NCBI RefSeq assembly: GCF_042100115.1
Contig: NC_091273.1
Coordinates: 3,348,001-3,412,000 of the forward strand
DNA from: Alternaria dauci
Taxonomy: Eukaryota > Ascomycota > Dothideomycetes > Pleosporales > Pleosporaceae
Direction: 5' to 3'
DNA: 64,000 bases
In this document: one piece after another, positions 1 to 64,000 of the stretch
Position numbering within the stretch: position 1 is the first letter of the stretch
How the letters are laid out: the number at the start of each line of letters is the position of its first letter
Notes under the pieces: model-generated
What the model was told of the DNA's origin: nothing
Database searches by the model: none
Seen by the model: the letters and a program-made list of their open reading frames with translations, nothing else
Program-made: the position numbers and the translations under genes

Positions 1-1364
1 GGCGCATTCCTACACGCATGTCACCAACATTTCATCGTCACCCAGCAAGGCGTTTTGGAGTAATAGAACCACTGAGAGGATGTCATGGGGGTAAAGCGCC
101 GTTGAATAACGACCTACGAGGCGGGAAGGAAGTACGAGATAATGTTCTTATACCATTTTCAAGAATCACGATATTCTCAAGGTCCCCAAAGGAAATGTGG
201 ACTCTCTGTCCATGCCTCGCCTGATGCATGTCTGCCTTCCTTTCGTTCAGTGTCTTTGTGTGCTTTGACGTCCTGTGCAGTTGTTGCGGTGGCCATATTC
301 TTTGTGCTCTGGCCTGTTGTAACCACCGTGGCTTTATCACCGCTACAAAAGACAGCCATAACATCTTCTTTCGACACCATCTTCGCAGGCTCTGTCACGG
401 TGTTCAGACTTGCTTGTTTACCCACGTCGTATTTCAGATTTGATTCACTGTCTCTCTCGCCTTCTTCATAATCGTACACGCGCGCGTGCAAAGCTAGATG
501 GGCATTCATTTCTGATTTTGAAATGCCAAGTTTGATGTGTAACGGTATGTTTTTCCAGGTTGTTGTGATGTTTGTGTTGCTGATGGGTCGGCGCTGGGGA
601 TACATTGGGAATTGAGGAGGCAGAGGGGAGAAATGTTTGTACGTTCATGAAGGGATTAAGAAGAGGAAATATCAAGATGCTAGGTGTTGGCTGACACCTG
701 TGATCTATATATCCGCATCACTGGCGACTATTCATTGGTTTTGATTCCTTGTCATATTAATTCAATTAGCGACACGACTTCTCCAGCTGACACTGGAAGA
801 GGGAATGAAGAACTACGCTTGTGTGATTATGACATGCATTCATCGGCTCGTTGTCGTGCGACCTGGAAGAATCCACCATCCCGTGCGATCCTGTCTTCGC
901 CGACAACCACGGCCTGTCCCTCAGATGCTAACTGAATCTAATTCCTGCCGAGATTGCAGCAGCTGTAGTCTTTCTTAGAGACACCAATAGATTCTGCCAC
1001 CATGTGCCCACTGGGACTTGTCGTTCGCGAGTTTCGCTTAGGGCGTAGCCGGTCCGTTATTCTTTACCTGTTGAGATGTTTCCACGTATATAAGTCCAGT
1101 CCATTTTCACATTGCATCAAACGTAATTGTTCATTGATACGCGGGGGCGTCCCCAAGATCTTAAATTATTATCAAATGAGCGACTAAAAAGCTAGAAAAC
1201 AACACCCGCGAGACAAGACCGGAGTGTTGGACCCGACTGATCTCACACTTCCTCTGCGACTCTCAGTGCATCCATATATATCATCGAACCCATGACTCTG
1301 GACCGCTTCTGTCGTTTTGCTTTCGAGTCAAATAGGGATTCAATTTCCAGCGATGCAAGGCCAC
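1..1364. other. Left-end stretch without a supported gene
   Basis: No convincing gene was found. A minus-strand open frame at 177-605 could begin at an internal Met (MNAHLALHARVYDY...) and give about 109 residues rich in Lys, Glu and Thr, but it has no recognisable domain, no signal peptide and no clear splice sites, so I do not call it. The right part (about 1180-1364) is the 3' flank of the first small secreted protein gene and shares a 17-bp identical block (1220-1236) with the 3' flank of its paralogue (2625-2641). Confidence 0.5.
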
Positions 1365-1804
1365 CTAGATGGTAATCCAAGAGCGGATAGCCAAGTTTTG
1401 GCACCCTGGAGCCTGACCGGGCCTGATATCGATAAAGTTTCCGCTCGTAGTCGACGTGAGCTGAGAGCAAGGCAAGTTGAAGAACCTCACTTTATTTCTA
1501 TTAGCAAATTACTCCTCGATAACACGGTGCATCGCATACCGGTTCTGTTGAAGTTGTTGATGTCGAACAAGGTGCTAGCGAACGGCCCAACAGTCAGGTC
1601 CTGGCATCCGGCAAGCCCCACAGTGCCCGACTGTAGGAAGACAGTATCCTCGGCCCAGGGAGAGGGACCGCAGCCGCCGTCGCGGAAGAAGCGGGCGTAG
1701 ACGCGAGCAGCGCCTTCGAGCTGGCGCTTCTCCTCTAGTTCGAGAGGAATGGCGCTCACTGTGAGCGCAGCGGCGAGAAGAGTGGTGAGAACGGTGAGCT
1801 GCAT
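1365..1804 (-). CDS. Small secreted cysteine protein, copy 1 (candidate effector-like)
   Basis: Two exons, complement(1365..1489, 1540..1804), with a 50-bp intron (donor GTATGC, acceptor AAAG), give 129 residues. Residues 1-18 form a signal peptide (MQLTVLTTLLAAALTVSA), and a Lys-Arg at about 26-27 could be a Kex2 site. The mature part has four cysteines: GCG, GCQ, PCSQL and GCQ. The same pattern, together with the FFRD.GCG..SPW and DI.PG motifs, occurs in the neighbouring gene at 2721-3246, so the two are tandem duplicates. The intron model is supported because splicing restores a C-terminal segment (RFFNLPCSQLTS...IDIRPG...GCQNL) that aligns with the paralogue; reading through gives a shorter, unmatched tail. 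No family is recognised. A secreted role at the host or environment interface is inference only. Confidence 0.75.
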
Positions 1805-2720
1805 GACTGGAATTGGAAGCAGAGGAGCTATGATATAGGTAGATGGGTAAGAGAGTGATGAGTTGATATGGTGAGTTGGTGAGTTGGGAGAGGAAGTAAA
1901 GATATGTTGGCTTATGATGCTTGCTTTATATGTCTCGATGTGGTGTCTATAGTGTCATATAGCAACTGATTCATATAACCAAGCGCTGTTGCTGTTACGT
2001 ATTGCCTTCCTCTCCCAACTCCAGTGTGGAGCTCGATTTTGATCGCGCAGTTGGTGGCTTGCATCGCTTCATGTGGACTCAGTAGGATACGGCAAGTATG
2101 ATGCTTGTGAGAAGCTCTTATCGAGCGACTAGAACCTTCTAGGATCGTTTTATCAGCCAAGATGTAACATAACGCGGGGGGACAGCACGTTGGTGGCTGG
2201 TAGTTGGTGGGTTTATACGAGGCAGCAACGCAAAGATCCTCTGGTGTGAACTGAAACTTCGTGTCACATTTTAGGAATGGCCTTCTAAGCATCTCGATCT
2301 TGCAGGTAAGCTGATCGACCTTGCATGCATACCTTTCCACGTGCATTGAGGCTGCATCGATAGGTTATGGTTCACCCACTACAAGCTGACAGATCTTGCA
2401 CCTGCCTAGCGAAAGTTACGAACCGAATCCTAAGGAATTGGCCAACTTCCACGATGCACGAGAAGTGAAATTTTTCTCTAGTATTTCAGCCAGTACATCA
2501 TTCGTGTCGCTGTTATTTTGCATGCTGGGTTGCCCCGCGTTGTTATATTCTACTATAAACGAGTGACTAGAAGCATCTAAGATGTGTGAGTTACTTCCTG
2601 CTTCAACCCCACTGTGATGGGAATCGGAGTGTTGGACCCGATTCAGATCACATCATACTACCACACAACAAGACTATCCTCATTTCCTTTGCTGACTGGC
2701 TCCTCATCACCCTAATTCGT
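1805..2720. other. Spacer between the two secreted protein genes
   Basis: It holds the promoter of copy 1 (TATAAAG at 1924-1930) and the 3' flank of copy 2. A 144-codon minus-strand frame at 1912-2346 overlaps the putative promoter, has no family resemblance and is not called. The block at 2625-2641 (CGGAGTGTTGGACCCGA) is identical to 1220-1236, showing that the tandem duplication includes 3' flanking DNA. Confidence 0.5.
1924..1930 (-). promoter_or_regulatory. TATA-like box of secreted protein copy 1
   Basis: On the minus strand this reads TATAAAG, about 120 bp upstream of the start codon at 1804. The paralogue has the same heptamer about 97 bp upstream of its start. The match between the two genes is the main support. 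Confidence 0.4.
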
Positions 2721-3246
2721 CTACAAAGTGACATAAGATTTGAGCGTCAGCGTCTGGCAGCCAACTGAACCGGGCGTGATATCAATGTGATGTCCACTGT
2801 CGACAGTGGTAAGTTGAGAGCAAGGGAGATCGTAGAAACGAACTGAATGTCACTGGTCAGCTTCTTTTACTCTATTCTCATTAGCATGCTGTAAGCACAT
2901 ACTTGTCCTGGTAAGACTGCCAGTCTCGTTGAAGTAGGTGCTGGGGAAGTTGAAGCTTGGGGGTAGGTTCATGCACGTGCTGAGGCCGATGGCGGTGGTG
3001 TTCTGAAGTGGGACGTAGTCGTCGCCCCATGGGCTTCCGTCGCGGCCACATCCGGTGTCGCGGTAGACTGGAGGTTAATGCCAAGGTTAGTCATCTTCCT
3101 TGGCAGCTTTTGTATCTGTAGAGACATTACGTACAAGTGGCGCGAACATGTGGGATTTCCTGGCGAGCCTCATTGCTGTTGGCAGGCGCGGCGGTAGCGG
3201 TCACGGCCATGGAGGCAAGGCAGACGGCAAGGGCTGTGAATTGCAT
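2721..3246 (-). CDS. Small secreted cysteine protein, copy 2 (candidate effector-like)
   Basis: Three exons, complement(2721..2842, 2903..3067, 3135..3246), give 132 residues. The first intron has a GTACGT donor, a CTAAC branch and a CCAG acceptor; the second has GTATGT and TCAG. Residues 1-20 are a signal peptide (MQFTALAVCLASMAVTATAA). The mature chain keeps four cysteines in the motifs FYRDTGCG, STCMN, PCSQLTT and GCQTL. Two Asn-X-Thr sites (NTT, NET) could be glycosylated. The second intron is at the position equivalent to the only intron of copy 1, while the first intron is absent from copy 1, so one intron was gained or lost after duplication. No known family is recognised. The exon model rests on reading phase and on the paralogue alignment. 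Confidence 0.75.
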
Positions 3247-4429
3247 CTTCGAGATTGGGGTACTGAAACGTGATAGTATTGTTGATCGAGTTTATGGATT
3301 GGCTTAGCAGGATTGGCATCCCTTCGTTGTAAGTCAACTCCGCTTTATAGCAAAAGGCTATGCCTCCGCTGAGGTCCGCACTTCGCCGCTACCCTAGATT
3401 CCGTGACGTGTAGGAAAGGTCCTCTTTTCCTATGAAATGCCACAGGAGCTCTATGCTTGGAATGTTTCCAACCGTTTCAGTTGGTGGCGCATCTCTTTCG
3501 GTGGTAGGGCATACGTCAGTTAATGGTAGAACACCTTGCTAATGTCTCTGCGGACGTAAGATAAGCCGCCAAACAACAAGACTTTGTCGATTCGAGACAG
3601 GAATGTAGTTGACTGCTCACTCGATCGAGCATGCAACTGTTTTTGCGCCCACGTGGGTGTATAGATGATGACATTATATCTCGTATATGGGCTCGTGCTA
3701 GTAGAACTCCTACTCGCTTAGGAGCTCTTTCCTTTCCTGTTATGCTGATGACGACCAATGTCAATGCTTGGAAAGCGGCAAATATCGGCTATGGATAGCC
3801 AACGCAATATCTGCTTCCCGTCTTAATGCTTAAAGTTAGCACTTGAGTACTACATGTGAGTTCATCTGGTACACCAGAAGGCGTGATGACTAGCCAGTGT
3901 CTCCCGACTGACTAGCGTAAGGCACATAGGAAGATGAGCTGTGTAAAGCGAAGCGGAGCTCGCTGGCAAGGTCTACCAGTACGAAGCAGTTGCAGACGGT
4001 CAGCGTTGGCGGTGACGAGTCCACGTGTAGAATTGCCTTGGACCTTGAGGAGACCTGGTTTGGCAGTGATGACTGGGTAGTGCTTTGGGGTAGTGACGAT
4101 TCGTGGCGGAGAAAAGTCCCAGAGAAGGCTCGCTCGCTTCACTGAATCTAGCGAGTAAGAGGCCTGAAGCATCAAGCTGCACCCTGGCAAGTCACCCGCC
4201 ATCCGTCGTCAGCTTACGGATGGCGCTGCTGACCCCACGGCCGGCCAATAGTAGCTCATCAACAGCGACCAGTGATGCGCCTAGAACGACAACAAGTTGA
4301 CGTACGAGCGGCCCGTCCCACTGTTTGTTTCCAGGTCGACGTTTCCCAAACGATGAGGGGGTCGGTGGTGTTTTTTTAATCATTACGTTCGTACATTCAA
4401 TTAGCGTCATATATCTACCAAGCTCGACG
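3247..4429. other. Intergenic stretch
   Basis: Apart from the TATA-like box at 3343-3349, nothing is supported. Short overlapping frames at 3516-3764 and 3912-4202 lack domains, signal peptides and splice-consistent extensions. Confidence 0.5.
3343..3349 (-). promoter_or_regulatory. TATA-like box of secreted protein copy 2
   Basis: TATAAAG on the minus strand, about 97 bp upstream of the start codon at 3246. The same heptamer lies upstream of the paralogue. Confidence 0.4.
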
Positions 4430-6151
4430 CTAGAAGACAGCAATCTTCGGCAATGGCTTGTTCTTTACTTGCTCAAACGTCATCCTTCTAGCCCCCACAT
4501 ACCCAGAGCTTCCTAACCCATTCCGAGAGTCGCTTCGCGTCCTGTTGATGCTGTCTTCTGCGGTCTCAGCATAGATGAACGTGCTTGAGATTCCCACACG
4601 ACTAGCGGATTTTAATTTCCGAACTGGCACCGGTTTACGTATAATGATCTTTACGTCATGCTCTCTCTGGAATTGCCTGTTTGAGGCAACGTGTGGGGTA
4701 CTGGCCGTGCGCGTATGGTGCCTAATCTGACTTTTAACATGCTCCATATCAGCTAGAGGTGCACCATTCTCCATGGCATAAGCAGCCTCCCTACTACTAG
4801 CGCTCTTGCCCTCAATGACACTGTCCGAAAAACGGTTACTTCGGCTTTGAAGCTCATCAGATGCACGTCGCGAACTAGATCTTGAGCTTAGGCGAGTTGG
4901 ACGAGTGAGAGTTATCGAGGAGCGCGAGTATTGGCTTCGGTAATATGATTCGGTGCTGGGCAAATAGGCATATGAGTGTGTCAACGGCGGAACCGACGTG
5001 AGACCGTCGGGATGAATGGCACGCCATGTAGACAACGAATACCGGGCTGGTACAAACAAGGGTGTGGCCTCCAGTTTTCGCGTAGGACCAGATAAACGAG
5101 GCGGACGCGTCAAGGATCCACGATGTATAGGCAAATAGGATAAGTAGTCTGCAGTGCCGACTGACAAGTTGCGCTGTGCCGCTATGTAAGCAGGAGGTAT
5201 AGGCGGCGGTGCATAAGGCGAAGTAAAAATCCTGGAATCTGATGAATTGATTCCAGAAGGAGCGGAAATAATCGGTGGTGTCAGACGTTTGCTTCGGCTG
5301 ACCGTGTCGAATGATCTGCTCCTACGTGTCGACGCAGGTCCGTGTTGGTCATGAATGCTCTTCTCCGATATCCCTACTCGGCTGTCCGTTAAGGATGGCG
5401 CAAATGAAGGATACGGTGAATGCAGTATGTTTGCAGGCTTTTGATAGCCGTGCCTGAACAGATGAGCTTCGAAGGGACGATTGGCAACGGCAAGTACTGC
5501 AAAAAGAACGCATGACGTGATTCTAGTGACACAATTAGACTCTGCCCAAAATGGGGGAACGGTTTCGACCTACAGCGATATGGCGGCAAACGCCATGCCA
5601 ACACAGCTCCCTAAGCAAATAGAACCAGATTCCCAACCTTGAAGTCCAGGCGCCTCACGTAAGCAAATAGGTCTTCTGGCGACGATTATCATGTTCCATC
5701 CCGTCGTCAGCAGCCACAAGACGCATAGCAAAATCACTAGGCGAACGGCAACGTAGGGGGTCTTTTTGACTGCCGAACTGTTTCGCTGCTGCTGCTCCCA
5801 TGCCTTTTGTTTGCGGGAGAAAAACGTGTGTAAGAAAACGTATACGATTGTTGCAAGAGCCTATGGGATTTAATGAGTATTGTTCTTTGCTGCAAGGCTC
5901 CAAGCACATACTGAAGTCAGAGTCAAGACCACCGGCGCGACATTTGTTATATCCCGCGGATCAGATACTATCTGGTAGAGTGAAGTGACGAGACATACGA
6001 TGGCACTCCAGATCAGCACATTAAGGAGGAGGGTGATGCATATAAGAGTGACTTTTCGACGCGGAATCCCGGGACGGGGTTTAATCGTTTTGGTTTCCGA
6101 CTTGGTGAGCGCTTCTTCAGCATCGCTGTGGCCGAAGTAGGATGCAGCCAT
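4430..6151 (-). CDS. Four-helix membrane protein with long disordered tail, unknown function
   Basis: Three exons, complement(4430..5522, 5574..5860, 5912..6151), joined by two 51-bp introns (GTATGT...CATAG and GTAGGT...CTAG), give 539 residues in unbroken phase. The start at 6151 gives MAASYFGHSDAEEAL, a short acidic cytosolic-type N-terminus. Hydrophobic segments lie at about 35-60 (VTLICITLLLNVLIW), 72-95 (APVVLTLTSALATIVYV), 120-145 (VRLVILLCVLWLLTTGW) and 165-190 (GMAFAAISLITSCVLFAV). The remaining 340 or so residues are rich in Ser, Arg and Pro and look disordered. Each intron removes an in-frame stop and the joins fall inside helices 2 and 4, which supports the model. The layout resembles tetraspan or MARVEL-like fungal membrane proteins, but no diagnostic motif is seen. 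Confidence 0.7.
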
Positions 6152-6942
6152 GCAGTGAATGATGACTCGCAGGCGGAAGAAGGACAGTATTCTTATCGCA
6201 AGCACAATAACGGTACATTGAGGAAAGTGTGGCTAGGGTATAGCTGGGTATAGAACGGTCTAATAAGAAGCAATGACGATAGTGGCTTTCAAGAGGTTCT
6301 TGGATAGAGCCTGAACGTCTCATACAGGTGACGTCTCAGAGGCAACGCTACCCGCCTTGAGCGGTTGGTCCGTTCTCACACACGGCTCTTTCCTGGTTTG
6401 ATTGTCTTTGCTACATGATGTGGATGCTCGGTGTACCAGACAGATGTTATATGGGTGCTGTTGTCGGCGTGAGGGGTTTCATGCTCATCCATGCAAAGGC
6501 AACAATCGAGGAAATGTACGACATTTCAGCTCCGCTCGATAGCACTATGTCTGCCATGGGAGAAATTTTCGTCTGTGTGATCACGCGGTGGGAGTCTGTT
6601 CATTGTCGCAGAGCACCTTCGCTGCATACGCAATGCATTCATGCAAAGCGCTAGTGATGGATGGGTCCCCCAGATAGATTGTCCGTATAATAGCACCGGC
6701 AATGCCAGCCAAGAGATGGAATCCCGCAGCTCTGCGACAAAGTCTCCAGTTTCTTATTGTGCGTGCATCGGCAGCGGTATTCGCAGGATGGATGCGGTGC
6801 CGCCGGCTGTGATCGGCGATGATACGATGATAGGGTTAATGCAAATGTGCCAACGTGTGGTGCTCGGCGCTGGTGTTTCGGCGTCTCTGGTCTCGGGAGG
6901 GTGTGTTCCGAGTATGCCCAAGGACGAGGTGGAATTCCGGAT
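6152..6942. other. Intergenic stretch between two minus-strand genes
   Basis: Contains the 3' flank of the SNARE gene and the promoter of the membrane protein gene. The overlapping frames on both strands (6415-7057) are antisense or shadow frames of the flanking genes or are featureless. No regulatory site is clear. Confidence 0.5.
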
Positions 6943-7752
6943 TCAAAGGAACAGGAGTAGAACAAGGAGGAGGATCAGCACGAAGATGAGGACGCCGATG
7001 CAGCAACTGGACCATGAATCTAGGGAAGCCAGTCAGCGATGCCCGTTGCATGGATAGCACGAATCTTACCTTCGTTTTGTTTGATGACCCAGCCGACCTT
7101 TTTGAGGCCTGTTTGAAGCTTGCCACCGACTCTGTCTGCCACGTTGTCGACATCGGCGAGTAGTTCGCCCTGCTCCTCAAGCTCACGGCCCATGTCGTCG
7201 GCTTGCTGTCGCAGGTTGCCGACAGTGCGGAAGACGCCGTCAAGGGCCTCGTCCTGCTCGTGCATCATCTCCAACTGTCTCTCCTGCTCGAATGCCGCGT
7301 AGTTGTCCTCGTCCTCGAAGGAATCCGGGTCGGGCAGATTGTCTTTTGCGTGTTGGACCGTCTGCTGCAGTTCCTCGCGCATATTCTCAATCTCATAGCC
7401 GACATCCTTGACCAGCGTTCTCCGCCGCTCGACTTCGTCAATTTCCAGGCCGAAGCGATAGGGGTCATGCTCGACGGCCTTGACGCTCTCGACCAGGTCC
7501 TCGAGGTCCTGACTGAGGTCTTGGAGCGTCTGCTCGAGTTCGCTGCGCGCTTCGCGAAGCTCGGGACTGTTTGCCGACGAGGCTGAGGAACGGATACGCA
7601 GATACGACTTGAACAGCGGGCGCGCCGTATTGAGGGCAGACAATACGTCTCTATAGCACGTGTCAATGGAGGTGGATGTCCAAATCGCGAAGGGAGCCGT
7701 CTTACGCCTGCACCTGGAGGAAAGGATCCTCGTCGTTCTGTGATGACATCAT
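6943..7752 (-). CDS. TLG1: Qc-SNARE, syntaxin-6/Tlg1 family
   Basis: Three exons, complement(6943..7019, 7070..7650, 7706..7752), give 234 residues. The N-terminus (EDPFLQVQADVL) matches the conserved EDPF start of syntaxin-6 proteins, followed by a helical N-terminal domain (about 10-105) and a SNARE motif (about 145-205) with the zero-layer Gln in RELEEQGELL. The third exon supplies the tail anchor SWSSCCIGVLIFVLILLL plus a few residues. Tlg1/syntaxin 6 acts in fusion of endosome-derived vesicles with the late Golgi. Without the last intron the protein would lack its membrane anchor, so that intron (GTAAGA...CCTAG) is well supported. Two adjacent ATG codons (7752, 7749) could start translation. 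It is divergent from the methyltransferase gene with 283 bp between start codons. Confidence 0.92.
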
Positions 7753-8035
7753 CTTGGGCTGCGCGACACCGATTGTCCCTCCAGAGTATAGCCGTGAAGC
7801 AGGATGGGCGTCGATGGAGCGTGGGCGAGAGTGTTGGAGCGTGTCGATACGCTGTCCGGTACGAGCGATGACGCGCCCCAACAACACCTCGGCACGGACC
7901 CACCTTCCCAAAAAAAAAAATCGCCCACAGTGAGTCCACAACTCCACTACACCTTCGCGATGGCGCTCTCACCAAGGTCGCGGATACGCAACAACAACTA
8001 CAACGCCCTGTGTATAGGAGATATTGGATAACACA
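7753..8035. promoter_or_regulatory. Bidirectional promoter region between SNARE and methyltransferase genes
   Basis: A 283-bp gap separates two divergent start codons, so promoter elements for both genes must lie here or in the 5' ends of the genes. It contains an 11-base A run at about 7910-7920. No specific factor site is recognised. Confidence 0.5.
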
Positions 8036-10123
8036 ATGGGTCCGGACACGCCTCTTCCCCTTCCTCCCCATTTCACCAATGCTGAAGAGTACATCGACTC
8101 GTTGCTGAACTTGACAACCTCCTCACGGCTGCTCCAGACACTATGCGGAGGTGTTCACATACTGGATTTCTACACCAGGTCACCTGATCTCTACTCGCAT
8201 ATCTTGCCGCAGTCATGGAGAGAATGGTTCAGGACGCGAGACATCATGGACATCTTGGACCTCTTGATGAGGGAAGACCTCAGCCAGTTCGGTCCGGAAG
8301 GACAGGCCAACGATAAAACCTGGCGCAATGGTCCTGCACCGCCTGAAGAACTGCTACACTACATCCGGACTGTACGGAATCACTTGTTGGCTCGTGACTT
8401 TCCTCCACCCAATTCCGGCCTCCAGCCTCAAAAGGCTGCTATATCCCGTCACATCGCAACTGGCATGAAGGTCAAAAAAGTGCACGAAGTCGACAACTTT
8501 GCGCGCTACATTGACAGACTCACCTCCGAGATAGCGCAGTCTGATAAGAAACCCATTACCCACCTCGTGGATTTTGGCTCAGGTCAAAACTATCTTGGTC
8601 GCGCACTCGCTGCACCCCCTTACTCCAAGCACATCGTCGCCGTAGAAAGTAAGCAGCATAACATCGAGGGAGCAAAGAACATGGACATCTTGGCCAAGTT
8701 GGTAGCAAAACCTACGGTCATGAGGAACAAGAAGGAGTATCGCGCCAAGATGGGCAAAGTGAAGAAGGGCAAGAGGGTTGAGGAAGATGCATCCGCTTCA
8801 GCCACCCAGAATACTAATCTAGCGTCGCCACTTCAAGCCGGTGTGAGCTGCGATGAGCATGGCTGTGCACCACCTCAATTCTCTCAAGATGTTCCAAATC
8901 CTGCTGCACCTGCTGAATCTTCTCCCGAGACCAGCGGGCTTGCAGACCCGATTCCGGCTACAAAGACTTCTACACTACAGATATACAATGAAGGCCATGG
9001 TAGTGTACAGTACGTGGAGCACATCATCAAGGACGGCGATCTAACACCTGTTATTGACCAAGTCCTGGACAGCTCACGTGTACCCGAGGAGATTGTGAGC
9101 TCGGAGACATGTGTAGTTGCTGAAGCTACCAATTTGAACGCTGTACCCAAACCAAAGGACGTTAACGCCATGGTCATCTCACTGCACTCATGTGGCAACC
9201 TCGTTCACTACGGGCTACGCTCTCTGCTCCTCAATCCACACATCTCCGCAGTAGCAATGGTAGGATGTTGCTATAATCTGCTCACAGAACGCCTTGGTCC
9301 TCCTACCTATAAGCTACCTATGCTCCGTCCTAATCACCCACGCCTGGATTCTACTTCCAAAGCCTTCGATCTGCAAGGATTTCCCATGTCGGAGAGACTT
9401 GCAACCTACCCCTTGCCATATACACCTCTGGAATCTTCTGATAATGACTTGAAAGTAGACGATGAGCAAGTCAAACAACCAACAGGCGTACGGCTCAACA
9501 TCACAGCCCGCATGATGGCCGTGCAAGCACCTTTCAACTGGGGTGTAACTGACTCAGAACTCTTCTTCACTCGTCATTTCTATCGAGCCCTGCTCCAGCG
9601 TATCTTCCTAGATCGTGGCGTGGTCTCCGCACCCTTGGACGAACAAGGCCTTGTTGGCGGGGCAGTATCAGCTAACGGCCATACCTCTCAAGTGAACTGG
9701 ACACCGCCAAATGGCCGCGGTCCTGGCCTCTCGTCGGACGGCACAACTACGCCGCTTACCATCGGTACCCTGCGCAAATTTGCCTATAGCGACTTCGTCT
9801 CGTACGTTCGCGCCGCACTGGCAAAACTCACGGCTGAGAACTCTTTCTGTGAGGTTGATCCAAACTTTATCAAGGAAAAGATGGATGGGTTGACAGATGA
9901 CGATATCAGAGACTACGAAGTGAGCTATGCCGAGAGGAAAAAGGAACTAAGCGTCATGTGGAGTCTGATGGCCTTCAGCGCCGGTGTAGTGGAAGCTGTC
10001 GTGGTCACAGACCGATACTTGTGGCTCAAGGAGCAGGAGGAAGTGGAGCATGCGTGGGTTGAGCCGGTATTCGAGTACAAGTATAGTCCACGCAACCTTG
10101 TCGTTGTGGGCATCAAGAAGTAG
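8036..10123 (+). CDS. METTL25/RRNAD1-type methyltransferase-domain protein
   Basis: A single exon of 695 residues starting at the ATG at 8036 (the frame extends only four codons upstream, without an ATG). The Rossmann motif I reads VDFGSGQNYLGRALA at about residues 178-192, followed by an acidic residue after the next strand (AVESKQHN), as in S-adenosylmethionine-dependent methyltransferases of the Methyltransf_32 family. Further conserved blocks are VISLHSCGNLVHYGLR (about 382) and VGCCYNLLTERL (about 408), both typical of METTL25 and RRNAD1 proteins. A poorly conserved insert rich in Ala, Pro and Ser (about 235-320) separates them. Substrate and cellular role are not established for fungal members. 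Confidence 0.85.
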   Translation: MGPDTPLPLPPHFTNAEEYIDSLLNLTTSSRLLQTLCGGVHILDFYTRSPDLYSHILPQSWREWFRTRDIMDILDLLMREDLSQFGPEGQANDKTWRNGPAPPEELLHYIRTVRNHLLARDFPPPNSGLQPQKAAISRHIATGMKVKKVHEVDNFARYIDRLTSEIAQSDKKPITHLVDFGSGQNYLGRALAAPPYSKHIVAVESKQHNIEGAKNMDILAKLVAKPTVMRNKKEYRAKMGKVKKGKRVEEDASASATQNTNLASPLQAGVSCDEHGCAPPQFSQDVPNPAAPAESSPETSGLADPIPATKTSTLQIYNEGHGSVQYVEHIIKDGDLTPVIDQVLDSSRVPEEIVSSETCVVAEATNLNAVPKPKDVNAMVISLHSCGNLVHYGLRSLLLNPHISAVAMVGCCYNLLTERLGPPTYKLPMLRPNHPRLDSTSKAFDLQGFPMSERLATYPLPYTPLESSDNDLKVDDEQVKQPTGVRLNITARMMAVQAPFNWGVTDSELFFTRHFYRALLQRIFLDRGVVSAPLDEQGLVGGAVSANGHTSQVNWTPPNGRGPGLSSDGTTTPLTIGTLRKFAYSDFVSYVRAALAKLTAENSFCEVDPNFIKEKMDGLTDDDIRDYEVSYAERKKELSVMWSLMAFSAGVVEAVVVTDRYLWLKEQEEVEHAWVEPVFEYKYSPRNLVVVGIKK

Positions 10124-11408
10124 AGCGGTATTCCCAGCTTTTGTCAACGGGATCACATGGTCTAGGAAAGGTTCGAACAACCTGATCGTACTGAGTCATT
10201 TATGAATTCATTGCTAACCTCATCCATTGAAATGTATCCTGCGATTGTGTAGATCCTTTGTCCTGGCCGAAACTCCGATGCATAAAAGTTCCTGCCTGCT
10301 TCTCGTACGAGACGCCAACGAGCGATGCGCCTTGGGCATACAAGGCGTCCATAGATTCTACACGTCATATACAAGGCATCCAAGCCGACCGGACAATTCG
10401 GCGCGTTTTCGTTCCACAAAACCTTCTTTCGGCGTACCACCGGGGGATAATACCTCACCGGTGTGCTGAGGCTGTGTAGATGGTGCAACTGAGGCGTCCA
10501 GCCAATCTCTTTTCGTTACCGAATCAAGCGTTTTCAGTAGGTGTTCTTAACGCTTGGCACTGAAAGCGCCCGCCCAGCGGAGAAAGTAGTCCGCTGCCCA
10601 GAACGGTTGTGGAGTACAAGCTCTGTCACATGAACCTTCAGCCCCACGGGCCGTTCCTAAGGGAAACACAAGTCAGAAAAGTAAGAAACGTCAAAATCGG
10701 GGTTCTAATTTTGAAGTGCGGCGCTGCACAAAAGCGACACCACGGGATTTAGCCGCTTCGAAGGAACACGCTTGTCCCGCGTACCCGTGCATCTCCACTT
10801 ATTCTACATGCTCTTCCATCCGATTTGCCTACCAGGCCACAGCAGCCGCAACGCCAGCCTGCTTTGAGCGACATGTACTGGTCATGCTATACGCAGGGCT
10901 CTCGTAGCCAAGCCTCTAAACAAAGCCCGGCAGGCGTGTACGAAGCGAGTGGCGTTTTCAGGCAGCGGTACCTATGGGTCATGGCCTTAACGGGTAAAGA
11001 GGCCCTGCTATGTGCGTTTGGGTTAAGATGGCGATGGTGCCTACGTGTGGAGGCTACTTTCTAGTTTCATCTCATATCGGATTGAGACACTTGGGCTGAG
11101 AAACGTGTATCACGAGACCAGAGAGGCGCCTTTTGACTAGTCGTCGTCCTGGGGAGGCACCCGTTACAAAAGAAGGATCGTCAAACTTTGGTAAAAGTGG
11201 GAGCTACGGAGATTACGACTAGAATCGACATTGGAAGGCATTATCGTATTCAGAAAGAGAAGGATTGAATACAAAACCAGACACCTTCTTTATACTCGAA
11301 CAGCCACGCCCACACACCTCACACAGGTGGTACCATTCATATCGCACCGTTCTGTATCTAAATCCGCAGTTTGGAACGATCCCAGGTATAGCTTGCGCTT
11401 TCTGGACC
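10124..11408. other. Intergenic stretch, 1.3 kb
   Basis: No supported gene. Frames at 10162-10488 (minus) and 10716-11064 (plus) have no domain or signal. The last part is the promoter and leader of the S41 peptidase gene. Confidence 0.5.
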
Positions 11409-13745
11409 ATGAGGTCCTTTATAGCGCTCTCAGCGCTCCTAGCAGCTGCAACAGCACAATCAATCACAGCCACAGACGCCTCGCAGTCGTTCGATATCGT
11501 GCCAACATCGACACCCAGGCCATCGTCGATAGACGATATTGAACTTGACCCAACGACTACAGAGAGCGTTTCCGGACCGATAGAGACTAACCAGGCTTGT
11601 GGAGACATAGCTGAGTTAGTGGCAAATGACTTCTCAGAGTTTCCAGTCGTAGATGCTGCACTAGCGTACGCATGCCTCAAGTCCCTGCCTTTCGACTCAA
11701 CCGACGCGTCTTCAACAGTGGATGAGATCAAGAAGATGGTGGAGTTTCAGTCGACGCTCACCTACCTCAAAGATCCACCAAGAGGATGGCCGAACGAAGC
11801 CGTCGATATCGTTGCTGGCTTAGACGACATCAAAAGCAACGTCGAATCCGGACAATACAGCAATGAATTCGACTTTGAAACTGATATTGCATCTTTGATG
11901 GTGAAGGCGCACGATGGACATCTTGGCTGGAACGGTATGGCATATGCAGGAGCCTTCAGGTGGCGGCGAAGCAGTGCTTTTACTCTGGTCTCCGCATCAA
12001 GAGACGGAAGCGAGATACCTCAAATCTGGGCTTTGGAGGATTTCAATGGTACTGTTGGTTACGAGCCTTCGCCGGTCACGCAAATCGACGGAAGGGACGT
12101 TGTACAGTTCTTGATGGATGAGGCGAACTTGAACTCTTACCACGATCCGGATACCCGGTTCAATGCCATGTTCTTTTCGCAGGCGGCAGAAAACTACGGG
12201 TACTTTACCAGTCCAAGGTTTTACCCCGGTGCTACGACGAACGTTACTTACGAGAACGGGACAACCGATACGTATAGCAATGGTGCCATCGTCCTGCAGC
12301 CTGAGACCTGGAGCTATATCAGCGATCCTGATTCATTTTACGACACATATGTTAGGGCTACGACAAGCTTAACGAGGGTCAAGAAGAGGGATCCTACTCA
12401 ACCACCCCTGCATTTGGAGAACCCGCGCGACTATGAGTTCAGGGGTACCTTTACACAACAACACGGCTCTGTGCCGTTGCTCTACCCAGATCCAGTCGTT
12501 GCTCACTCGGCGGATTTGGTGCCGTTGGCCGGATTCTTCATTAATACTGGTGCTGGCGAAATCGGCGTTCTTGCAGCGACGACGTTCAATACCGAGGACG
12601 TTGCAGGTGCACAGGAATTCCAAGCCGTAATTCAGGAGTACATCTCGCAAGCCCAGTCCCGGGGTGTGGAGAAACACATTATCGATCTACGTGCCAATAA
12701 TGGTGGCAAAGTACTGTCAGGCTATGATATGTACCTGCAATTCTTCCCGTCTCAAGAGCCTCAAACACAGAGCCGATACCGCGGACACCGAGCCAGCGAA
12801 GTCTACGGCGAGAGTATATCCAGCTTTGAGGAAATAGGCCTCATGAACGCCGAACTCTTCACAAGCCCCTTTAGCAACGACGCCTACCTCTCATCCACTG
12901 GCGAAGATTTCCCAGACTGGAAATCCATGTACCCACCCGAGCGATTCAACAACGACCAATTTACAGCTCTACTCAAATACAACTTGAGCAATCCCCTGAC
13001 AACAAGCAACGAGCGTACCGCCGTAGGTATCACCATGACAGGCTACAACTCGCGCAGCAACTTCACCACGGACCCTTTCCGCGCCGAGGACATTATCCTG
13101 CTAACAGACGGCGTCTGCGCCTCAACCTGCTCCGTCTTCACCGAGCTCATGGTCCAACAGTCTGGCGTACGAAGCATCGCCATTGGCGGTCGCCCCAGCC
13201 TCGGCCCCATGGTAGCTGTCGGTGGCACAAAAGGCACCCTGGTACTCCCCTCGCTCTACATGGAAGCCATGTCCGAATACGTCACCTCTGAATTTGCATC
13301 CTCCCGCTCCGAAGCAAACGACTGGGCCGAATTCCTTCCTTCAACCCCGCCCATCGCCGTAATAGATGCTAGCGTAAACTTCCAGGACAACATCCGTGCC
13401 GGCTTCGAGTCGGCGGGCGTGCCAACACAGTTTCTGAATGATACGGCGAGTTGTCGCATCTGGTATGAGCCCGGGGATTACTTCAATGTGACGAGGTTGT
13501 GGGAGAAGACGGCGAATGTGGCGTTTGGAAATAATGGGGGCTTGGATGAGGGCGCTTGTGTGGCGGGAAGTGTGACGAGTTCGGATCAGCAGCAAGGGAG
13601 GGGAGAGTCGAATCCGGAAAGTACGGGAGATGGAAATGCACAAGGGAGTGGTGATGAGGAGGATGCGGCCAGTGGGCTGAGAGTGGGCTGGGTGCATCTG
13701 CTTGTCTCTATCGGTGCTGTCGCGCTGAGTTTCTGTTTGTTGTAG
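11409..13745 (+). CDS. Secreted CPAF-like S41 family serine peptidase, probably GPI-anchored
   Basis: Single exon, 778 residues. The frame is open 48 codons further upstream, but the ATG at 11409 is chosen because it starts directly with a signal peptide (MRSFIALSALLAAATAQS). A central region resembling the chlamydial protease-like activity factor/S41 fold contains IIDLRANNGGK (about 425) and the presumed nucleophile in TDGVCASTCSVF, Ser at about 572. Many Asn-X-Ser/Thr sites agree with secretion. The C-terminus has a Gly/Ser-rich, acidic spacer followed by a hydrophobic tail (VGWVHLLVSIGAVALSFCLL), the layout of a GPI attachment signal. Fungal members of this family are widespread but their substrates are unknown. 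No intron is needed. Confidence 0.85.
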   Translation: MRSFIALSALLAAATAQSITATDASQSFDIVPTSTPRPSSIDDIELDPTTTESVSGPIETNQACGDIAELVANDFSEFPVVDAALAYACLKSLPFDSTDASSTVDEIKKMVEFQSTLTYLKDPPRGWPNEAVDIVAGLDDIKSNVESGQYSNEFDFETDIASLMVKAHDGHLGWNGMAYAGAFRWRRSSAFTLVSASRDGSEIPQIWALEDFNGTVGYEPSPVTQIDGRDVVQFLMDEANLNSYHDPDTRFNAMFFSQAAENYGYFTSPRFYPGATTNVTYENGTTDTYSNGAIVLQPETWSYISDPDSFYDTYVRATTSLTRVKKRDPTQPPLHLENPRDYEFRGTFTQQHGSVPLLYPDPVVAHSADLVPLAGFFINTGAGEIGVLAATTFNTEDVAGAQEFQAVIQEYISQAQSRGVEKHIIDLRANNGGKVLSGYDMYLQFFPSQEPQTQSRYRGHRASEVYGESISSFEEIGLMNAELFTSPFSNDAYLSSTGEDFPDWKSMYPPERFNNDQFTALLKYNLSNPLTTSNERTAVGITMTGYNSRSNFTTDPFRAEDIILLTDGVCASTCSVFTELMVQQSGVRSIAIGGRPSLGPMVAVGGTKGTLVLPSLYMEAMSEYVTSEFASSRSEANDWAEFLPSTPPIAVIDASVNFQDNIRAGFESAGVPTQFLNDTASCRIWYEPGDYFNVTRLWEKTANVAFGNNGGLDEGACVAGSVTSSDQQQGRGESNPESTGDGNAQGSGDEEDAASGLRVGWVHLLVSIGAVALSFCLL

Positions 13746-13946
13746 ATCGAGTAGTGATCGATTTTAGAAATACACCATGTCCTTGACGATATGCAAATGG
13801 ATTGTTTATGTCTACATGCATTCGTACTTTCTCTAAGATTTGGTTTCGCTGAAACGTCAAACTGGCATATAGTACATTGATCTGCTTCACCCCATCCGCT
13901 AAACAGTACAAATAATCCCTTCATGACCACAGATGTCAAGCACTCT
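13746..13946. other. Convergent 3' region
   Basis: About 200 bp between the stop codons of the S41 peptidase gene (plus) and the unknown gene (minus). Both transcripts must terminate here. No clear terminator motif was identified. Confidence 0.5.
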
Positions 13947-14907
13947 TCACTTCCTCTGCTCTCCAGATCCCCAGGCCTGCTTTCCGAAACCAACTCTTGC
14001 CGCATGCCAGTCCAACACTACATCACGGCCCCTGACCGCCGCCCAGCCAAGCTTGATTATGCCCCTGTCGTCATGACAAGAATCTGCGTTTTTGGCCAAG
14101 AGCATACATCTTCCCTCTGTGGTCTGTAGTATATACTGTTCGGGCTTGACAACCAATTCCTCAATGTCGTCATCATCGTCGTGTTCGTTTTCCTGGTCAT
14201 ACTCTTTAGATCCTCCTTCAGAATCCTCTCGCTCGACCCCAAATACCAACTCAGGGAAGATATTCATAGCCCAACAATCCACATACAACTGCTCATTGCC
14301 GTCTCTGGCCTGCTGCTCAGTATTGGTAGCCAGAAGCAAGACGTCCCATATACCTTTTGGAACGTGGATATATGGTGTGCTTAAGTCGAGAGTGGCAGAT
14401 TCAGCAGGCATGAAAATCATACCGCTCTTTCTCATGCCGACACCGAGCAAGGGGAACTGAGCGCCGAGGATGGGTCGGAGACGGAGTCGTTCCTGTTGCA
14501 TCCAAGTAAATTGATTGGCATTTTGTGACCATGAATCTGATTCAGAGATGGGGTAGAAAGTAGCGGTGCCGGACTGTGAACTGTTGAGGGGGATGTTGAC
14601 GAGTAAAGTCTGCTCAATGGGTCCTCCGGCGCTGTAGGTGGCCATTGTGTTTTGGAGGTGCTCGAGAGGCTTTACGCCGAAGACATGAGGGGAGTTGGTG
14701 AAGCTGTAGTGGAGATCATGGTCCAGCTGTCGGTTCGTTAGATTTGTTTGAAGCAATGTAGGGTCGGATTGAGCATACTGTGATGGTAATTGCACGACCA
14801 GGCGCTGGCTTGGAGTCCAACAAAGGCTTTTGCTGTTGTAGCGACGGGTCGAGGTACGCAGCCTCCACGAGAAGCCGCAAAGACGCGAAGAGTATATTTC
14901 GAAGCAT
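13947..14907 (-). CDS. Conserved-looking protein of unknown function, 302 residues
   Basis: Two exons, complement(13947..14726, 14779..14907), with a 52-bp intron (GTATGC donor, TCTAAC branch, GACAG acceptor), give 302 residues in phase. The first exon encodes MLRNILFASLRLLVEAAYLDPSL; the second begins LDHDLHYSFTNSPHVFGV. A near-C-terminal acidic run (ENEHDDDDDIEE) separates a hydrophobic-patterned globular region (about 60-215) from a short C-terminal domain containing GRCMLLAKNADSC and GWAAVRGRDVVLDW. No signal peptide, transmembrane segment or known motif was recognised. A start at an internal Met (MATYSAGGP) is possible but would discard the well-spliced first exon. Confidence 0.65.
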
Positions 14908-16740
14908 TTTGGAGGTGGACTGGTGCTTGGTTTTCGTGTACTAGCCACCCGTTCGCATACAAAACTAATGCCTTTTATCACAGTAGGCGTGAGCGGTCAA
15001 GAAGGATTCTTATCATTTCAGACGCACGCAAGGGTTCCCTTTGGCCACGCCGCAATATATTGTGCCTCGTTCCAATTTTCTCATCACCTAGACGTATTGC
15101 GCGTTTGCATTAGTATAATATTGGGGTCGCGAACCTCGCGGTTGGGTGAAGTGCCCTTGTAGCGCCTGCAGTTCCCTTGTGGTTCGTCCGCTGCGATGAA
15201 TGCGACTGGGGTTTACGTGGGGCGCGCTGCACCTGAAACCATGGTTGGGCGCGACGACAACGAACGCATGGAAATCTCTTTTCATGCCGTCCTAATGGCA
15301 TATAGCTTTGGGGTCCAAACGGATTTGAGGACTAGATGCGTCTGTTGTGCTGACCAGAATAGCAGCGCATCATGTAAGCCAGGGCGTGACATCTCTTCGG
15401 GAAGTGGCCCTTGTATGTTCGCGCGAACCAGTCTTCTCCCATGCTCGGATGGTAGTTGTTGCACTTGGATTCTTTCATGAAGACGCGTCTATCTCTTTGT
15501 AACGATTAGCCCTTCTCCGAGCAGGAGCGGCCTGGAGGAGAAAAGACGTCATTGTTGTCACAAGGAATTAGGAAGAAGCAGCGCAGCTCGAGAGGTTGGT
15601 CGCCCACGGCATTGACGGCTAACAGTGAAACCTTTGCTTCTCGCCGCAGAAGTCGTTAGTGTCGTTGCTTGTTGCTTGTTGCCGCAGATGAGTTGTGTGG
15701 AATAGGTGCCATGGAAAGTACGATCGATGCAGAACATGGCAAATGCGGCATCAGCCGGCTCACGAGACGTTTTATTTGTGAAGCGTCGGTATATCCACGG
15801 CGATGTGTCGCGTTGAGAGACGCTGGTAAACAAGAGCGACGACGCGTCGGGCCCCAGCCGCGACAGCTGTCAACTCTCCAACCTCGGACCCAGCCATCGC
15901 AAACGTCACAATTCGCCTACCAATGTCAACCATTTCTGTGTGCGAGTCAACGGACAGACTGCTTTTTGTTTCTGCATAAAGCTTCGCATCGGATCTCCAC
16001 GGGCCGCAACGAGTACTGTCAGCGACCCGGTAAAAATGCCGCCCAAGAGAACGGGGAACTACTGTCATGGTGGCATCACGATTGTCCTGTAGCGCTGAGC
16101 CTGTGCATGGTCGCAACTATATTGTCAGGAAAGGCCCTTCCACGGTACTGATCGCTCCGCAGGGCTCCTCTGGAATGCGATGCTGGCCGTCATTTCCGTC
16201 TGGAGAGCCAAGCGCTCTGCGGTTTCACGAGCTCGCGCCCGCCGTCGAGCAACGGTGGATTGAGCTGCAACAAACGAACAAAGTCTTGACTGTCTCAACG
16301 AGGCTGTGTCAATCGGCGGGAAATCAACGGACGCGCAATTCACTCGCGATCAAGACGTCTTCCAGGCATGCTCCTGCCAGTCATTGGCTTTGTTGCCCCT
16401 GACCAAGGCTCGGCGGGCTTCTGCTAATTCACCACTATGGACTTGGCTGCTTGGTCTCCGCGATTACTGCGCGCACGCCAATACCGGCAGACTTGGCGCG
16501 CAGCAGCGCCAGACAAACCATGAGGGTTGGCAAGTTCCACTTGTAGCACTCGGGGGAACCAAGAAATTGCTCTGTTGCCGCTTCAAATACTTTGACCATC
16601 CCGGCTTTCGCCTCGACAGTCGTATGTTCTCAGTGTGAGCTTTACCTTTCCTACTTACTTTACCAGTCACTCGTTAAGACTTGCACCACTCGCTCTTCTA
16701 TTTGCCTTTTAATTCCGCTTCTTCTCCCACTCCTCCAGCC
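14908..16740. other. Intergenic stretch, 1.8 kb, divergent promoters
   Basis: Lies between divergent genes (unknown protein minus, GH72 plus). The last 80 bp are pyrimidine-rich, as usual for strongly expressed fungal genes. Overlapping frames at 15669-16151 and 15772-16116 have no features. No transposon remnant or RNA gene was recognised. Confidence 0.5.
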
Positions 16741-18153
16741 ATGAAGGCCTGTGTCGTCTTCTCCGTACTGGGTGCCGCTGTTGCCCCAGCATTTGCCAGC
16801 GTCGTCGCCCGTCAATCAAAGGGAAACCTACCTCCAGTCACCGTTCGCGGCAACGCCTTCTTCGCCGGTGATGAGCGATTGTACATTCGCGGTCTCGCGT
16901 ACCAGCCAGGTTTGTTGTCACCAAACAACAACAAGAACAAGGCACGATACTAATACATCTCAGGTGGTGCTGCCGACGCTGCCGACCCGCTGCTCGACCT
17001 TGAGGGTCTTGCACGCGACATTGAGAACTTCAAGACGCTCGGCATCAACACCATCCGTATCTACACTATCGACAACTCTCAGAACCACGATGAGGGCATG
17101 AAGATGCTCGACGACGCCGGCATCTACTTGGCGCTCGATGCCAACACACCCAAGTACTCTCTCAACCGCGAGAACGAGGACACACTCCACCGTTCGTACA
17201 ACGACGTTTACCTGCAATCCGTCTTTGCTACCATCGACGCATTTGCCGACTACAACAACTTGCTTCTCTTCTTTTCCGGAAACGAGGTCATCAACGCGAG
17301 GAACAACACCAACGCTGCTCCTTACATCAAGGCCGTTACGCGTGACATGAAGCAGTACATCTCCAACAGGCACAGCCGTGTCATTCCCGTCGGATACTCT
17401 GCTGCTGATGTTGCCGAGAACATCGAGTCCCAGGCGCTCTACTTCAACTGCGGTACTGATGACGAGCGCTCCGACTTCTTTGCCTTCAACGACTATTCGT
17501 GGTGCGACCCCTCGTCTTTCACCGAGTCCGGATGGGACGCCAAGGTCAGGACGTACAGCGACTACAGCAAGCCCATCTTCCTGTCCGAGTTTGGCTGCAT
17601 CACCAACCAGCGCAACTGGGGTGAGATTGAGGCTTTGTACTCGACCAACATGACTGGTGTCTACTCTGGTGGTCTTGTCTACGAGTACACTGTGGAGCCC
17701 AACGGTTACGGTCTTGTCGAGATCAACGGAAACGGTGACATTGAGCCCAACGCCGACTTTGAGCGTCTCGCCGAGGCCTACCAGGCGACTGCCAACCCCA
17801 CCGGTTCCGGCGGCTTCCGTGAGAACGGCGAGGCTTCCGAGTGCCCTGCTGAGTCTGATGAATGGCACGTCGAGGGCACCAGCCTTCCTGCGATCCCCGC
17901 CAACGCTGTCAAGTTCATGGACGAGGGTGCTGGTGAGGGACCCGGTCTCGAGGGTGATGGCTCGCACTTTGCTGGCGAACCCAGCGAGTCTACTGCTACC
18001 CCCGGATCTGGCCAACCCACGCGCTCGCCTGCTCCCGGTTCCACTGGCGGCGCTGGCGGCAGCGAGGGAGCTGCTGCCGGTGTAGAGGTGCCTCTTCGCT
18101 TCATCGGCATGATCGCAGCCAGCGCTCTCTTCGGTGCTGTCCTCGTCTTCTAA
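16741..18153 (+). CDS. GH72 1,3-beta-glucanosyltransferase (Gas/Gel family), GPI-anchored
   Basis: Two exons, 16741..16909 and 16964..18153, with a 54-bp intron carrying a textbook ATACTAATAC branch, give 452 residues. After a signal peptide (MKACVVFSVLGAAVAPAFA) comes the GH72 catalytic domain with RGLAYQPGG near the start, the acid/base Glu in FSGNEVIN (about 164) and the nucleophile Glu in FLSEFGC (about 265). There is no cysteine-rich X8 (CBM43) module; a Gly/Ser/Pro linker runs directly into the hydrophobic tail FIGMIAASALFGAVLVF, a GPI attachment signal. The enzyme cuts and rejoins beta-1,3-glucan chains at the cell surface, elongating wall glucan. The absence of X8 places it in the Gel1/Gel2-like subgroup. 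Confidence 0.95.
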
Positions 18154-18610
18154 GCGGAACGTGTAAGCATGCACATTGAACGGACGTAGAGCAACTGTTT
18201 TCTTGTTTCTGGAGTTTTTTTTTGTGTTGACTGCCGTCGTCGGCGTTACCTATATACCTGAATCGTCATTGCGGGCGCAGGGCCTTTTGTGTAGTAATAT
18301 ACGCCAAAAGCTTTTTTCTCAAACAATGTCTGCTTGCTGTGGATGTGAATGCGGTGACTCTGATTGAGACTGCGATGGTGAATGTGGTGGAGGCGAGGGT
18401 GAGGGCATGGGCTAGCGGCGTCATGGACCCTGGTTCTTCAAGGCATGCAATGGAAGCTTCCACGGTCGTGATTGCCCCAACTGCCCAGCTTCCTTTCACC
18501 CACCACGATGAAGACGGCTTTATAGAAAAGGTCGCAGAGCCCAGAAAACCCCCCCGCTGCTTGCCCACAACCCTTCTCCCGCTGAACAGTCGCACTGCCA
18601 CTACCCCGCC
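18154..18610. other. Intergenic, 3' of GH72 and promoter of SGT1
   Basis: 457 bp between co-oriented genes. It contains a T run near 18217 and a C-rich stretch before the SGT1 start. No specific site recognised. Confidence 0.5.
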
Positions 18611-19750
18611 ATGGACGACGCCCGCAAAGGCGACGCCGCGCTCAGCGCAAGCAAGCCCGAAGAAGCGATTGCGCACTACACCAAGGCCCTTTCAGCCAAC
18701 CCCTCGGCCGTCAAGTACTACATTGGCCGCGCCACGGCCTACCAGCGGACGTCCAAATACGCCGAGTCCCTCAGCGATGCCGAGCTCGCCGTCGTCTTCG
18801 CGAAGAAGCGCGGCTCGCGCGAGCTCATCAAGGACGCCCAGTTTCGACGCGCCGTCGCCCTGTTCCACCTCGGAAGATACGCAGATGCCGAGTACCTGCT
18901 GAAGATTGTCAAGGGGCTCGACGACAAGGACAAGATGCTGCCCATCTGGGAGTCCAAGGTCGCAACCAAGCTGAAGGATGTCCCGCACGACGACGAGAGG
19001 CGGAACGTCACCATCCAGGAGACACCAGACGTCGACATGCCCAGCACCCCAGCACCTTCCAAGACTCCCGAGTCCGCCCCTGCCCCAGTGCAGGCCCCGA
19101 AGCCTGTTGCGCCGACCCCGAAAGACAAGATCAAGACCGACTGGTACCAGTCGCCTGAAGTCGTCACGCTGACTATCATGGCCAAAGGCATACCAAACGA
19201 CAAACTGGACGTCGAGTTCCAAGAACGATCCGTGTCAGTCTCGTTCCCCATCGCCGGCTCATTGTCAGAATACAGCTACAGCGCCGACCCTCTATACGAA
19301 AAGATCGACCCCGCGCAATCCAAATTCCGAGTCACGCCTACAAAGTTGGAGATTACAATGCGCAAAGCAACTACCGGTCTAAAATGGCATGACCTCGAGC
19401 ACCCCGACGGCCACGTTGCCACTGCCCAAGCGCCAGATGCCACCCTCGCCGTCCGCACGACCAAAGAAACAGCCCCCGCATATCCAACGTCCTCCAAGTC
19501 AGGCGCGAAGAACTGGGACAAGGTTGTGGTCAACGATCTCGACGAAAAAGACGAAATCGAAGGCGACGAGACGTCACACTTCTTCAAGCAGCTGTACAGC
19601 GGCGCTACGCCTGAGCAGCAGCGCGCCATGATGAAGAGCTACCAGGAGAGCGGCGGTACAGTGCTGAGCACCGACTGGAGCAACGTTGGCAACAAGACTG
19701 TGGTACCCGAACCACCAGAGGGCATGGAGGCGAAGAAATATTCGGAATAG
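18611..19750 (+). CDS. SGT1: SGT1 co-chaperone
   Basis: Single exon, 379 residues, starting at ATG in a CCGCC context. It has the three-part SGT1 architecture: TPR repeats at about 2-115 (EEAIAHYTKALSANPSAVKYY), a variable Pro/Ala-rich linker, the CS domain at about 175-265 (KTDWYQSPEVVTLTIMAKGI to ITMRKATTGLKWHDLE) and a C-terminal SGS domain (WDKVVVNDLDEKDE to NVGNKTVVPEPPEGME). SGT1 bridges Hsp90 and Skp1, supports SCF ubiquitin ligase and kinetochore assembly, and stabilises NLR-type receptors in other eukaryotes. The length is usual for the family. Confidence 0.96.
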   Translation: MDDARKGDAALSASKPEEAIAHYTKALSANPSAVKYYIGRATAYQRTSKYAESLSDAELAVVFAKKRGSRELIKDAQFRRAVALFHLGRYADAEYLLKIVKGLDDKDKMLPIWESKVATKLKDVPHDDERRNVTIQETPDVDMPSTPAPSKTPESAPAPVQAPKPVAPTPKDKIKTDWYQSPEVVTLTIMAKGIPNDKLDVEFQERSVSVSFPIAGSLSEYSYSADPLYEKIDPAQSKFRVTPTKLEITMRKATTGLKWHDLEHPDGHVATAQAPDATLAVRTTKETAPAYPTSSKSGAKNWDKVVVNDLDEKDEIEGDETSHFFKQLYSGATPEQQRAMMKSYQESGGTVLSTDWSNVGNKTVVPEPPEGMEAKKYSE

Positions 19751-20309
19751 TATCCGCCTCGCTGCCAGAGTACGGGCATTTTCTTTGTGAGTCCTCATGA
19801 TATGACGCATAGCAAGGTGTTTGGGGCAGGCAATGGGATTTATACCTACGTAGCGCACGTAGGGTACAACATGGGATGATTTATTGACATCTGGAAAACT
19901 TCTCGTACCTGATTCTGGAACTTTTGGACCCTTGCTTATTACCTAAAGAAACTCGTGACCTCGCGTCGTGCATGCACCGAAGCCGAGCGGACGTTAGCAT
20001 CGCTCGTAATGGAGGAGCGACGCGAGTTGCAGGGTTTCCCCACAAGCGTCATAGCGATTGCATCCTAACTTCCCGTGGTGCTTCTCACATTGTATAAGCT
20101 TACAAACTATGCCATATCTTGCTTTCCTAAGCATTTGTCCTGCATACGCAAAACTAGAGGCAGGTTGAATACATTTCTTGTATATGTTCGGCAGAGTTGT
20201 GCGTGCATCGTCGACCATTCCTAAACCAAACTTTGGTCCACCCATCACACCCAATCACGTTGCGCGCTCAAGGCAGTTGGACCCTACACGTTCGAGCGTA
20301 TTGAGAACC
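19751..20309. other. Intergenic stretch
   Basis: 559 bp between co-oriented genes; nothing supported beyond the expected 3' flank and promoter. Confidence 0.5.
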
Positions 20310-21771
20310 ATGGCTACCGGATCCAAAGTTCATCTGGAAGCATCGCAAAAGCCTCAGTACTATGTCAGCGGGCTGAGACCCGAAAGTGCGGAGAAGGCAA
20401 GCCAATTGTTGCAAACAAATCATGAGGAGCATCACATTTTCTTCAATCGAATCGGGTTTCATGTAAGATGGTAATGTTCGTCGTAAACATGGCAAATACT
20501 CACAACTCCCATCTAGAACCACATCGCCCACCATCTCCTCACTCTATTTGCGCTCAACGCCTCAACAGAAGAACTCCAAGAAGCCTACGATACGAATGTA
20601 AACTACCAACGCCCGTCCGAGGTCCTCAAAGAGTCCATCGTGAATGACATGCACAACCTTGAGCGCTTCAAGTCGTATCTTGGACAAGAGAAATACTACC
20701 ATGATTTCCTCATGTACTTCCAGCAAGAGATTGACGATAAGGGCTGGCAACGCACACTGCAAGAACATGTGTTTGCAGAAACCGAACACGCAGAGGACAT
20801 GTTAGTACGCATGTATGCCAGCATTTATCATCCCATTATACATCTCGGATTCGGCATCGAGTTCCAACAGCCAGCCATCATCGCAGAGGCGCTGGCGCAA
20901 GCCGCTGTACACGACAATTGGATGGGATCGCTATTCTTTGGATGCGAAAAGGCTGCCAAAGAGACAAGAGGAAAAGACGGGCCGAGGAAGACCATCGTTC
21001 AGATATTGGAAGAGTGCAAGAAAGACGACAAGTTGAGCAAAGCACCGCGCTTTGAAGATGGAAATAAGATCCGAGACGGAATTATGAAAAGAGCACCAGA
21101 AGAGATGATCAAGTATGCGAAACAGTATACAGTCAAAGAGGAGGAACTGGAAGAGAAGACTGCGGAGATGATCAACGCCGCTGGTATGTCATGGACTCGT
21201 CTCCAGTCTAACCATGTTCCAAGTCTCTGTCCATGATCATACTAACGCAAACGCAACAACAGTGTACTTCACAGCCGCCGCCCAGCGTCCACCACACCAA
21301 GTCAAGTTCGACTTTTTCTACATGCATTGCGTAAACTCCAGCATCTTCTTCTCCGCCTTTCTCTCTCCCGCCTCCTCTCTGTCCCCCTCCATCCAACGTC
21401 GCCTTCTAGAATGGAAAATCTGGAGCGACATTATAATATATGTGTGTTGCGGCTGTCCACCCCTCCTCATCGATGAGATTCACAGCTACGTGCCTAGGAA
21501 AGATGGTGACATGGGTGAAGTCATCAAGCGGGTGAACAAGGTGCAAGACGATGGGCATGCTTGTAAGCTTGTGAGGGCGATTGCCAATGCAGAGGCGGTT
21601 TGTAACAAGTGGGAAAGTAAAGAGGAAATGCTGGTCAAGGGGGATATGTGGAGAAAGATTGGACACATGGCAGTAGATTCCGTAGAGGCGGGAGAGCCAC
21701 TTTGGGCGATAAGCTGTGGGTTCAAGGAGGCATGGGAGCAGATTCCGTTGCGGGACGGGGCGAGACTGTGA
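20310..21771 (+). CDS. Questin-oxidase-like protein (AflY family)
   Basis: Three exons, 20310..20462, 20517..21183 and 21263..21771, give 442 residues in phase. The protein starts MATGSKVHLEASQKPQYYV and has the family signature HHIFFNRIGFHNHIAHHLLTLFALNA near the N-terminus, then YPIIHLGFGIEFQQPAIIAEALAQAA (about 150), as in the questin oxidase-like family that includes AflY. Those enzymes carry out Baeyer-Villiger-type oxidative ring opening of anthraquinones or related polyketides. Here no polyketide synthase or other cluster gene is adjacent, so a housekeeping or orphan role is equally possible. No signal peptide or membrane segment is seen. Confidence 0.88.
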
Positions 21772-24511
21772 GGGCGTCAAGAGGTCATGGGATCATGGGG
21801 TCATGGGATTGGTAGTGGTACGGTACAACCCACCAACCCCATGGACCGCACATGGTTTCCTAGCGACATTGGATCACATGGGGAAATATCTGCTTTTTAC
21901 CTTGCGCGCTTGGTGTTGCAAGAGAAAGACCGGACTATGGACGGACTGGTATAGGCAATATCCGAGACATGTGTTAATGTCGTCGATAGTTCCCAATCTC
22001 TTGGGACTGGTTTGCCGTAGCAGTAAAAGCGGTGATCAACTCATGTTTGGTATACAATGCTTTTGTTTGCCAAGTTCTCCCACATGTCAAAGCATAATGG
22101 GAGATCATGCGGACGATGGAAACAGAGAAGAACGGTACGTAAAATCAGATACTATGCTCCCCTGAACCGATCTCAACTCTTTTCCCGTGGTACACATGAC
22201 ATCAGATCGATCGATCGTATTAAGCTGACATCGTGCTTATTGTGTTGTTGGGCCTAGACATTCATGCCTTCCTCCATCGTGTCCCCGCGCTATCGATATA
22301 TAACAGCCGTCCCCGGGTGTCGCCGACGCACGGCTCAAGGATGCGATGTGGCGGCGGCGCAAAAGAAAGAAAAAGCAGGGAGTAACGTGGCCAGCCGTAC
22401 TATCTGTGGAACAGTTGGGCGCAAGCTTGTGGCGCGCATCTGGGTGCGCTATCGATACACAGCTCTTTCCTTGCTCAGATCTATGCATGTAACTTGGCTC
22501 GACAAAGCTCTAGACAGACGCGAACAGGCTGAATTACGCATGCTGATCCTTGTCTTACATGCGCAAGTCGAGGGTAGCATGAGTTTGACGTTGTTCCAGA
22601 AATTCATGCCTTGAAACATTTCAGGCGGGCTCTGTGGATTGAGCCAATGGCAGCTGCGGGGTACCTGAGCGAAAGCGTGTTTTACACTTGTGCCTGAGAA
22701 TAACAACCAGGATCTGTGCGTCGAGTATTACTATGTATGCGAGTATAGGAGGGGTGTGAGACGAGTGACAGGTTTTTCTTAGAGGACTCATTTACCCAGC
22801 CGCGAATATGTCGTCGTGACGAGGGAGGGGGGGCGCACTGCGCTCAGCTCCTGCTGCCTTGAGTCTAGGCTATAGCAGGCACAGATATGGTTCTTGCACT
22901 ATTCCTGTCCCATCGTGCCATCGTGAGGGCTGAGAAGAAGTCAGCTTCGAGTGAGCGCGCAAGAATAGCGCCGGCCTATTGTCCAGCGACAGCGCACGAC
23001 GCCCTTGTGAGCGCTACTGCAGGAACCAGAAAAAAAACCGCTATCGATAGGCTCTATGGTGCCGGCATGGGAATTACAGCACACGAGGCGAGGGGCGTGG
23101 CGCTTACGCCTTGCGCCCAACCACGACTTGCGCTCCTAGCAGAAGAGGGGTCCTAGAGAAGGTCGTGCGACCGCTGTGCCGCACAAGGAGGGCATTGAGG
23201 ATTCTTTTGGACTTGCGCGCAGGACGCCGTGTCGTGACAAGTCACCACCAAGCGACCAAGCAGAGTAGCGAGATGGCGAGAAGATGTTACGGTTCGCCGC
23301 GTTATTGCCGCGCCGGCTTGGAGGCCTTTGGCGTAATCTCTCATGCTCCGAATTCCCGCGCGAATAGAGGCAGACAGCCGCTCACCGACTAGCAAGCAGA
23401 GGAAGCGTTGTTTTGGAGTGGTGCAAGCAGCTCAGGTGCCAAAGATCAACCACGCCTCGCGGAAAAGAAAGGGAGTAGTCGGAGGCATTGAATCATCACG
23501 ATGACATGGACGCCTCTGCCGACATCCGCATTGCAATTGGGATGCGCCATTTCAGTGGGTCGCCATGATGTCGCCGCCGTCAGTGCAGGATTTTGGGGGC
23601 GTCTGCGAGTGGCAGCTCTCCTGGCTTGGAGATTGCGATGCTGCGACGAGGCGCACGGTTTGCTGCCAATTCAGGTACCCAGACTACCTATACCAAAGAA
23701 AGACGATAGGAAGCGATGATCCGGTCTGATTGTGTCATGCCGGCCGGTGTTACGTGCAACCACCTACCGAATACGCAGATGAGCAATGCGCGCAAGAGTG
23801 GAGCGGGTCAGCTAGGCCACGGGGATGGTGAAGCAGAGGCGTGGATGCTTCACCATGACCAGCATCGTGAGTGTCGCCTCCACAGAATGCGGCTTCCAAG
23901 CCGTCGATTGATTTGGCTCGCGCAAGGCTGTCCGCCGGCACTCCAAGATGCATACGCTGGCTCCCCTTACGGCCATGTTTCAGCTTACCATTCACGGACT
24001 AGCGGCCGATGCGCAGCGCCTCACGGGCCAACGAGAGCATCGCAGCAGCCTCCCGGACGTCCCATGCTCCATGGGCTAATCTAGGGTTTCACCTCGCTAA
24101 ACCAAAGCATTCCTTCATCTCCCCTAAAAAGACCCTCTAGCACTGATCAAGCGTGATAACCGCTCGTTTCCCCATTTCACCCGTATCTCATCTCCTTCTT
24201 TTCCCTTCCTTTACCGCGTTCATTCTCTCGCTCCGTCACTCCTTTGGCACTCCCAGCAACATTCGCTACCCATCAATCTTGTTGTCCTCGCGACAACGCT
24301 CCACTCATTTTCGTGTCTATCCAACTTGAAGCTCGAGAGAGTCCTGGAGGCTGAGGTTATTCACTTCGTCAACATACACGGAAACGCCGCCGATACTATC
24401 CCGAAAGACATAGTGGAAAAAAAGCATTCGCCTTTTGTCTCAACACCCACCCTTGTCACAAGAGCCCTCCACCACTTCTACACTCAACCCTAGTCGACTG
24501 TACTCTCAACC
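21772..24511. other. Long intergenic stretch, 2.7 kb
   Basis: No gene is supported. Several 80-120-codon frames on both strands (for example 22264-22614, 23716-24084) overlap each other and lack domains. Base composition is not AT-biased, so it is not RIP-decayed repeat DNA. The last 400 bp are strongly pyrimidine-rich and form the promoter/leader of the DUF1996 gene. Confidence 0.5.
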
Positions 24512-26225
24512 ATGAAGTCTGTCGCATCCATCGCCGCGGCAGCTATGCTGTCCGGCTCTGCCAACGCTTTCTGGCGCATGCCTTGCCACGACCGCACTGC
24601 TCTCGCACGTCTGGATCCCATTGTCGACGAGGGAACTGCTTCTTCCCACAGCCACACCATCCACGGTGGAAGCAGTAAGTAGAGACCGCCCGCTTCTTGT
24701 TCGACACATTACGCCAGGCGCATGATGGATGAGCATGTACTCTGGACAATCCAGGGCTTCTCCAAACAGGGAGCCCCTGAGCTGTCTAGTTGTGTGCGAG
24801 TCGTTCATGCGATGACCTGCATATGGATGTCCGAGTCAGGGGCGGGTTCGCAGATGATACAGCTTACTAACAGCCGACAGACTTCGCTGAGACGACCACC
24901 TACGACATGCTTCGTAAGTCGGAGTGCACCTCGTGCCAGTTCGACGACGACAAGTCCGCCTACTGGACCCCCTCTCTGCACTTCGTCCACGAGGGTGGCA
25001 AGACTGAGATCGTCCCCCAGGTTGGTGGTATGCTCGCATACTACCTCCTCCTCGGTGAGGATCTGAAGGCTTTCCCCGAGGGCTTCCAGATGCTCGCAGG
25101 TGACTCGCGTCTTCGCAACTTCACCGGCCTGGTTCCTGACCCGCCAACCGCTGAATGGACCGCCGAGGACATGACCCAGTTGTCCCTCGGCCAGAAGTCC
25201 ATTGGCTTCAACTGCCTGAACTACAACAAGGCACCCGAGGGCTCGCGCTACCGCCACTTCATGCCCACCAAGGAGTACATGGACGAGAACTGCGCCAACG
25301 GTATCCGTGCCGAGATCATGTTCCCCTCGTGCTGGAACGGCAAGGACGTGGCCGCCGATGACCACAGGAGCCACGTGGCCTACCCCAGCATGATTGACGG
25401 CGGTTCGTGCCCCGAGGGCTACGAGACCCGTCTTCCTTCTCTCTTCTACGAGACCATCTGGAACACCTACAAGTTCAAGGACTCCGCTGGTCAGTTCGTG
25501 TGGTCCAACGGTGACCCAACTGGTACGTCAATCCATGCATTTCTGTATCGACTAACCACTAATACAAACTAGGTTACGGATACCACGCTGATTTCATCAA
25601 CGGATGGAACATCGATACTCTCCAGTCCGCCGTCTCCACCTGCACCAACCCCTCTGGTCGCGTTGAGGACTGCCCTGTCTTCTCCGGCGGTCTCCAGACC
25701 GAGTCTGAGCAGGCCACCTGCAAGATCGAGGCCATGCCCAAGATCCTCTCTGTCGACGACTGCGCCGGTCCTTCCGATGGTCTCTGCGGTAACGTCCCCG
25801 TTCAGTACGGACCCGAGTACGCCGATCCCCTTGAGGGAGGAGACAAGGAAGACGAGAAGCCCGTCAAGCCTACTCTGTCTTCTGTCGCTCCCGTACCCAC
25901 TCAGTCCTACGCCCCTGCTCACTCCATGGGCGCTGGTGGTATCTCCGTCTACAACGTTGAGAGCCCTTCGTCGGCCAAGTCCTCGTCGGTCAAGCCCAGC
26001 TCCAGCGCTGACTACGGAAACTACCCCGCTGATCCTCTCGTTACTCCTCTTGCCGACATCGCTGATGCTCTTGGTGATGACGAGGTCGTCTCTACCACTA
26101 CCTACACCAAGGACGGTGTCGTGTACGAGGTTGCCATTGTTGAGGTCGTCGTTACCACCACTGTTGCTCCCAACTACCGCCGACACGCACACAAGCACCG
26201 TCGTGGTCATTTCGGTCGCAACTAA
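24512..26225 (+). CDS. Secreted DUF1996 protein
   Basis: Three exons, 24512..24674, 24881..25522 and 25573..26225, give 485 residues. The first intron is 206 bp with a TTACTAAC branch; the second is 50 bp. The signal peptide is MKSVASIAAAAMLSGSANA; the mature protein begins FWRMPCHDRTALARLDPIVD, the typical start of DUF1996 proteins, followed by SHSHTIHGGSSN and the domain core with paired cysteines (CTSCQFDDD, NCLNYNK, MFPSCWNG). A Ser/Pro-rich tail from about 390 is probably O-glycosylated and ends in a basic His/Arg-rich segment (YRRHAHKHRRGH). The biochemical role of DUF1996 is not established. A long CT-rich leader suggests strong expression. Confidence 0.93.
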
Positions 26226-27536
26226 GTCTTTTAGCTTCCCAAAGAAACATATAAAGACTTTGATGATGGCACCCAAAGCATTCTTCAGTACATGGTTCTT
26301 GCATGCGTATTGGCGTTCTCCTACGACTACCAACGACGACAACTGAAAAGATTCTTCATCCTTGCTGCCTAGCTCCCGGGTCTTCATTCCCGTCCCCGCA
26401 CTTCCTTAGCTGGAGGTTGGGCGGGTGTATCGACCTCACTTCTCAAGATATGTAGCTGTGGCCAAGGCAGAAACAATTCTTCATCTTTGTCCGATTCTTA
26501 CCTTTCTGTACTATCTCGTTATTTTTCTCAAAGTGTTGGTTGGTGTTTGTTGGGGAGAAGGCTGTAGGAAGGCTGCGCCAGATGACAGTTCTGCGTTATC
26601 CCCTAGGGACAAGAAAGAAAGTGGTTCTTAGAAACAAAGGAGTGATGTAGATTTGCGCACGATACCATTGAAACTGTTTTTTGCTTTGCTGTAAATGTTA
26701 TGCCTTTCTGCCTTTTCCACCTTACGACCCGTGGATGATCCGAAGTTTATCAAGTATGGATTGCTAAGATTTTGTAATGTATTGGTGATGAAAAAGGACA
26801 TTTAGTCGACTTGTTAAACAGACGAGTGAGGTTCCTATCGTTTCGTTGTGACCTGCTATGTTGGCATTCTCTTGGTCGTCATTTGAAGTATATACCAAAT
26901 AACAGCTCTGGTGGCCCGTACTCATGCACTTTGTTCTTACTCACGAGTCGTCAAGCTGGACGCAAGGGTCTATTTATCTGCGTGACCTGGCCACAACAAC
27001 GCTACACTTCGCCAGCTTCGTTTCAAAGGCTCCGATATCGCCTAACAATTTGCCGATTTGCTCCCCTGTTCATCACTGTCCAGGTGAGGCACGTCATATC
27101 GTTGCAAGTAAATGTTGCTACAGATAGTACCTGAACTCCGTTTCCGTATATTCTAAGTACTTGAGCCATTGAAAATACATACGCTATCCCACATGGGCAG
27201 TGCGGTGGGATGTCGCGAGTCTACTGTAAACACGCATTCGTGGCAGCCTCGTTATGAACTGCGATAATTACCTTCTACAAACGACTTGTTTTCCCCTTCA
27301 TTCACAAATCTCTAGTGAATGGACGCCTGCCATTCGAGGATTGGTTCCACTTGTATCACACTCACTGTCGACGATGCGTGAGACCCACTGACAACCATGC
27401 GTTACTGTTTCCCTGACTATATTCAGGCTCCGAACAGCATCTACTATAAAACTCCGAGACTCACACAGTTGCTCTCTCCTCCTTTCTAACACGCTCAACA
27501 AGCCCCGGTGCCGAACTCCCTTTTCCGAACTACACC
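26226..27536. other. Intergenic stretch, 1.3 kb
   Basis: Contains the 3' flank of the DUF1996 gene and the promoter of the AAA ATPase gene. No other gene is supported. Confidence 0.5.
27445..27450 (+). promoter_or_regulatory. TATA-like box of BCS1-like gene
   Basis: TATAAA 92 bp upstream of the ATG at 27537; position and spacing fit a core promoter. Confidence 0.35.
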
Positions 27537-29402
27537 ATGGATTTCTCCCGCCTCGAGGCTATCATATCCGAATTCAACTCTACAAGCAACAATGCAACCG
27601 CCACGAGCGTACCCTCGACAGTCCTAGAGATGTTTATTCCAGGCTACAGCACAATCGCTCAGCTAACATATCGCCACCTTGGTTTCGACATCGGCGTCTT
27701 CGTCACGGGATGGCTCGTCCTCTTCGGTCTATACCACGGGGCCATCCTCACTTACAACCGAGCCTACCACTACTTCACCGTATACTACATGTCAGAAATC
27801 ACCATTGATTCATATGACTACCTCTACGACCATGTCATGAGCTGGGTAGCGGCACAGCATATGAGGTCATCTAGTAGATACCTAACTGCATCTACCCGCT
27901 ACCTTGACGAACTCAATGTCGAAGACCTAGCTGACTGCAGCGACGCGTTTGATGAATACGGGATTTTTAACGAAATGAAGTGGGCGAGTAACATATCGCC
28001 GTTATATCAGCCTAATTTTGGTGACTACACCTTTTACCACGAAGGACGGTGGTTCAGGTTCAAGCGTGAAAAGAAGGACCCGAACGGAATGGCGAGCAGG
28101 TACAATGAGCAAATTGTATTGTGTTGTAGGGGGAGGACAACTGAGCCGATCAAGCAGCTGCTTGTCCACATCAAGACGTGGAGTCTTCACGAGGCAAGTA
28201 CGACTACGTCGATTTACCAGGCCTCGGGTCACGGCGGCGACAGTGGCCGGCAGTGGCAATGCGACTGTACACGCTTATCACGACCACTAAGCACGGTATG
28301 TCTAGATCAGCAACAGAAAAGCAAGATTGTCGCGGATATCAACGAGTACCTCGACCCTGCCACGGCGCGTTGGTATGGCGCACGCGGTATCCCTCATCGC
28401 CGTGGCTATCTCTTCCATGGCCCACCAGGAACAGGAAAGACGTCGCTATCTTTTGCTCTAGCCGGTATATTTGGCCTGGATGTATACTGTCTCTCTCTCA
28501 ACGATGGTATCACCGAGTCCGAGCTGGGTTACTTGTTCAAGCGACTTCCTGGTCGATGTCTTCTTCTCCTTGAAGATATTGACGCTGCGGGCATTCGCCG
28601 CGAGGGCCTCGAGTCCCCTGACTTGGACACCGATGACACTACGACCGACCTCGAGGCAACCAAAGTCGAGGCAACCAAAGTCGAGGCACAGGACAAGTCA
28701 GGTGGTATGTTATCAAAAGTTCTAGGTATTCTTGCGTGGCTCCTGATACTGGTCGGGATGCCCTCCAGTCTTTTCAGCGGACTTTCGAAGCAGAAAGAGC
28801 CAGTAAAAGAGCCTACAGCTCCAAAGGTAGTGACGAACGCAGCCGCAAAGTCACCTTCAGGACCCTCAGGAGGAGGTAACGGGTCCATAAGTCTAAGCGG
28901 ACTGCTCAATGTCATCGACGGTGCTGCTTCCCACGAGGGCCATGTGCTCATCATGACGACCAATACACCAGAGAAATTGGATGACGCCTTGACCCGACCG
29001 GGTCGCGTTGATCTCCAGATCGGCTTCACGCTTGCCACACGCGACCAGATCCGCCACATGTATGTGCGCATGTTCAGCGATGCCGCCACTCTACCTAAGA
29101 CCGCCCCTGCGACCAAAGCCGCCACGACCAGCGCAGTACCCGCAGACACAGTTATGAAACACGAGCTCCTGGATATCTACCTTCCCGTAAAGTCGGTTGC
29201 CGCTACTGTCGAGCCTGCCAAGCTCGAGGAGATGGCACAGCGATTTGCTGATGCGTTGCCCGAGAAGATCTTCTCGCCTGCGGAGATCCAGGGTTATTTG
29301 CTGACGCACAAGAGGCATCCAGAGAAGGCGATAGAGGAAGTAGGCAAGTGGAAGGATGAGATGATTGAGGTGAAGAAGAAGAAGAAGAAGCAGGCGAGCT
29401 AG
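27537..29402 (+). CDS. BCS1-like AAA ATPase with a hydrophobic insert
   Basis: Single exon, 621 residues. The N-terminal part contains a transmembrane segment (about 50-72, VFVTGWLVLFGLYHGA) followed by a BCS1-specific region. The AAA module has Walker A GPPGTGKTS (295-303), Walker B LLLLEDIDAAG (342-352), sensor-1 region VLIMTTN (about 468) and arginine finger segment RPGRVD (about 487). Mitochondrial Bcs1 translocates the folded Rieske protein; many fungi have several paralogues of unknown location, and this looks like one of those. Between Walker B and sensor 1 there is an insert of about 80 residues containing a hydrophobic helix (ILAWLLILVGMPSSLF, about 397-413) and a short duplicated EATKV motif. 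The C-terminus is Lys-rich. Confidence 0.9.
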   Translation: MDFSRLEAIISEFNSTSNNATATSVPSTVLEMFIPGYSTIAQLTYRHLGFDIGVFVTGWLVLFGLYHGAILTYNRAYHYFTVYYMSEITIDSYDYLYDHVMSWVAAQHMRSSSRYLTASTRYLDELNVEDLADCSDAFDEYGIFNEMKWASNISPLYQPNFGDYTFYHEGRWFRFKREKKDPNGMASRYNEQIVLCCRGRTTEPIKQLLVHIKTWSLHEASTTTSIYQASGHGGDSGRQWQCDCTRLSRPLSTVCLDQQQKSKIVADINEYLDPATARWYGARGIPHRRGYLFHGPPGTGKTSLSFALAGIFGLDVYCLSLNDGITESELGYLFKRLPGRCLLLLEDIDAAGIRREGLESPDLDTDDTTTDLEATKVEATKVEAQDKSGGMLSKVLGILAWLLILVGMPSSLFSGLSKQKEPVKEPTAPKVVTNAAAKSPSGPSGGGNGSISLSGLLNVIDGAASHEGHVLIMTTNTPEKLDDALTRPGRVDLQIGFTLATRDQIRHMYVRMFSDAATLPKTAPATKAATTSAVPADTVMKHELLDIYLPVKSVAATVEPAKLEEMAQRFADALPEKIFSPAEIQGYLLTHKRHPEKAIEEVGKWKDEMIEVKKKKKKQAS

Positions 29403-32400
29403 GTCATAGTTGCTTGATGTAGGACGGGAGGCAGAAGACAGATACAGTGTACATGGCCATTAGTTCCTCACCAATGCCATCCGCTGATGAGAAAGAATAA
29501 TACTAGTCGTTATTTCGAGACGTGTTACATCGAATCACTGATATGAAGTTCATGTTTCTTGAGCCATATATTATCATATATGGTTCTTGGGCTATGGTGG
29601 CGATGGTGATGCGGAATCACTGATATGAGTCTTTGGCAAAGCTGGGAACTGGCTCTGAGGGTAGAAGTGATAGTAATTCCACTCCTGTGAGAGCTCGATG
29701 TTCCATATGAGGCTCTTACCGTGTTCCACGGCAATACCGGGTCTATGTGCGTTTATCAACATCACCAAGGGTGCCCCCTTCTCAACAAAAAGGCGGCACA
29801 GGTGTCTCGAGCAATACTACGTGCGCATGGTACTGTAGCCTATGCATTACAATATCAGCGAGATGCTGACTTGTCACCCTGTGTATATCAGATAGTCGTG
29901 TGTAAGCAGCACGAGAAACGATGCGTTGTGTATTATAGTTCGGCGAGACAGGCGGCGGTACGTCGATGGCTGGTTTTGTCGACGAGGTATTGAGACGAGG
30001 CGGTCAATCAAGAAGGGTAACTGCTGAGACCGAAGAGATCGCGGGCGAAAGGCGTATTCGCTAGACGGTATCACGTCCTGAAGGCATGTCGACGTAAACG
30101 TACTGTTCTTGCGGGTTAGCCGTCTCAAGTCGTGCTGTGATAATGTAAGGATGTGCGTATGACAATGTCTCTACACAAGTTGTCACCATGGTACATAGCC
30201 AGTACCTGCTCTCCGGCGCCCAGGAGTAGTAAGAGAAGTACAATCGTCATGACCAAAATCTGGTGGGTTGGCCGTCGTCGAACGGAGCTGTGGAAGCATC
30301 GACTGAGGCCACAGCCCTGTCTCATTCTGCTCTTCGGGTTTCCTCGCTCGGCGTCATCAGCACTCCTGTACACTTGCGTAAACCCACCTCTGCGATGCGC
30401 AAAGCAAATTGGTGGCTTGCATTCTCCCCTGCGGAAGGATCCTAGGTGCGTAGGCGAGCTGCGCTTGGCTCACAACCCTTAACCCAGCAGAAGCGCGATT
30501 ATGTCATGTTTGAGTGGCTTTCCTGTACCCGAAGCCGAGCAGCTATGTCATACTTGGGCCCGCATCTTTGAGGATGCTCTGGCGAGGCGGATAGCTCGCC
30601 TGATGACGAACGTCTGCTGGGGCAGTCAAATGTAGTGGTGTGTTTGTCGATCGTTTTCGATGACGATCTATTTCGAGAACAATTTTCCTGCCACCGTTTT
30701 CAAAGAAATAAGCGACATGACATCATACGGGAACAGGGAGAAGATGGTCAGCGCTGTGTTGACCGGTAAGGGTCTCGAACAGTCGTAAGCAATATTGGAC
30801 GAGTTTGAAGCACGTTCGCAATATGGTAGCTGCTCTGTGAATGACGTGCATAGGCTTCCTTGCGTCAGTCGCGTGCAAGCGGACCCAAACAACGTCAAAC
30901 CGCACTCGAAACGTCAGTCAGTGCCGATGCCGATGAACTCGGCACGCGTTCCGGATTGACATGGCTCCGCGGGACAGTTACACTGGTGGTTCAGACATTC
31001 ATCGCTGATGCGGACCTGTACTGTACGGGTAGCATCATAACCCACAAAAGCGCAAACAGCCGCACCCGCCGTGCATCATTGCGAGCAAGTAGCGAGCAGG
31101 CTAACGGGGCTCTTTGGACGGGAAGCTGCCTTTGTGGGAAGGACGTGGTGTGGGGGGACCAAATGCGTCAACGGGGATGAAGATCTGTGGGTTGCCATGA
31201 CGTTCCGCAAGCACGGTTGGAAAGGGACTAGAACGGTCGAAGTGGTCCTATTTCGATCCTGACACGAACTTGCGATATGCGGCGAAGTTGAGTAGAATCT
31301 CAGTGGTGGGATTGAGGATTTGGAGATGTGCGTTTGGCATGAGTGGTCTAGACGAAAGGTAGCGGCATCGAGAAATTGGAGAATTGATCGAAAAGGTGTT
31401 TCTCATGGAAGTTTGGACATTCGACTCGACGCTGTCAAAGAGGCAGTAATTTTTGATCTGATAGGCAGATTATGCAGCATGACGATCTTTTGTTGTGGGA
31501 CACAAATTCTGTCCAAACTCTGTCCAGACTCTGTCCAAATTCTTTTAGATTAATTGCACGGCTTTCATTGGAGGGTAGGGTGATGATCACAGGCCTCAAA
31601 ATCTAGCCAGTGCAGATTACGCGTAGGGCGTGGATCTTTCTTTGAGCGAGTGCGTTGCAGAGTATACGGCCAGATCCGAGGTGTTCAGTCTCGTGACGCA
31701 GGCCGTGGTTGTCGGGCTGAACACGGTCTAGGCTGCAACGTAGAGAGCGTGGTAAGACGACATCATCATCGTCACCACGACGGTACCTGCGTCTTTGGTG
31801 CTCAGGGTGGAGGGGGTGAAGACCCTGCATGACAACGTCCGAGGCTGAAAGAGAGCCAACACGGACAAACGTCAGAAGTGACGATGTTCAGCCAGAGTGT
31901 GTTGCCCCAGGAGCGGTTACAGTGGAGGCTATGAACGCAACGGGCGTGTGGTAACGAAAGACCCTGCTTTTGCAAAAAGAGGGGCTAGGCCCGCTTATAC
32001 ATGGTCATGCAGGAGTCCCGGGCCTATCTTTGCCGGAATGGGACAAGATGACGTTCTTTGGCGCACGGAAACTCTGGCGCGTTGGAGCTGGGAGGGATCT
32101 TTCACGCTGCTGGGCCGCATATCTCTTGTGGCATGCGGGTTTCAAACTTGAGCCATGGGGGCCGTCTGACGTCGCTGGAGGAGTCTGAGCTCCACGAAGC
32201 GCGCAGACAGCCGTGCCGTTGAACCTTTTTGACATGGCTGTTGCGTCATGGAGTGTGAGCGAGAGACAACACAGCTTCATACGGGCACCTGGAATATGAT
32301 GACTCGGCCATGAGGGAAATAGCAAGTATGTAACATGGGAAATTTGAGATTGCCGCTCGGCGGTTCTCAGGGAAGACACTGCGCAGGTGCAGCGTGCAGC

Positions 32401-32994
32401 CGTGTACCGCCTGACCCTTGATGGGCTGCACCACTCAACAGACGCGGTACGCTCGTCATGTGCTGTGAATGGCCGGCCAGCCTTGCTGCTGGGCAGGACC
32501 CCTAAACAGCTTCCCAGGGAGCCCATCATTGCCGACATCATAAGCAACATCGTGATCCCGGGCGACCTGACCCTCCCAAAACGGGGATGTCTGTATCGGT
32601 GGCTTCTCATTGGTCGCTAGGGTGACTAGGGCCGAATGGAGAAGGACCCTGTAGATCTGTGATTGCAAGCCCCAAAGATGGCGGCCCACTAGCGGGCTGG
32701 CCAGGAGGTGGATCACTTCTTTGACCCGACACTCAAGGGCCGATCTCTTGCCATGCGTGGCCATGATGGGGGACATATCGTTCCGCCCGCCTGTGTTGTG
32801 CGTACGTGCGTCCATTGTGAGACGGCAGGACAGTATATAGTTCGCACCCCGCTTGCTGATTTCCTAGATCCCATCACAATCAGTCCGGCCATCGATTCAC
32901 ATACAAATCCTCGATCTCCAGTACAGCCTCCGTACACACCTTATCTTGCTTAAGCTTCATACCGTTTCTACCTCACTACCAAGCTTCATCAATA
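29403..32994. other. Gene-poor stretch, 3.6 kb
   Basis: No gene is supported with confidence. On the minus strand at 29874-30250, an ATG followed by a hydrophobic signal-like segment (MTIVLLLLLLGAGEQ) could be spliced (donor at about 30205, acceptor CACAG near 30135) to an 85-codon basic, Ser-rich frame, giving a roughly 100-residue secreted protein; the donor is weak. A short imperfect tandem of CTGTCCA units lies at 31508-31543. Other frames overlap on both strands and are featureless. Confidence 0.45.
32834..32839 (+). promoter_or_regulatory. TATA-like box of the 80-residue protein gene
   Basis: TATATA about 160 bp upstream of the ATG at 32995, within an otherwise C-rich promoter. Confidence 0.3.
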
Positions 32995-33288
32995 ATGTCT
33001 GCCATGACCGAGTCTCGCCAACAAGTCTACGTCGCCGCAGACGGCTTCTCAGAGCCCATGAGCGCTCAGCACAACTTCGCCAACAACTTTGACCTCAACG
33101 ATCCTGAACGCGCCATGTCGGAGTACCAGAGGTATGTTGCTACACTTGACCATGACTCGCTCCGCATACTAACTACTTCCAGGATTATGCACGAGCACAC
33201 CAAGCGCCAGCTCAGCACCGCTACCGACTCGGCACGTCGACGAAGCGGCGGCTCGTCGTCCGACTCCGTCAGCTCGACCAGCTCATAA
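32995..33288 (+). CDS. Small protein of unknown function, 80 residues
   Basis: Two exons, 32995..33131 and 33183..33288, with a 51-bp intron (GTATGT donor, ATACTAAC branch, CCAG acceptor), encode 80 residues. The protein contains QQVYVAADGFSEPMSAQHNF and then the acidic-to-basic segment DLNDPERAMSEYQRIMHEHT, followed by a Ser-rich tail (GGSSSDSVSSTSS). It has no signal peptide or membrane segment and only a soluble, probably helical centre. The perfect splice signals and the AATAATG start context argue that this is a real gene. No family function is recognised. Confidence 0.75.
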   Translation: MSAMTESRQQVYVAADGFSEPMSAQHNFANNFDLNDPERAMSEYQRYVATLDHDSLRILTTSRIMHEHTKRQLSTATDSARRRSGGSSSDSVSSTSS

Positions 33289-34990
33289 CAATCATTCTGA
33301 TTGTCACACACAACCTTATCTTCTTCAAGTGTCCGAGACGCTATCTGTATTAGCGATGCATTGTCAAAGATCATGTTACGATCTACCCCTTTCCTTTTTA
33401 TGAGAACGGCCGGCGTTTGGGAATTCACACATTGCTTTCGTCAATGGCATGCACGACTCGGTGTTGGATCAATCTAGCGATATCCTGCTTATCTCAACCA
33501 ATTTAAAGTCTCCTGCTGGAGATTATCACTATTGCTACTCCGCTGCTATATCCATGTGAACATGCCAAATCTGTCTGCCTTGTGCTCAACAAATTCTGCG
33601 ACAAGTGCTTGGACGTAGATAGCTACAGCGAAACAGTCTTGGAAACTTGTTTTGGTCCGTGCCGAGGTCGCAGCAATTCGACGCGGGACTTTGTTGCTCG
33701 GCGCATCCTTAGCCCCCACAACACGAATACACTGATCATAGGCTTTGCCATGCCAGCCACAACACTCACTCTCTGCTCATGCAACGCGCTTTGTAGGGGA
33801 AAATGCCGATAGGGTCTCCAACCTCCGCTTGGATACAGTTCAGCGTGGTTGCAGAGGCTAATTGCATCTTGGGGACGGCCTGGGCACCCGCCAATCACAT
33901 CCAGGGACGCCACCAAAGACCCTCGTTCTGCAAAATGCACTAAGATCGTGCAGGATCTCATCCAGGGACCCGTGACGTGGAAAGAAAAGCCGCTGTAACT
34001 CCGATCATGTCCAGGGGAACGGACGGTGTGAAGCCTGGATCTTGGGAGGAAGATGCGAGTAGGGTCAAAGGACCGAAAGGAATTCGAGACCGCGGCAATG
34101 GAGTCTGGATTCAGGGACACACGAGTAAGATTCACGTCACGAGGATTTGTTTGTAAACAGCAGTGTACTAGCTTTGCTTACCAGAAAAGAGCCCGGAGTA
34201 ACATGCTACAACGCCTTCCCATTCCCTGATTGTACCTAGGTATTGTCAGCCGAAAATATTGAATTTCACTCATGCGATCAAGTACCCAAAGACGCTAACA
34301 CAGTTCCATTGAAACTTTCGACTAGGACATCAAGAGAGAACGCTTGCGCCTGTCATCTACATGATTCTTCCCTGCATGCGCGAACGCGTTCCCTCTCCAG
34401 CGCGACCCGTGAACCCCGAGGCCTACCTAGGTACCTAGGTACCCATGGATGACTGCGCAACGTTTTCCAACGTGTTTTCTGACTAATATCTTGGACGCCT
34501 AACGAGCTGCAGCAAACGCATAACCAGCCCAAGTAGCTTTGACACTGACTGCGAAATGCAGATGGCATCCCAGCGATGCGACAAGCTGCAGCTCCAGGAA
34601 ACGGGCTAGCGCGCATTGCTCAACAAGAGCTTCAACCACCTTGCAACCAAGCCGATATCGCAAATTTTCTAGAATCCTACTCCTGGTGGAGGCTCACGAG
34701 AAGAAAAAAAGGCAGGCACCATTCTTCTCTCTGCACGTGTTGCCAAACGAATGAACCTTCAGAAGCAAGCCATCCAGGCACGGGCCGAGTGACTTGCCCG
34801 GATTGGCCGGATGCTCACGGGCATCTCCACCTGTGACATCGTTGGCAAGCTTCAACCCAAACATTCATCAGTTACCAGGTGGTCCCCATCAGTCGCTTTC
34901 GTGAATTTGCGCTTCATCCGCTAGAGTTTCCGCATTCTTCACTTGCATTGTTTGCGCATCCCGCTCTGTTTGTGTCGCGTCGCTGCCACT
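33289..34990. other. Intergenic stretch, 1.7 kb
   Basis: No supported gene; a 170-codon minus-strand frame at 33623-34135 lacks features. A palindromic repeat of CCTAGGTA units lies at 34426-34443, and a related CCTAGGTA occurs near 34235. Confidence 0.45.
34426..34443. repeat. Short palindromic tandem repeat CCTAGGTA
   Basis: About two and a quarter copies of the 8-mer CCTAGGTA, an overlapping self-complementary sequence able to form a small cruciform. Function unknown. Confidence 0.5.
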
Positions 34991-35998
34991 ATGCGTTCCT
35001 TCGCTCTTACCGCTAGTCTCGCCGCGCTCTGCAGCGCAGCACCATACGGACAGCAGACGCCACTGAAGAACATCCTCGACAACACAGACAAGAGTGAAAG
35101 GTATACATACCCAACCGATTTCACCAGGGAGATCGTTCCGAAGCCGTTCCACAGCCACAACGACTACTGGCGTGATGTTCCCTTCTATTCGGGATTGAGC
35201 CAAGGTGCCATATCAACAGAAGCCGATGTGTGGCTACTCAACGGCACACTATATGTAAGTAATGCCTGATCCTTGCATTCGTTGCGACACCATTTGGTTG
35301 CAATCTCGGCTCATTCGTCAAAGGTCGGTCATGAGCCTGCTGCCTTGAGCGACAAGCGCACTCTTCAGTCTCTATATCTGGACCCTATTCTTGACACTTT
35401 ACATCGCCAAAACCCAAGCACTCGATTTGTACAGCCCGGCGAGCAGAATGGTGTATTCGACACCTCCAGCGGACAGACTCTGTACTTCTTCATCGACTTG
35501 AAGACTGCTGCTGATGAGACCTGGCCTGCTGTCCTCGAAGCCTTGGAACCTCTGCGAAGCGGCGACTGGTTGACTACCTACGACGGTACGACTCTGCGCA
35601 AGAACCCCGTCACCGTCATCGGAACGGGAAACACGCAACTTTCTGACGTCCTCGCATCGTCTCCACGTGACGTGTTCTTCGATGCGCCACTTGCGGAGCT
35701 CAACGACTCCAAGTACAAAGACCTCACAGCTAACGAGTCGCCGATTGCATCTACCAATTTTGCATCATCCTTTGGTGACGTGCGTAAGCGTGAGTTCAAC
35801 GACACGCAGCTAGAGACTTTGAGGAGCCAACTTGACATGGCCCATGACAAGGGAATCATGGCTAGGTACTGGAACCAGCCAGCCTATCCTATTGGCACGA
35901 GGAATGCGGTATGGCGCATTCTATGGGACGAGGGTGTTGATCTGTTGAACGTTGATGATCTTGCGGGCGCGGCTGCGTTCTGGGAGGGAACTGGCTAG
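34991..35998 (+). CDS. Secreted AIM6-like phosphodiesterase-fold protein
   Basis: Two exons, 34991..35254 and 35324..35998, with a 69-bp intron (GTAAGT donor, AAAG acceptor), give 312 residues. A signal peptide ([16 protein letters not shown]) is followed by the family motif [17 protein letters not shown] (about 55) and [17 protein letters not shown] across the splice site, which resembles the catalytic region of glycerophosphodiester/PLC-like TIM-barrel proteins and of yeast Aim6. Later landmarks are YFFIDLKT (about 140) and [34 protein letters not shown] at the end. Members are called altered inheritance of mitochondria protein 6; the true substrate is not known. The mature protein is expected outside the cell or in the secretory path. 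Confidence 0.88.
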
Positions 35999-36589
35999 TT
36001 GGATGGAACGCGTTTTGGCCATTTACAGCTGCCTGAATATCAGAGTACATAGAGAGAGACTTAACGAGTATAATTATCAAACAGATCATCAACACATGGC
36101 ACTGCTTAGATCATCGCGTGCGGCGCACGTTCGCAGCTCGCTTAAACCGTGCGGCTCTTGCTCGCGTTCTGGTTCCTGCAGAAGCTGATCCCTGTAACCC
36201 CAGATTACGTATTCGCCCGAGATTTTCCACATGTCAGTCATCCAAGCAATTGTGTTCTGGACTTCATCTCATATTCGTTGCTTTCATCTGAGACCACTCA
36301 GCAATCATCTTCCCCAACCTTCTCCGATAGCATTCTTTATACACGTCCGTGGCTGGGCTTGGAGCGGCTTGCATACCTGAGTAGCTAGAGCCGGCCTTTC
36401 TTTGTTAAGCCCCCGTAACGTTCCCATCGCAATCCACCGCCAGAGAAGGGAACTGCGAGCTTGCAGCTAGCTCTAATTCATAATACTGTCGCAAGTGTTC
36501 CGAAATAGCATCTACAGGTTTGAAGAGGTACCTGGGAGCTGTGCGACTGAGAAAGAGCTTGGGAATAGCTGTGTTACGTCATAGCGACG
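35999..36589. other. Intergenic stretch
   Basis: 591 bp between co-oriented genes; nothing supported. Confidence 0.5.
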
Positions 36590-37816
36590 ATGTTTCCTCC
36601 AGCGCAGGGCTTGCGGTTGGACATTGATGCCATCAGCCAAATATTTGGCTCTATAAGCATCGCATGCTGGATAGGTACGTACTTTCCATCCTCTTGCGCA
36701 ACATGTAGTTGTGCGATGCGCTTGCGCCGTATTGTTTCTGCATGATTGTTACCTCGGCAAGCCGGAGCTGACCCGCATGCAGTGGTTTTTTCACCCCAGA
36801 TAATTGAGAACTGGAAGAGGAGCTCAGCAGAAGGCCTTTCGGTAGTCTTCATTGTGATATGGCTCCTCGGTGACTTTTTCAACATTATAGGTGCAGTACT
36901 GCAGGGTGTGCTGCCAACGATGACCATACTGGCGGTATACTATACGCTGGCCGACATCGTGCTGTTGCTGCAGTGCTTCTATTACAAGGGCTTTACGTTG
37001 CGCGATGAGTATAAGAAACCAGCGGATGAATCGGATGAGGATAGCGAAGCTAGCGAGCAGTCACCGCTTCTTCCCCACCGTAGGCCGCACTCAAGTGGCT
37101 CGCCCTACACAAATGGCAACGGCAATGGGATCGAGGTACAGAGACCGCGCATTTCAGACATTGATAGACGCGGCTCAGCCCACTCACAAGGCTCATTCCG
37201 CGAACGGTACCTCTCCATCGACGGCACGCACCTTTCGCCAGTCACACCGCTCCACGACGACTCCGCTGCTGCGCACCAGAATGGCGCAATCGCACCCAAA
37301 CCTCAACCGGCCCAGTCCAACCTGCAAACCATTCTCTTCAATCTCGGTACCATCGTTCTTGTATGCTCGGCTGGCGTCTTTGGTTGGTATCTTAGTGCCC
37401 GGAACTCCACCGCTCCCAGCCAGCCCGATGACCAGGACTCGCCCGAATCAACCCTGCATTTCAACCTTTGGGGCCAGATCTCCGGCTACGTTTGCGCCGC
37501 ACTCTACCTCGGCTCTCGCGTCCCACAGCTCCTGCTCAACTACCGCCGCAAGTCGACCGAGGGCATCAGCATGCTATTCTTCCTGTTTGCTTGCTTGGGT
37601 AACCTGACGTATGTGTTGAGCATCCTGGTCTACAAGCCCAAATGTGGGGGCCGTGTCTGCCACGATGGCGAGGGACTGGCTGAGTACGGCAAGTACATTG
37701 CGGTCAACATGAGCTGGTTGTTGGGCAGCTTCGGCACGTTGTTGTTGGATGCTGGTGTGTTTGTGCAGTACTTTTTGTATAAGGTGGATGACGACGAGAG
37801 CGACGAGGAAGAGTAA
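36590..37816 (+). CDS. PQ-loop vacuolar basic amino acid transporter-like (Ypq/Rtc2 type)
   Basis: Two exons, 36590..36674 and 36783..37816, with a 108-bp intron, give 372 residues. The first exon encodes MFPPAQGLRLDIDAISQIFGSISIACWI. Two PQ motifs are visible: VVFSPQIIENWKR (P33-Q34) and GSRVPQLLLNYRRKSTEG (P276-Q277), each within a helix-rich repeat; about seven hydrophobic segments are present, with a long hydrophilic Ser-rich loop (about 105-205) in between. This arrangement is that of Ypq1-3/Rtc2 and PQLC2 proteins, which export lysine and arginine from the vacuole or lysosome. The C-terminus is acidic (DDDESDEEE). Without the first exon the first PQ helix would be truncated, which supports the intron. 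Confidence 0.9.
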
Positions 37817-38254
37817 GGGGCAGATTTGAGATGTCAAAATTGTATTACTACAAAAGTTTGTGTTACAGTGGCCTATTGGATCACGCAGATAAGGGTGAAT
37901 GGTTCCGAAAGTGTAGATATGTAGAGCAGTCTCGGTTGGGACCCAAATATTTCGTTTACAACCCGTTTCGTTGGCGCCGGGGTTGCGGGATGTTGGTCAA
38001 TTTTTGACTTGTCCGTTTGTATCAGAATCTATTCGCTCACCTGGGCAAATGGCCGCGCAATGTATCCGCCTTTGTGCCTTGGGCTGGACTACGCGTGTTT
38101 GTAACATCGGAGTCATTCGAATCAGAATGCGTTATAGTTCGGGAATCTTGCCGTCTTTCTCTACTTTCTCACCAAGACCTCATTCTATTGCTATACACAC
38201 TTCAACTTGCTGTTCACAAAACAATACTGATCCAGCCAGTGCAAGATTCCTATC
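37817..38254. other. Intergenic stretch
   Basis: 438 bp between co-oriented genes; nothing supported. Confidence 0.5.
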
Positions 38255-39580
38255 ATGCCGAAAAACGAGCATCTTCAAGGTCTGGCCACTCCCATACGTC
38301 CACAAAGCTTCCCACTGATACTTCCAGGGGTCGTCACCTTGGCCGCCGCCAAAGTAGAAGCTATCATCGACATCTATCCCACTCACTTTCACGATATCGA
38401 AGATGCAAAAGCATTTGTTGATGCTACCTGCAAGAAAGCCAATCTCAACTACATCACTAGCAAGTGCATGACCAACGAAGAGGTGGAGTACGTGAAAGAC
38501 AAGGTCTGCTTCGTAGTAGCCGCCAAAGCTTTCAAGCAGAGAGAGTTCTACCTAAAGGTCGAATTGGCTGATCCAAGAGCTCTAAGGGGTATGTATGCCG
38601 GATTCTCTGCTTGTATTCTGGAACTAATACGCACGTGGTCTAGTCGCCGTCGAAGCCGACATTAAACGCCTGCTCCCCTTGATACCTTATTGGCCATCGA
38701 GCTTCCTCAATGCGCAGGATGCCACTGTTCACGTCGATGGAGTGGCGCGATGGTCATGGTTCGTGTACAAGCAGTTCGAAGGGGTGGAGCAGTACAAGTT
38801 CCGGTCCTATGTCAATTTCAACACCGCCAGACATGCTTTTGAAGCAGGCAGGTTCGACATGGACGTACCTGGTAAAGGATGGCGAAGACCGCATCCCAGA
38901 CTCCAAAATGCTGCTACTGCGCCAAAGACACCGGTTAAGAGGTTCACTACAATGAAGAGTAGGTCAATCTACCATACAATGCTCTAAACCACACTAACGC
39001 ACCAACGCAGAAGCTATAGAATTCGATATGCAGCGTCTTCTTCCGCTTATGTCTCCCTGGCCAACGAGATTCTCCTCTCTGAACGCGGCTCGGGATTACG
39101 TCTTTAGCTTCGGAAAGTCCATCGATTTCTCATTCACATACTGGCCCGAGATTGAGAATCACCGCTTCCGCCTGTTTGTCAACTTTAATACGGCAAAGCG
39201 TGCCTTGGTGTTGGGAAAGTTCAGGATCGATATAGAAGAGAAGGAAGAGAAGGAAGAGAAGGAAGAGAAGGAAGAGAAGGAAGAGAAGGAAGAGAAGGAA
39301 GAGAAGGAAGAGAAGGAAGAGAAGGAAGAGAAGGAAGAGAAGGAAGAGAAGGAAGAGAAGGAAGAGAAGGAGGATAAGCGCTCTTGTTGCATAGGCAATG
39401 TACAAGAGGTAGTCCATGAAGTCAAGATGCTGCCCGTAGCCGAGTTAGATGAGGATCCTTTCAAGGTAAGTTTCTCTTTCAGTTGGGTACAGAATAATCG
39501 ACATGTGCTGATGATTTTCACTACAGAATCTCATTGCTGTCCTGAAGCGTGAGAGCATTCTCAAGATGGCGTTTGAGTAG
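38255..39580 (+). CDS. Unknown protein with repeated modules and a 15-copy EEK tract
   Basis: Four exons, 38255..38588, 38644..38958, 39011..39465 and 39527..39580, with introns of 55, 52 and 61 bp, give 385 residues in phase. No signal peptide or membrane segment. At least two, probably three, related modules are visible: module 2 (about 113-180) and module 3 (about 220-275) share RLLPL(I/M)..WP..F, a Trp/Tyr-rich middle, and the ending FR..VNFNTA...A...G.F.(M/I)D; module 1 (about 35-110) shares only a weak outline. Module 3 runs straight into fifteen EEK triplets coded by a 9-bp repeat at 39235-39369. The last exon adds NLIAVLKRESILKMAFE. Introns fall near module borders, consistent with exon duplication. 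Family unknown. Confidence 0.7.
39235..39369 (+). repeat. In-frame minisatellite GAAGAGAAG x 15
   Basis: Fifteen copies of the 9-mer GAAGAGAAG, apparently perfect, coding for (Glu-Glu-Lys)15 within exon 3 of the unknown gene. Because the unit is a multiple of three, copy-number change would keep the frame. Likely a single long charged helix. Confidence 0.95.
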
Positions 39581-39786
39581 AGGAAGCTAGGCGAGCGGGC
39601 GTATGAAAGACTGTGTAGACTGAGTTTGTGGCATGGTGTGTGTGTTTGTGTCAAATAGTTTGCAGCATTTGTGGCATGTCTTGAATGATGAACTGACTGA
39701 TGGACGGAAATGAAATATTATGCGATAATTCGGCACTGTCATAATATCATCTGGATATCCGGGAATCATATGTTGGCACCACCTCT

Positions 39787-40564
39787 CTAGACTTGATCAC
39801 TACCCTCCTTCTCCTCATCCAGGACAGCATCCACAACATCATCCACAGTGTCGACAGTATCGTCCAATGCAATTCCCTTCCCCTTGTCCGCCTTCTTCGC
39901 CTTCAGCTTTGCAATCTCGGCCTCAATGCCAAGCTGTACGTCCCTCTTCAACCCTTTGTAGAAACCCATCTTGAACAGCACCTCATACCACACAAACAAG
40001 GGCGCGAGGAACAGGGCCTGGACCAAATTGTCTAGCAGCGCTGGTTTGCGCCCTTCAAACTTGCCATGTCCGACGAATTGTAGTATCCAGCTTACGACGT
40101 GGACGGCGACGGCGATGCTGTTGACTTTGGTCTTGTTGTAGCGCTGCGTGAGGCGGTTGGAAAGGGACGCAAAGGCGAGGATTATGGGGGTGACGGTCAC
40201 GCCGGCGAGGTTGGGAGAGAGCAGGAGGTAGAGAGTTGAATAGGTCGCTGCGGCGATGGTGCCCGCATTCAAGGGGAGATTGAGGCGGGTTAGGAGGGGG
40301 TGTTGGCGGATGGGGAGGGTGGGTGTGTTTGTGCCCTGTGGGTGGTGTGAGTGGTAGGGCTCAGCGAGGAAAGACTAGGACAACGTACGAAGAGAATGCC
40401 CGTCGCAAGCAGAACGGGCACGCATGCTATGTGGATGGCGACGTTTGTTGGCTCGCGGTGGTATGCGCCATACTGCTCTTTTGCGTTAGCCGCAGCGCGT
40501 CTCTTGAGGGCTGTGCGGGAGCCGTTACGAAGACGAGGTTCTTCTTCAGATCAAAGACTGGCAT
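39787..40564 (-). CDS. MPO1: Mpo1-like (DUF962) 2-hydroxy fatty acid dioxygenase
   Basis: Three exons, complement(39787..40335, 40389..40472, 40529..40564), give 222 residues. Splicing joins MPVFDLKKNLVF to YGAYHREPTNVAIHIACVP and then GTNTPTLPIRQHPLL, which together form the conserved N-terminus of the DUF962/Mpo1 family; the His residues in YH....N..IH and in HVVSWILQFVGHGKFEGRKPA (about 110-130) are the expected iron ligands. Four hydrophobic segments fit an ER membrane protein. Yeast Mpo1 is an Fe(II)-dependent dioxygenase that removes one carbon from 2-hydroxy fatty acids made from phytosphingosine. The C-terminal 45 residues are charged (KAKKADKGKG, acidic end). It converges on the EEK-repeat gene with 206 bp between stops. 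Confidence 0.93.
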
Positions 40565-41292
40565 CTTGGACGGTCTTGGGGTAATTTCGGTGCTATGCTG
40601 CGACACTGGCGGCGGCGCAGAGGTGGTATAAGGGCGTGCCTGAGATGCGGGGAAGATTGCGGAGGGAAGCGGATCCGGGGACAGGGCCAAGGGACGAGGG
40701 ATCGTTAGCCTCAATCAAAGGACAGAAGAGGAAGACGATATATCCACAGAGTGTCGCGATCCTGGAGCTATATGATTGCTAATCAACAATCCACCTTACG
40801 GCGACTGCTGCCATGGCCGCTGAGGGTGCATTGGCTGGTGGGTAGCTCCAAGCCCAGACAAGCTGCCGAGGCAGTTTCTGTCAGGGTCGCCCTTGACACT
40901 GGCCGTCGCATCCCGAATAGCCGCCCGCGTGCTTCTCCAGTGCATGTGAAAGTCAACAGCAAATGGCACTAGTCTCCACGCGCGCCTGGGAAGCGCGTTT
41001 TTGTGGGGCGGCATGACGACTGGCGTGTTTTCAGTAGTTGGTAAATTGACCACACTCACCTTCCCACTCCTTTGTGTATTATGATTATTAGAGACAGACT
41101 GTACCGCTGACCACAGCCAGCACGAGGGTATCAAACCAAGGAACGACAAGATCCCACCCCACCACGGCCGCCTACCTGTAAAACCCAATGACTATCGCGA
41201 TATAGTAGGCCTCCAGGAGACTGAACAGCGACTCTACACTCTCGTGGACCGCCTACCTATGGAAGCCTCACTACTTCCCAAGCAATCGCCAA
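40565..41292. other. Intergenic stretch
   Basis: About 730 bp between the Mpo1 start and the transporter stop, both minus strand. Nothing supported. Confidence 0.5.
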
Positions 41293-42702
41293 CTACACCT
41301 GCTTCTCGCCGCGAGGCGGCGCCCTGACATAGGCATCCGGCTTGGCCAGACCCTTTTTGCGAAGCACATATGTATTCCAAGCGTAGCTCATCTGCGCCGT
41401 CACGCTCACAGGAGGGCGCTGGTCGCCGAACTTGTACAGCTGCGGCTTGGAGAGACCCTTTCGCCTGAGGATGTACGTCTTGAACCACCAGGGTAGATTC
41501 TGACCGGCCTGGTATTTCATGTGAGTGCGCGTGGGAACACCAAAGATATAGTCGAGCTCTTCGAGTGTTCGTTGCTTGGTCTCAGGTAGCCACAGGAAGC
41601 TGCTTGTCTGTCAGATGTGTTCTGTTTTGTAACACGCGAGGGGTATCAACTAACATCATGATTAGAGCGACAACGTTCATACCAGCGTAAAAGCCGAACA
41701 CTCCCTGGGCCTTCATAACTTTGAGCATACGAGGGAGTGTAAGCGATAGGACCGCTGCCTAGAATTTGGCGCCCCAAGTCAGTATGGGTCCTACCATGCG
41801 CTTCGCAAATCCTCGATACGTACCCAGAAATTGTTCGTCGCCACAGCCCACGACATGCCCACTTCACGATGCGAGAGCGGGAATACCTCGGCCGAGTATG
41901 TGAACGGCACTGGTCCCATTCCAGGAGAATAAAAGGCACCAAAAAGATACACGAAGAACGCGATCAAACCCAGATGCGCAGAACTGTCCTTGGGGATGTA
42001 GTAGCACATCCCAGCTACGAGGAGTGTCCAGAACATATTCGGAAACGTGAACAGGAGCAGTCCGCGCCGACCGAAAGTATCAATTGTCCAGACAGCAGGC
42101 CATGCGAACGTAAAGTTGACAAGACCGAAGCCAAACGACGCGATGAGAGCTTCCTTGTTCGACGCTCCTCCTTCTGCGAAGATTGTTGAGCTGTAGAATG
42201 CGATGATGTTGATACCGCACATCTGTCTTCGTCAGCTATTATCTCTGGTACCAGCCGTTCTTCATTCGCTTACCTGCTGCCCTATCATAACGATACCAGA
42301 CGCTTGCGTCGCTCGACGAACGCGTGGAATAGTGAACAGCTCAACGAAGCGCGTAAAGAAGTTCGACTTGGGATTGATGCCAGCTTCACGGATCAAAACC
42401 TCTTCCTGTTCCAACAAGCAATGGGTATAGTAGAGGTCGCGCGCCGCCTGGAGAGGTGTGTTTCTCAGACGGAGGAAGGACCGATACGCTTTGGCATATT
42501 TGCGCTTCTTCATGAGCCACCGAGGACTTTCGGGTACAAACCAGATCCCAAGGCAGAGAGGTACGGCAGGGATAAAAGCGGATCCGAACTGCAGACGCCA
42601 AGCAATTGCTCCGGTGTTCTATTCCTCGTCAGCAATCGCAACCCCCATACTCACAACAACTCACCATAACAGCTAGATTAGCCACCGTGCCGAGGAAAAT
42701 CC

Positions 42703-42707
42703 CGAAA
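42703..42707. repeat. Target site duplication CGAAA (left)
   Basis: CGAAA directly precedes the LTR at 42708 and is repeated at 49750-49754 directly after the other LTR; this 5-bp duplication marks the integration event. Confidence 0.95.
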
Positions 42708-42833
42708 TGTAGAATAAGAAGAGAGAAGTTAATGTATTTTCTATCTATAAGTGAGGTAGCGGGTTTATATAGTCTAAGGGGAGGCGCTAGTGAACGCTAG
42801 TGAGTGAAACACGTGATAGCTTCTAGTCTAACA
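42708..42833 (-). repeat. 3' LTR (126 bp)
   Basis: Read on the minus strand it starts TGTTAGACTAG and ends TTCTACA. It differs from the 5' LTR at four positions, all transitions. A purine tract (TTTAGGGGGGC on the minus strand) abuts its inner edge. Confidence 0.95.
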
Positions 42834-42845
42834 GCCCCCCTAAAG
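42834..42845 (-). other. Polypurine tract of the Copia element
   Basis: Minus strand reads a run ending GGGGGGC directly before the 3' LTR; position and base content fit the plus-strand priming site. Confidence 0.75.
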
Positions 42846-44098
42846 CCTATTATAGGATAAAATAAGCTTATAAAGGAGTAATAAAAGTATAAGGAAAGAA
42901 GGGAGATATATAGTGTATAACACTTTTTTTTAGAGTAGTGTGCTATAGTAGGAGTAGTTACTATCTAAGTTGTATAAGTCCCTAAGTTATTCGCTAAAGC
43001 AGGGTTCCTAGAGTTAGTAATCTTCTCTATCTTAGGGAGTAGAATGTAGGAGGTAAGTACCCTATAGTATAATGTATTTTTCTTTGTTTAGATCCTTAGT
43101 TTCTTCCTTATATATGCGATGTGCGTATTTAGATCTAATATAGTTATACTAGGCTTCTTTATATTCTAGAGTAATACTATAGGCTATAGACAGCTATATT
43201 AATTTAAGTGTAGCTACACAATTAGCATCTTTATATACTTCCTAGAGGAGGATTATATATAGAGTAGTGTCTTTTTTGTTATTATTTATATTATTGTACT
43301 ATATAGTTAACGTTACTATACTTATTATAAGTTACTAAGAGCCTTATCTAGTAAGATTTAGGTTCTAGTATACAGCTTTAAACTTAGTTAGGTTAAGTGG
43401 TTTAGTAAGTATATTAGTAGGGTTATCTTTACTACTAACCTATTTAATTGTAATTATACTGTCTTATACATAGTCTTAGAGAAAGTAGTAAAAGATATTA
43501 ATATATTTACTACGCTAGTAGAACTCTAGGTTCTTAGAGAGCTTTATAGTAGACTAGTTATTAATATATATATAAGAATAGTTATAAAGTGTATTCTAAG
43601 ATTAAGGTCGTTAATAAACGCTTTTAGCTAAATAGCTTCTTTAACAGCCTCTCTAAGGGCTATATATTCTACTTTATACGTAGATTATATAACTACCTTC
43701 TATATAGTAGACGACTAGGAGATAGGGCTGTTAGTAAGGGTAAAAACGTAACTAGTTATAGAACGTTAGGAGTCTATATAGCTAGCCTAATTAGCGTCTA
43801 TATATCTAATAAGCTATAGTTATTATTATATAGAGTAGGTAATTCCTAGATCTTATATTCTATAGATATAAGCGTATACTCTAGTAATACTATTAAGATA
43901 CGCTTAGGAAGGGTTAGTATTAAAGCGGCCGTAGAGTAATATAGTATATATAAGGTCTATACGCGTTATTACTAGTATATAGTTAAGAGAGCTAAATATT
44001 TAGAGGTATTATTTCTTAAACTCTCTTATAGCCTCTGTGTCTGTGTTATAAATAAGTTTATTATAGTAATTATAGGGATTATTAGAGATAGGTAGGTT
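42846..44098 (-). other. RIP-decayed RNase H / 3' pol region
   Basis: Very TA-rich, with few CpA or TpG dinucleotides and no long open frame on either strand. By position it should be the end of reverse transcriptase and RNase H. The decay stops sharply at about 44,095, where normal-composition RT sequence begins. Confidence 0.7.
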
Positions 44099-44875
44099 TT
44101 AAAGGTTATACCTATCTAAGACACGACGGGCGTATTCTGCCTGGTGGATTTTTATGGTGCCTTGGTTGTGTTCGATATGCATACCGAGGTACAGTGCGTC
44201 TGGATCTTCCGAGGTTATGACAAAGACTTCGGAGAGCTGAACCTTGAATTTGTCGACGGCGCTGTTGCTTGGTGCATAAATCCGGATGTCATCAACGTGT
44301 ACGGAGATAATTGTTGTGTCGGACGTATGTATGTAGACACAAGGATCATAGGGTGAGGTGCGGAAACCCATGTCCTTCAGTTTGCTCGTAAGCATGTTGT
44401 ACCACGTTCGCGGTGACTGTACCAGCCCGTAGAGAGATTTGTGCAGGAGCCAAGCATGGCCTTGTGGAAGTATAACAGGAGGTGGCGGGATACAGTAGAC
44501 CTGTTCTTTGAGGTCGGCATTGAGAAAAGCAACGTATACATCTACTTGGGATGTTGTCCATTGTAGAAGCGTGCACAGAGCTAGCAGTGTCCGAATTGAA
44601 GTGGTTTTGGCTGTTGGGGAAAACTTCTCGCCATAGTCGATGCCGGGTCGCTGTTGGAAGCCTCGAGCAACTACACGAGCTTTGAGTTTGGCTATGGTAC
44701 CCGTTGGTGTGAGCTTGGCTTTGTACACGAACTTAGAGGAGATAGCTTTAGTTCTAGGAGGTAGTAGAATAACTTTATAGACCTTTTTATCTCTTAGAGA
44801 GGCTAACTCTTTATATATTACGTTATACTAATCCTTAGCTTAAGGTGTAGTTATAGCTTCTTTGTACGTTCGTGG
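44099..44875 (-). other. Copia reverse transcriptase domain (partly intact)
   Basis: A 209-codon open segment (44099-44728) encodes RT blocks: KARVVARGFQQRPGIDY, QVDVYVAFLNADLKE, LLHKSLYGLVQSPRTWY and the catalytic ISVHVDDIRIY (VDD variant of YVDD at about 44.30 kb), then YLGMHIE and the characteristic HQAEYARRVLDRYNL. Upstream, after a short TA-rich block (44735-44860), the usual domain start EPRTYKEAI is recognisable at about 44845-44875 in the linker frame. Confidence 0.9.
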
Positions 44876-45241
44876 TTCGCGGAGGATAGTCGTGGCTGTA
44901 AGAGCGTATGAAGACGCTACATCGTCATCTAATGGAAGATCCTCGTACCATGCGTCGTGGGAGGTGAGGTCACTGTCCAGTTCTTCGTCGATGGTAATAT
45001 CTGAATGTTGTTGGGGACAGTTGAAGGCAGACATAGCATACTCGTCAAGTTGTTGTAGGTCTTCATCCTGTAGTCCCTCGTCGAAATCAACTGAGGCTTC
45101 TCGTGTTCCTTCAATGTGTCCGTTCGTGCGACAACCTTTGTACTCTGGGTTGTACGTTATGGGAAGGTCGTCGTCATCTTTATCTATTAAGTACGCGGCT
45201 AGCTGTTTTAAGACGTATGTGTTGACGGCGGTCCGCATCGT

Positions 45242-46453
45242 GCATACAGCGGTGTTGTATGGTTGAACTGTTATGAGAAGACATTGTTTGCATAGATGTT
45301 GTCCAGAGCATGTTCGCTTTGATCGGTGACATGCTGTGCAGGTATTGATTGGCAAGGAGTCCAAATATCCGTCCATGTACTCTGCTGTCCAGGTGGTGTC
45401 ATTGTCACTATACTGTGCGCACGGGCGATGATGTGTACGTCGTGTTGGAAGCTTCATGCGTTCGATACAGTTGGTATAGGGTACACCAAGATCGCAGCGT
45501 CGGTTGAGTGATAGACATCGTAGACATAGATTATTGTCCTTGTCGGCAGTCTGGATGCAAGCTCGTCTTTTGTTGACATATACGTTGCATGGGTGTTTGC
45601 CGTCACATTGTACTGCAGAGAGACTACTTTTCTTAAGGTATTTTACTATAATATCTTAATACGTAAAGTAGCGTTCTTCTTTTAAGAGCATTAGTACGAC
45701 GCGCGAAACAGGACGTGCACAATTAAGCTAATTGTTGTTGGATATGCATAGATCGCACGGATCATCCGGGGTTTTGCGTATGTATTTCACGCGGCAGGAC
45801 CTTACGGCGCATAGGCGACAGGCATCAGCGGCTATACGCTTTTAGTCCTCTATACCTAGGATATATATACCTCTCCTATTAGAGTAGGGTCCGCATCTTC
45901 CAGGTTTGCTTCCAAGTTTACATACGGATCCTTTACTCAGACAGGTGACGCATGGTGAGGGAGAGAGGGTGTCGCTATCGTTGTCATTCGTGTGCTTTGG
46001 GGCGGTAGGGGCGGAGATATCGTTGTCGCCTCCTGTATGTTCTTAGGTAGCGGGGACGAGGATATCATCGTCGTCGCTTACTTGTTCTGGGCTACTAGGG
46101 ACGGAGAGATCATCGTCGTCGCTTGCTTGTTCTGGGGTAGCAGAGACGATTGTGTAGTCATTAGAAGCGGTGCGAGGTACCGTTCGTGCGTTTCCTGTGG
46201 ATGTTGATGATGGAGTGGTCTTGGAGTTGGTGCTGAAATAGGGCGACACATTTGGTTGAGTTTTCTCAAGAGCTCGTTGGCGCTTTCTCTTTTCTTTTCG
46301 TCGCGCATTCTTTTGTTGTTGGTACAGTTGTTGGTCACGGTCGGACTGGGTTTGATAGTTGCAGTCCAGCTTTCTCTAGAGGCATGGTTCGCAGGGGTCA
46401 TCCTTATTGACTGGTTGTAGACACTTTAAGTTTGAACGAACACAAGGGCCACA
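45242..46453 (-). other. Tandem cysteine clusters between integrase and RT (Zn2Cys6-like)
   Basis: One minus-strand frame, interrupted by a few TAA/TAG codons, encodes five cysteine clusters. Cluster 1 (46361-46453) is C-x2-C-x6-C-x9-C-x2-C-x6-C, the fungal binuclear pattern, starting ACGPCVRSNLKC. Cluster 2 (45893-45952) has C-x2-C-x6-C-x8-C. Cluster 3 (45746-45820) has C-x2-C-x4-C-x12-C-x2-C. Cluster 4 (45494-45589) has the same spacing as cluster 1 apart from a ten-residue centre, with a Tyr (TAT, 45578-45580) where the second Cys would be, a G-to-A change. Cluster 5 (45242-45340) begins C-x2-C-x6-C-x5-C-x2-C. A basic stretch (KNARRKEKRKRQRALEK) and an acidic repeat follow cluster 1. A metal-binding role is inferred from spacing only. 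Confidence 0.8.
45975..46160 (-). repeat. Acidic tandem repeat in the Copia linker
   Basis: About four decaying copies of a 15-16-codon unit of the type PEQ(A/V)SDDDD(L/I)xVPxx lie between cluster 1 and cluster 2. The two best copies are adjacent, and the third has a TAA stop at its start. Such acidic repeats may be flexible spacers. Confidence 0.75.
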
Positions 46454-46469
46454 GGCGGTGTTGATATCG

Positions 46470-47690
46470 ACAAGGCTATAACCTTAGAACTTTTTAGGGG
46501 GAGTAGACTAGTTAATCTCGTCTCCGAAGACATCCGTGGTGCCATTAAAGGATGATAGAGCGACGTCGTCGTGCAGTTCAGAGTGGTCGGAGTCATCATA
46601 GTCTTCTGCGTTGTCAGGTATGGGTGGTTGAGCAAGAGGTGCGTGGGTATTGATGTGTAGTCCATGTGGTTAGGTATCGTCAAAACCGGTGGAGTTATCA
46701 ACTCGGGTAATAGTGACGCGTTTAACTTCTCGAGTGTCAGAACGCCATACAAGGCACAGCTCGTCACTCAAGGCGCATAGGAAATGGGCTAGGTATCCGC
46801 GAGGATAGTGGAGTTTAGTGATTTAGGCCGCTGTCAGGAGCTCAGGTGGCGTTATAACGTATACTCATGCGCCCTAAGTATTATCCTTACTTAGGTTAGG
46901 TTTTCTTCTATATAGGGCCTTATATAGGGTCTTAAGGAATTATAAGGCTTTAGATAAGGCTTAGTTCTTCTTATTAACTACTTCCTTTATTATAAATATC
47001 TAAAGTCCTTCTAGTAGCGTAGTATTCCTTAGGGTTTCTTTATATTAGTTAATAATACCTTAGACTATAATTAACCTAGGGGTAAAATCTTAAATTATCG
47101 CAGCTGTGCGTTCTCGTACCGTACGGTGTGAGCGCTCAACAGCACTGGGCTGATGATGTGCGTAGGGCGCGCTAGCTTCGACGGTAATACTATGTGTAGT
47201 ACAGTAATTTGTTATAGTTTGTTGAACAAACTCGTTGTCACAGCGCAGTCGTACAATAGGTCGGCCATGTTCTATAGAAAGCTAAGTAAGAAGGTTAATA
47301 AGGGCTTATCCTATTTTATACTTCTAATTAAGGAAGTAGACCTATGTAAAGCGAGTAGCGTCGTCGATAAGGAATAGTGCATATCGTTCACCTTTGATAC
47401 TGGGAACAGGGTAGGGTCCCTAGGTATCAGCAGTGACAAGTTCACCAAAGTGTTCGTAGTGTCGGCTTACGGGATCTCGGGGAATTTTGTAGAGAGCTTG
47501 TGTGGTGGCACAAACTGGACAGACATCCTTAAGCTTTGCTTGGATCTGTTTATTAGTGACATTCATTCCGTCACTGATCTTTGTGAGTCGGCGCATGTAG
47601 TCAAGAGAGATATGCCCAAGACGACGATGTTCAGACCATACTAGGTCATCGAAGTCGACAGCAGCCGCAGCTAGTTATAGGGAGTAAGTA
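46470..47690 (-). other. Copia integrase (degenerate)
   Basis: Minus-strand frames show the GAG-pre-integrase zinc site (EHRRLGHISLDYMRRL ... CPVC, about 47.64-47.52 kb), the core strand with the first Asp (ELVTADT, followed by a TAG where Trp is usual), LFLIDDATRF, the second catalytic Asp in RLRCDNEFVQQ (about 47.24 kb) and the Glu in PSAVERSHRTVRE (about 47.13 kb). A C-terminal part (AHFLCALSDELCLVWRSDTR, about 46.75 kb) matches the position of the usual Copia integrase tail. Stops and TA-rich patches (46880-47100, 47275-47345) inactivate it. Confidence 0.85.
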
Positions 47691-48019
47691 GTACTTAGGA
47701 CGTAGACGTTAGCGCTAGTATATAGTGGTGTGTAGGCGATTTCTTTGTTATCCGTTTCTCGATGTAGGGTCATACCATCCCGTCAATTGGTGATAGTGTA
47801 GTAACCCGGGCCTGAGTTCACAAATGTGGAGATGGACAGCAGGTTACACCTTGCATTCGGCGCGTAGCGGACGTTAGTAAGTTCTAAGATAAGTTAAGAA
47901 CTATCTTATATAGTAATAATAAATTCTATATTTCCTTTACCTATAATTTTAAGTTAAGAGCCTAATTTATAGGTACTAATAGTCTTATTATAATATTTAA
48001 GATATAAGAAGATAGAAGG

Positions 48020-48070
48020 ATTATTAGTGATGTGGCGTGACGCTCCGCTATCGCAGATCCAGAGATTAGA
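48020..48070 (-). other. Copia aspartic protease active site
   Basis: Minus strand encodes LWICDSGASRHITNN, the D-S-G-A..H motif of Copia proteases (Asp codon 48050-48052). Flanking sequence is TA-rich and decayed. Confidence 0.85.
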
Positions 48071-48430
48071 TGTGGGGGCGGGGGGAGACGTGGTAGCCGT
48101 GAATGCGGATGTATTGATACTATTAACTATATCTAAACCCGTACTATACCTATAGACTATTTAGTCTACCCCCCTTATACTAGGAAGGAACCCCTAGTCC
48201 TAAGACGTATTAGTACTAGTTACGGGTATGGGGTGGGCATACGTACAGTTGATGTTTAGATAGTTGACACTGTAGCCGTTAAAGTTGGATGTGTCGTGAT
48301 TATTGGGGAGGTTATTCGCGGATGCAATGACTCGATCTAAGAAGAAGACGTCCTTCTCGTCATCGATAAGTGCAAGACCTGCTGTCGGGGAGTTGACGGG
48401 GTTAGGTTTGACTGTAGCAGAGGTATCGTT

Positions 48431-48720
48431 TTATCGGGCCTTCTTGCGATAGGTGTCCTCGACATGGCTAAGCTTCTTGCAGAAAGCGCAGGTAGGTGTG
48501 TCAGGCTTGCCGACATAGCGACAGGTGTCGATGGAATGTCCGATATTGCCGCAGTGTTCGCACTTGGTGGTGTTGCGGTTTGTTGTATTTCGGGCGGTTG
48601 GGTCGTGATCCTTAGAGGATGTGTTGGTGGAGCGGGGAGTGGTGGTAGCCGTCGCTTTGGCCGCTTTGTGTGTCATCCACCTGTCCTTGTTGTCGTCTCG
48701 GAAGTTGTAGAGCATGGTCT
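48431..48720 (-). other. Copia gag C-terminal part with CCHC zinc knuckle
   Basis: An open segment encodes MLYNFRDDNKDRWMTHKAAK, a Thr/Asn-rich spacer and the knuckle CEHCGNIGHSIDTC (C-x2-C-x4-H-x4-C, 48521-48562), then a CAFCKKLSH segment. These are nucleocapsid features that bind the element RNA. The N-terminal part of gag (48.8-49.5 kb) is recognisable only as short open pieces between TA-rich blocks. Confidence 0.85.
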
Positions 48721-49608
48721 TGTATTCTTTGAATACGTTCTCGTTGATGGAGACGTTGTAATGGGTGAGCTTCCAGTGGCTGATGAAGTGCGAGTACTGT
48801 GATGGGAGACTACTGTTGATCTTGGAGATGAGTTGCGCTAGAGTAAGAGTACCTTTAGCCTTAATAATATTACTATATAACTCTTAGAAGTAAATAATAT
48901 AAGGGCGAATATTAGCTAGATCAGACAGGGTGAGTTTGTTGAGCTTGGCGAGAGAGCGGTTGACAGTGACATCGTTAGGGGCTTTGTTCGCGAGGATAAT
49001 AGTATCCTAGGCTAGTTAAGGGTTAACTTAATACTTATTAAGGACTTTACTCTAGACCTATAGTTATATAGTAGCCTTAAGTAGAGTAAGAGTAGTATAT
49101 AACTATTTATTCTAATCTTTCTAGGCCTAGAGTTATACGTAGTAGAGATTAAGTTCGGCAGTGGCGTCCAGTGTGGAGGTCTGTGGGACTTGGGCGGCGA
49201 TCTTGGTGTCAGCGCTGCGTCGCTTGGGGCGGGCGTCGCTGACAGAGTGAGCTGGTAGTGTGGGTTTGGTGGGGATGTCATTATCGCCGTTGTAGTAGTT
49301 AGTATAGCCTTAGATAGAGTAGATATTAGTAAACTTTTTAATCTACTTATTATAGTTATTAGGACTATTAAGTTTCTTAAAGTCTTTACCTAGAGTAGCG
49401 TAAACACTAGTAATATTACTTATAGTAGTAGTATTTAAGTAGATATAGGAAATAAGTAAGAGAGGGGTAGATTTATAGCAGGCTGTACGCTTTTATATAA
49501 TATAGTTAGGTAACTAGGTATTATTATAACTATAGCGTTATTATAGTCTGTGTTACGCGACTTTAGCGTAGACTATAGGTAGTAGTAGTTAATTCACGCG
49601 CAGTCACG

Positions 49609-49623
49609 TCTGGGCTCATAACC
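49609..49623 (-). other. Primer binding site matching initiator tRNA-Met anticodon arm
   Basis: Directly inside the 5' LTR the minus strand reads GGTTATGAGCCCAGA, the complement of TCTGGGCTCATAACC, which is an anticodon stem-loop with CAT anticodon. Drosophila copia primes from an internally cleaved initiator tRNA-Met in the same way. Confidence 0.8.
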
Positions 49624-49749
49624 TATAGAATAAGAAGAGAGAAGTTAATGTATTTTCTATCTACAAGTAAGGTAGCGGGTTTATATAGTCTGAGGGGAGG
49701 CGCTAGTGAACGCTAGTGAGTGAAACACGTGATAGCTTCTAGTCTAACA
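49624..49749 (-). repeat. 5' LTR (126 bp)
   Basis: Same length as the 3' LTR with four transition differences; its inner end is TATA-type instead of the canonical CA end (minus strand TTCTATA against TTCTACA), a C-to-T change of RIP type. Confidence 0.95.
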
Positions 49750-49754
49750 CGAAA
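49750..49754. repeat. Target site duplication CGAAA (right)
   Basis: Second copy of the 5-bp duplication flanking the Copia element; part of exon 5 of the interrupted transporter gene. Confidence 0.95.
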
Positions 49755-50838
49755 GCTGTCCATATTTGCCATGACATCACCAGCCCGCCTCGCACACTAG
49801 CTGGTACGTTTTCCGCTGAGAAGACAGGTACAGTGACTTCCTTAAGTCCCATACCGACTCCGAGGAGAACGCGGCACACGGCAAGCTGACCCCAAGTCTG
49901 GCTCAGACCCATGCCAAAAGGCGCCAAAAGGGAGAAGATGGCAGCGATGAAGATGGTGCCACGGCGGCCACAGAGTTCGTTCACCGGATCTGCTTTCGTC
50001 AACAAGAGGGGAAGTTGAGATGGTAGGAACTCCATGGAAACTTACCAGAGATCCAGGCACAGAAGACTGCAGGAGTGAGAAACAAAGTCAGCGTACGCTA
50101 AACAAACTAGCTGCACGTGCTATACGTACCAGCGATAGCGATATAAGGACAGGCATTGACAAAGCCAATGATCCATCCATTCTTCTCACACGTTCCCGCC
50201 GCCTCACACTCAGGACCAGAGTCCGGGATACCCAAGGCCCGACCAAACGTCAAGTTGGCCCCGTTAGAGCCCGTCTGGTCCCATCCCTGAATAGCAGCCG
50301 CAATGGAGTTGAGAATGATGGTAAAGTAGAGCGTTCGCGGTAGCTTGAACCGATGGGTAATCTCCTCGCGGATAGCCGTACGGTCTGCTTCGTCTAGCTC
50401 TTCGAGTTCTTCGAAGAGGGCAGGGGATTGGGCGAGGAGGGCGCCTTTGGCCAGGAGTGGTTCGACATCGGTCAATTGGTGTTCTGTGGCAAAGTCGTGG
50501 ACGTTTGCTAGGAGTTGTTCACGCGGAATGTCGACAAGTGGGTTTTTGATTCTGGGACTTGTTAGTATGGGGGAGTTTGGAAGAATAGTGGCCAGTCGGG
50601 CGATTCAGGTTGGTGCTACTTACTCTCCTTCCAGATTGGCAGTCAGACGAGCGAGGCTCTCTTTGCGCTTCTGCTCATTGTCGAAGATGGAAGCTTTGCG
50701 CTCGTGGTGCTCATTCACCACCGCTGGTCTGGAACAAATACTGTTAGTACAATCTAAGTCGTAGACTATATCATATCTCATTTCACCGCAAGATGTAATT
50801 ACTTACTCGACCTTGATCTCCTTGTCTGGTTCCGACAT

Positions 50839-52538
50839 GGCCAAGACAGGACAACCAGACGTGTACACTAGAGCTTGGGTATGTTCAATGTTCGAGCCTG
50901 AGTTCCTCCAAGGCTAGGCGAAGATTATTTTACACAAGCCTCTAGCAAGAGACAAGAATATGGACGAGGACGTTTGAAAACAACTCCAGCAAAAGGCCCA
51001 AGCGACATTGCATGCTTATATCCCCCATGCTACCAGGGCATCCCTCTGTCGCTGCCAAAAGCTGTAGTTTTGCCGTCTTGGGTTGATGCCAATACCGTTG
51101 CTCATCCATGCAACTCATACCGTTCATACACAAAACCGCTCAGCATGATCACGCGGCACATGGCTGCCAACCAATAGCGCTTTGAAGCAGTAGACCAGGG
51201 TCCACAATCACCGCATCAAAGCTCAATGTTGGGTAACGTCGGTGGCTGCAGCATGGTAAGACGTCCTTGTTGAGTGGTGGCTTGGCACTAGCTTTGGCCC
51301 GTTCTTTCACGCCTTGGTGTTTCTTGAGGTGGTGCAGCGAGCAAGGCAAGACAAGGCAAGGCAAGGCTGATCGGTGCCGGTGTTGCGATGCGCGAAAGGG
51401 ATCCGGATAAAATAAAAACCATCAGGCGCATCTTCGGCGCTTGTTCGAGCCAAATCGTAGCCTCCAAACTAACTAAAGTCGTAGTAGCAACAACAACAAC
51501 AACAATAATAATGACAGCCCCTGCAGATCTCGATACCTCTCAAGCCGAAGAAAAGGCGAAGCACCCATAGGCATAGTCGCATGACGCCTCATACACAACT
51601 ACACACCACCCTCTTTTCACAAGCAAGCCATATGTTACGTGTCTGCCTTGGCTTTTCTCAGCAGCTCGTTCTTGGTACACCGGGCCAAGCTGCGCATCAC
51701 GCTCCAGCTGAAGGGGGAGATCTGACATGACAGGCATGGGTGCAATGCAACACACAACACTCATCGCGTATGCATGCATGCCAAAAAAAAAATCCCGAAA
51801 GTCTGGGAGCTGAGCGATCAGATCAGCCCACCCCCGCAAATGATGTTTGACCGGTATGTACTGCGGCGGTATTATATCGCAAGGTGGAATTGTTGTACTA
51901 GCACATCGTACGGTCGATCGGCCTCTCTTCTAGCGCCGATCATATTTCAAAGTTTAAATCAAACAAAGCCAAAAAAGCTGTGGTAACATGTTCGACTTGA
52001 CTCGAAGGCTTTGCGCGATCACGAACGAGACGGAGGGAGAGGTTGTTTCCCCGCATTCTCGCTTGGCTTGACCCCAATCCTTGCATGTGTGCCCACCAAT
52101 TCTGCCTTGGAGTGCGTTTCTTGTGTGTTTCTTGGATATGCGGCATGTCTTGTCAGCAAGGCAGCACAGATCGAGACTTGCGTGTGATCGGTCTAGTGGA
52201 CTAGTGTAGATCGAGCTGTCTACTTGGTTTGGGCTGCCTGTTCAAGTGCTTCCGCTGCAAAGTCTCGTATCTGGTGTGCCTCCTACGATTATGTAGAAAT
52301 GACAGGGACAGGAGGCACCCTCTTTTTAATAGCAAAGATTGATACGGATGGATGAATATCTTGTGAATTGGTATTTCAGCGCGTCTTCGTAGCCGGTCGC
52401 GATGCGGGCTACATCTACTAGCACAATATCTCTAGTCAGAGTTTGTACTAGCTGGATCAGCCTCAACCTGTGCACCCATCCCAGCATTAACTTTTATGTC
52501 TCCGTAGGAATCACTCCTTAATGTCTATCGTGCGCTTG
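50839..52538. other. Intergenic stretch, 1.7 kb
   Basis: Promoter side of the transporter gene and 3' flank of the GTPase gene. Contains a CAA/AAT trinucleotide run (about 51491-51510) and GCAAG-type repeats near 51340-51366. No gene supported. Confidence 0.5.
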
Positions 52539-53980
52539 CTAGGAAGCGGGGTTGAAAGTCGAGCTGGCAGGCTGCTCTTCCGACTGTGCAGTACCAGGCC
52601 TGGTCCCTTCTCCCCCAAGTGCGGATGCTATTTCCGTGTTCCGCAATGAACCAGGGGCGTGGTAAGTCCGCAAGAATGTCTTCGCTTTGATAATCTGATC
52701 CAGCGTTTCCTCATCGTGTCTCCGGTCTGCATCTTCCAAGCTTGGTAGAAAGCTGTCTTTCAACTTTGCAATCCTGTCATCATCCTTCTTGTGCCCATGC
52801 GTCGTCTAAACTCCAGAGGCATACCCTACCTCCTTCTGCTTTCCTTTATCTGTGCTATCGCTCGTATCGGCACTTCCGGCAAAGGCTTGCTGGATCGGAG
52901 GTCTTGGTTTCGCCGCGATATCGAGTTCGGCAAACTTGGGTCGCACCTGGAAGATGTTCACGCGGGCGGCGTTGAAGACTTGTTCGGAAGGCGGAATGGC
53001 GACTGCGAGATTTGTGTTTTCGGTGAGGCGTGTGATGAAGAACATGAAGCGACCCGTTTTGATTTGCATCTCTGCAAAGTTTGCGCTACCCGCGGGGATA
53101 TTTGTGTGTTTTCTATGGGAGACAAATGGTTAGTCAGGGATTCTCGTAGGTGGAGTAAGTGTAGGGAATTTGCACTTACGCCATGCTCTGTTTGTGTGTC
53201 TTGAGGATGCTTGATATGCGCTCGAAGCGATCTGTAAAGGGATTTGATTCTTCGGTCTGTCTTGTGACATGGGCAACAGTAAGACATGTCGTCCGCTCAT
53301 ACAGGATGAGTTCTCTCGCATCGATGACCTCTGCCAGCTGTTCCAGCAGTGCCTCGATGGTACCCGCGTTGGGGATCAGATAGTAGATGATTTTCGTCCA
53401 AGCCTTGTATAAGCTCTGGTCCCAGATGCTGGTTGCAAAGAACTCTACAGTGTCCTTGAAGCCTTCACTAGCCTCCCGGATATATTCGGCGCGCTCGTCG
53501 AACATGGCCTGGCGGAGGCGGGCTTGCACAAGATCCATCTTGTGTATGAGACAAAAGACCTTGGCGCTGGGACTGCACTCGTGGAGGGCACGTATGATGT
53601 TGGAGTAGGAGACAACGTCGGCGGCGAATTCGCGCGACTCGATATCGAAGACGAAGATGAGGACTGCAACGGAGCCGAAGACGTGGTTCCTAGATTGGTT
53701 GAGATAGTTCTCGACGAAGCCATCTTGACTGCGGAGAGTTAGTCGGAGCCGTCCTGTCGTCTCACGTCTTGTGGGCTTACCCTCCGCAATCCCAGAGGTT
53801 GAGCATCAGGTTTCCCATGAACTTGATATTGCTGTGCTCGACGTCGATCGTCGCGCCCAGCCTACGGACATCTTTGGCAACGTAGTTGCTGAAGACGATG
53901 CTTCTCATCGACGACTTTCCAGCTCCGCTCTTGCCCATCAGCAGCACCTTGCGCTGTTTCTGCCGCTTGATCGAGTTCAT
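52539..53980 (-). CDS. GTR1: Rag-family GTPase Gtr1
   Basis: Four exons, complement(52539..52773, 52825..53112, 53180..53728, 53781..53980), give 423 residues. G-domain motifs: GKSGAGKSS (16-24), WDCGGQ (63-68, joined by intron 1) and LIHKMD, the HKxD variant of G4 found in Gtr1/RagA. The C-terminal roadblock-like half (CLTVAHVTR to [17 protein letters not shown]) follows. Gtr1 with Gtr2 signals amino acid state to TORC1 at the vacuole. The last intron (52774-52824) is 51 bp and adds 77 residues ([20 protein letters not shown]...) that look coding; if it is retained, translation stops at 52806 after GYASGV. The core assignment is secure; the 3' end is less so. Confidence 0.92.
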
Positions 53981-54738
53981 CGCGATACCTAGCCTTTACC
54001 TGCAGTGGAGAGGTGCTGCGCAAGAGCTTCGACGAGGGGTGTTGAATAAAAGTAGCCTAGCGGTAAACCTCGAGTCGGTAGCGAAAGTGGACTGGTAAGC
54101 TGATAGTAATACCGAGCCGTCGAGTGGAATTTGGCGATGGAATGACGTACCGTAAACAACTGCTTCGGAGCTTTGGCTTTGGCGCGCGACAGTTGGGGGC
54201 CCTGCACCAATCTTTGCTTGGCAGTGGGGCACTTCCGCCCTCCGCATTTCCACTCCAACATGTGCCATTGCGATGGCCATGCTTGCTTTTCAGCACTCGT
54301 AACGGGTATGCGCACTGTAGTTTTTCACTCGTCATCACCCTCTGCTCAGAAATCATGGTGGTTTGAAGGCACACACACTCTCATTCAAAAGGCTTTGGTA
54401 CATAGCTACATGTTTGAAGATTCCAAAAGGCATGGTAAGCGAGGAATTATTACAACATAGGAGGTAGATAGCCCAGACTGCCAGCGCTTTGAAGACAAAC
54501 GAGATATAAATGTGGCTGGTGCGACGAAGCAGAAGGTATAAACAAGAAGCCGTGCCACCAAATGCGACCGTCAAGATCGTGTATCATGAATCCCATGCAT
54601 CCACTTGGCCAAAATTAGAAGGTACTGGTGCGGCATGGGCAAGGGCACCCTCGTGGGTATCGGATATGTGCTTTTGCGGCACCATGTCTGTATGTGAAGG
54701 AAGCGAAGCAAGTGCGCAATAACGAAGAAAGGGGTATC
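53981..54738. other. Intergenic stretch
   Basis: 758 bp between two minus-strand genes (promoter of GTR1, 3' flank of the Urc4-like gene). No gene supported; short frames on both strands are featureless. Confidence 0.5.
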
Positions 54739-56387
54739 TTAGAAAACAGTGCCGTCCGAGAGGATCATGATTGGCGGTTCTTTAGTGTTGGGCCGCGACA
54801 CTTCAGCAATTTCTCGACCTCCCTAGTGTGGCGGGTCAGATTCAGTTAGAACGTTTGAGTAGCGCCAAACTTACCTTCCAACTACCAGCTTCGAGCATCT
54901 GCGCCAGGTTCAGCTTATCTGAGCCGCTCAGACCCAGCAGATGGTTTACGTCGACTAACAGATCGTCGAGCAGTCCGACGGTGACTGCGCGCCATTCGAC
55001 GACTACATCGTCGTCGGCGGTAAACATTGGCACGACTTCCATGCTTGGTTGGCCTGTTGCCTGTGCGTTGCGTTGGTACTGCGCGAGGCCGCGTTTCTGT
55101 TCCTCGGGCTTCAGTGTCAAGACGCCAACGTCGATGAACAGTCCGCCGTTTCTGTATTCTGGCAGTCCGGTAAGGAGCTCTGAGCCGGGGAAATGAACGT
55201 GGAGGAGCTTGGTCATGGGAACCATTAGTGAGTACGTCAGCCATTGGGTTAGTTTGTGGAAAGGCACAATGTTTTCCCATGGATGGGTCGGGTGTGATGG
55301 CATGACGGAGCACGGCCATGCGTCGCCCATGGGTACACCGTCGATCTGAGTCCTCGAGGCTGGCCAGATGGGAGTCAAACTGTCCATGAGGGTATTCCAG
55401 AGAGTGGGGAGAGGTATGATGGGGACTGATGACGCTTGTGTAGTTGGGTGCGAGAGGAGGTAATCTGACTCTGGTTAGCCGAAATTCACACGGCGACTTT
55501 GTCCATGTGCATACCGAGCATGTTTCCTGGCCGTGCTTCTAGGCCAAAAACCTGTTGGTTTTGCAGCGCTTCTGCGAGACGGAGCAGCAGGCCAGTGCGG
55601 CCCTCGAGGCCGTCGATTGGATTTGTGGCGTTAACCTGCAGGCCGCGCGCCACGGTTGCGACGTCGAGCTTCTTGAGCCCCGCACTGTCGACCTGGTAGG
55701 GCGCTCTGGGGTCGCTGCTGAAGGCGCCGGCCTTGAACATTTCCAGACTGGCGACGGCGAGCCCCTCGCTGCGGCGGTAAATCTTGCCCGACTCCTTGCT
55801 CTTATACTGCCACTTGGTGCCTGCACCTGCATCGAGGAGGACGGAGACGAGGAAGAGATCTATGAGGCGGCGGGTGCGCTCCTGGTTGTCGACGGTCGAG
55901 GGCCATGTTGCCATGAGCTGGTCGATGCGTGGGCGGCCACCGACATCAAAGTGCTGCCAGCGGCCGTGAGGCGGAATCGAGGCGTAGTCGGGCGCATAGT
56001 CGCGCTGCAGGCAGTGTTAGAAGGGTGCTGTCGGCCAGCATGGTATCCTTGCGCGCGCAAAATGAGGCTTACCTTAATTATGGATACGACAAAGCTAGCA
56101 ACATCTCCAAACTTGCTCATGTCGACGGCAAAGTGCTTGAGCTGGTTCTTTTTGGCCTTTTCGAGCACCAGCCTGGAGCGCTCGCGGACGGCGTAGATGC
56201 TGCGCAGGTAGCCGGCCGGGTCGAGGGTTGGGTCGGGCGCCTTTGGCAGAGGGACGTCTGGGAAGCTGGTCGGGCGGGAGCCGTTTGGAGTGGGTCCAGG
56301 GGAGCGCAGCGAGCCATTGGAGCTGTTTGGCTGGCTGCCGTTGGGCGAAACCTGGGGCTTGGAGCCCTTGCGGTTGAAGAGACGCAT
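54739..56387 (-). CDS. URC4: Urc4/Urg3-like uracil catabolism protein (DUF1688)
   Basis: Four exons, complement(54739..54822, 54875..55464, 55515..56004, 56073..56387), all in phase, give 492 residues. After a Ser/Asn/Pro-rich N-terminus, the DUF1688 domain begins near YLRSIYAVRERSRLVLE and includes IPPHGRWQHFDVGGRPR, IDLFLVSVLLDAGAGTKW, SEGLAVASLEMFKAGAFSSD, VFGLEARPGNML and a C-terminal part with VEWRAVTVGLLDDL and GGREIAEVSRPNTKEPPI. Urc4 is needed for the URC pathway of uracil use in Lachancea kluyveri, and Urg3 is its uracil-regulated counterpart in fission yeast; the reaction is not known. No other URC gene is in the window. Confidence 0.93.
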
Positions 56388-58545
56388 TGGAGGCAGCGGC
56401 GACTGAGGGCGAGAGGTGCGGGCAGAAGGAGCCTTTCGGTGTGCGGAGGTTTGCTGGGAAAGTAGGAAGGCACGTTCAAAGGCGGGCGAGGTTGCTCGAG
56501 AATGCGGCGATCGTTCTGTCCAGAGGCCCGCGCTTGCTGGCTGTGCGGAACCGTTACCGGGAGATCCCTGGTCGAGGAATCCGGAAGCGACTGCAGGGAG
56601 TCGACACGTGCCCGAGTCGGGAAACCTTGTGTAGACACTATGATGCGTAGTCGCCCTCTCCGCGCCCGCCTCAATTGCAAATCACCTGCACCAGGAAATC
56701 GGGGACCAAAAGCTGCGAGAGACGCAGCATCAAGGCCAGACGCGCGCCGCCTCGAGTTGTATACTACCGTAGTATCCACCCTGGCAAGCGTAGAGTCTCA
56801 CCGACCCTCTGCCCCTTGCTCATCCGCGTCAATGGGCGGCACCATAGACGACGCTAGTAGGGCAGCAATAAACCCTGGTGCGTCCTCTGTCTGTTCCGTT
56901 CCTGAGCAGGTCCGCCTGTGCCTCCCCCCCGACTGATGTACAAAACTTTCCCACACCCGCGCGCCCTGGTACATGCGCTCCAGACACACGTCTGCCCTGC
57001 CGCGTCCACACTGCTCGTCGCGTCCATCGCTGCGACGTCGCTGTTGCTTCCGTTCGCGGTATAGTTGCTGTCTCTGTACCTGGCCCTGTGAACCGTTCGC
57101 TCCCAGCTGCGACCTTCTGCGGCACGCACCACGCCCCCATTGTGGTTAGCCGCAAACTATTGCTACCAGGCATCGGTCCTGACCGTCTTCAGGCTAGCAG
57201 ACGGCGTGCATACACCAAATGCAATCTCATTCCCAGTTATGCCAATTCTCCCACAACGCCCTGCTCCGTCGCTGCTGTCTGCAACATCAGCGTCGCTATC
57301 CACGCTTGTCCAAACCTAAATTTCCTGGATTTATTGCGCATGTCATCTCCTGACATGAGCCCTTCACCAGTCACATGCCCAAGGCCCACGGCCTGAGTCA
57401 TCCACCTGTCGCTTACATCGGGGATAGGCGGGTGGTCAAGTCTGATACCGTGGCCGCGGGTTCGCGGCTCGGCAAATCCGCCATGTTGCCTGAGCGCCGA
57501 GAGTATCGACTTGTCCTCGCGCCCAGGCACGAGCTGGCTGTTGTCATCAGCCTAATAAGACACCTTGCACCCACGGTATCACAACAGACGCTTCTTCTTC
57601 GTCTACCACCTTGTGCACAACTGCCCAAAACACGTCTTTTGCTTTGCAGCCAGCGACACTAGACGCTCGCGGCTCCGGTTGCCGTGCCGCCTACGAGTAA
57701 TGAATGGAGGCCTCCCTTCGGCCCGAGTCAGATGTGACACCACGGATCCAACTCGTCTTGATTCGATGCGGATGGAGAGGCCTTGCAAAGCTTTGCGCTG
57801 ACCCTCAGGGGGGTCGCGCAGTCGGGACAGTCCGTCCGCTCGCGCCAGGACGTGCTACTGCCACCATCTCCGCGGTCGCGGTTCGACAGAGCCCACTGAC
57901 CGCATCTTAACCTGACAGCTGTGGATCCGCCTACGACCCATTCTATTCGTACCTGTTGCCCAACTGCGCAATCACGCTTCGTTGCCCACTGTTTACCTGT
58001 TGTTTACCCGGCAATCGATACGGACCTCGGGAGCGTTGGCCGGCTCGGACGCTGCTCGCTCCGATACGTTGCAAGGTACTGGTGCAAGCATGTGGTCCAG
58101 GAACGCACATGCAAAGACGGGGGGCTCTGTCGCTCTTACTCTACATGCGACATGCGTCGGCTCTACTTGCCCCTGCGACAATGAAGAGCCTTCTTTCCAT
58201 GTTGTGCAGCACATGTAAGGCTTTCGAGATTTGAATAATGTTATTATGCCGTACTCGTGAGTTCTGGAATCTCGGTGGGGTAGACTGCAGACACCATGTA
58301 GAAATGCTGTAAACCAATCGAACCAAGATATGGCCATCTGATGGGTAGTATGTCAAAAACACTCATCAGATAGTGGCTTGGACCCTGCATACGTCACGTG
58401 CTGTGGCTGTGCTGTCGGGTACCTGTGGCGTGAACTCAGCAAGCGCAATACACCCAATACTGATGTTTGACAACCCAACCTGCAATCATGAAATGACTTC
58501 TCCCGCGCACGCTCTGAAACGACGCACACGACAAAAGCAAATACA
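56388..58545. other. Long intergenic stretch, 2.2 kb, divergent promoters
   Basis: Between the Urc4-like gene (minus) and the auxilin-like gene (plus). GC is moderately high, so several 80-170-codon overlapping frames occur on both strands, but none has a domain, signal peptide or consistent splice extension. No RNA gene recognised. Confidence 0.5.
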
Positions 58546-61512
58546 ATGGACGATCTAGCCGGCCTCGACTGGTCGCAGCCCGCCAAAAAGACAACAACCA
58601 CCGCCCCCGCGGCCTTTCCACCCTTCCGCCAGAGCCCCACGCCTCAGCTTTCCGGTCGATCCACGCCCCTCTCCGCGCTCTCTACGCAACCCTCTGGCTC
58701 GGTAGCTGGCTCCGGCGGTCCTCAGCAGTTCAAGGTCCCCTCGAAAGCAGCGACTCCTGCAAACGACAGCTTCGCCGGTCTCGTGTCCTCCAACAAGTCC
58801 AAAGCCACGACAAGCAACCTCTCGCTACAAGAACGGCAGAAGCAGATACAGGAGGAAAAGGCACGACAAGAGGCGGAGAAGAGGAAGCAATGGGATTCCA
58901 CCTTTGGAGGTGCCGATTCAAGCCATTGGGACACGTTGGGAAGTGGGAAGAGCACACCAGAACCTGCCGCATTTGGCGCCCCGCGTCCTTCAAACAACCC
59001 CTTCACCAACCACGGCCTGTCCAAGACCATCAATAAGCCTTTTGCAGGCCTCGACACCACTTCGAGGCGGCCTGAGGTGTCCTCTCACAACGAGGCTGAC
59101 CTCCTCGCAGCATTCGATTCAGCAGCTCCCGTAGACAGCTCCAGTCACTTTCCCAAACCAAACCAAGGCAGTGGCAGAAGTACTCCTGCTTACAGCGCGA
59201 ATGTCTCTCGGGGCAATACACCCCTACCACAGCCTACGTCCGGCAACAATGCACTTCTGGACGACGACGATGACATGTTCGGTCTCAAGCAAATGGCGCA
59301 AAAGTCGACTTCGCCTGCGCCGCCGCCGCCTCCAACCAACGATACCGATGACGATATACTAGGCTTATTAGGAAAGCCTGTTTCGGAATTCCAGCACCAG
59401 GAAGCGCCACAGACAGCAGCCACAGGGGAACCCTCACAAGCACGCCGAAGAGCTTCTCCAGCGCCCGAAAATGCGCATGACAAAGCTGTTGCTGAACTTG
59501 TAGACATGGGGTTCCCAGCCGACAGATCGGCGACTGCACTAGCGACTACTGAGTCTGGACTTGACGTACAAGCTGCTGTAGGATGGCTGCTAAACCAGGC
59601 ACATGCAGAGGCGAAACAGAAAACACATTCACAGAGCCAGGATAGGTCTCGCCGAGAGCCTGATGACTTCGACGAGCGCCCAAGGCGAGGAAACAGTAGG
59701 CCCAGTGGACGCGAATCCTCAAGAGAACCACGGGCGAGCAGCTCTAGGCCCGCGTGGATGCAAGACGATGAGGCACGGAGTCGATCCGGTCAACGTAGAC
59801 AAGAAGGTCAAGAGAAAGACGTAACTCAAATGGCTTCAGAGATCGGCAACAATCTCTTCAAATCCGCGAATTCGCTATGGAAGACGGGCCGCAAACAAGT
59901 ACAGAAGGCCATGGCCGACTTCCAGCAAGAGGGAGACCCCAATATGCCAAAGTGGATGAGAGACGCTCAGGCTGCGGAAGCTGCTTCCCGCTCAGGCCGA
60001 CAACAAAAGGTTGATCAGTCGGCTACAGACGAGGCTATGATGTTGGAAGCTGGTGGACGACCCACCAAGCCTACTCGGACGAGCGAGATGCGTCAGCAAG
60101 CTGAACCGCTACCTGTACGCCAAAGAAGAGAGCTGGAAACTGGACGAAATGACCGCCTGGATCGCATGTCGTCTCAATCCCCATCACAGCGGCAGCCACC
60201 ATCAAGTTTGGACAAACGACCAGCCATGCGTCTGACCCGCCAGGAGGTTGAAGAACAGAGCTCCCAGGCGTACATTAGCCCTGCTCGCCGGAAGAAGACC
60301 ACTCCACAACCGCAGCCGGAAGTAGATCTCTTCTCCTCAGAAATCACACCCCCAAAGCAGTCTTCACGCCAACCGACACCAGTAAAATCCAACAACCCGT
60401 TCCTTCAAGCAACTTCAGCGCCCAAGGCTCGAAGTCCAGCCCCTACGCCAATTGCGTACAGACAGAAGGCACCACCGCGACAGATACCTCCTGTCTCGTC
60501 TTCGGCTCTCAGTTCGTCGTCAGCTGACCGACAAAGAGGTTCAGAAGCATTCAAACGTGGAGACTACTCCGCTGCACATGCCGCCTATTCTTCTGCACTG
60601 AGCCCTCTTCCGAAGACACACCCTGTCACAATAATTGTGCTCTGCAATCGCGCTGTCACCAACATCAAAGTTGGTGATCCGAAAGCAGCAATTGCTGATG
60701 CCGATGCAGCCTTGGCTATAATTGGCACATCAAGAGGAGAAGGCGAGAAAATTGCTACAGGTGGAATAGAGGGCGAAAAAGACATGAAGGAGTTTTATGG
60801 TAAAGCCCTCATGCGAAAAGCAGAAGCACTCGAGAACATGGAGAAGTGGGCAGACGCACATAGTGTATGGAAAGAGGCTGTTCAAAATGGTGTAGGCGGT
60901 GCCATCGCCATCTCTGGTCGTAACCGCTGTGAGAAAGCCGCAAATGGTGGCAGCAACAGTGCCCCAGTAGCCACCAAACGCCCACCTCCAGTCCGGAAGC
61001 CCGCTGTTCCTAGGTCTTCCGCCATGTCAGACCTAGGTGGTGGTGGTCCGACCGTCGACTCTGAGGCTGTCAAGCGCATGAAAGCCGCCAACGCTGCTGC
61101 TGAACGTGCAGACGACGAGAAATTCGCCCTCACCGATCAAGTCGACGCCAAGCTCATCGCTTGGAAGGGCACAAAGTCAGATAATCTACGTGCTTTACTG
61201 GGTAGTTTGGACAAAGTGCTCTGGGAGGATGCTGGATGGAAGAAGGTCAACATGGGTGATCTAGTCATGCCAAACAAGGTCAAGATTATCTACATGAAGG
61301 CAATTGCCAAAGTTCATCCTGACAAGGTATGCCCTCTAGCTTCTAATTCCTCACTTTTCTGTCATGACACTTGGCGAGTTTAGTGGAGTGCTGACTATGT
61401 TCCTTTACAGATATCCCAAACGGCATCTACCGAGCAGAAGATGATCAGTGCAGCTGTCTTTGCAACACTGAACGAGGCGTGGGACAAGTTCAAGACAGAC
61501 AACAATCTGTAG
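58546..61512 (+). CDS. SWA2: Auxilin/Swa2-like clathrin uncoating co-chaperone (UBA-TPR-J)
   Basis: Two exons, 58546..61326 and 61411..61512, give 960 residues. The long disordered N-terminus (Ser/Pro/Thr/Gln-rich, with acidic DDDDMFGLKQM and DDDILGLLG motifs that could bind clathrin) precedes a UBA domain at about 312-350 (VAELVDMGFPADRSATALATT). TPR repeats lie at about 665-790 (AFKRGDYSAAHAAYSSAL), and the C-terminal J domain ends the protein, with HPDK at the exon junction and NEAWDKFKTDNNL at the end. This is the Swa2/auxilin order. The protein recruits Hsc70 to clathrin coats through the J domain. The 84-bp intron lies just after HPDK; reading through it would destroy the last J helix. 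Confidence 0.94.
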
Positions 61513-61620
61513 TTCGACTGCTCTCCACGGTCAACAATCATAACTTTCCATCTCGAACTTGCTTACAGACACTACTTGCTACCCGTGACCACGACAGCAA
61601 TGAGACCTAACTTGCTGTAC

Positions 61621-61672
61621 TCATGCCGAGTACTTATGCCGAACACACATGCCGAGTATTCATGCCGAGGTC
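61621..61672 (+). repeat. Minisatellite with ATGCCGA core
   Basis: Four imperfect tandem units of 13-14 bp, each containing ATGCCGA, starting at CATGCCGAGTACT. Confidence 0.8.
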
Positions 61673-61720
61673 TGCGTTTCCCCTCTTTCTGTTCGTTTCT
61701 CTTTTTTTTGAGTTCGTTAT

Positions 61721-61829
61721 GCATGGACAACCTTTTGCACGTTCTTTTGCATGGTAAACTCCTTTACATGTTCTTTGCATGGAAAACCCTCTGTACTTTC
61801 TTGCATGGGAAACCCTTTGCACTCTCCTT
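61721..61829 (+). repeat. Minisatellite, four 26-28-bp units beginning GCATGG
   Basis: Four imperfect units, each beginning GCATGG(A/T/G) followed by an AAAC(C)CTTT-like core and ending in a T-rich stretch. It is about 210 bp after the auxilin stop codon and could overlap its 3' UTR. Confidence 0.85.
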
Positions 61830-64000
61830 GCAGGTCGTGGCATACCTGTCGTCCGTCAGTCATGTCATGCATTAGCGGAGATGCTGTATCCAGCTGACCA
61901 CTTCCACACAAATGTTGAGACGCCATCAGGACATGGGTAGACCGCCCTTTGTAGATGATTGCGTTTCCAAGTGATTACTACACCGTTGTGGTTGAACCTT
62001 CTTAGTGGTTTTCCCCGGAATACTCCACTGAATACTACACTGAACCTAGCACTAAACTTTAAAGTCGCTGTCTCAGGTAAGCTAGAACGGTCTTCTGTAA
62101 TGTTCTTGGGTCCTTGGCGGCAACAAAAAGCTAACAACGGGTGTAGCATGCCTTGTTGTGACATGGGATGCTAGGCACGCGACCTCGTGTCCCCTCTTCA
62201 ACAGATCTCTTACTTTCGGGTAGATGTAGGAACACTCACGTGGAGTCCCGGGAGATCTGCAGCCAAGCAAAGTTGACGTTTTATTTCCTAAACCCCAAAG
62301 AGCCGCGGAGAAGCCTGTCCGTGGACTTTGCCATTGCAACATGACCGTTTACTGCACGCTAATAATAGACATGACTTTTGTTGTGTTTGCTGTAGCCCAC
62401 AAAATACACTCCTGTTCACATGACCAAGAACGGGGTTCCACTAACTGGGGCTTGGCTATTAGAATCCTAGCTACTAATCTCCTTCAAACATGCCTGCCAT
62501 GCTCACTCCACATCAGAACAATAAAAATTTCCACATCAAATACGGAGGCTTGAGCTTGGATATGGCCGCTTTTGTTGTGTAAAAAGGCGTTACTCTTCTA
62601 CTACAGTATGCCGAGGTGGTATCTGCTTAAGCATCGATTTCGGTAACCTCACCCTAAAAGACGTAGCAATACCATCCAATCGCTTTCTACTCCTTTAAGA
62701 AAACATTATTTCTCGCGATTACGCTCAAGACTATTGTCGAGGCTGTGCATTCGTCATTCCCCAAGAAGATGAACTTCTCTGCGGCGCACACACGCAACAC
62801 AGCCTCATCCCTGGCCATCGTATGAATCCTTGCACTAGTCGCTTACCTCGACGACTTCAGAGAGCTTACAGTACAAGCCCATTGCTTCGGAAATAGTAAA
62901 CTGGGAATGCCGGCCGTCATCCAATCGCTCTTGGCTCTTCCAGCGTTGCGCGCCGTCTCCACTTGCTCCACATGGACAGACAGCAGTCGCAGTTTCCATG
63001 TGGACAGTCTTGGCGCCTCTCGACCACCAGAGGTATGTCATTCATTCTGATTCTCCTAATTTCGGAGAAGCTCTTCATAGCACTGATCTTCAGCGGTGAG
63101 CGTTCAAGCATCATTTCCAGCCACTGTCGCGCCGTACCACTGATTACCAACCCTGTAAGCAAGTTGCAGACCAAACTTTAGTGCTACTACATCTCTGGGT
63201 ATCTGGGGAGGACACCAAGGAATTAGGGTGGTGCCTCTACCAAGTGCCGTCATGGTGGGGCGTTTCTTGTCCTTGGTCTGTCCTCCAGGACTTACTCTAG
63301 CTGTGAACTTTCACCCAAGAGCGGAAGGTGCGCACGAGCGAAATAGTCAACGCTGTCCTAGTGAACCTTGGTGCTTGTAGGATGATGTATCTTCAGGGGC
63401 CCAGAAGTTGACAATAATTGGAAAAAACCATAAGCCGGAACAGCATGGAATCAAGACAAGTCGGACCGGACAATTTCGAAAATCTACCGGGCTGTGTGAG
63501 CTTGGGCTGACAAATTCTAGAAGCTGGGTCTTGGACAAGTTGTTAGGTGAGCTTTTTGCGTTTGTGCTCGTTAGTCATGGAACAAGGATGGTGTCAAGCT
63601 AGTATGAAAGTTTGGGACGTCAAATCAGGTTACCTGGTCATCGGTCAAGACTCATGGTGGCTGTCCAAGCTAGATTATGTCATACCGCAACAATTCAGCT
63701 CGCTCCGAACAAAATAGACTTTGGCTCTATTTCGACTCTTGTGTTTTGCTTCTCCGGACAGTGAGAAGATTGAGCTTACTTGCTTGTTCGCGCGCGTGCG
63801 CTGGCAGGTGCCGACAGTCTAAAGCGGGAGCTGGTACGCCTAATCTTTTAGCTACGGGCTATCAGCCGGAAGGTCGCGTCTGCGCCTGTGAACAGGGCGC
63901 CGGTACTTGTCCGTGCCATCGATAGCTTTCGCAGGGGCGCACCACTGCTTCTTACTCCTTCGCATCCATATCGCCGGCGGCTCACAGTAAATATCGTGTA

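Follow-up and report, generated by a model that had tools for sequence, protein, structure and literature searches.

Tandem modules resembling Zn2Cys6 clusters between integrase and reverse transcriptase in one clade of fungal Copia retrotransposons

One reverse transcriptase (RT) clade of fungal Copia retrotransposons carries tandem six-cysteine modules that belong to the gag-pol frame and lie between its integrase and RT parts. The number of modules is about six in the family of the element described here and three in the distant relative P0011. The cysteines are better kept than the other residues of this linker, both in the relatives and in the decayed copy that lies in the window (the whole stretch of 64,000 nucleotides analysed here).

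A complete Copia element within a sugar-transporter gene

The element has the features of Ty1/Copia: an RVT_2 reverse transcriptase, an integrase upstream of RT in a single pol frame, and the set of LTRs, TSD, primer binding site (PBS) and polypurine tract (PPT). These are, in the direction of the element:

49750..49754, minus strand: TSD TTTCG, upstream copy
42708..49749, minus strand: whole Copia element, 7042 bp, with LTR pair, TSD, PBS and PPT; RVT_2 at E=2.5e-51, gag_pre-integrs at E=2.5e-7
49624..49749, minus strand: 5' LTR, 126 bp, with four differences from the 3' LTR, transitions only
49612..49623, minus strand: PBS, complementary to the anticodon arm of host tRNA-Met (putative half-tRNA type)
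48521..48562, minus strand: gag CCHC knuckle, C-x2-C-x4-H-x4-C, frame 0
48038..48058, minus strand: protease ICDSGAS motif, frame 0
47483..47629, minus strand: integrase HHCC zinc region, frame 0 (PF13976)
44099..44827, minus strand: reverse transcriptase (RVT_2), PF07727 at E=2.5e-51, frame 0, in frame with the array
42834..42841, minus strand: PPT AGGGGGG(C), recognised by sequence, adjoining the 3' LTR
42708..42833, minus strand: 3' LTR, TG...CA, 126 bp
42703..42707, minus strand: TSD TTTCG, downstream copy

A single minus-strand frame thus holds the gag knuckle, the protease motif, the integrase HHCC region, the array and RT. Together with the domain matches, this bears out the initial annotation, which had placed the array in a Copia element between integrase and RT, and it puts the array within the pol frame. 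The element splits a sugar-transporter (PF00083) gene in a coding exon (41791-42618 and 49755-50041, minus strand), and PF00083 is matched by three ORFs flanking it. When the element and one TSD are removed, the flanks read ...WQIWTAFGIFLGTVANLAVM, and the transporter reading frame runs across the empty site.

The 12-mer complementary to the PBS occurs five times in the genome: in the element, at the anticodon arm of three tRNA-Met genes, and once elsewhere. This makes half-tRNA priming likely. The exact 14-mer is confined to the element, and the 9-mer is common. The tRNA scan of the 64-kb window found no tRNA gene, and Rfam gave no match at gathering level, the one weak match (near the 5' end) being far under the cut-off. 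Both LTRs contain, by eye, a 10-bp direct repeat, TCACTAGCGY, in two adjacent copies, as well as a CACGTG. These are possible regulator sites.

In the genome (34.9 Mb, 10 contigs), whose content is fungal, RVT_2 marks a single locus and PF00172 has at least 141 matches. Each of four sequence searches found a single internal copy of the element. There are two more copies reduced to LTRs, both on contig C3; by eye, they have duplications of 5 bp, CCGAT and GTTAC:

L005, approx. 1495-1620: LTR-only copy, 5-bp duplication by eye; may lie in a coding region
L006, approx. 1500-1615: LTR-only copy, 5-bp duplication by eye

The insertion sites found are therefore only three, i.e., the coding exon of the transporter and the two LTR-only sites.

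Up to six modules in tandem

The array and the segments between its modules are organised as follows:

46361..46453, minus strand: module 1, 6/6 Cys kept, one stop inside
46262..46321, minus strand: basic stretch after module 1, frame 0, which we take to be NLS-like; the equivalent stretch of P0005 is predicted to be helical
45998..46168, minus strand: acidic repeats of [VI]-[VI]-P-[SA]-T type before module 2, presumably similar to SUMO-interacting motifs
45860..45952, minus strand: module 2, two Cys changed to Tyr
45719..45820, minus strand: module 3, one Cys changed to Tyr
45557..45670, minus strand: module 4, three Cys changed to Tyr
45419..45526, minus strand: module 5, one Cys changed to Tyr
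45242..45340, minus strand: module 6, 6/6 Cys kept

Cysteine clusters had been described in the minus-strand frame at 45242-46453, and we found them there, the first with exactly the spacing given for it (C-x2-C-x6-C-x9-C-x2-C-x6-C). The clusters are real; their number, initially put at five, may be six, as the relatives allow six modules. In P0005, the 36 array cysteines divide without remainder into six modules of six: modules 1 and 2 have canonical spacing, module 3 has x8 loops, and modules 4-6 have one longer loop apiece. From these sequences, we prefer six modules to five because this reading leaves no cysteine over. The former cluster 4 then consists of the second half of module 4 and the first half of module 5. 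This alternative middle pairing is also canonical in P0005 and P0049, and so is module 5 of P0049 as drawn in the six-module reading. The change from Cys to Tyr reported for cluster 4 is present, but it is not a single event: seven of the 36 array cysteines are lost across the modules of the window copy, and every one reads Tyr.

When all six frames are scanned for matches with at least 5/6 cysteines, four fall in the 1.2-kb array region versus six scattered elsewhere in the 64 kb. One cluster match at 53004-53186 (plus strand) was taken as chance. It lies opposite or beside a Gtr1/RagA GTPase gene (53176-53805, minus strand), where the plus strand has chance matches both over the gene and just beside it.

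We shuffled the residues of each linker 5000 times per sequence and scored loose and tight spacing patterns. The loose pattern finds six modules in P0005, four in P0004, three in P0011, two in P0049 and two in the window, and these counts were reached in 0/5000 shuffles each. The tight pattern finds four in P0005, two in P0004 and three in P0011, again reached in 0/5000 shuffles each. Its single module in the decayed window copy was reached in 8/5000 shuffles, and the single one in P0049 in 12/5000.

The array is shared by relatives and its cysteines are conserved

The relatives are predicted proteins (P0004 being an annotated gene model) and were compared at the protein level. A query made of linker and RT retrieved 45 proteins among 6,720 candidates. 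The linker-containing relatives in this search are P0004 (Alternaria burnsii, 1265 aa, 51% over the entire query), P0005 (818 aa) and, more distantly related, P0011 (1647 aa, spanning gag to RT), and the array is present in 3/3. P0011 has its three modules at the same position, its integrase match (45%) being followed by its RT match (42%) in the same order as in the window. Five of the 45 (P0006-P0010), and likewise P0001 and P0002, begin downstream of the array position and are uninformative on its presence. In the remaining 37 of the 45 proteins, the scan found no array, its sole match (P0038) corresponding to gag knuckles; 32 of these 37 have 500 residues upstream of RT and five have fewer. 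CxxC motifs upstream of RT number at most two in those 32 Copia proteins, versus ten in P0004, ten in P0005 and six in P0011.

Searching with the array itself (6,235 candidates) added one further relative, P0049, which has part of the array. By eye, its tail aligns with P0007 and P0009, which suggests that the P0007/P0009 branch also has the array. Searches of viral contigs and of genome contigs gave no relative. In the RT tree, the window, P0001, P0004 and P0006-P0011 group in one clade (97/82) in which P0011 is the outermost member, consistent with a single origin of the array. This tree left out P0005 and P0043, which are too short, and it includes proteins whose sequences do not reach into the linker (P0001, P0006, P0008 and P0010).

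Relative to the 36 cysteines of P0005, 33/36 are retained in P0004 and 29/36 in the window. The proportion of kept cysteines exceeds that of other kept linker residues in P0004 (33/38 versus 158/398), P0049 (21/25 versus 67/192) and the window (29/39 versus 179/404). The stops and the RIP-like decay of the window copy could have indicated that the cysteines of the array arose by chance in a degraded frame, or that a piece of a host gene was inserted in this copy alone. Both are ruled out by the array in P0004, P0005 and P0049 and by the three modules in P0011: relatives hold the array ahead of RT, and the shuffles never reach the loose-pattern counts, so that the probability we leave to this explanation is negligible. 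In the protein relatives, none of the conditions initially named as refuting the array applies (unconserved cysteines, a frame outside pol, an insertion private to this copy).

RIP-like decay of the window copy

Within the element, the rise in RIP-type indices is patchy and strongest near both ends; the flanking bins measured show no rise. The AT shift is strong in stretches near both LTRs and in the RNase H part; parts of the array, of RT and of gag are little affected. The copy has stop codons, including the one in module 1. Taken together, P0004 and the window show ten cysteine losses relative to the 36 of P0005, and all are to Tyr. This is the change expected under RIP (CpA>TpA), because a TGY codon carries CpA on the opposite strand. 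The simplest reading is therefore that the window copy is the scarred form of a complete array. Since every TGY codon has CpA opposite, RIP is expected to hit cysteine-rich domains preferentially, and the array offers a clean case.

Distant relatives of Zn2Cys6 clusters

Fungal Zn2Cys6 clusters are regarded as transcription-factor domains, mostly present once per protein. A profile of the modules searched against PDB finds LAC9 (E 2.4e-7), GAL4 (1.1e-6), PUT3 and LEU3, versus 0.15 for one shuffled control, and hhalign gave 93.6% versus 8.2%. The predicted fold of module 1 appears similar to that of Gal4-type clusters; the full array gave no confident prediction. The initial description of the clusters as Zn(II)2Cys6-like therefore holds in terms of relatedness, at a level below the Pfam cut-off: against PF00172 (gathering score 21), the best piece reaches 20.2 bits, two others 18.1 and 15.8, and three pieces have no match. 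The whole of P0011 scores 8.8 bits, also under the gathering score.

The layout C-x2-C-x6-C-x5-12-C-x2-C-x6-8-C is found in modules 1 and 2 of P0005, module 2 of P0004, module 1 of the window, module 5 of P0049, 2/3 modules of P0011 and the middle pairing of P0005 and P0049. It is absent from modules 3, 4 and 6 and from module 5 of P0005, where loops are longer; these match by the loose pattern only or, in the case of module 3, with x8. The basic residues that contact DNA, between Cys2 and Cys3, also differ: positions +1, +4 and +6 are basic in 1, 4 and 7 of 17 module halves, versus 19, 17 and 20 of 20 host Zn2Cys6 domains. Because these contacts are mostly missing and single modules fall under the Pfam cut-off, the modules are, as judged from their sequences, distant relatives of Zn2Cys6 clusters and not standard members.

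The missing basic residues count against a plain transcription-factor reading. Self-regulation, in which the array would bind the element's own LTR as a transcription regulator, seems very unlikely to us. Zn2Cys6 relatives are transcription regulators and the LTR has the adjacent 10-bp repeats seen by eye, but a CGG pair was not seen there (by eye), and the array sits within pol, where it is not known to have an ORF or start of its own.

Tandem clusters occur in host proteins too: two loci of the genome (G000:C1:6617523-6617789 and G000:C4:1917868-1918095) each contain a pair of adjacent PF00172 clusters in a single frame.

Possible functions of the array

We see about an even chance that the conserved array, built of distant Zn2Cys6 relatives, acts, linked to integrase, as a tether to target DNA or chromatin. 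After processing, it would remain with the C-terminal side of integrase, and each module would bind two zincs. Multivalence and the basic stretch would aid import of the integration complex, which the array would then hold on target DNA or chromatin, in a role paralleling that of the chromovirus chromodomain or of the C-terminal region of Ty1/Ty5 integrase.

The weak basic signature somewhat favours two other readings. The array could be a nucleic-acid chaperone or packaging domain for the element's own RNA and cDNA (primer annealing, strand transfer) that takes no part in target selection. The basic residues typical of hosts are largely lacking while the cysteines are retained, module 1 is followed by a strongly basic stretch, and the many modules fit non-specific binding. 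We nevertheless judge this rather unlikely, as gag already provides a CCHC knuckle and the modules resemble dsDNA-binding clusters by profile and, for module 1, by predicted fold. Alternatively, zinc-stabilised modules and acidic repeats could form a protein-interaction platform that binds host proteins (possibly SUMO-like) or multimerises integrase. The weakness of the DNA-contact residues agrees with this, as does the recurrence of the acidic hydrophobic repeat (by pattern, four in P0005, three in P0004 and two in the window); the repeat differs among relatives and the candidate is without a known partner, which makes a platform distinctly unlikely in our opinion.

A broader form of the tether reading is that, in a fungal Copia clade, Gal4-type clusters gave rise to a multivalent targeting organ joined to integrase, as the first such tandem use for integration in an LTR retroelement. 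We put this forward tentatively, as a possibility that we doubt somewhat. As a candidate Copia targeting module, the array has a directly testable signature (zinc binding and insertion bias).

Comparison with known systems

Among the matches listed from the open-access literature, no title or opening part of an abstract describes such an array. In the passages considered from PMC5445492, the only mention of zinc is the gag finger. Those from PMC3248453 do not mention zinc; they refer to a supplementary figure of complex transposons that carry extra domains.

Among retrotransposons, the closest parallels are in position. Chromoviruses (Ty3/Gypsy) belong to another superfamily, and their chromodomain has another fold and is one domain rather than an array. 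It is an extra domain C-terminal of integrase in pol, as passages of PMC3248453 describe, and the array is in the matching position relative to integrase. Within Copia, the integrase C-terminus interacts with Pol III subunits in Ty1 and with Sir4 in Ty5, according to passages of PMC5911963; these targeting regions occupy the same pol position as the array and are not described as zinc-cluster arrays in those passages, and the array is without a known binding partner.

With the Zn_clus family (PF00172; Gal4, Lac9, Put3, Leu3), the array shares the cysteine layout, significant profile similarity and, as far as the prediction goes, the fold of module 1. Unlike those proteins, it sits in a retrotransposon polyprotein with up to six clusters in tandem, and the loops of its modules 3-6 are of unusual length, its basic DNA contacts are few and its scores lie under the Pfam cut-off. 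A conserved array of Zn2Cys6 relatives in a retrotransposon pol is a second setting for such clusters and raises the question of domain exchange between hosts and elements. The gag CCHC and integrase HHCC of Copia are likewise cysteine motifs of zinc type in the same polyprotein; both are present here, and the array is extra to both.
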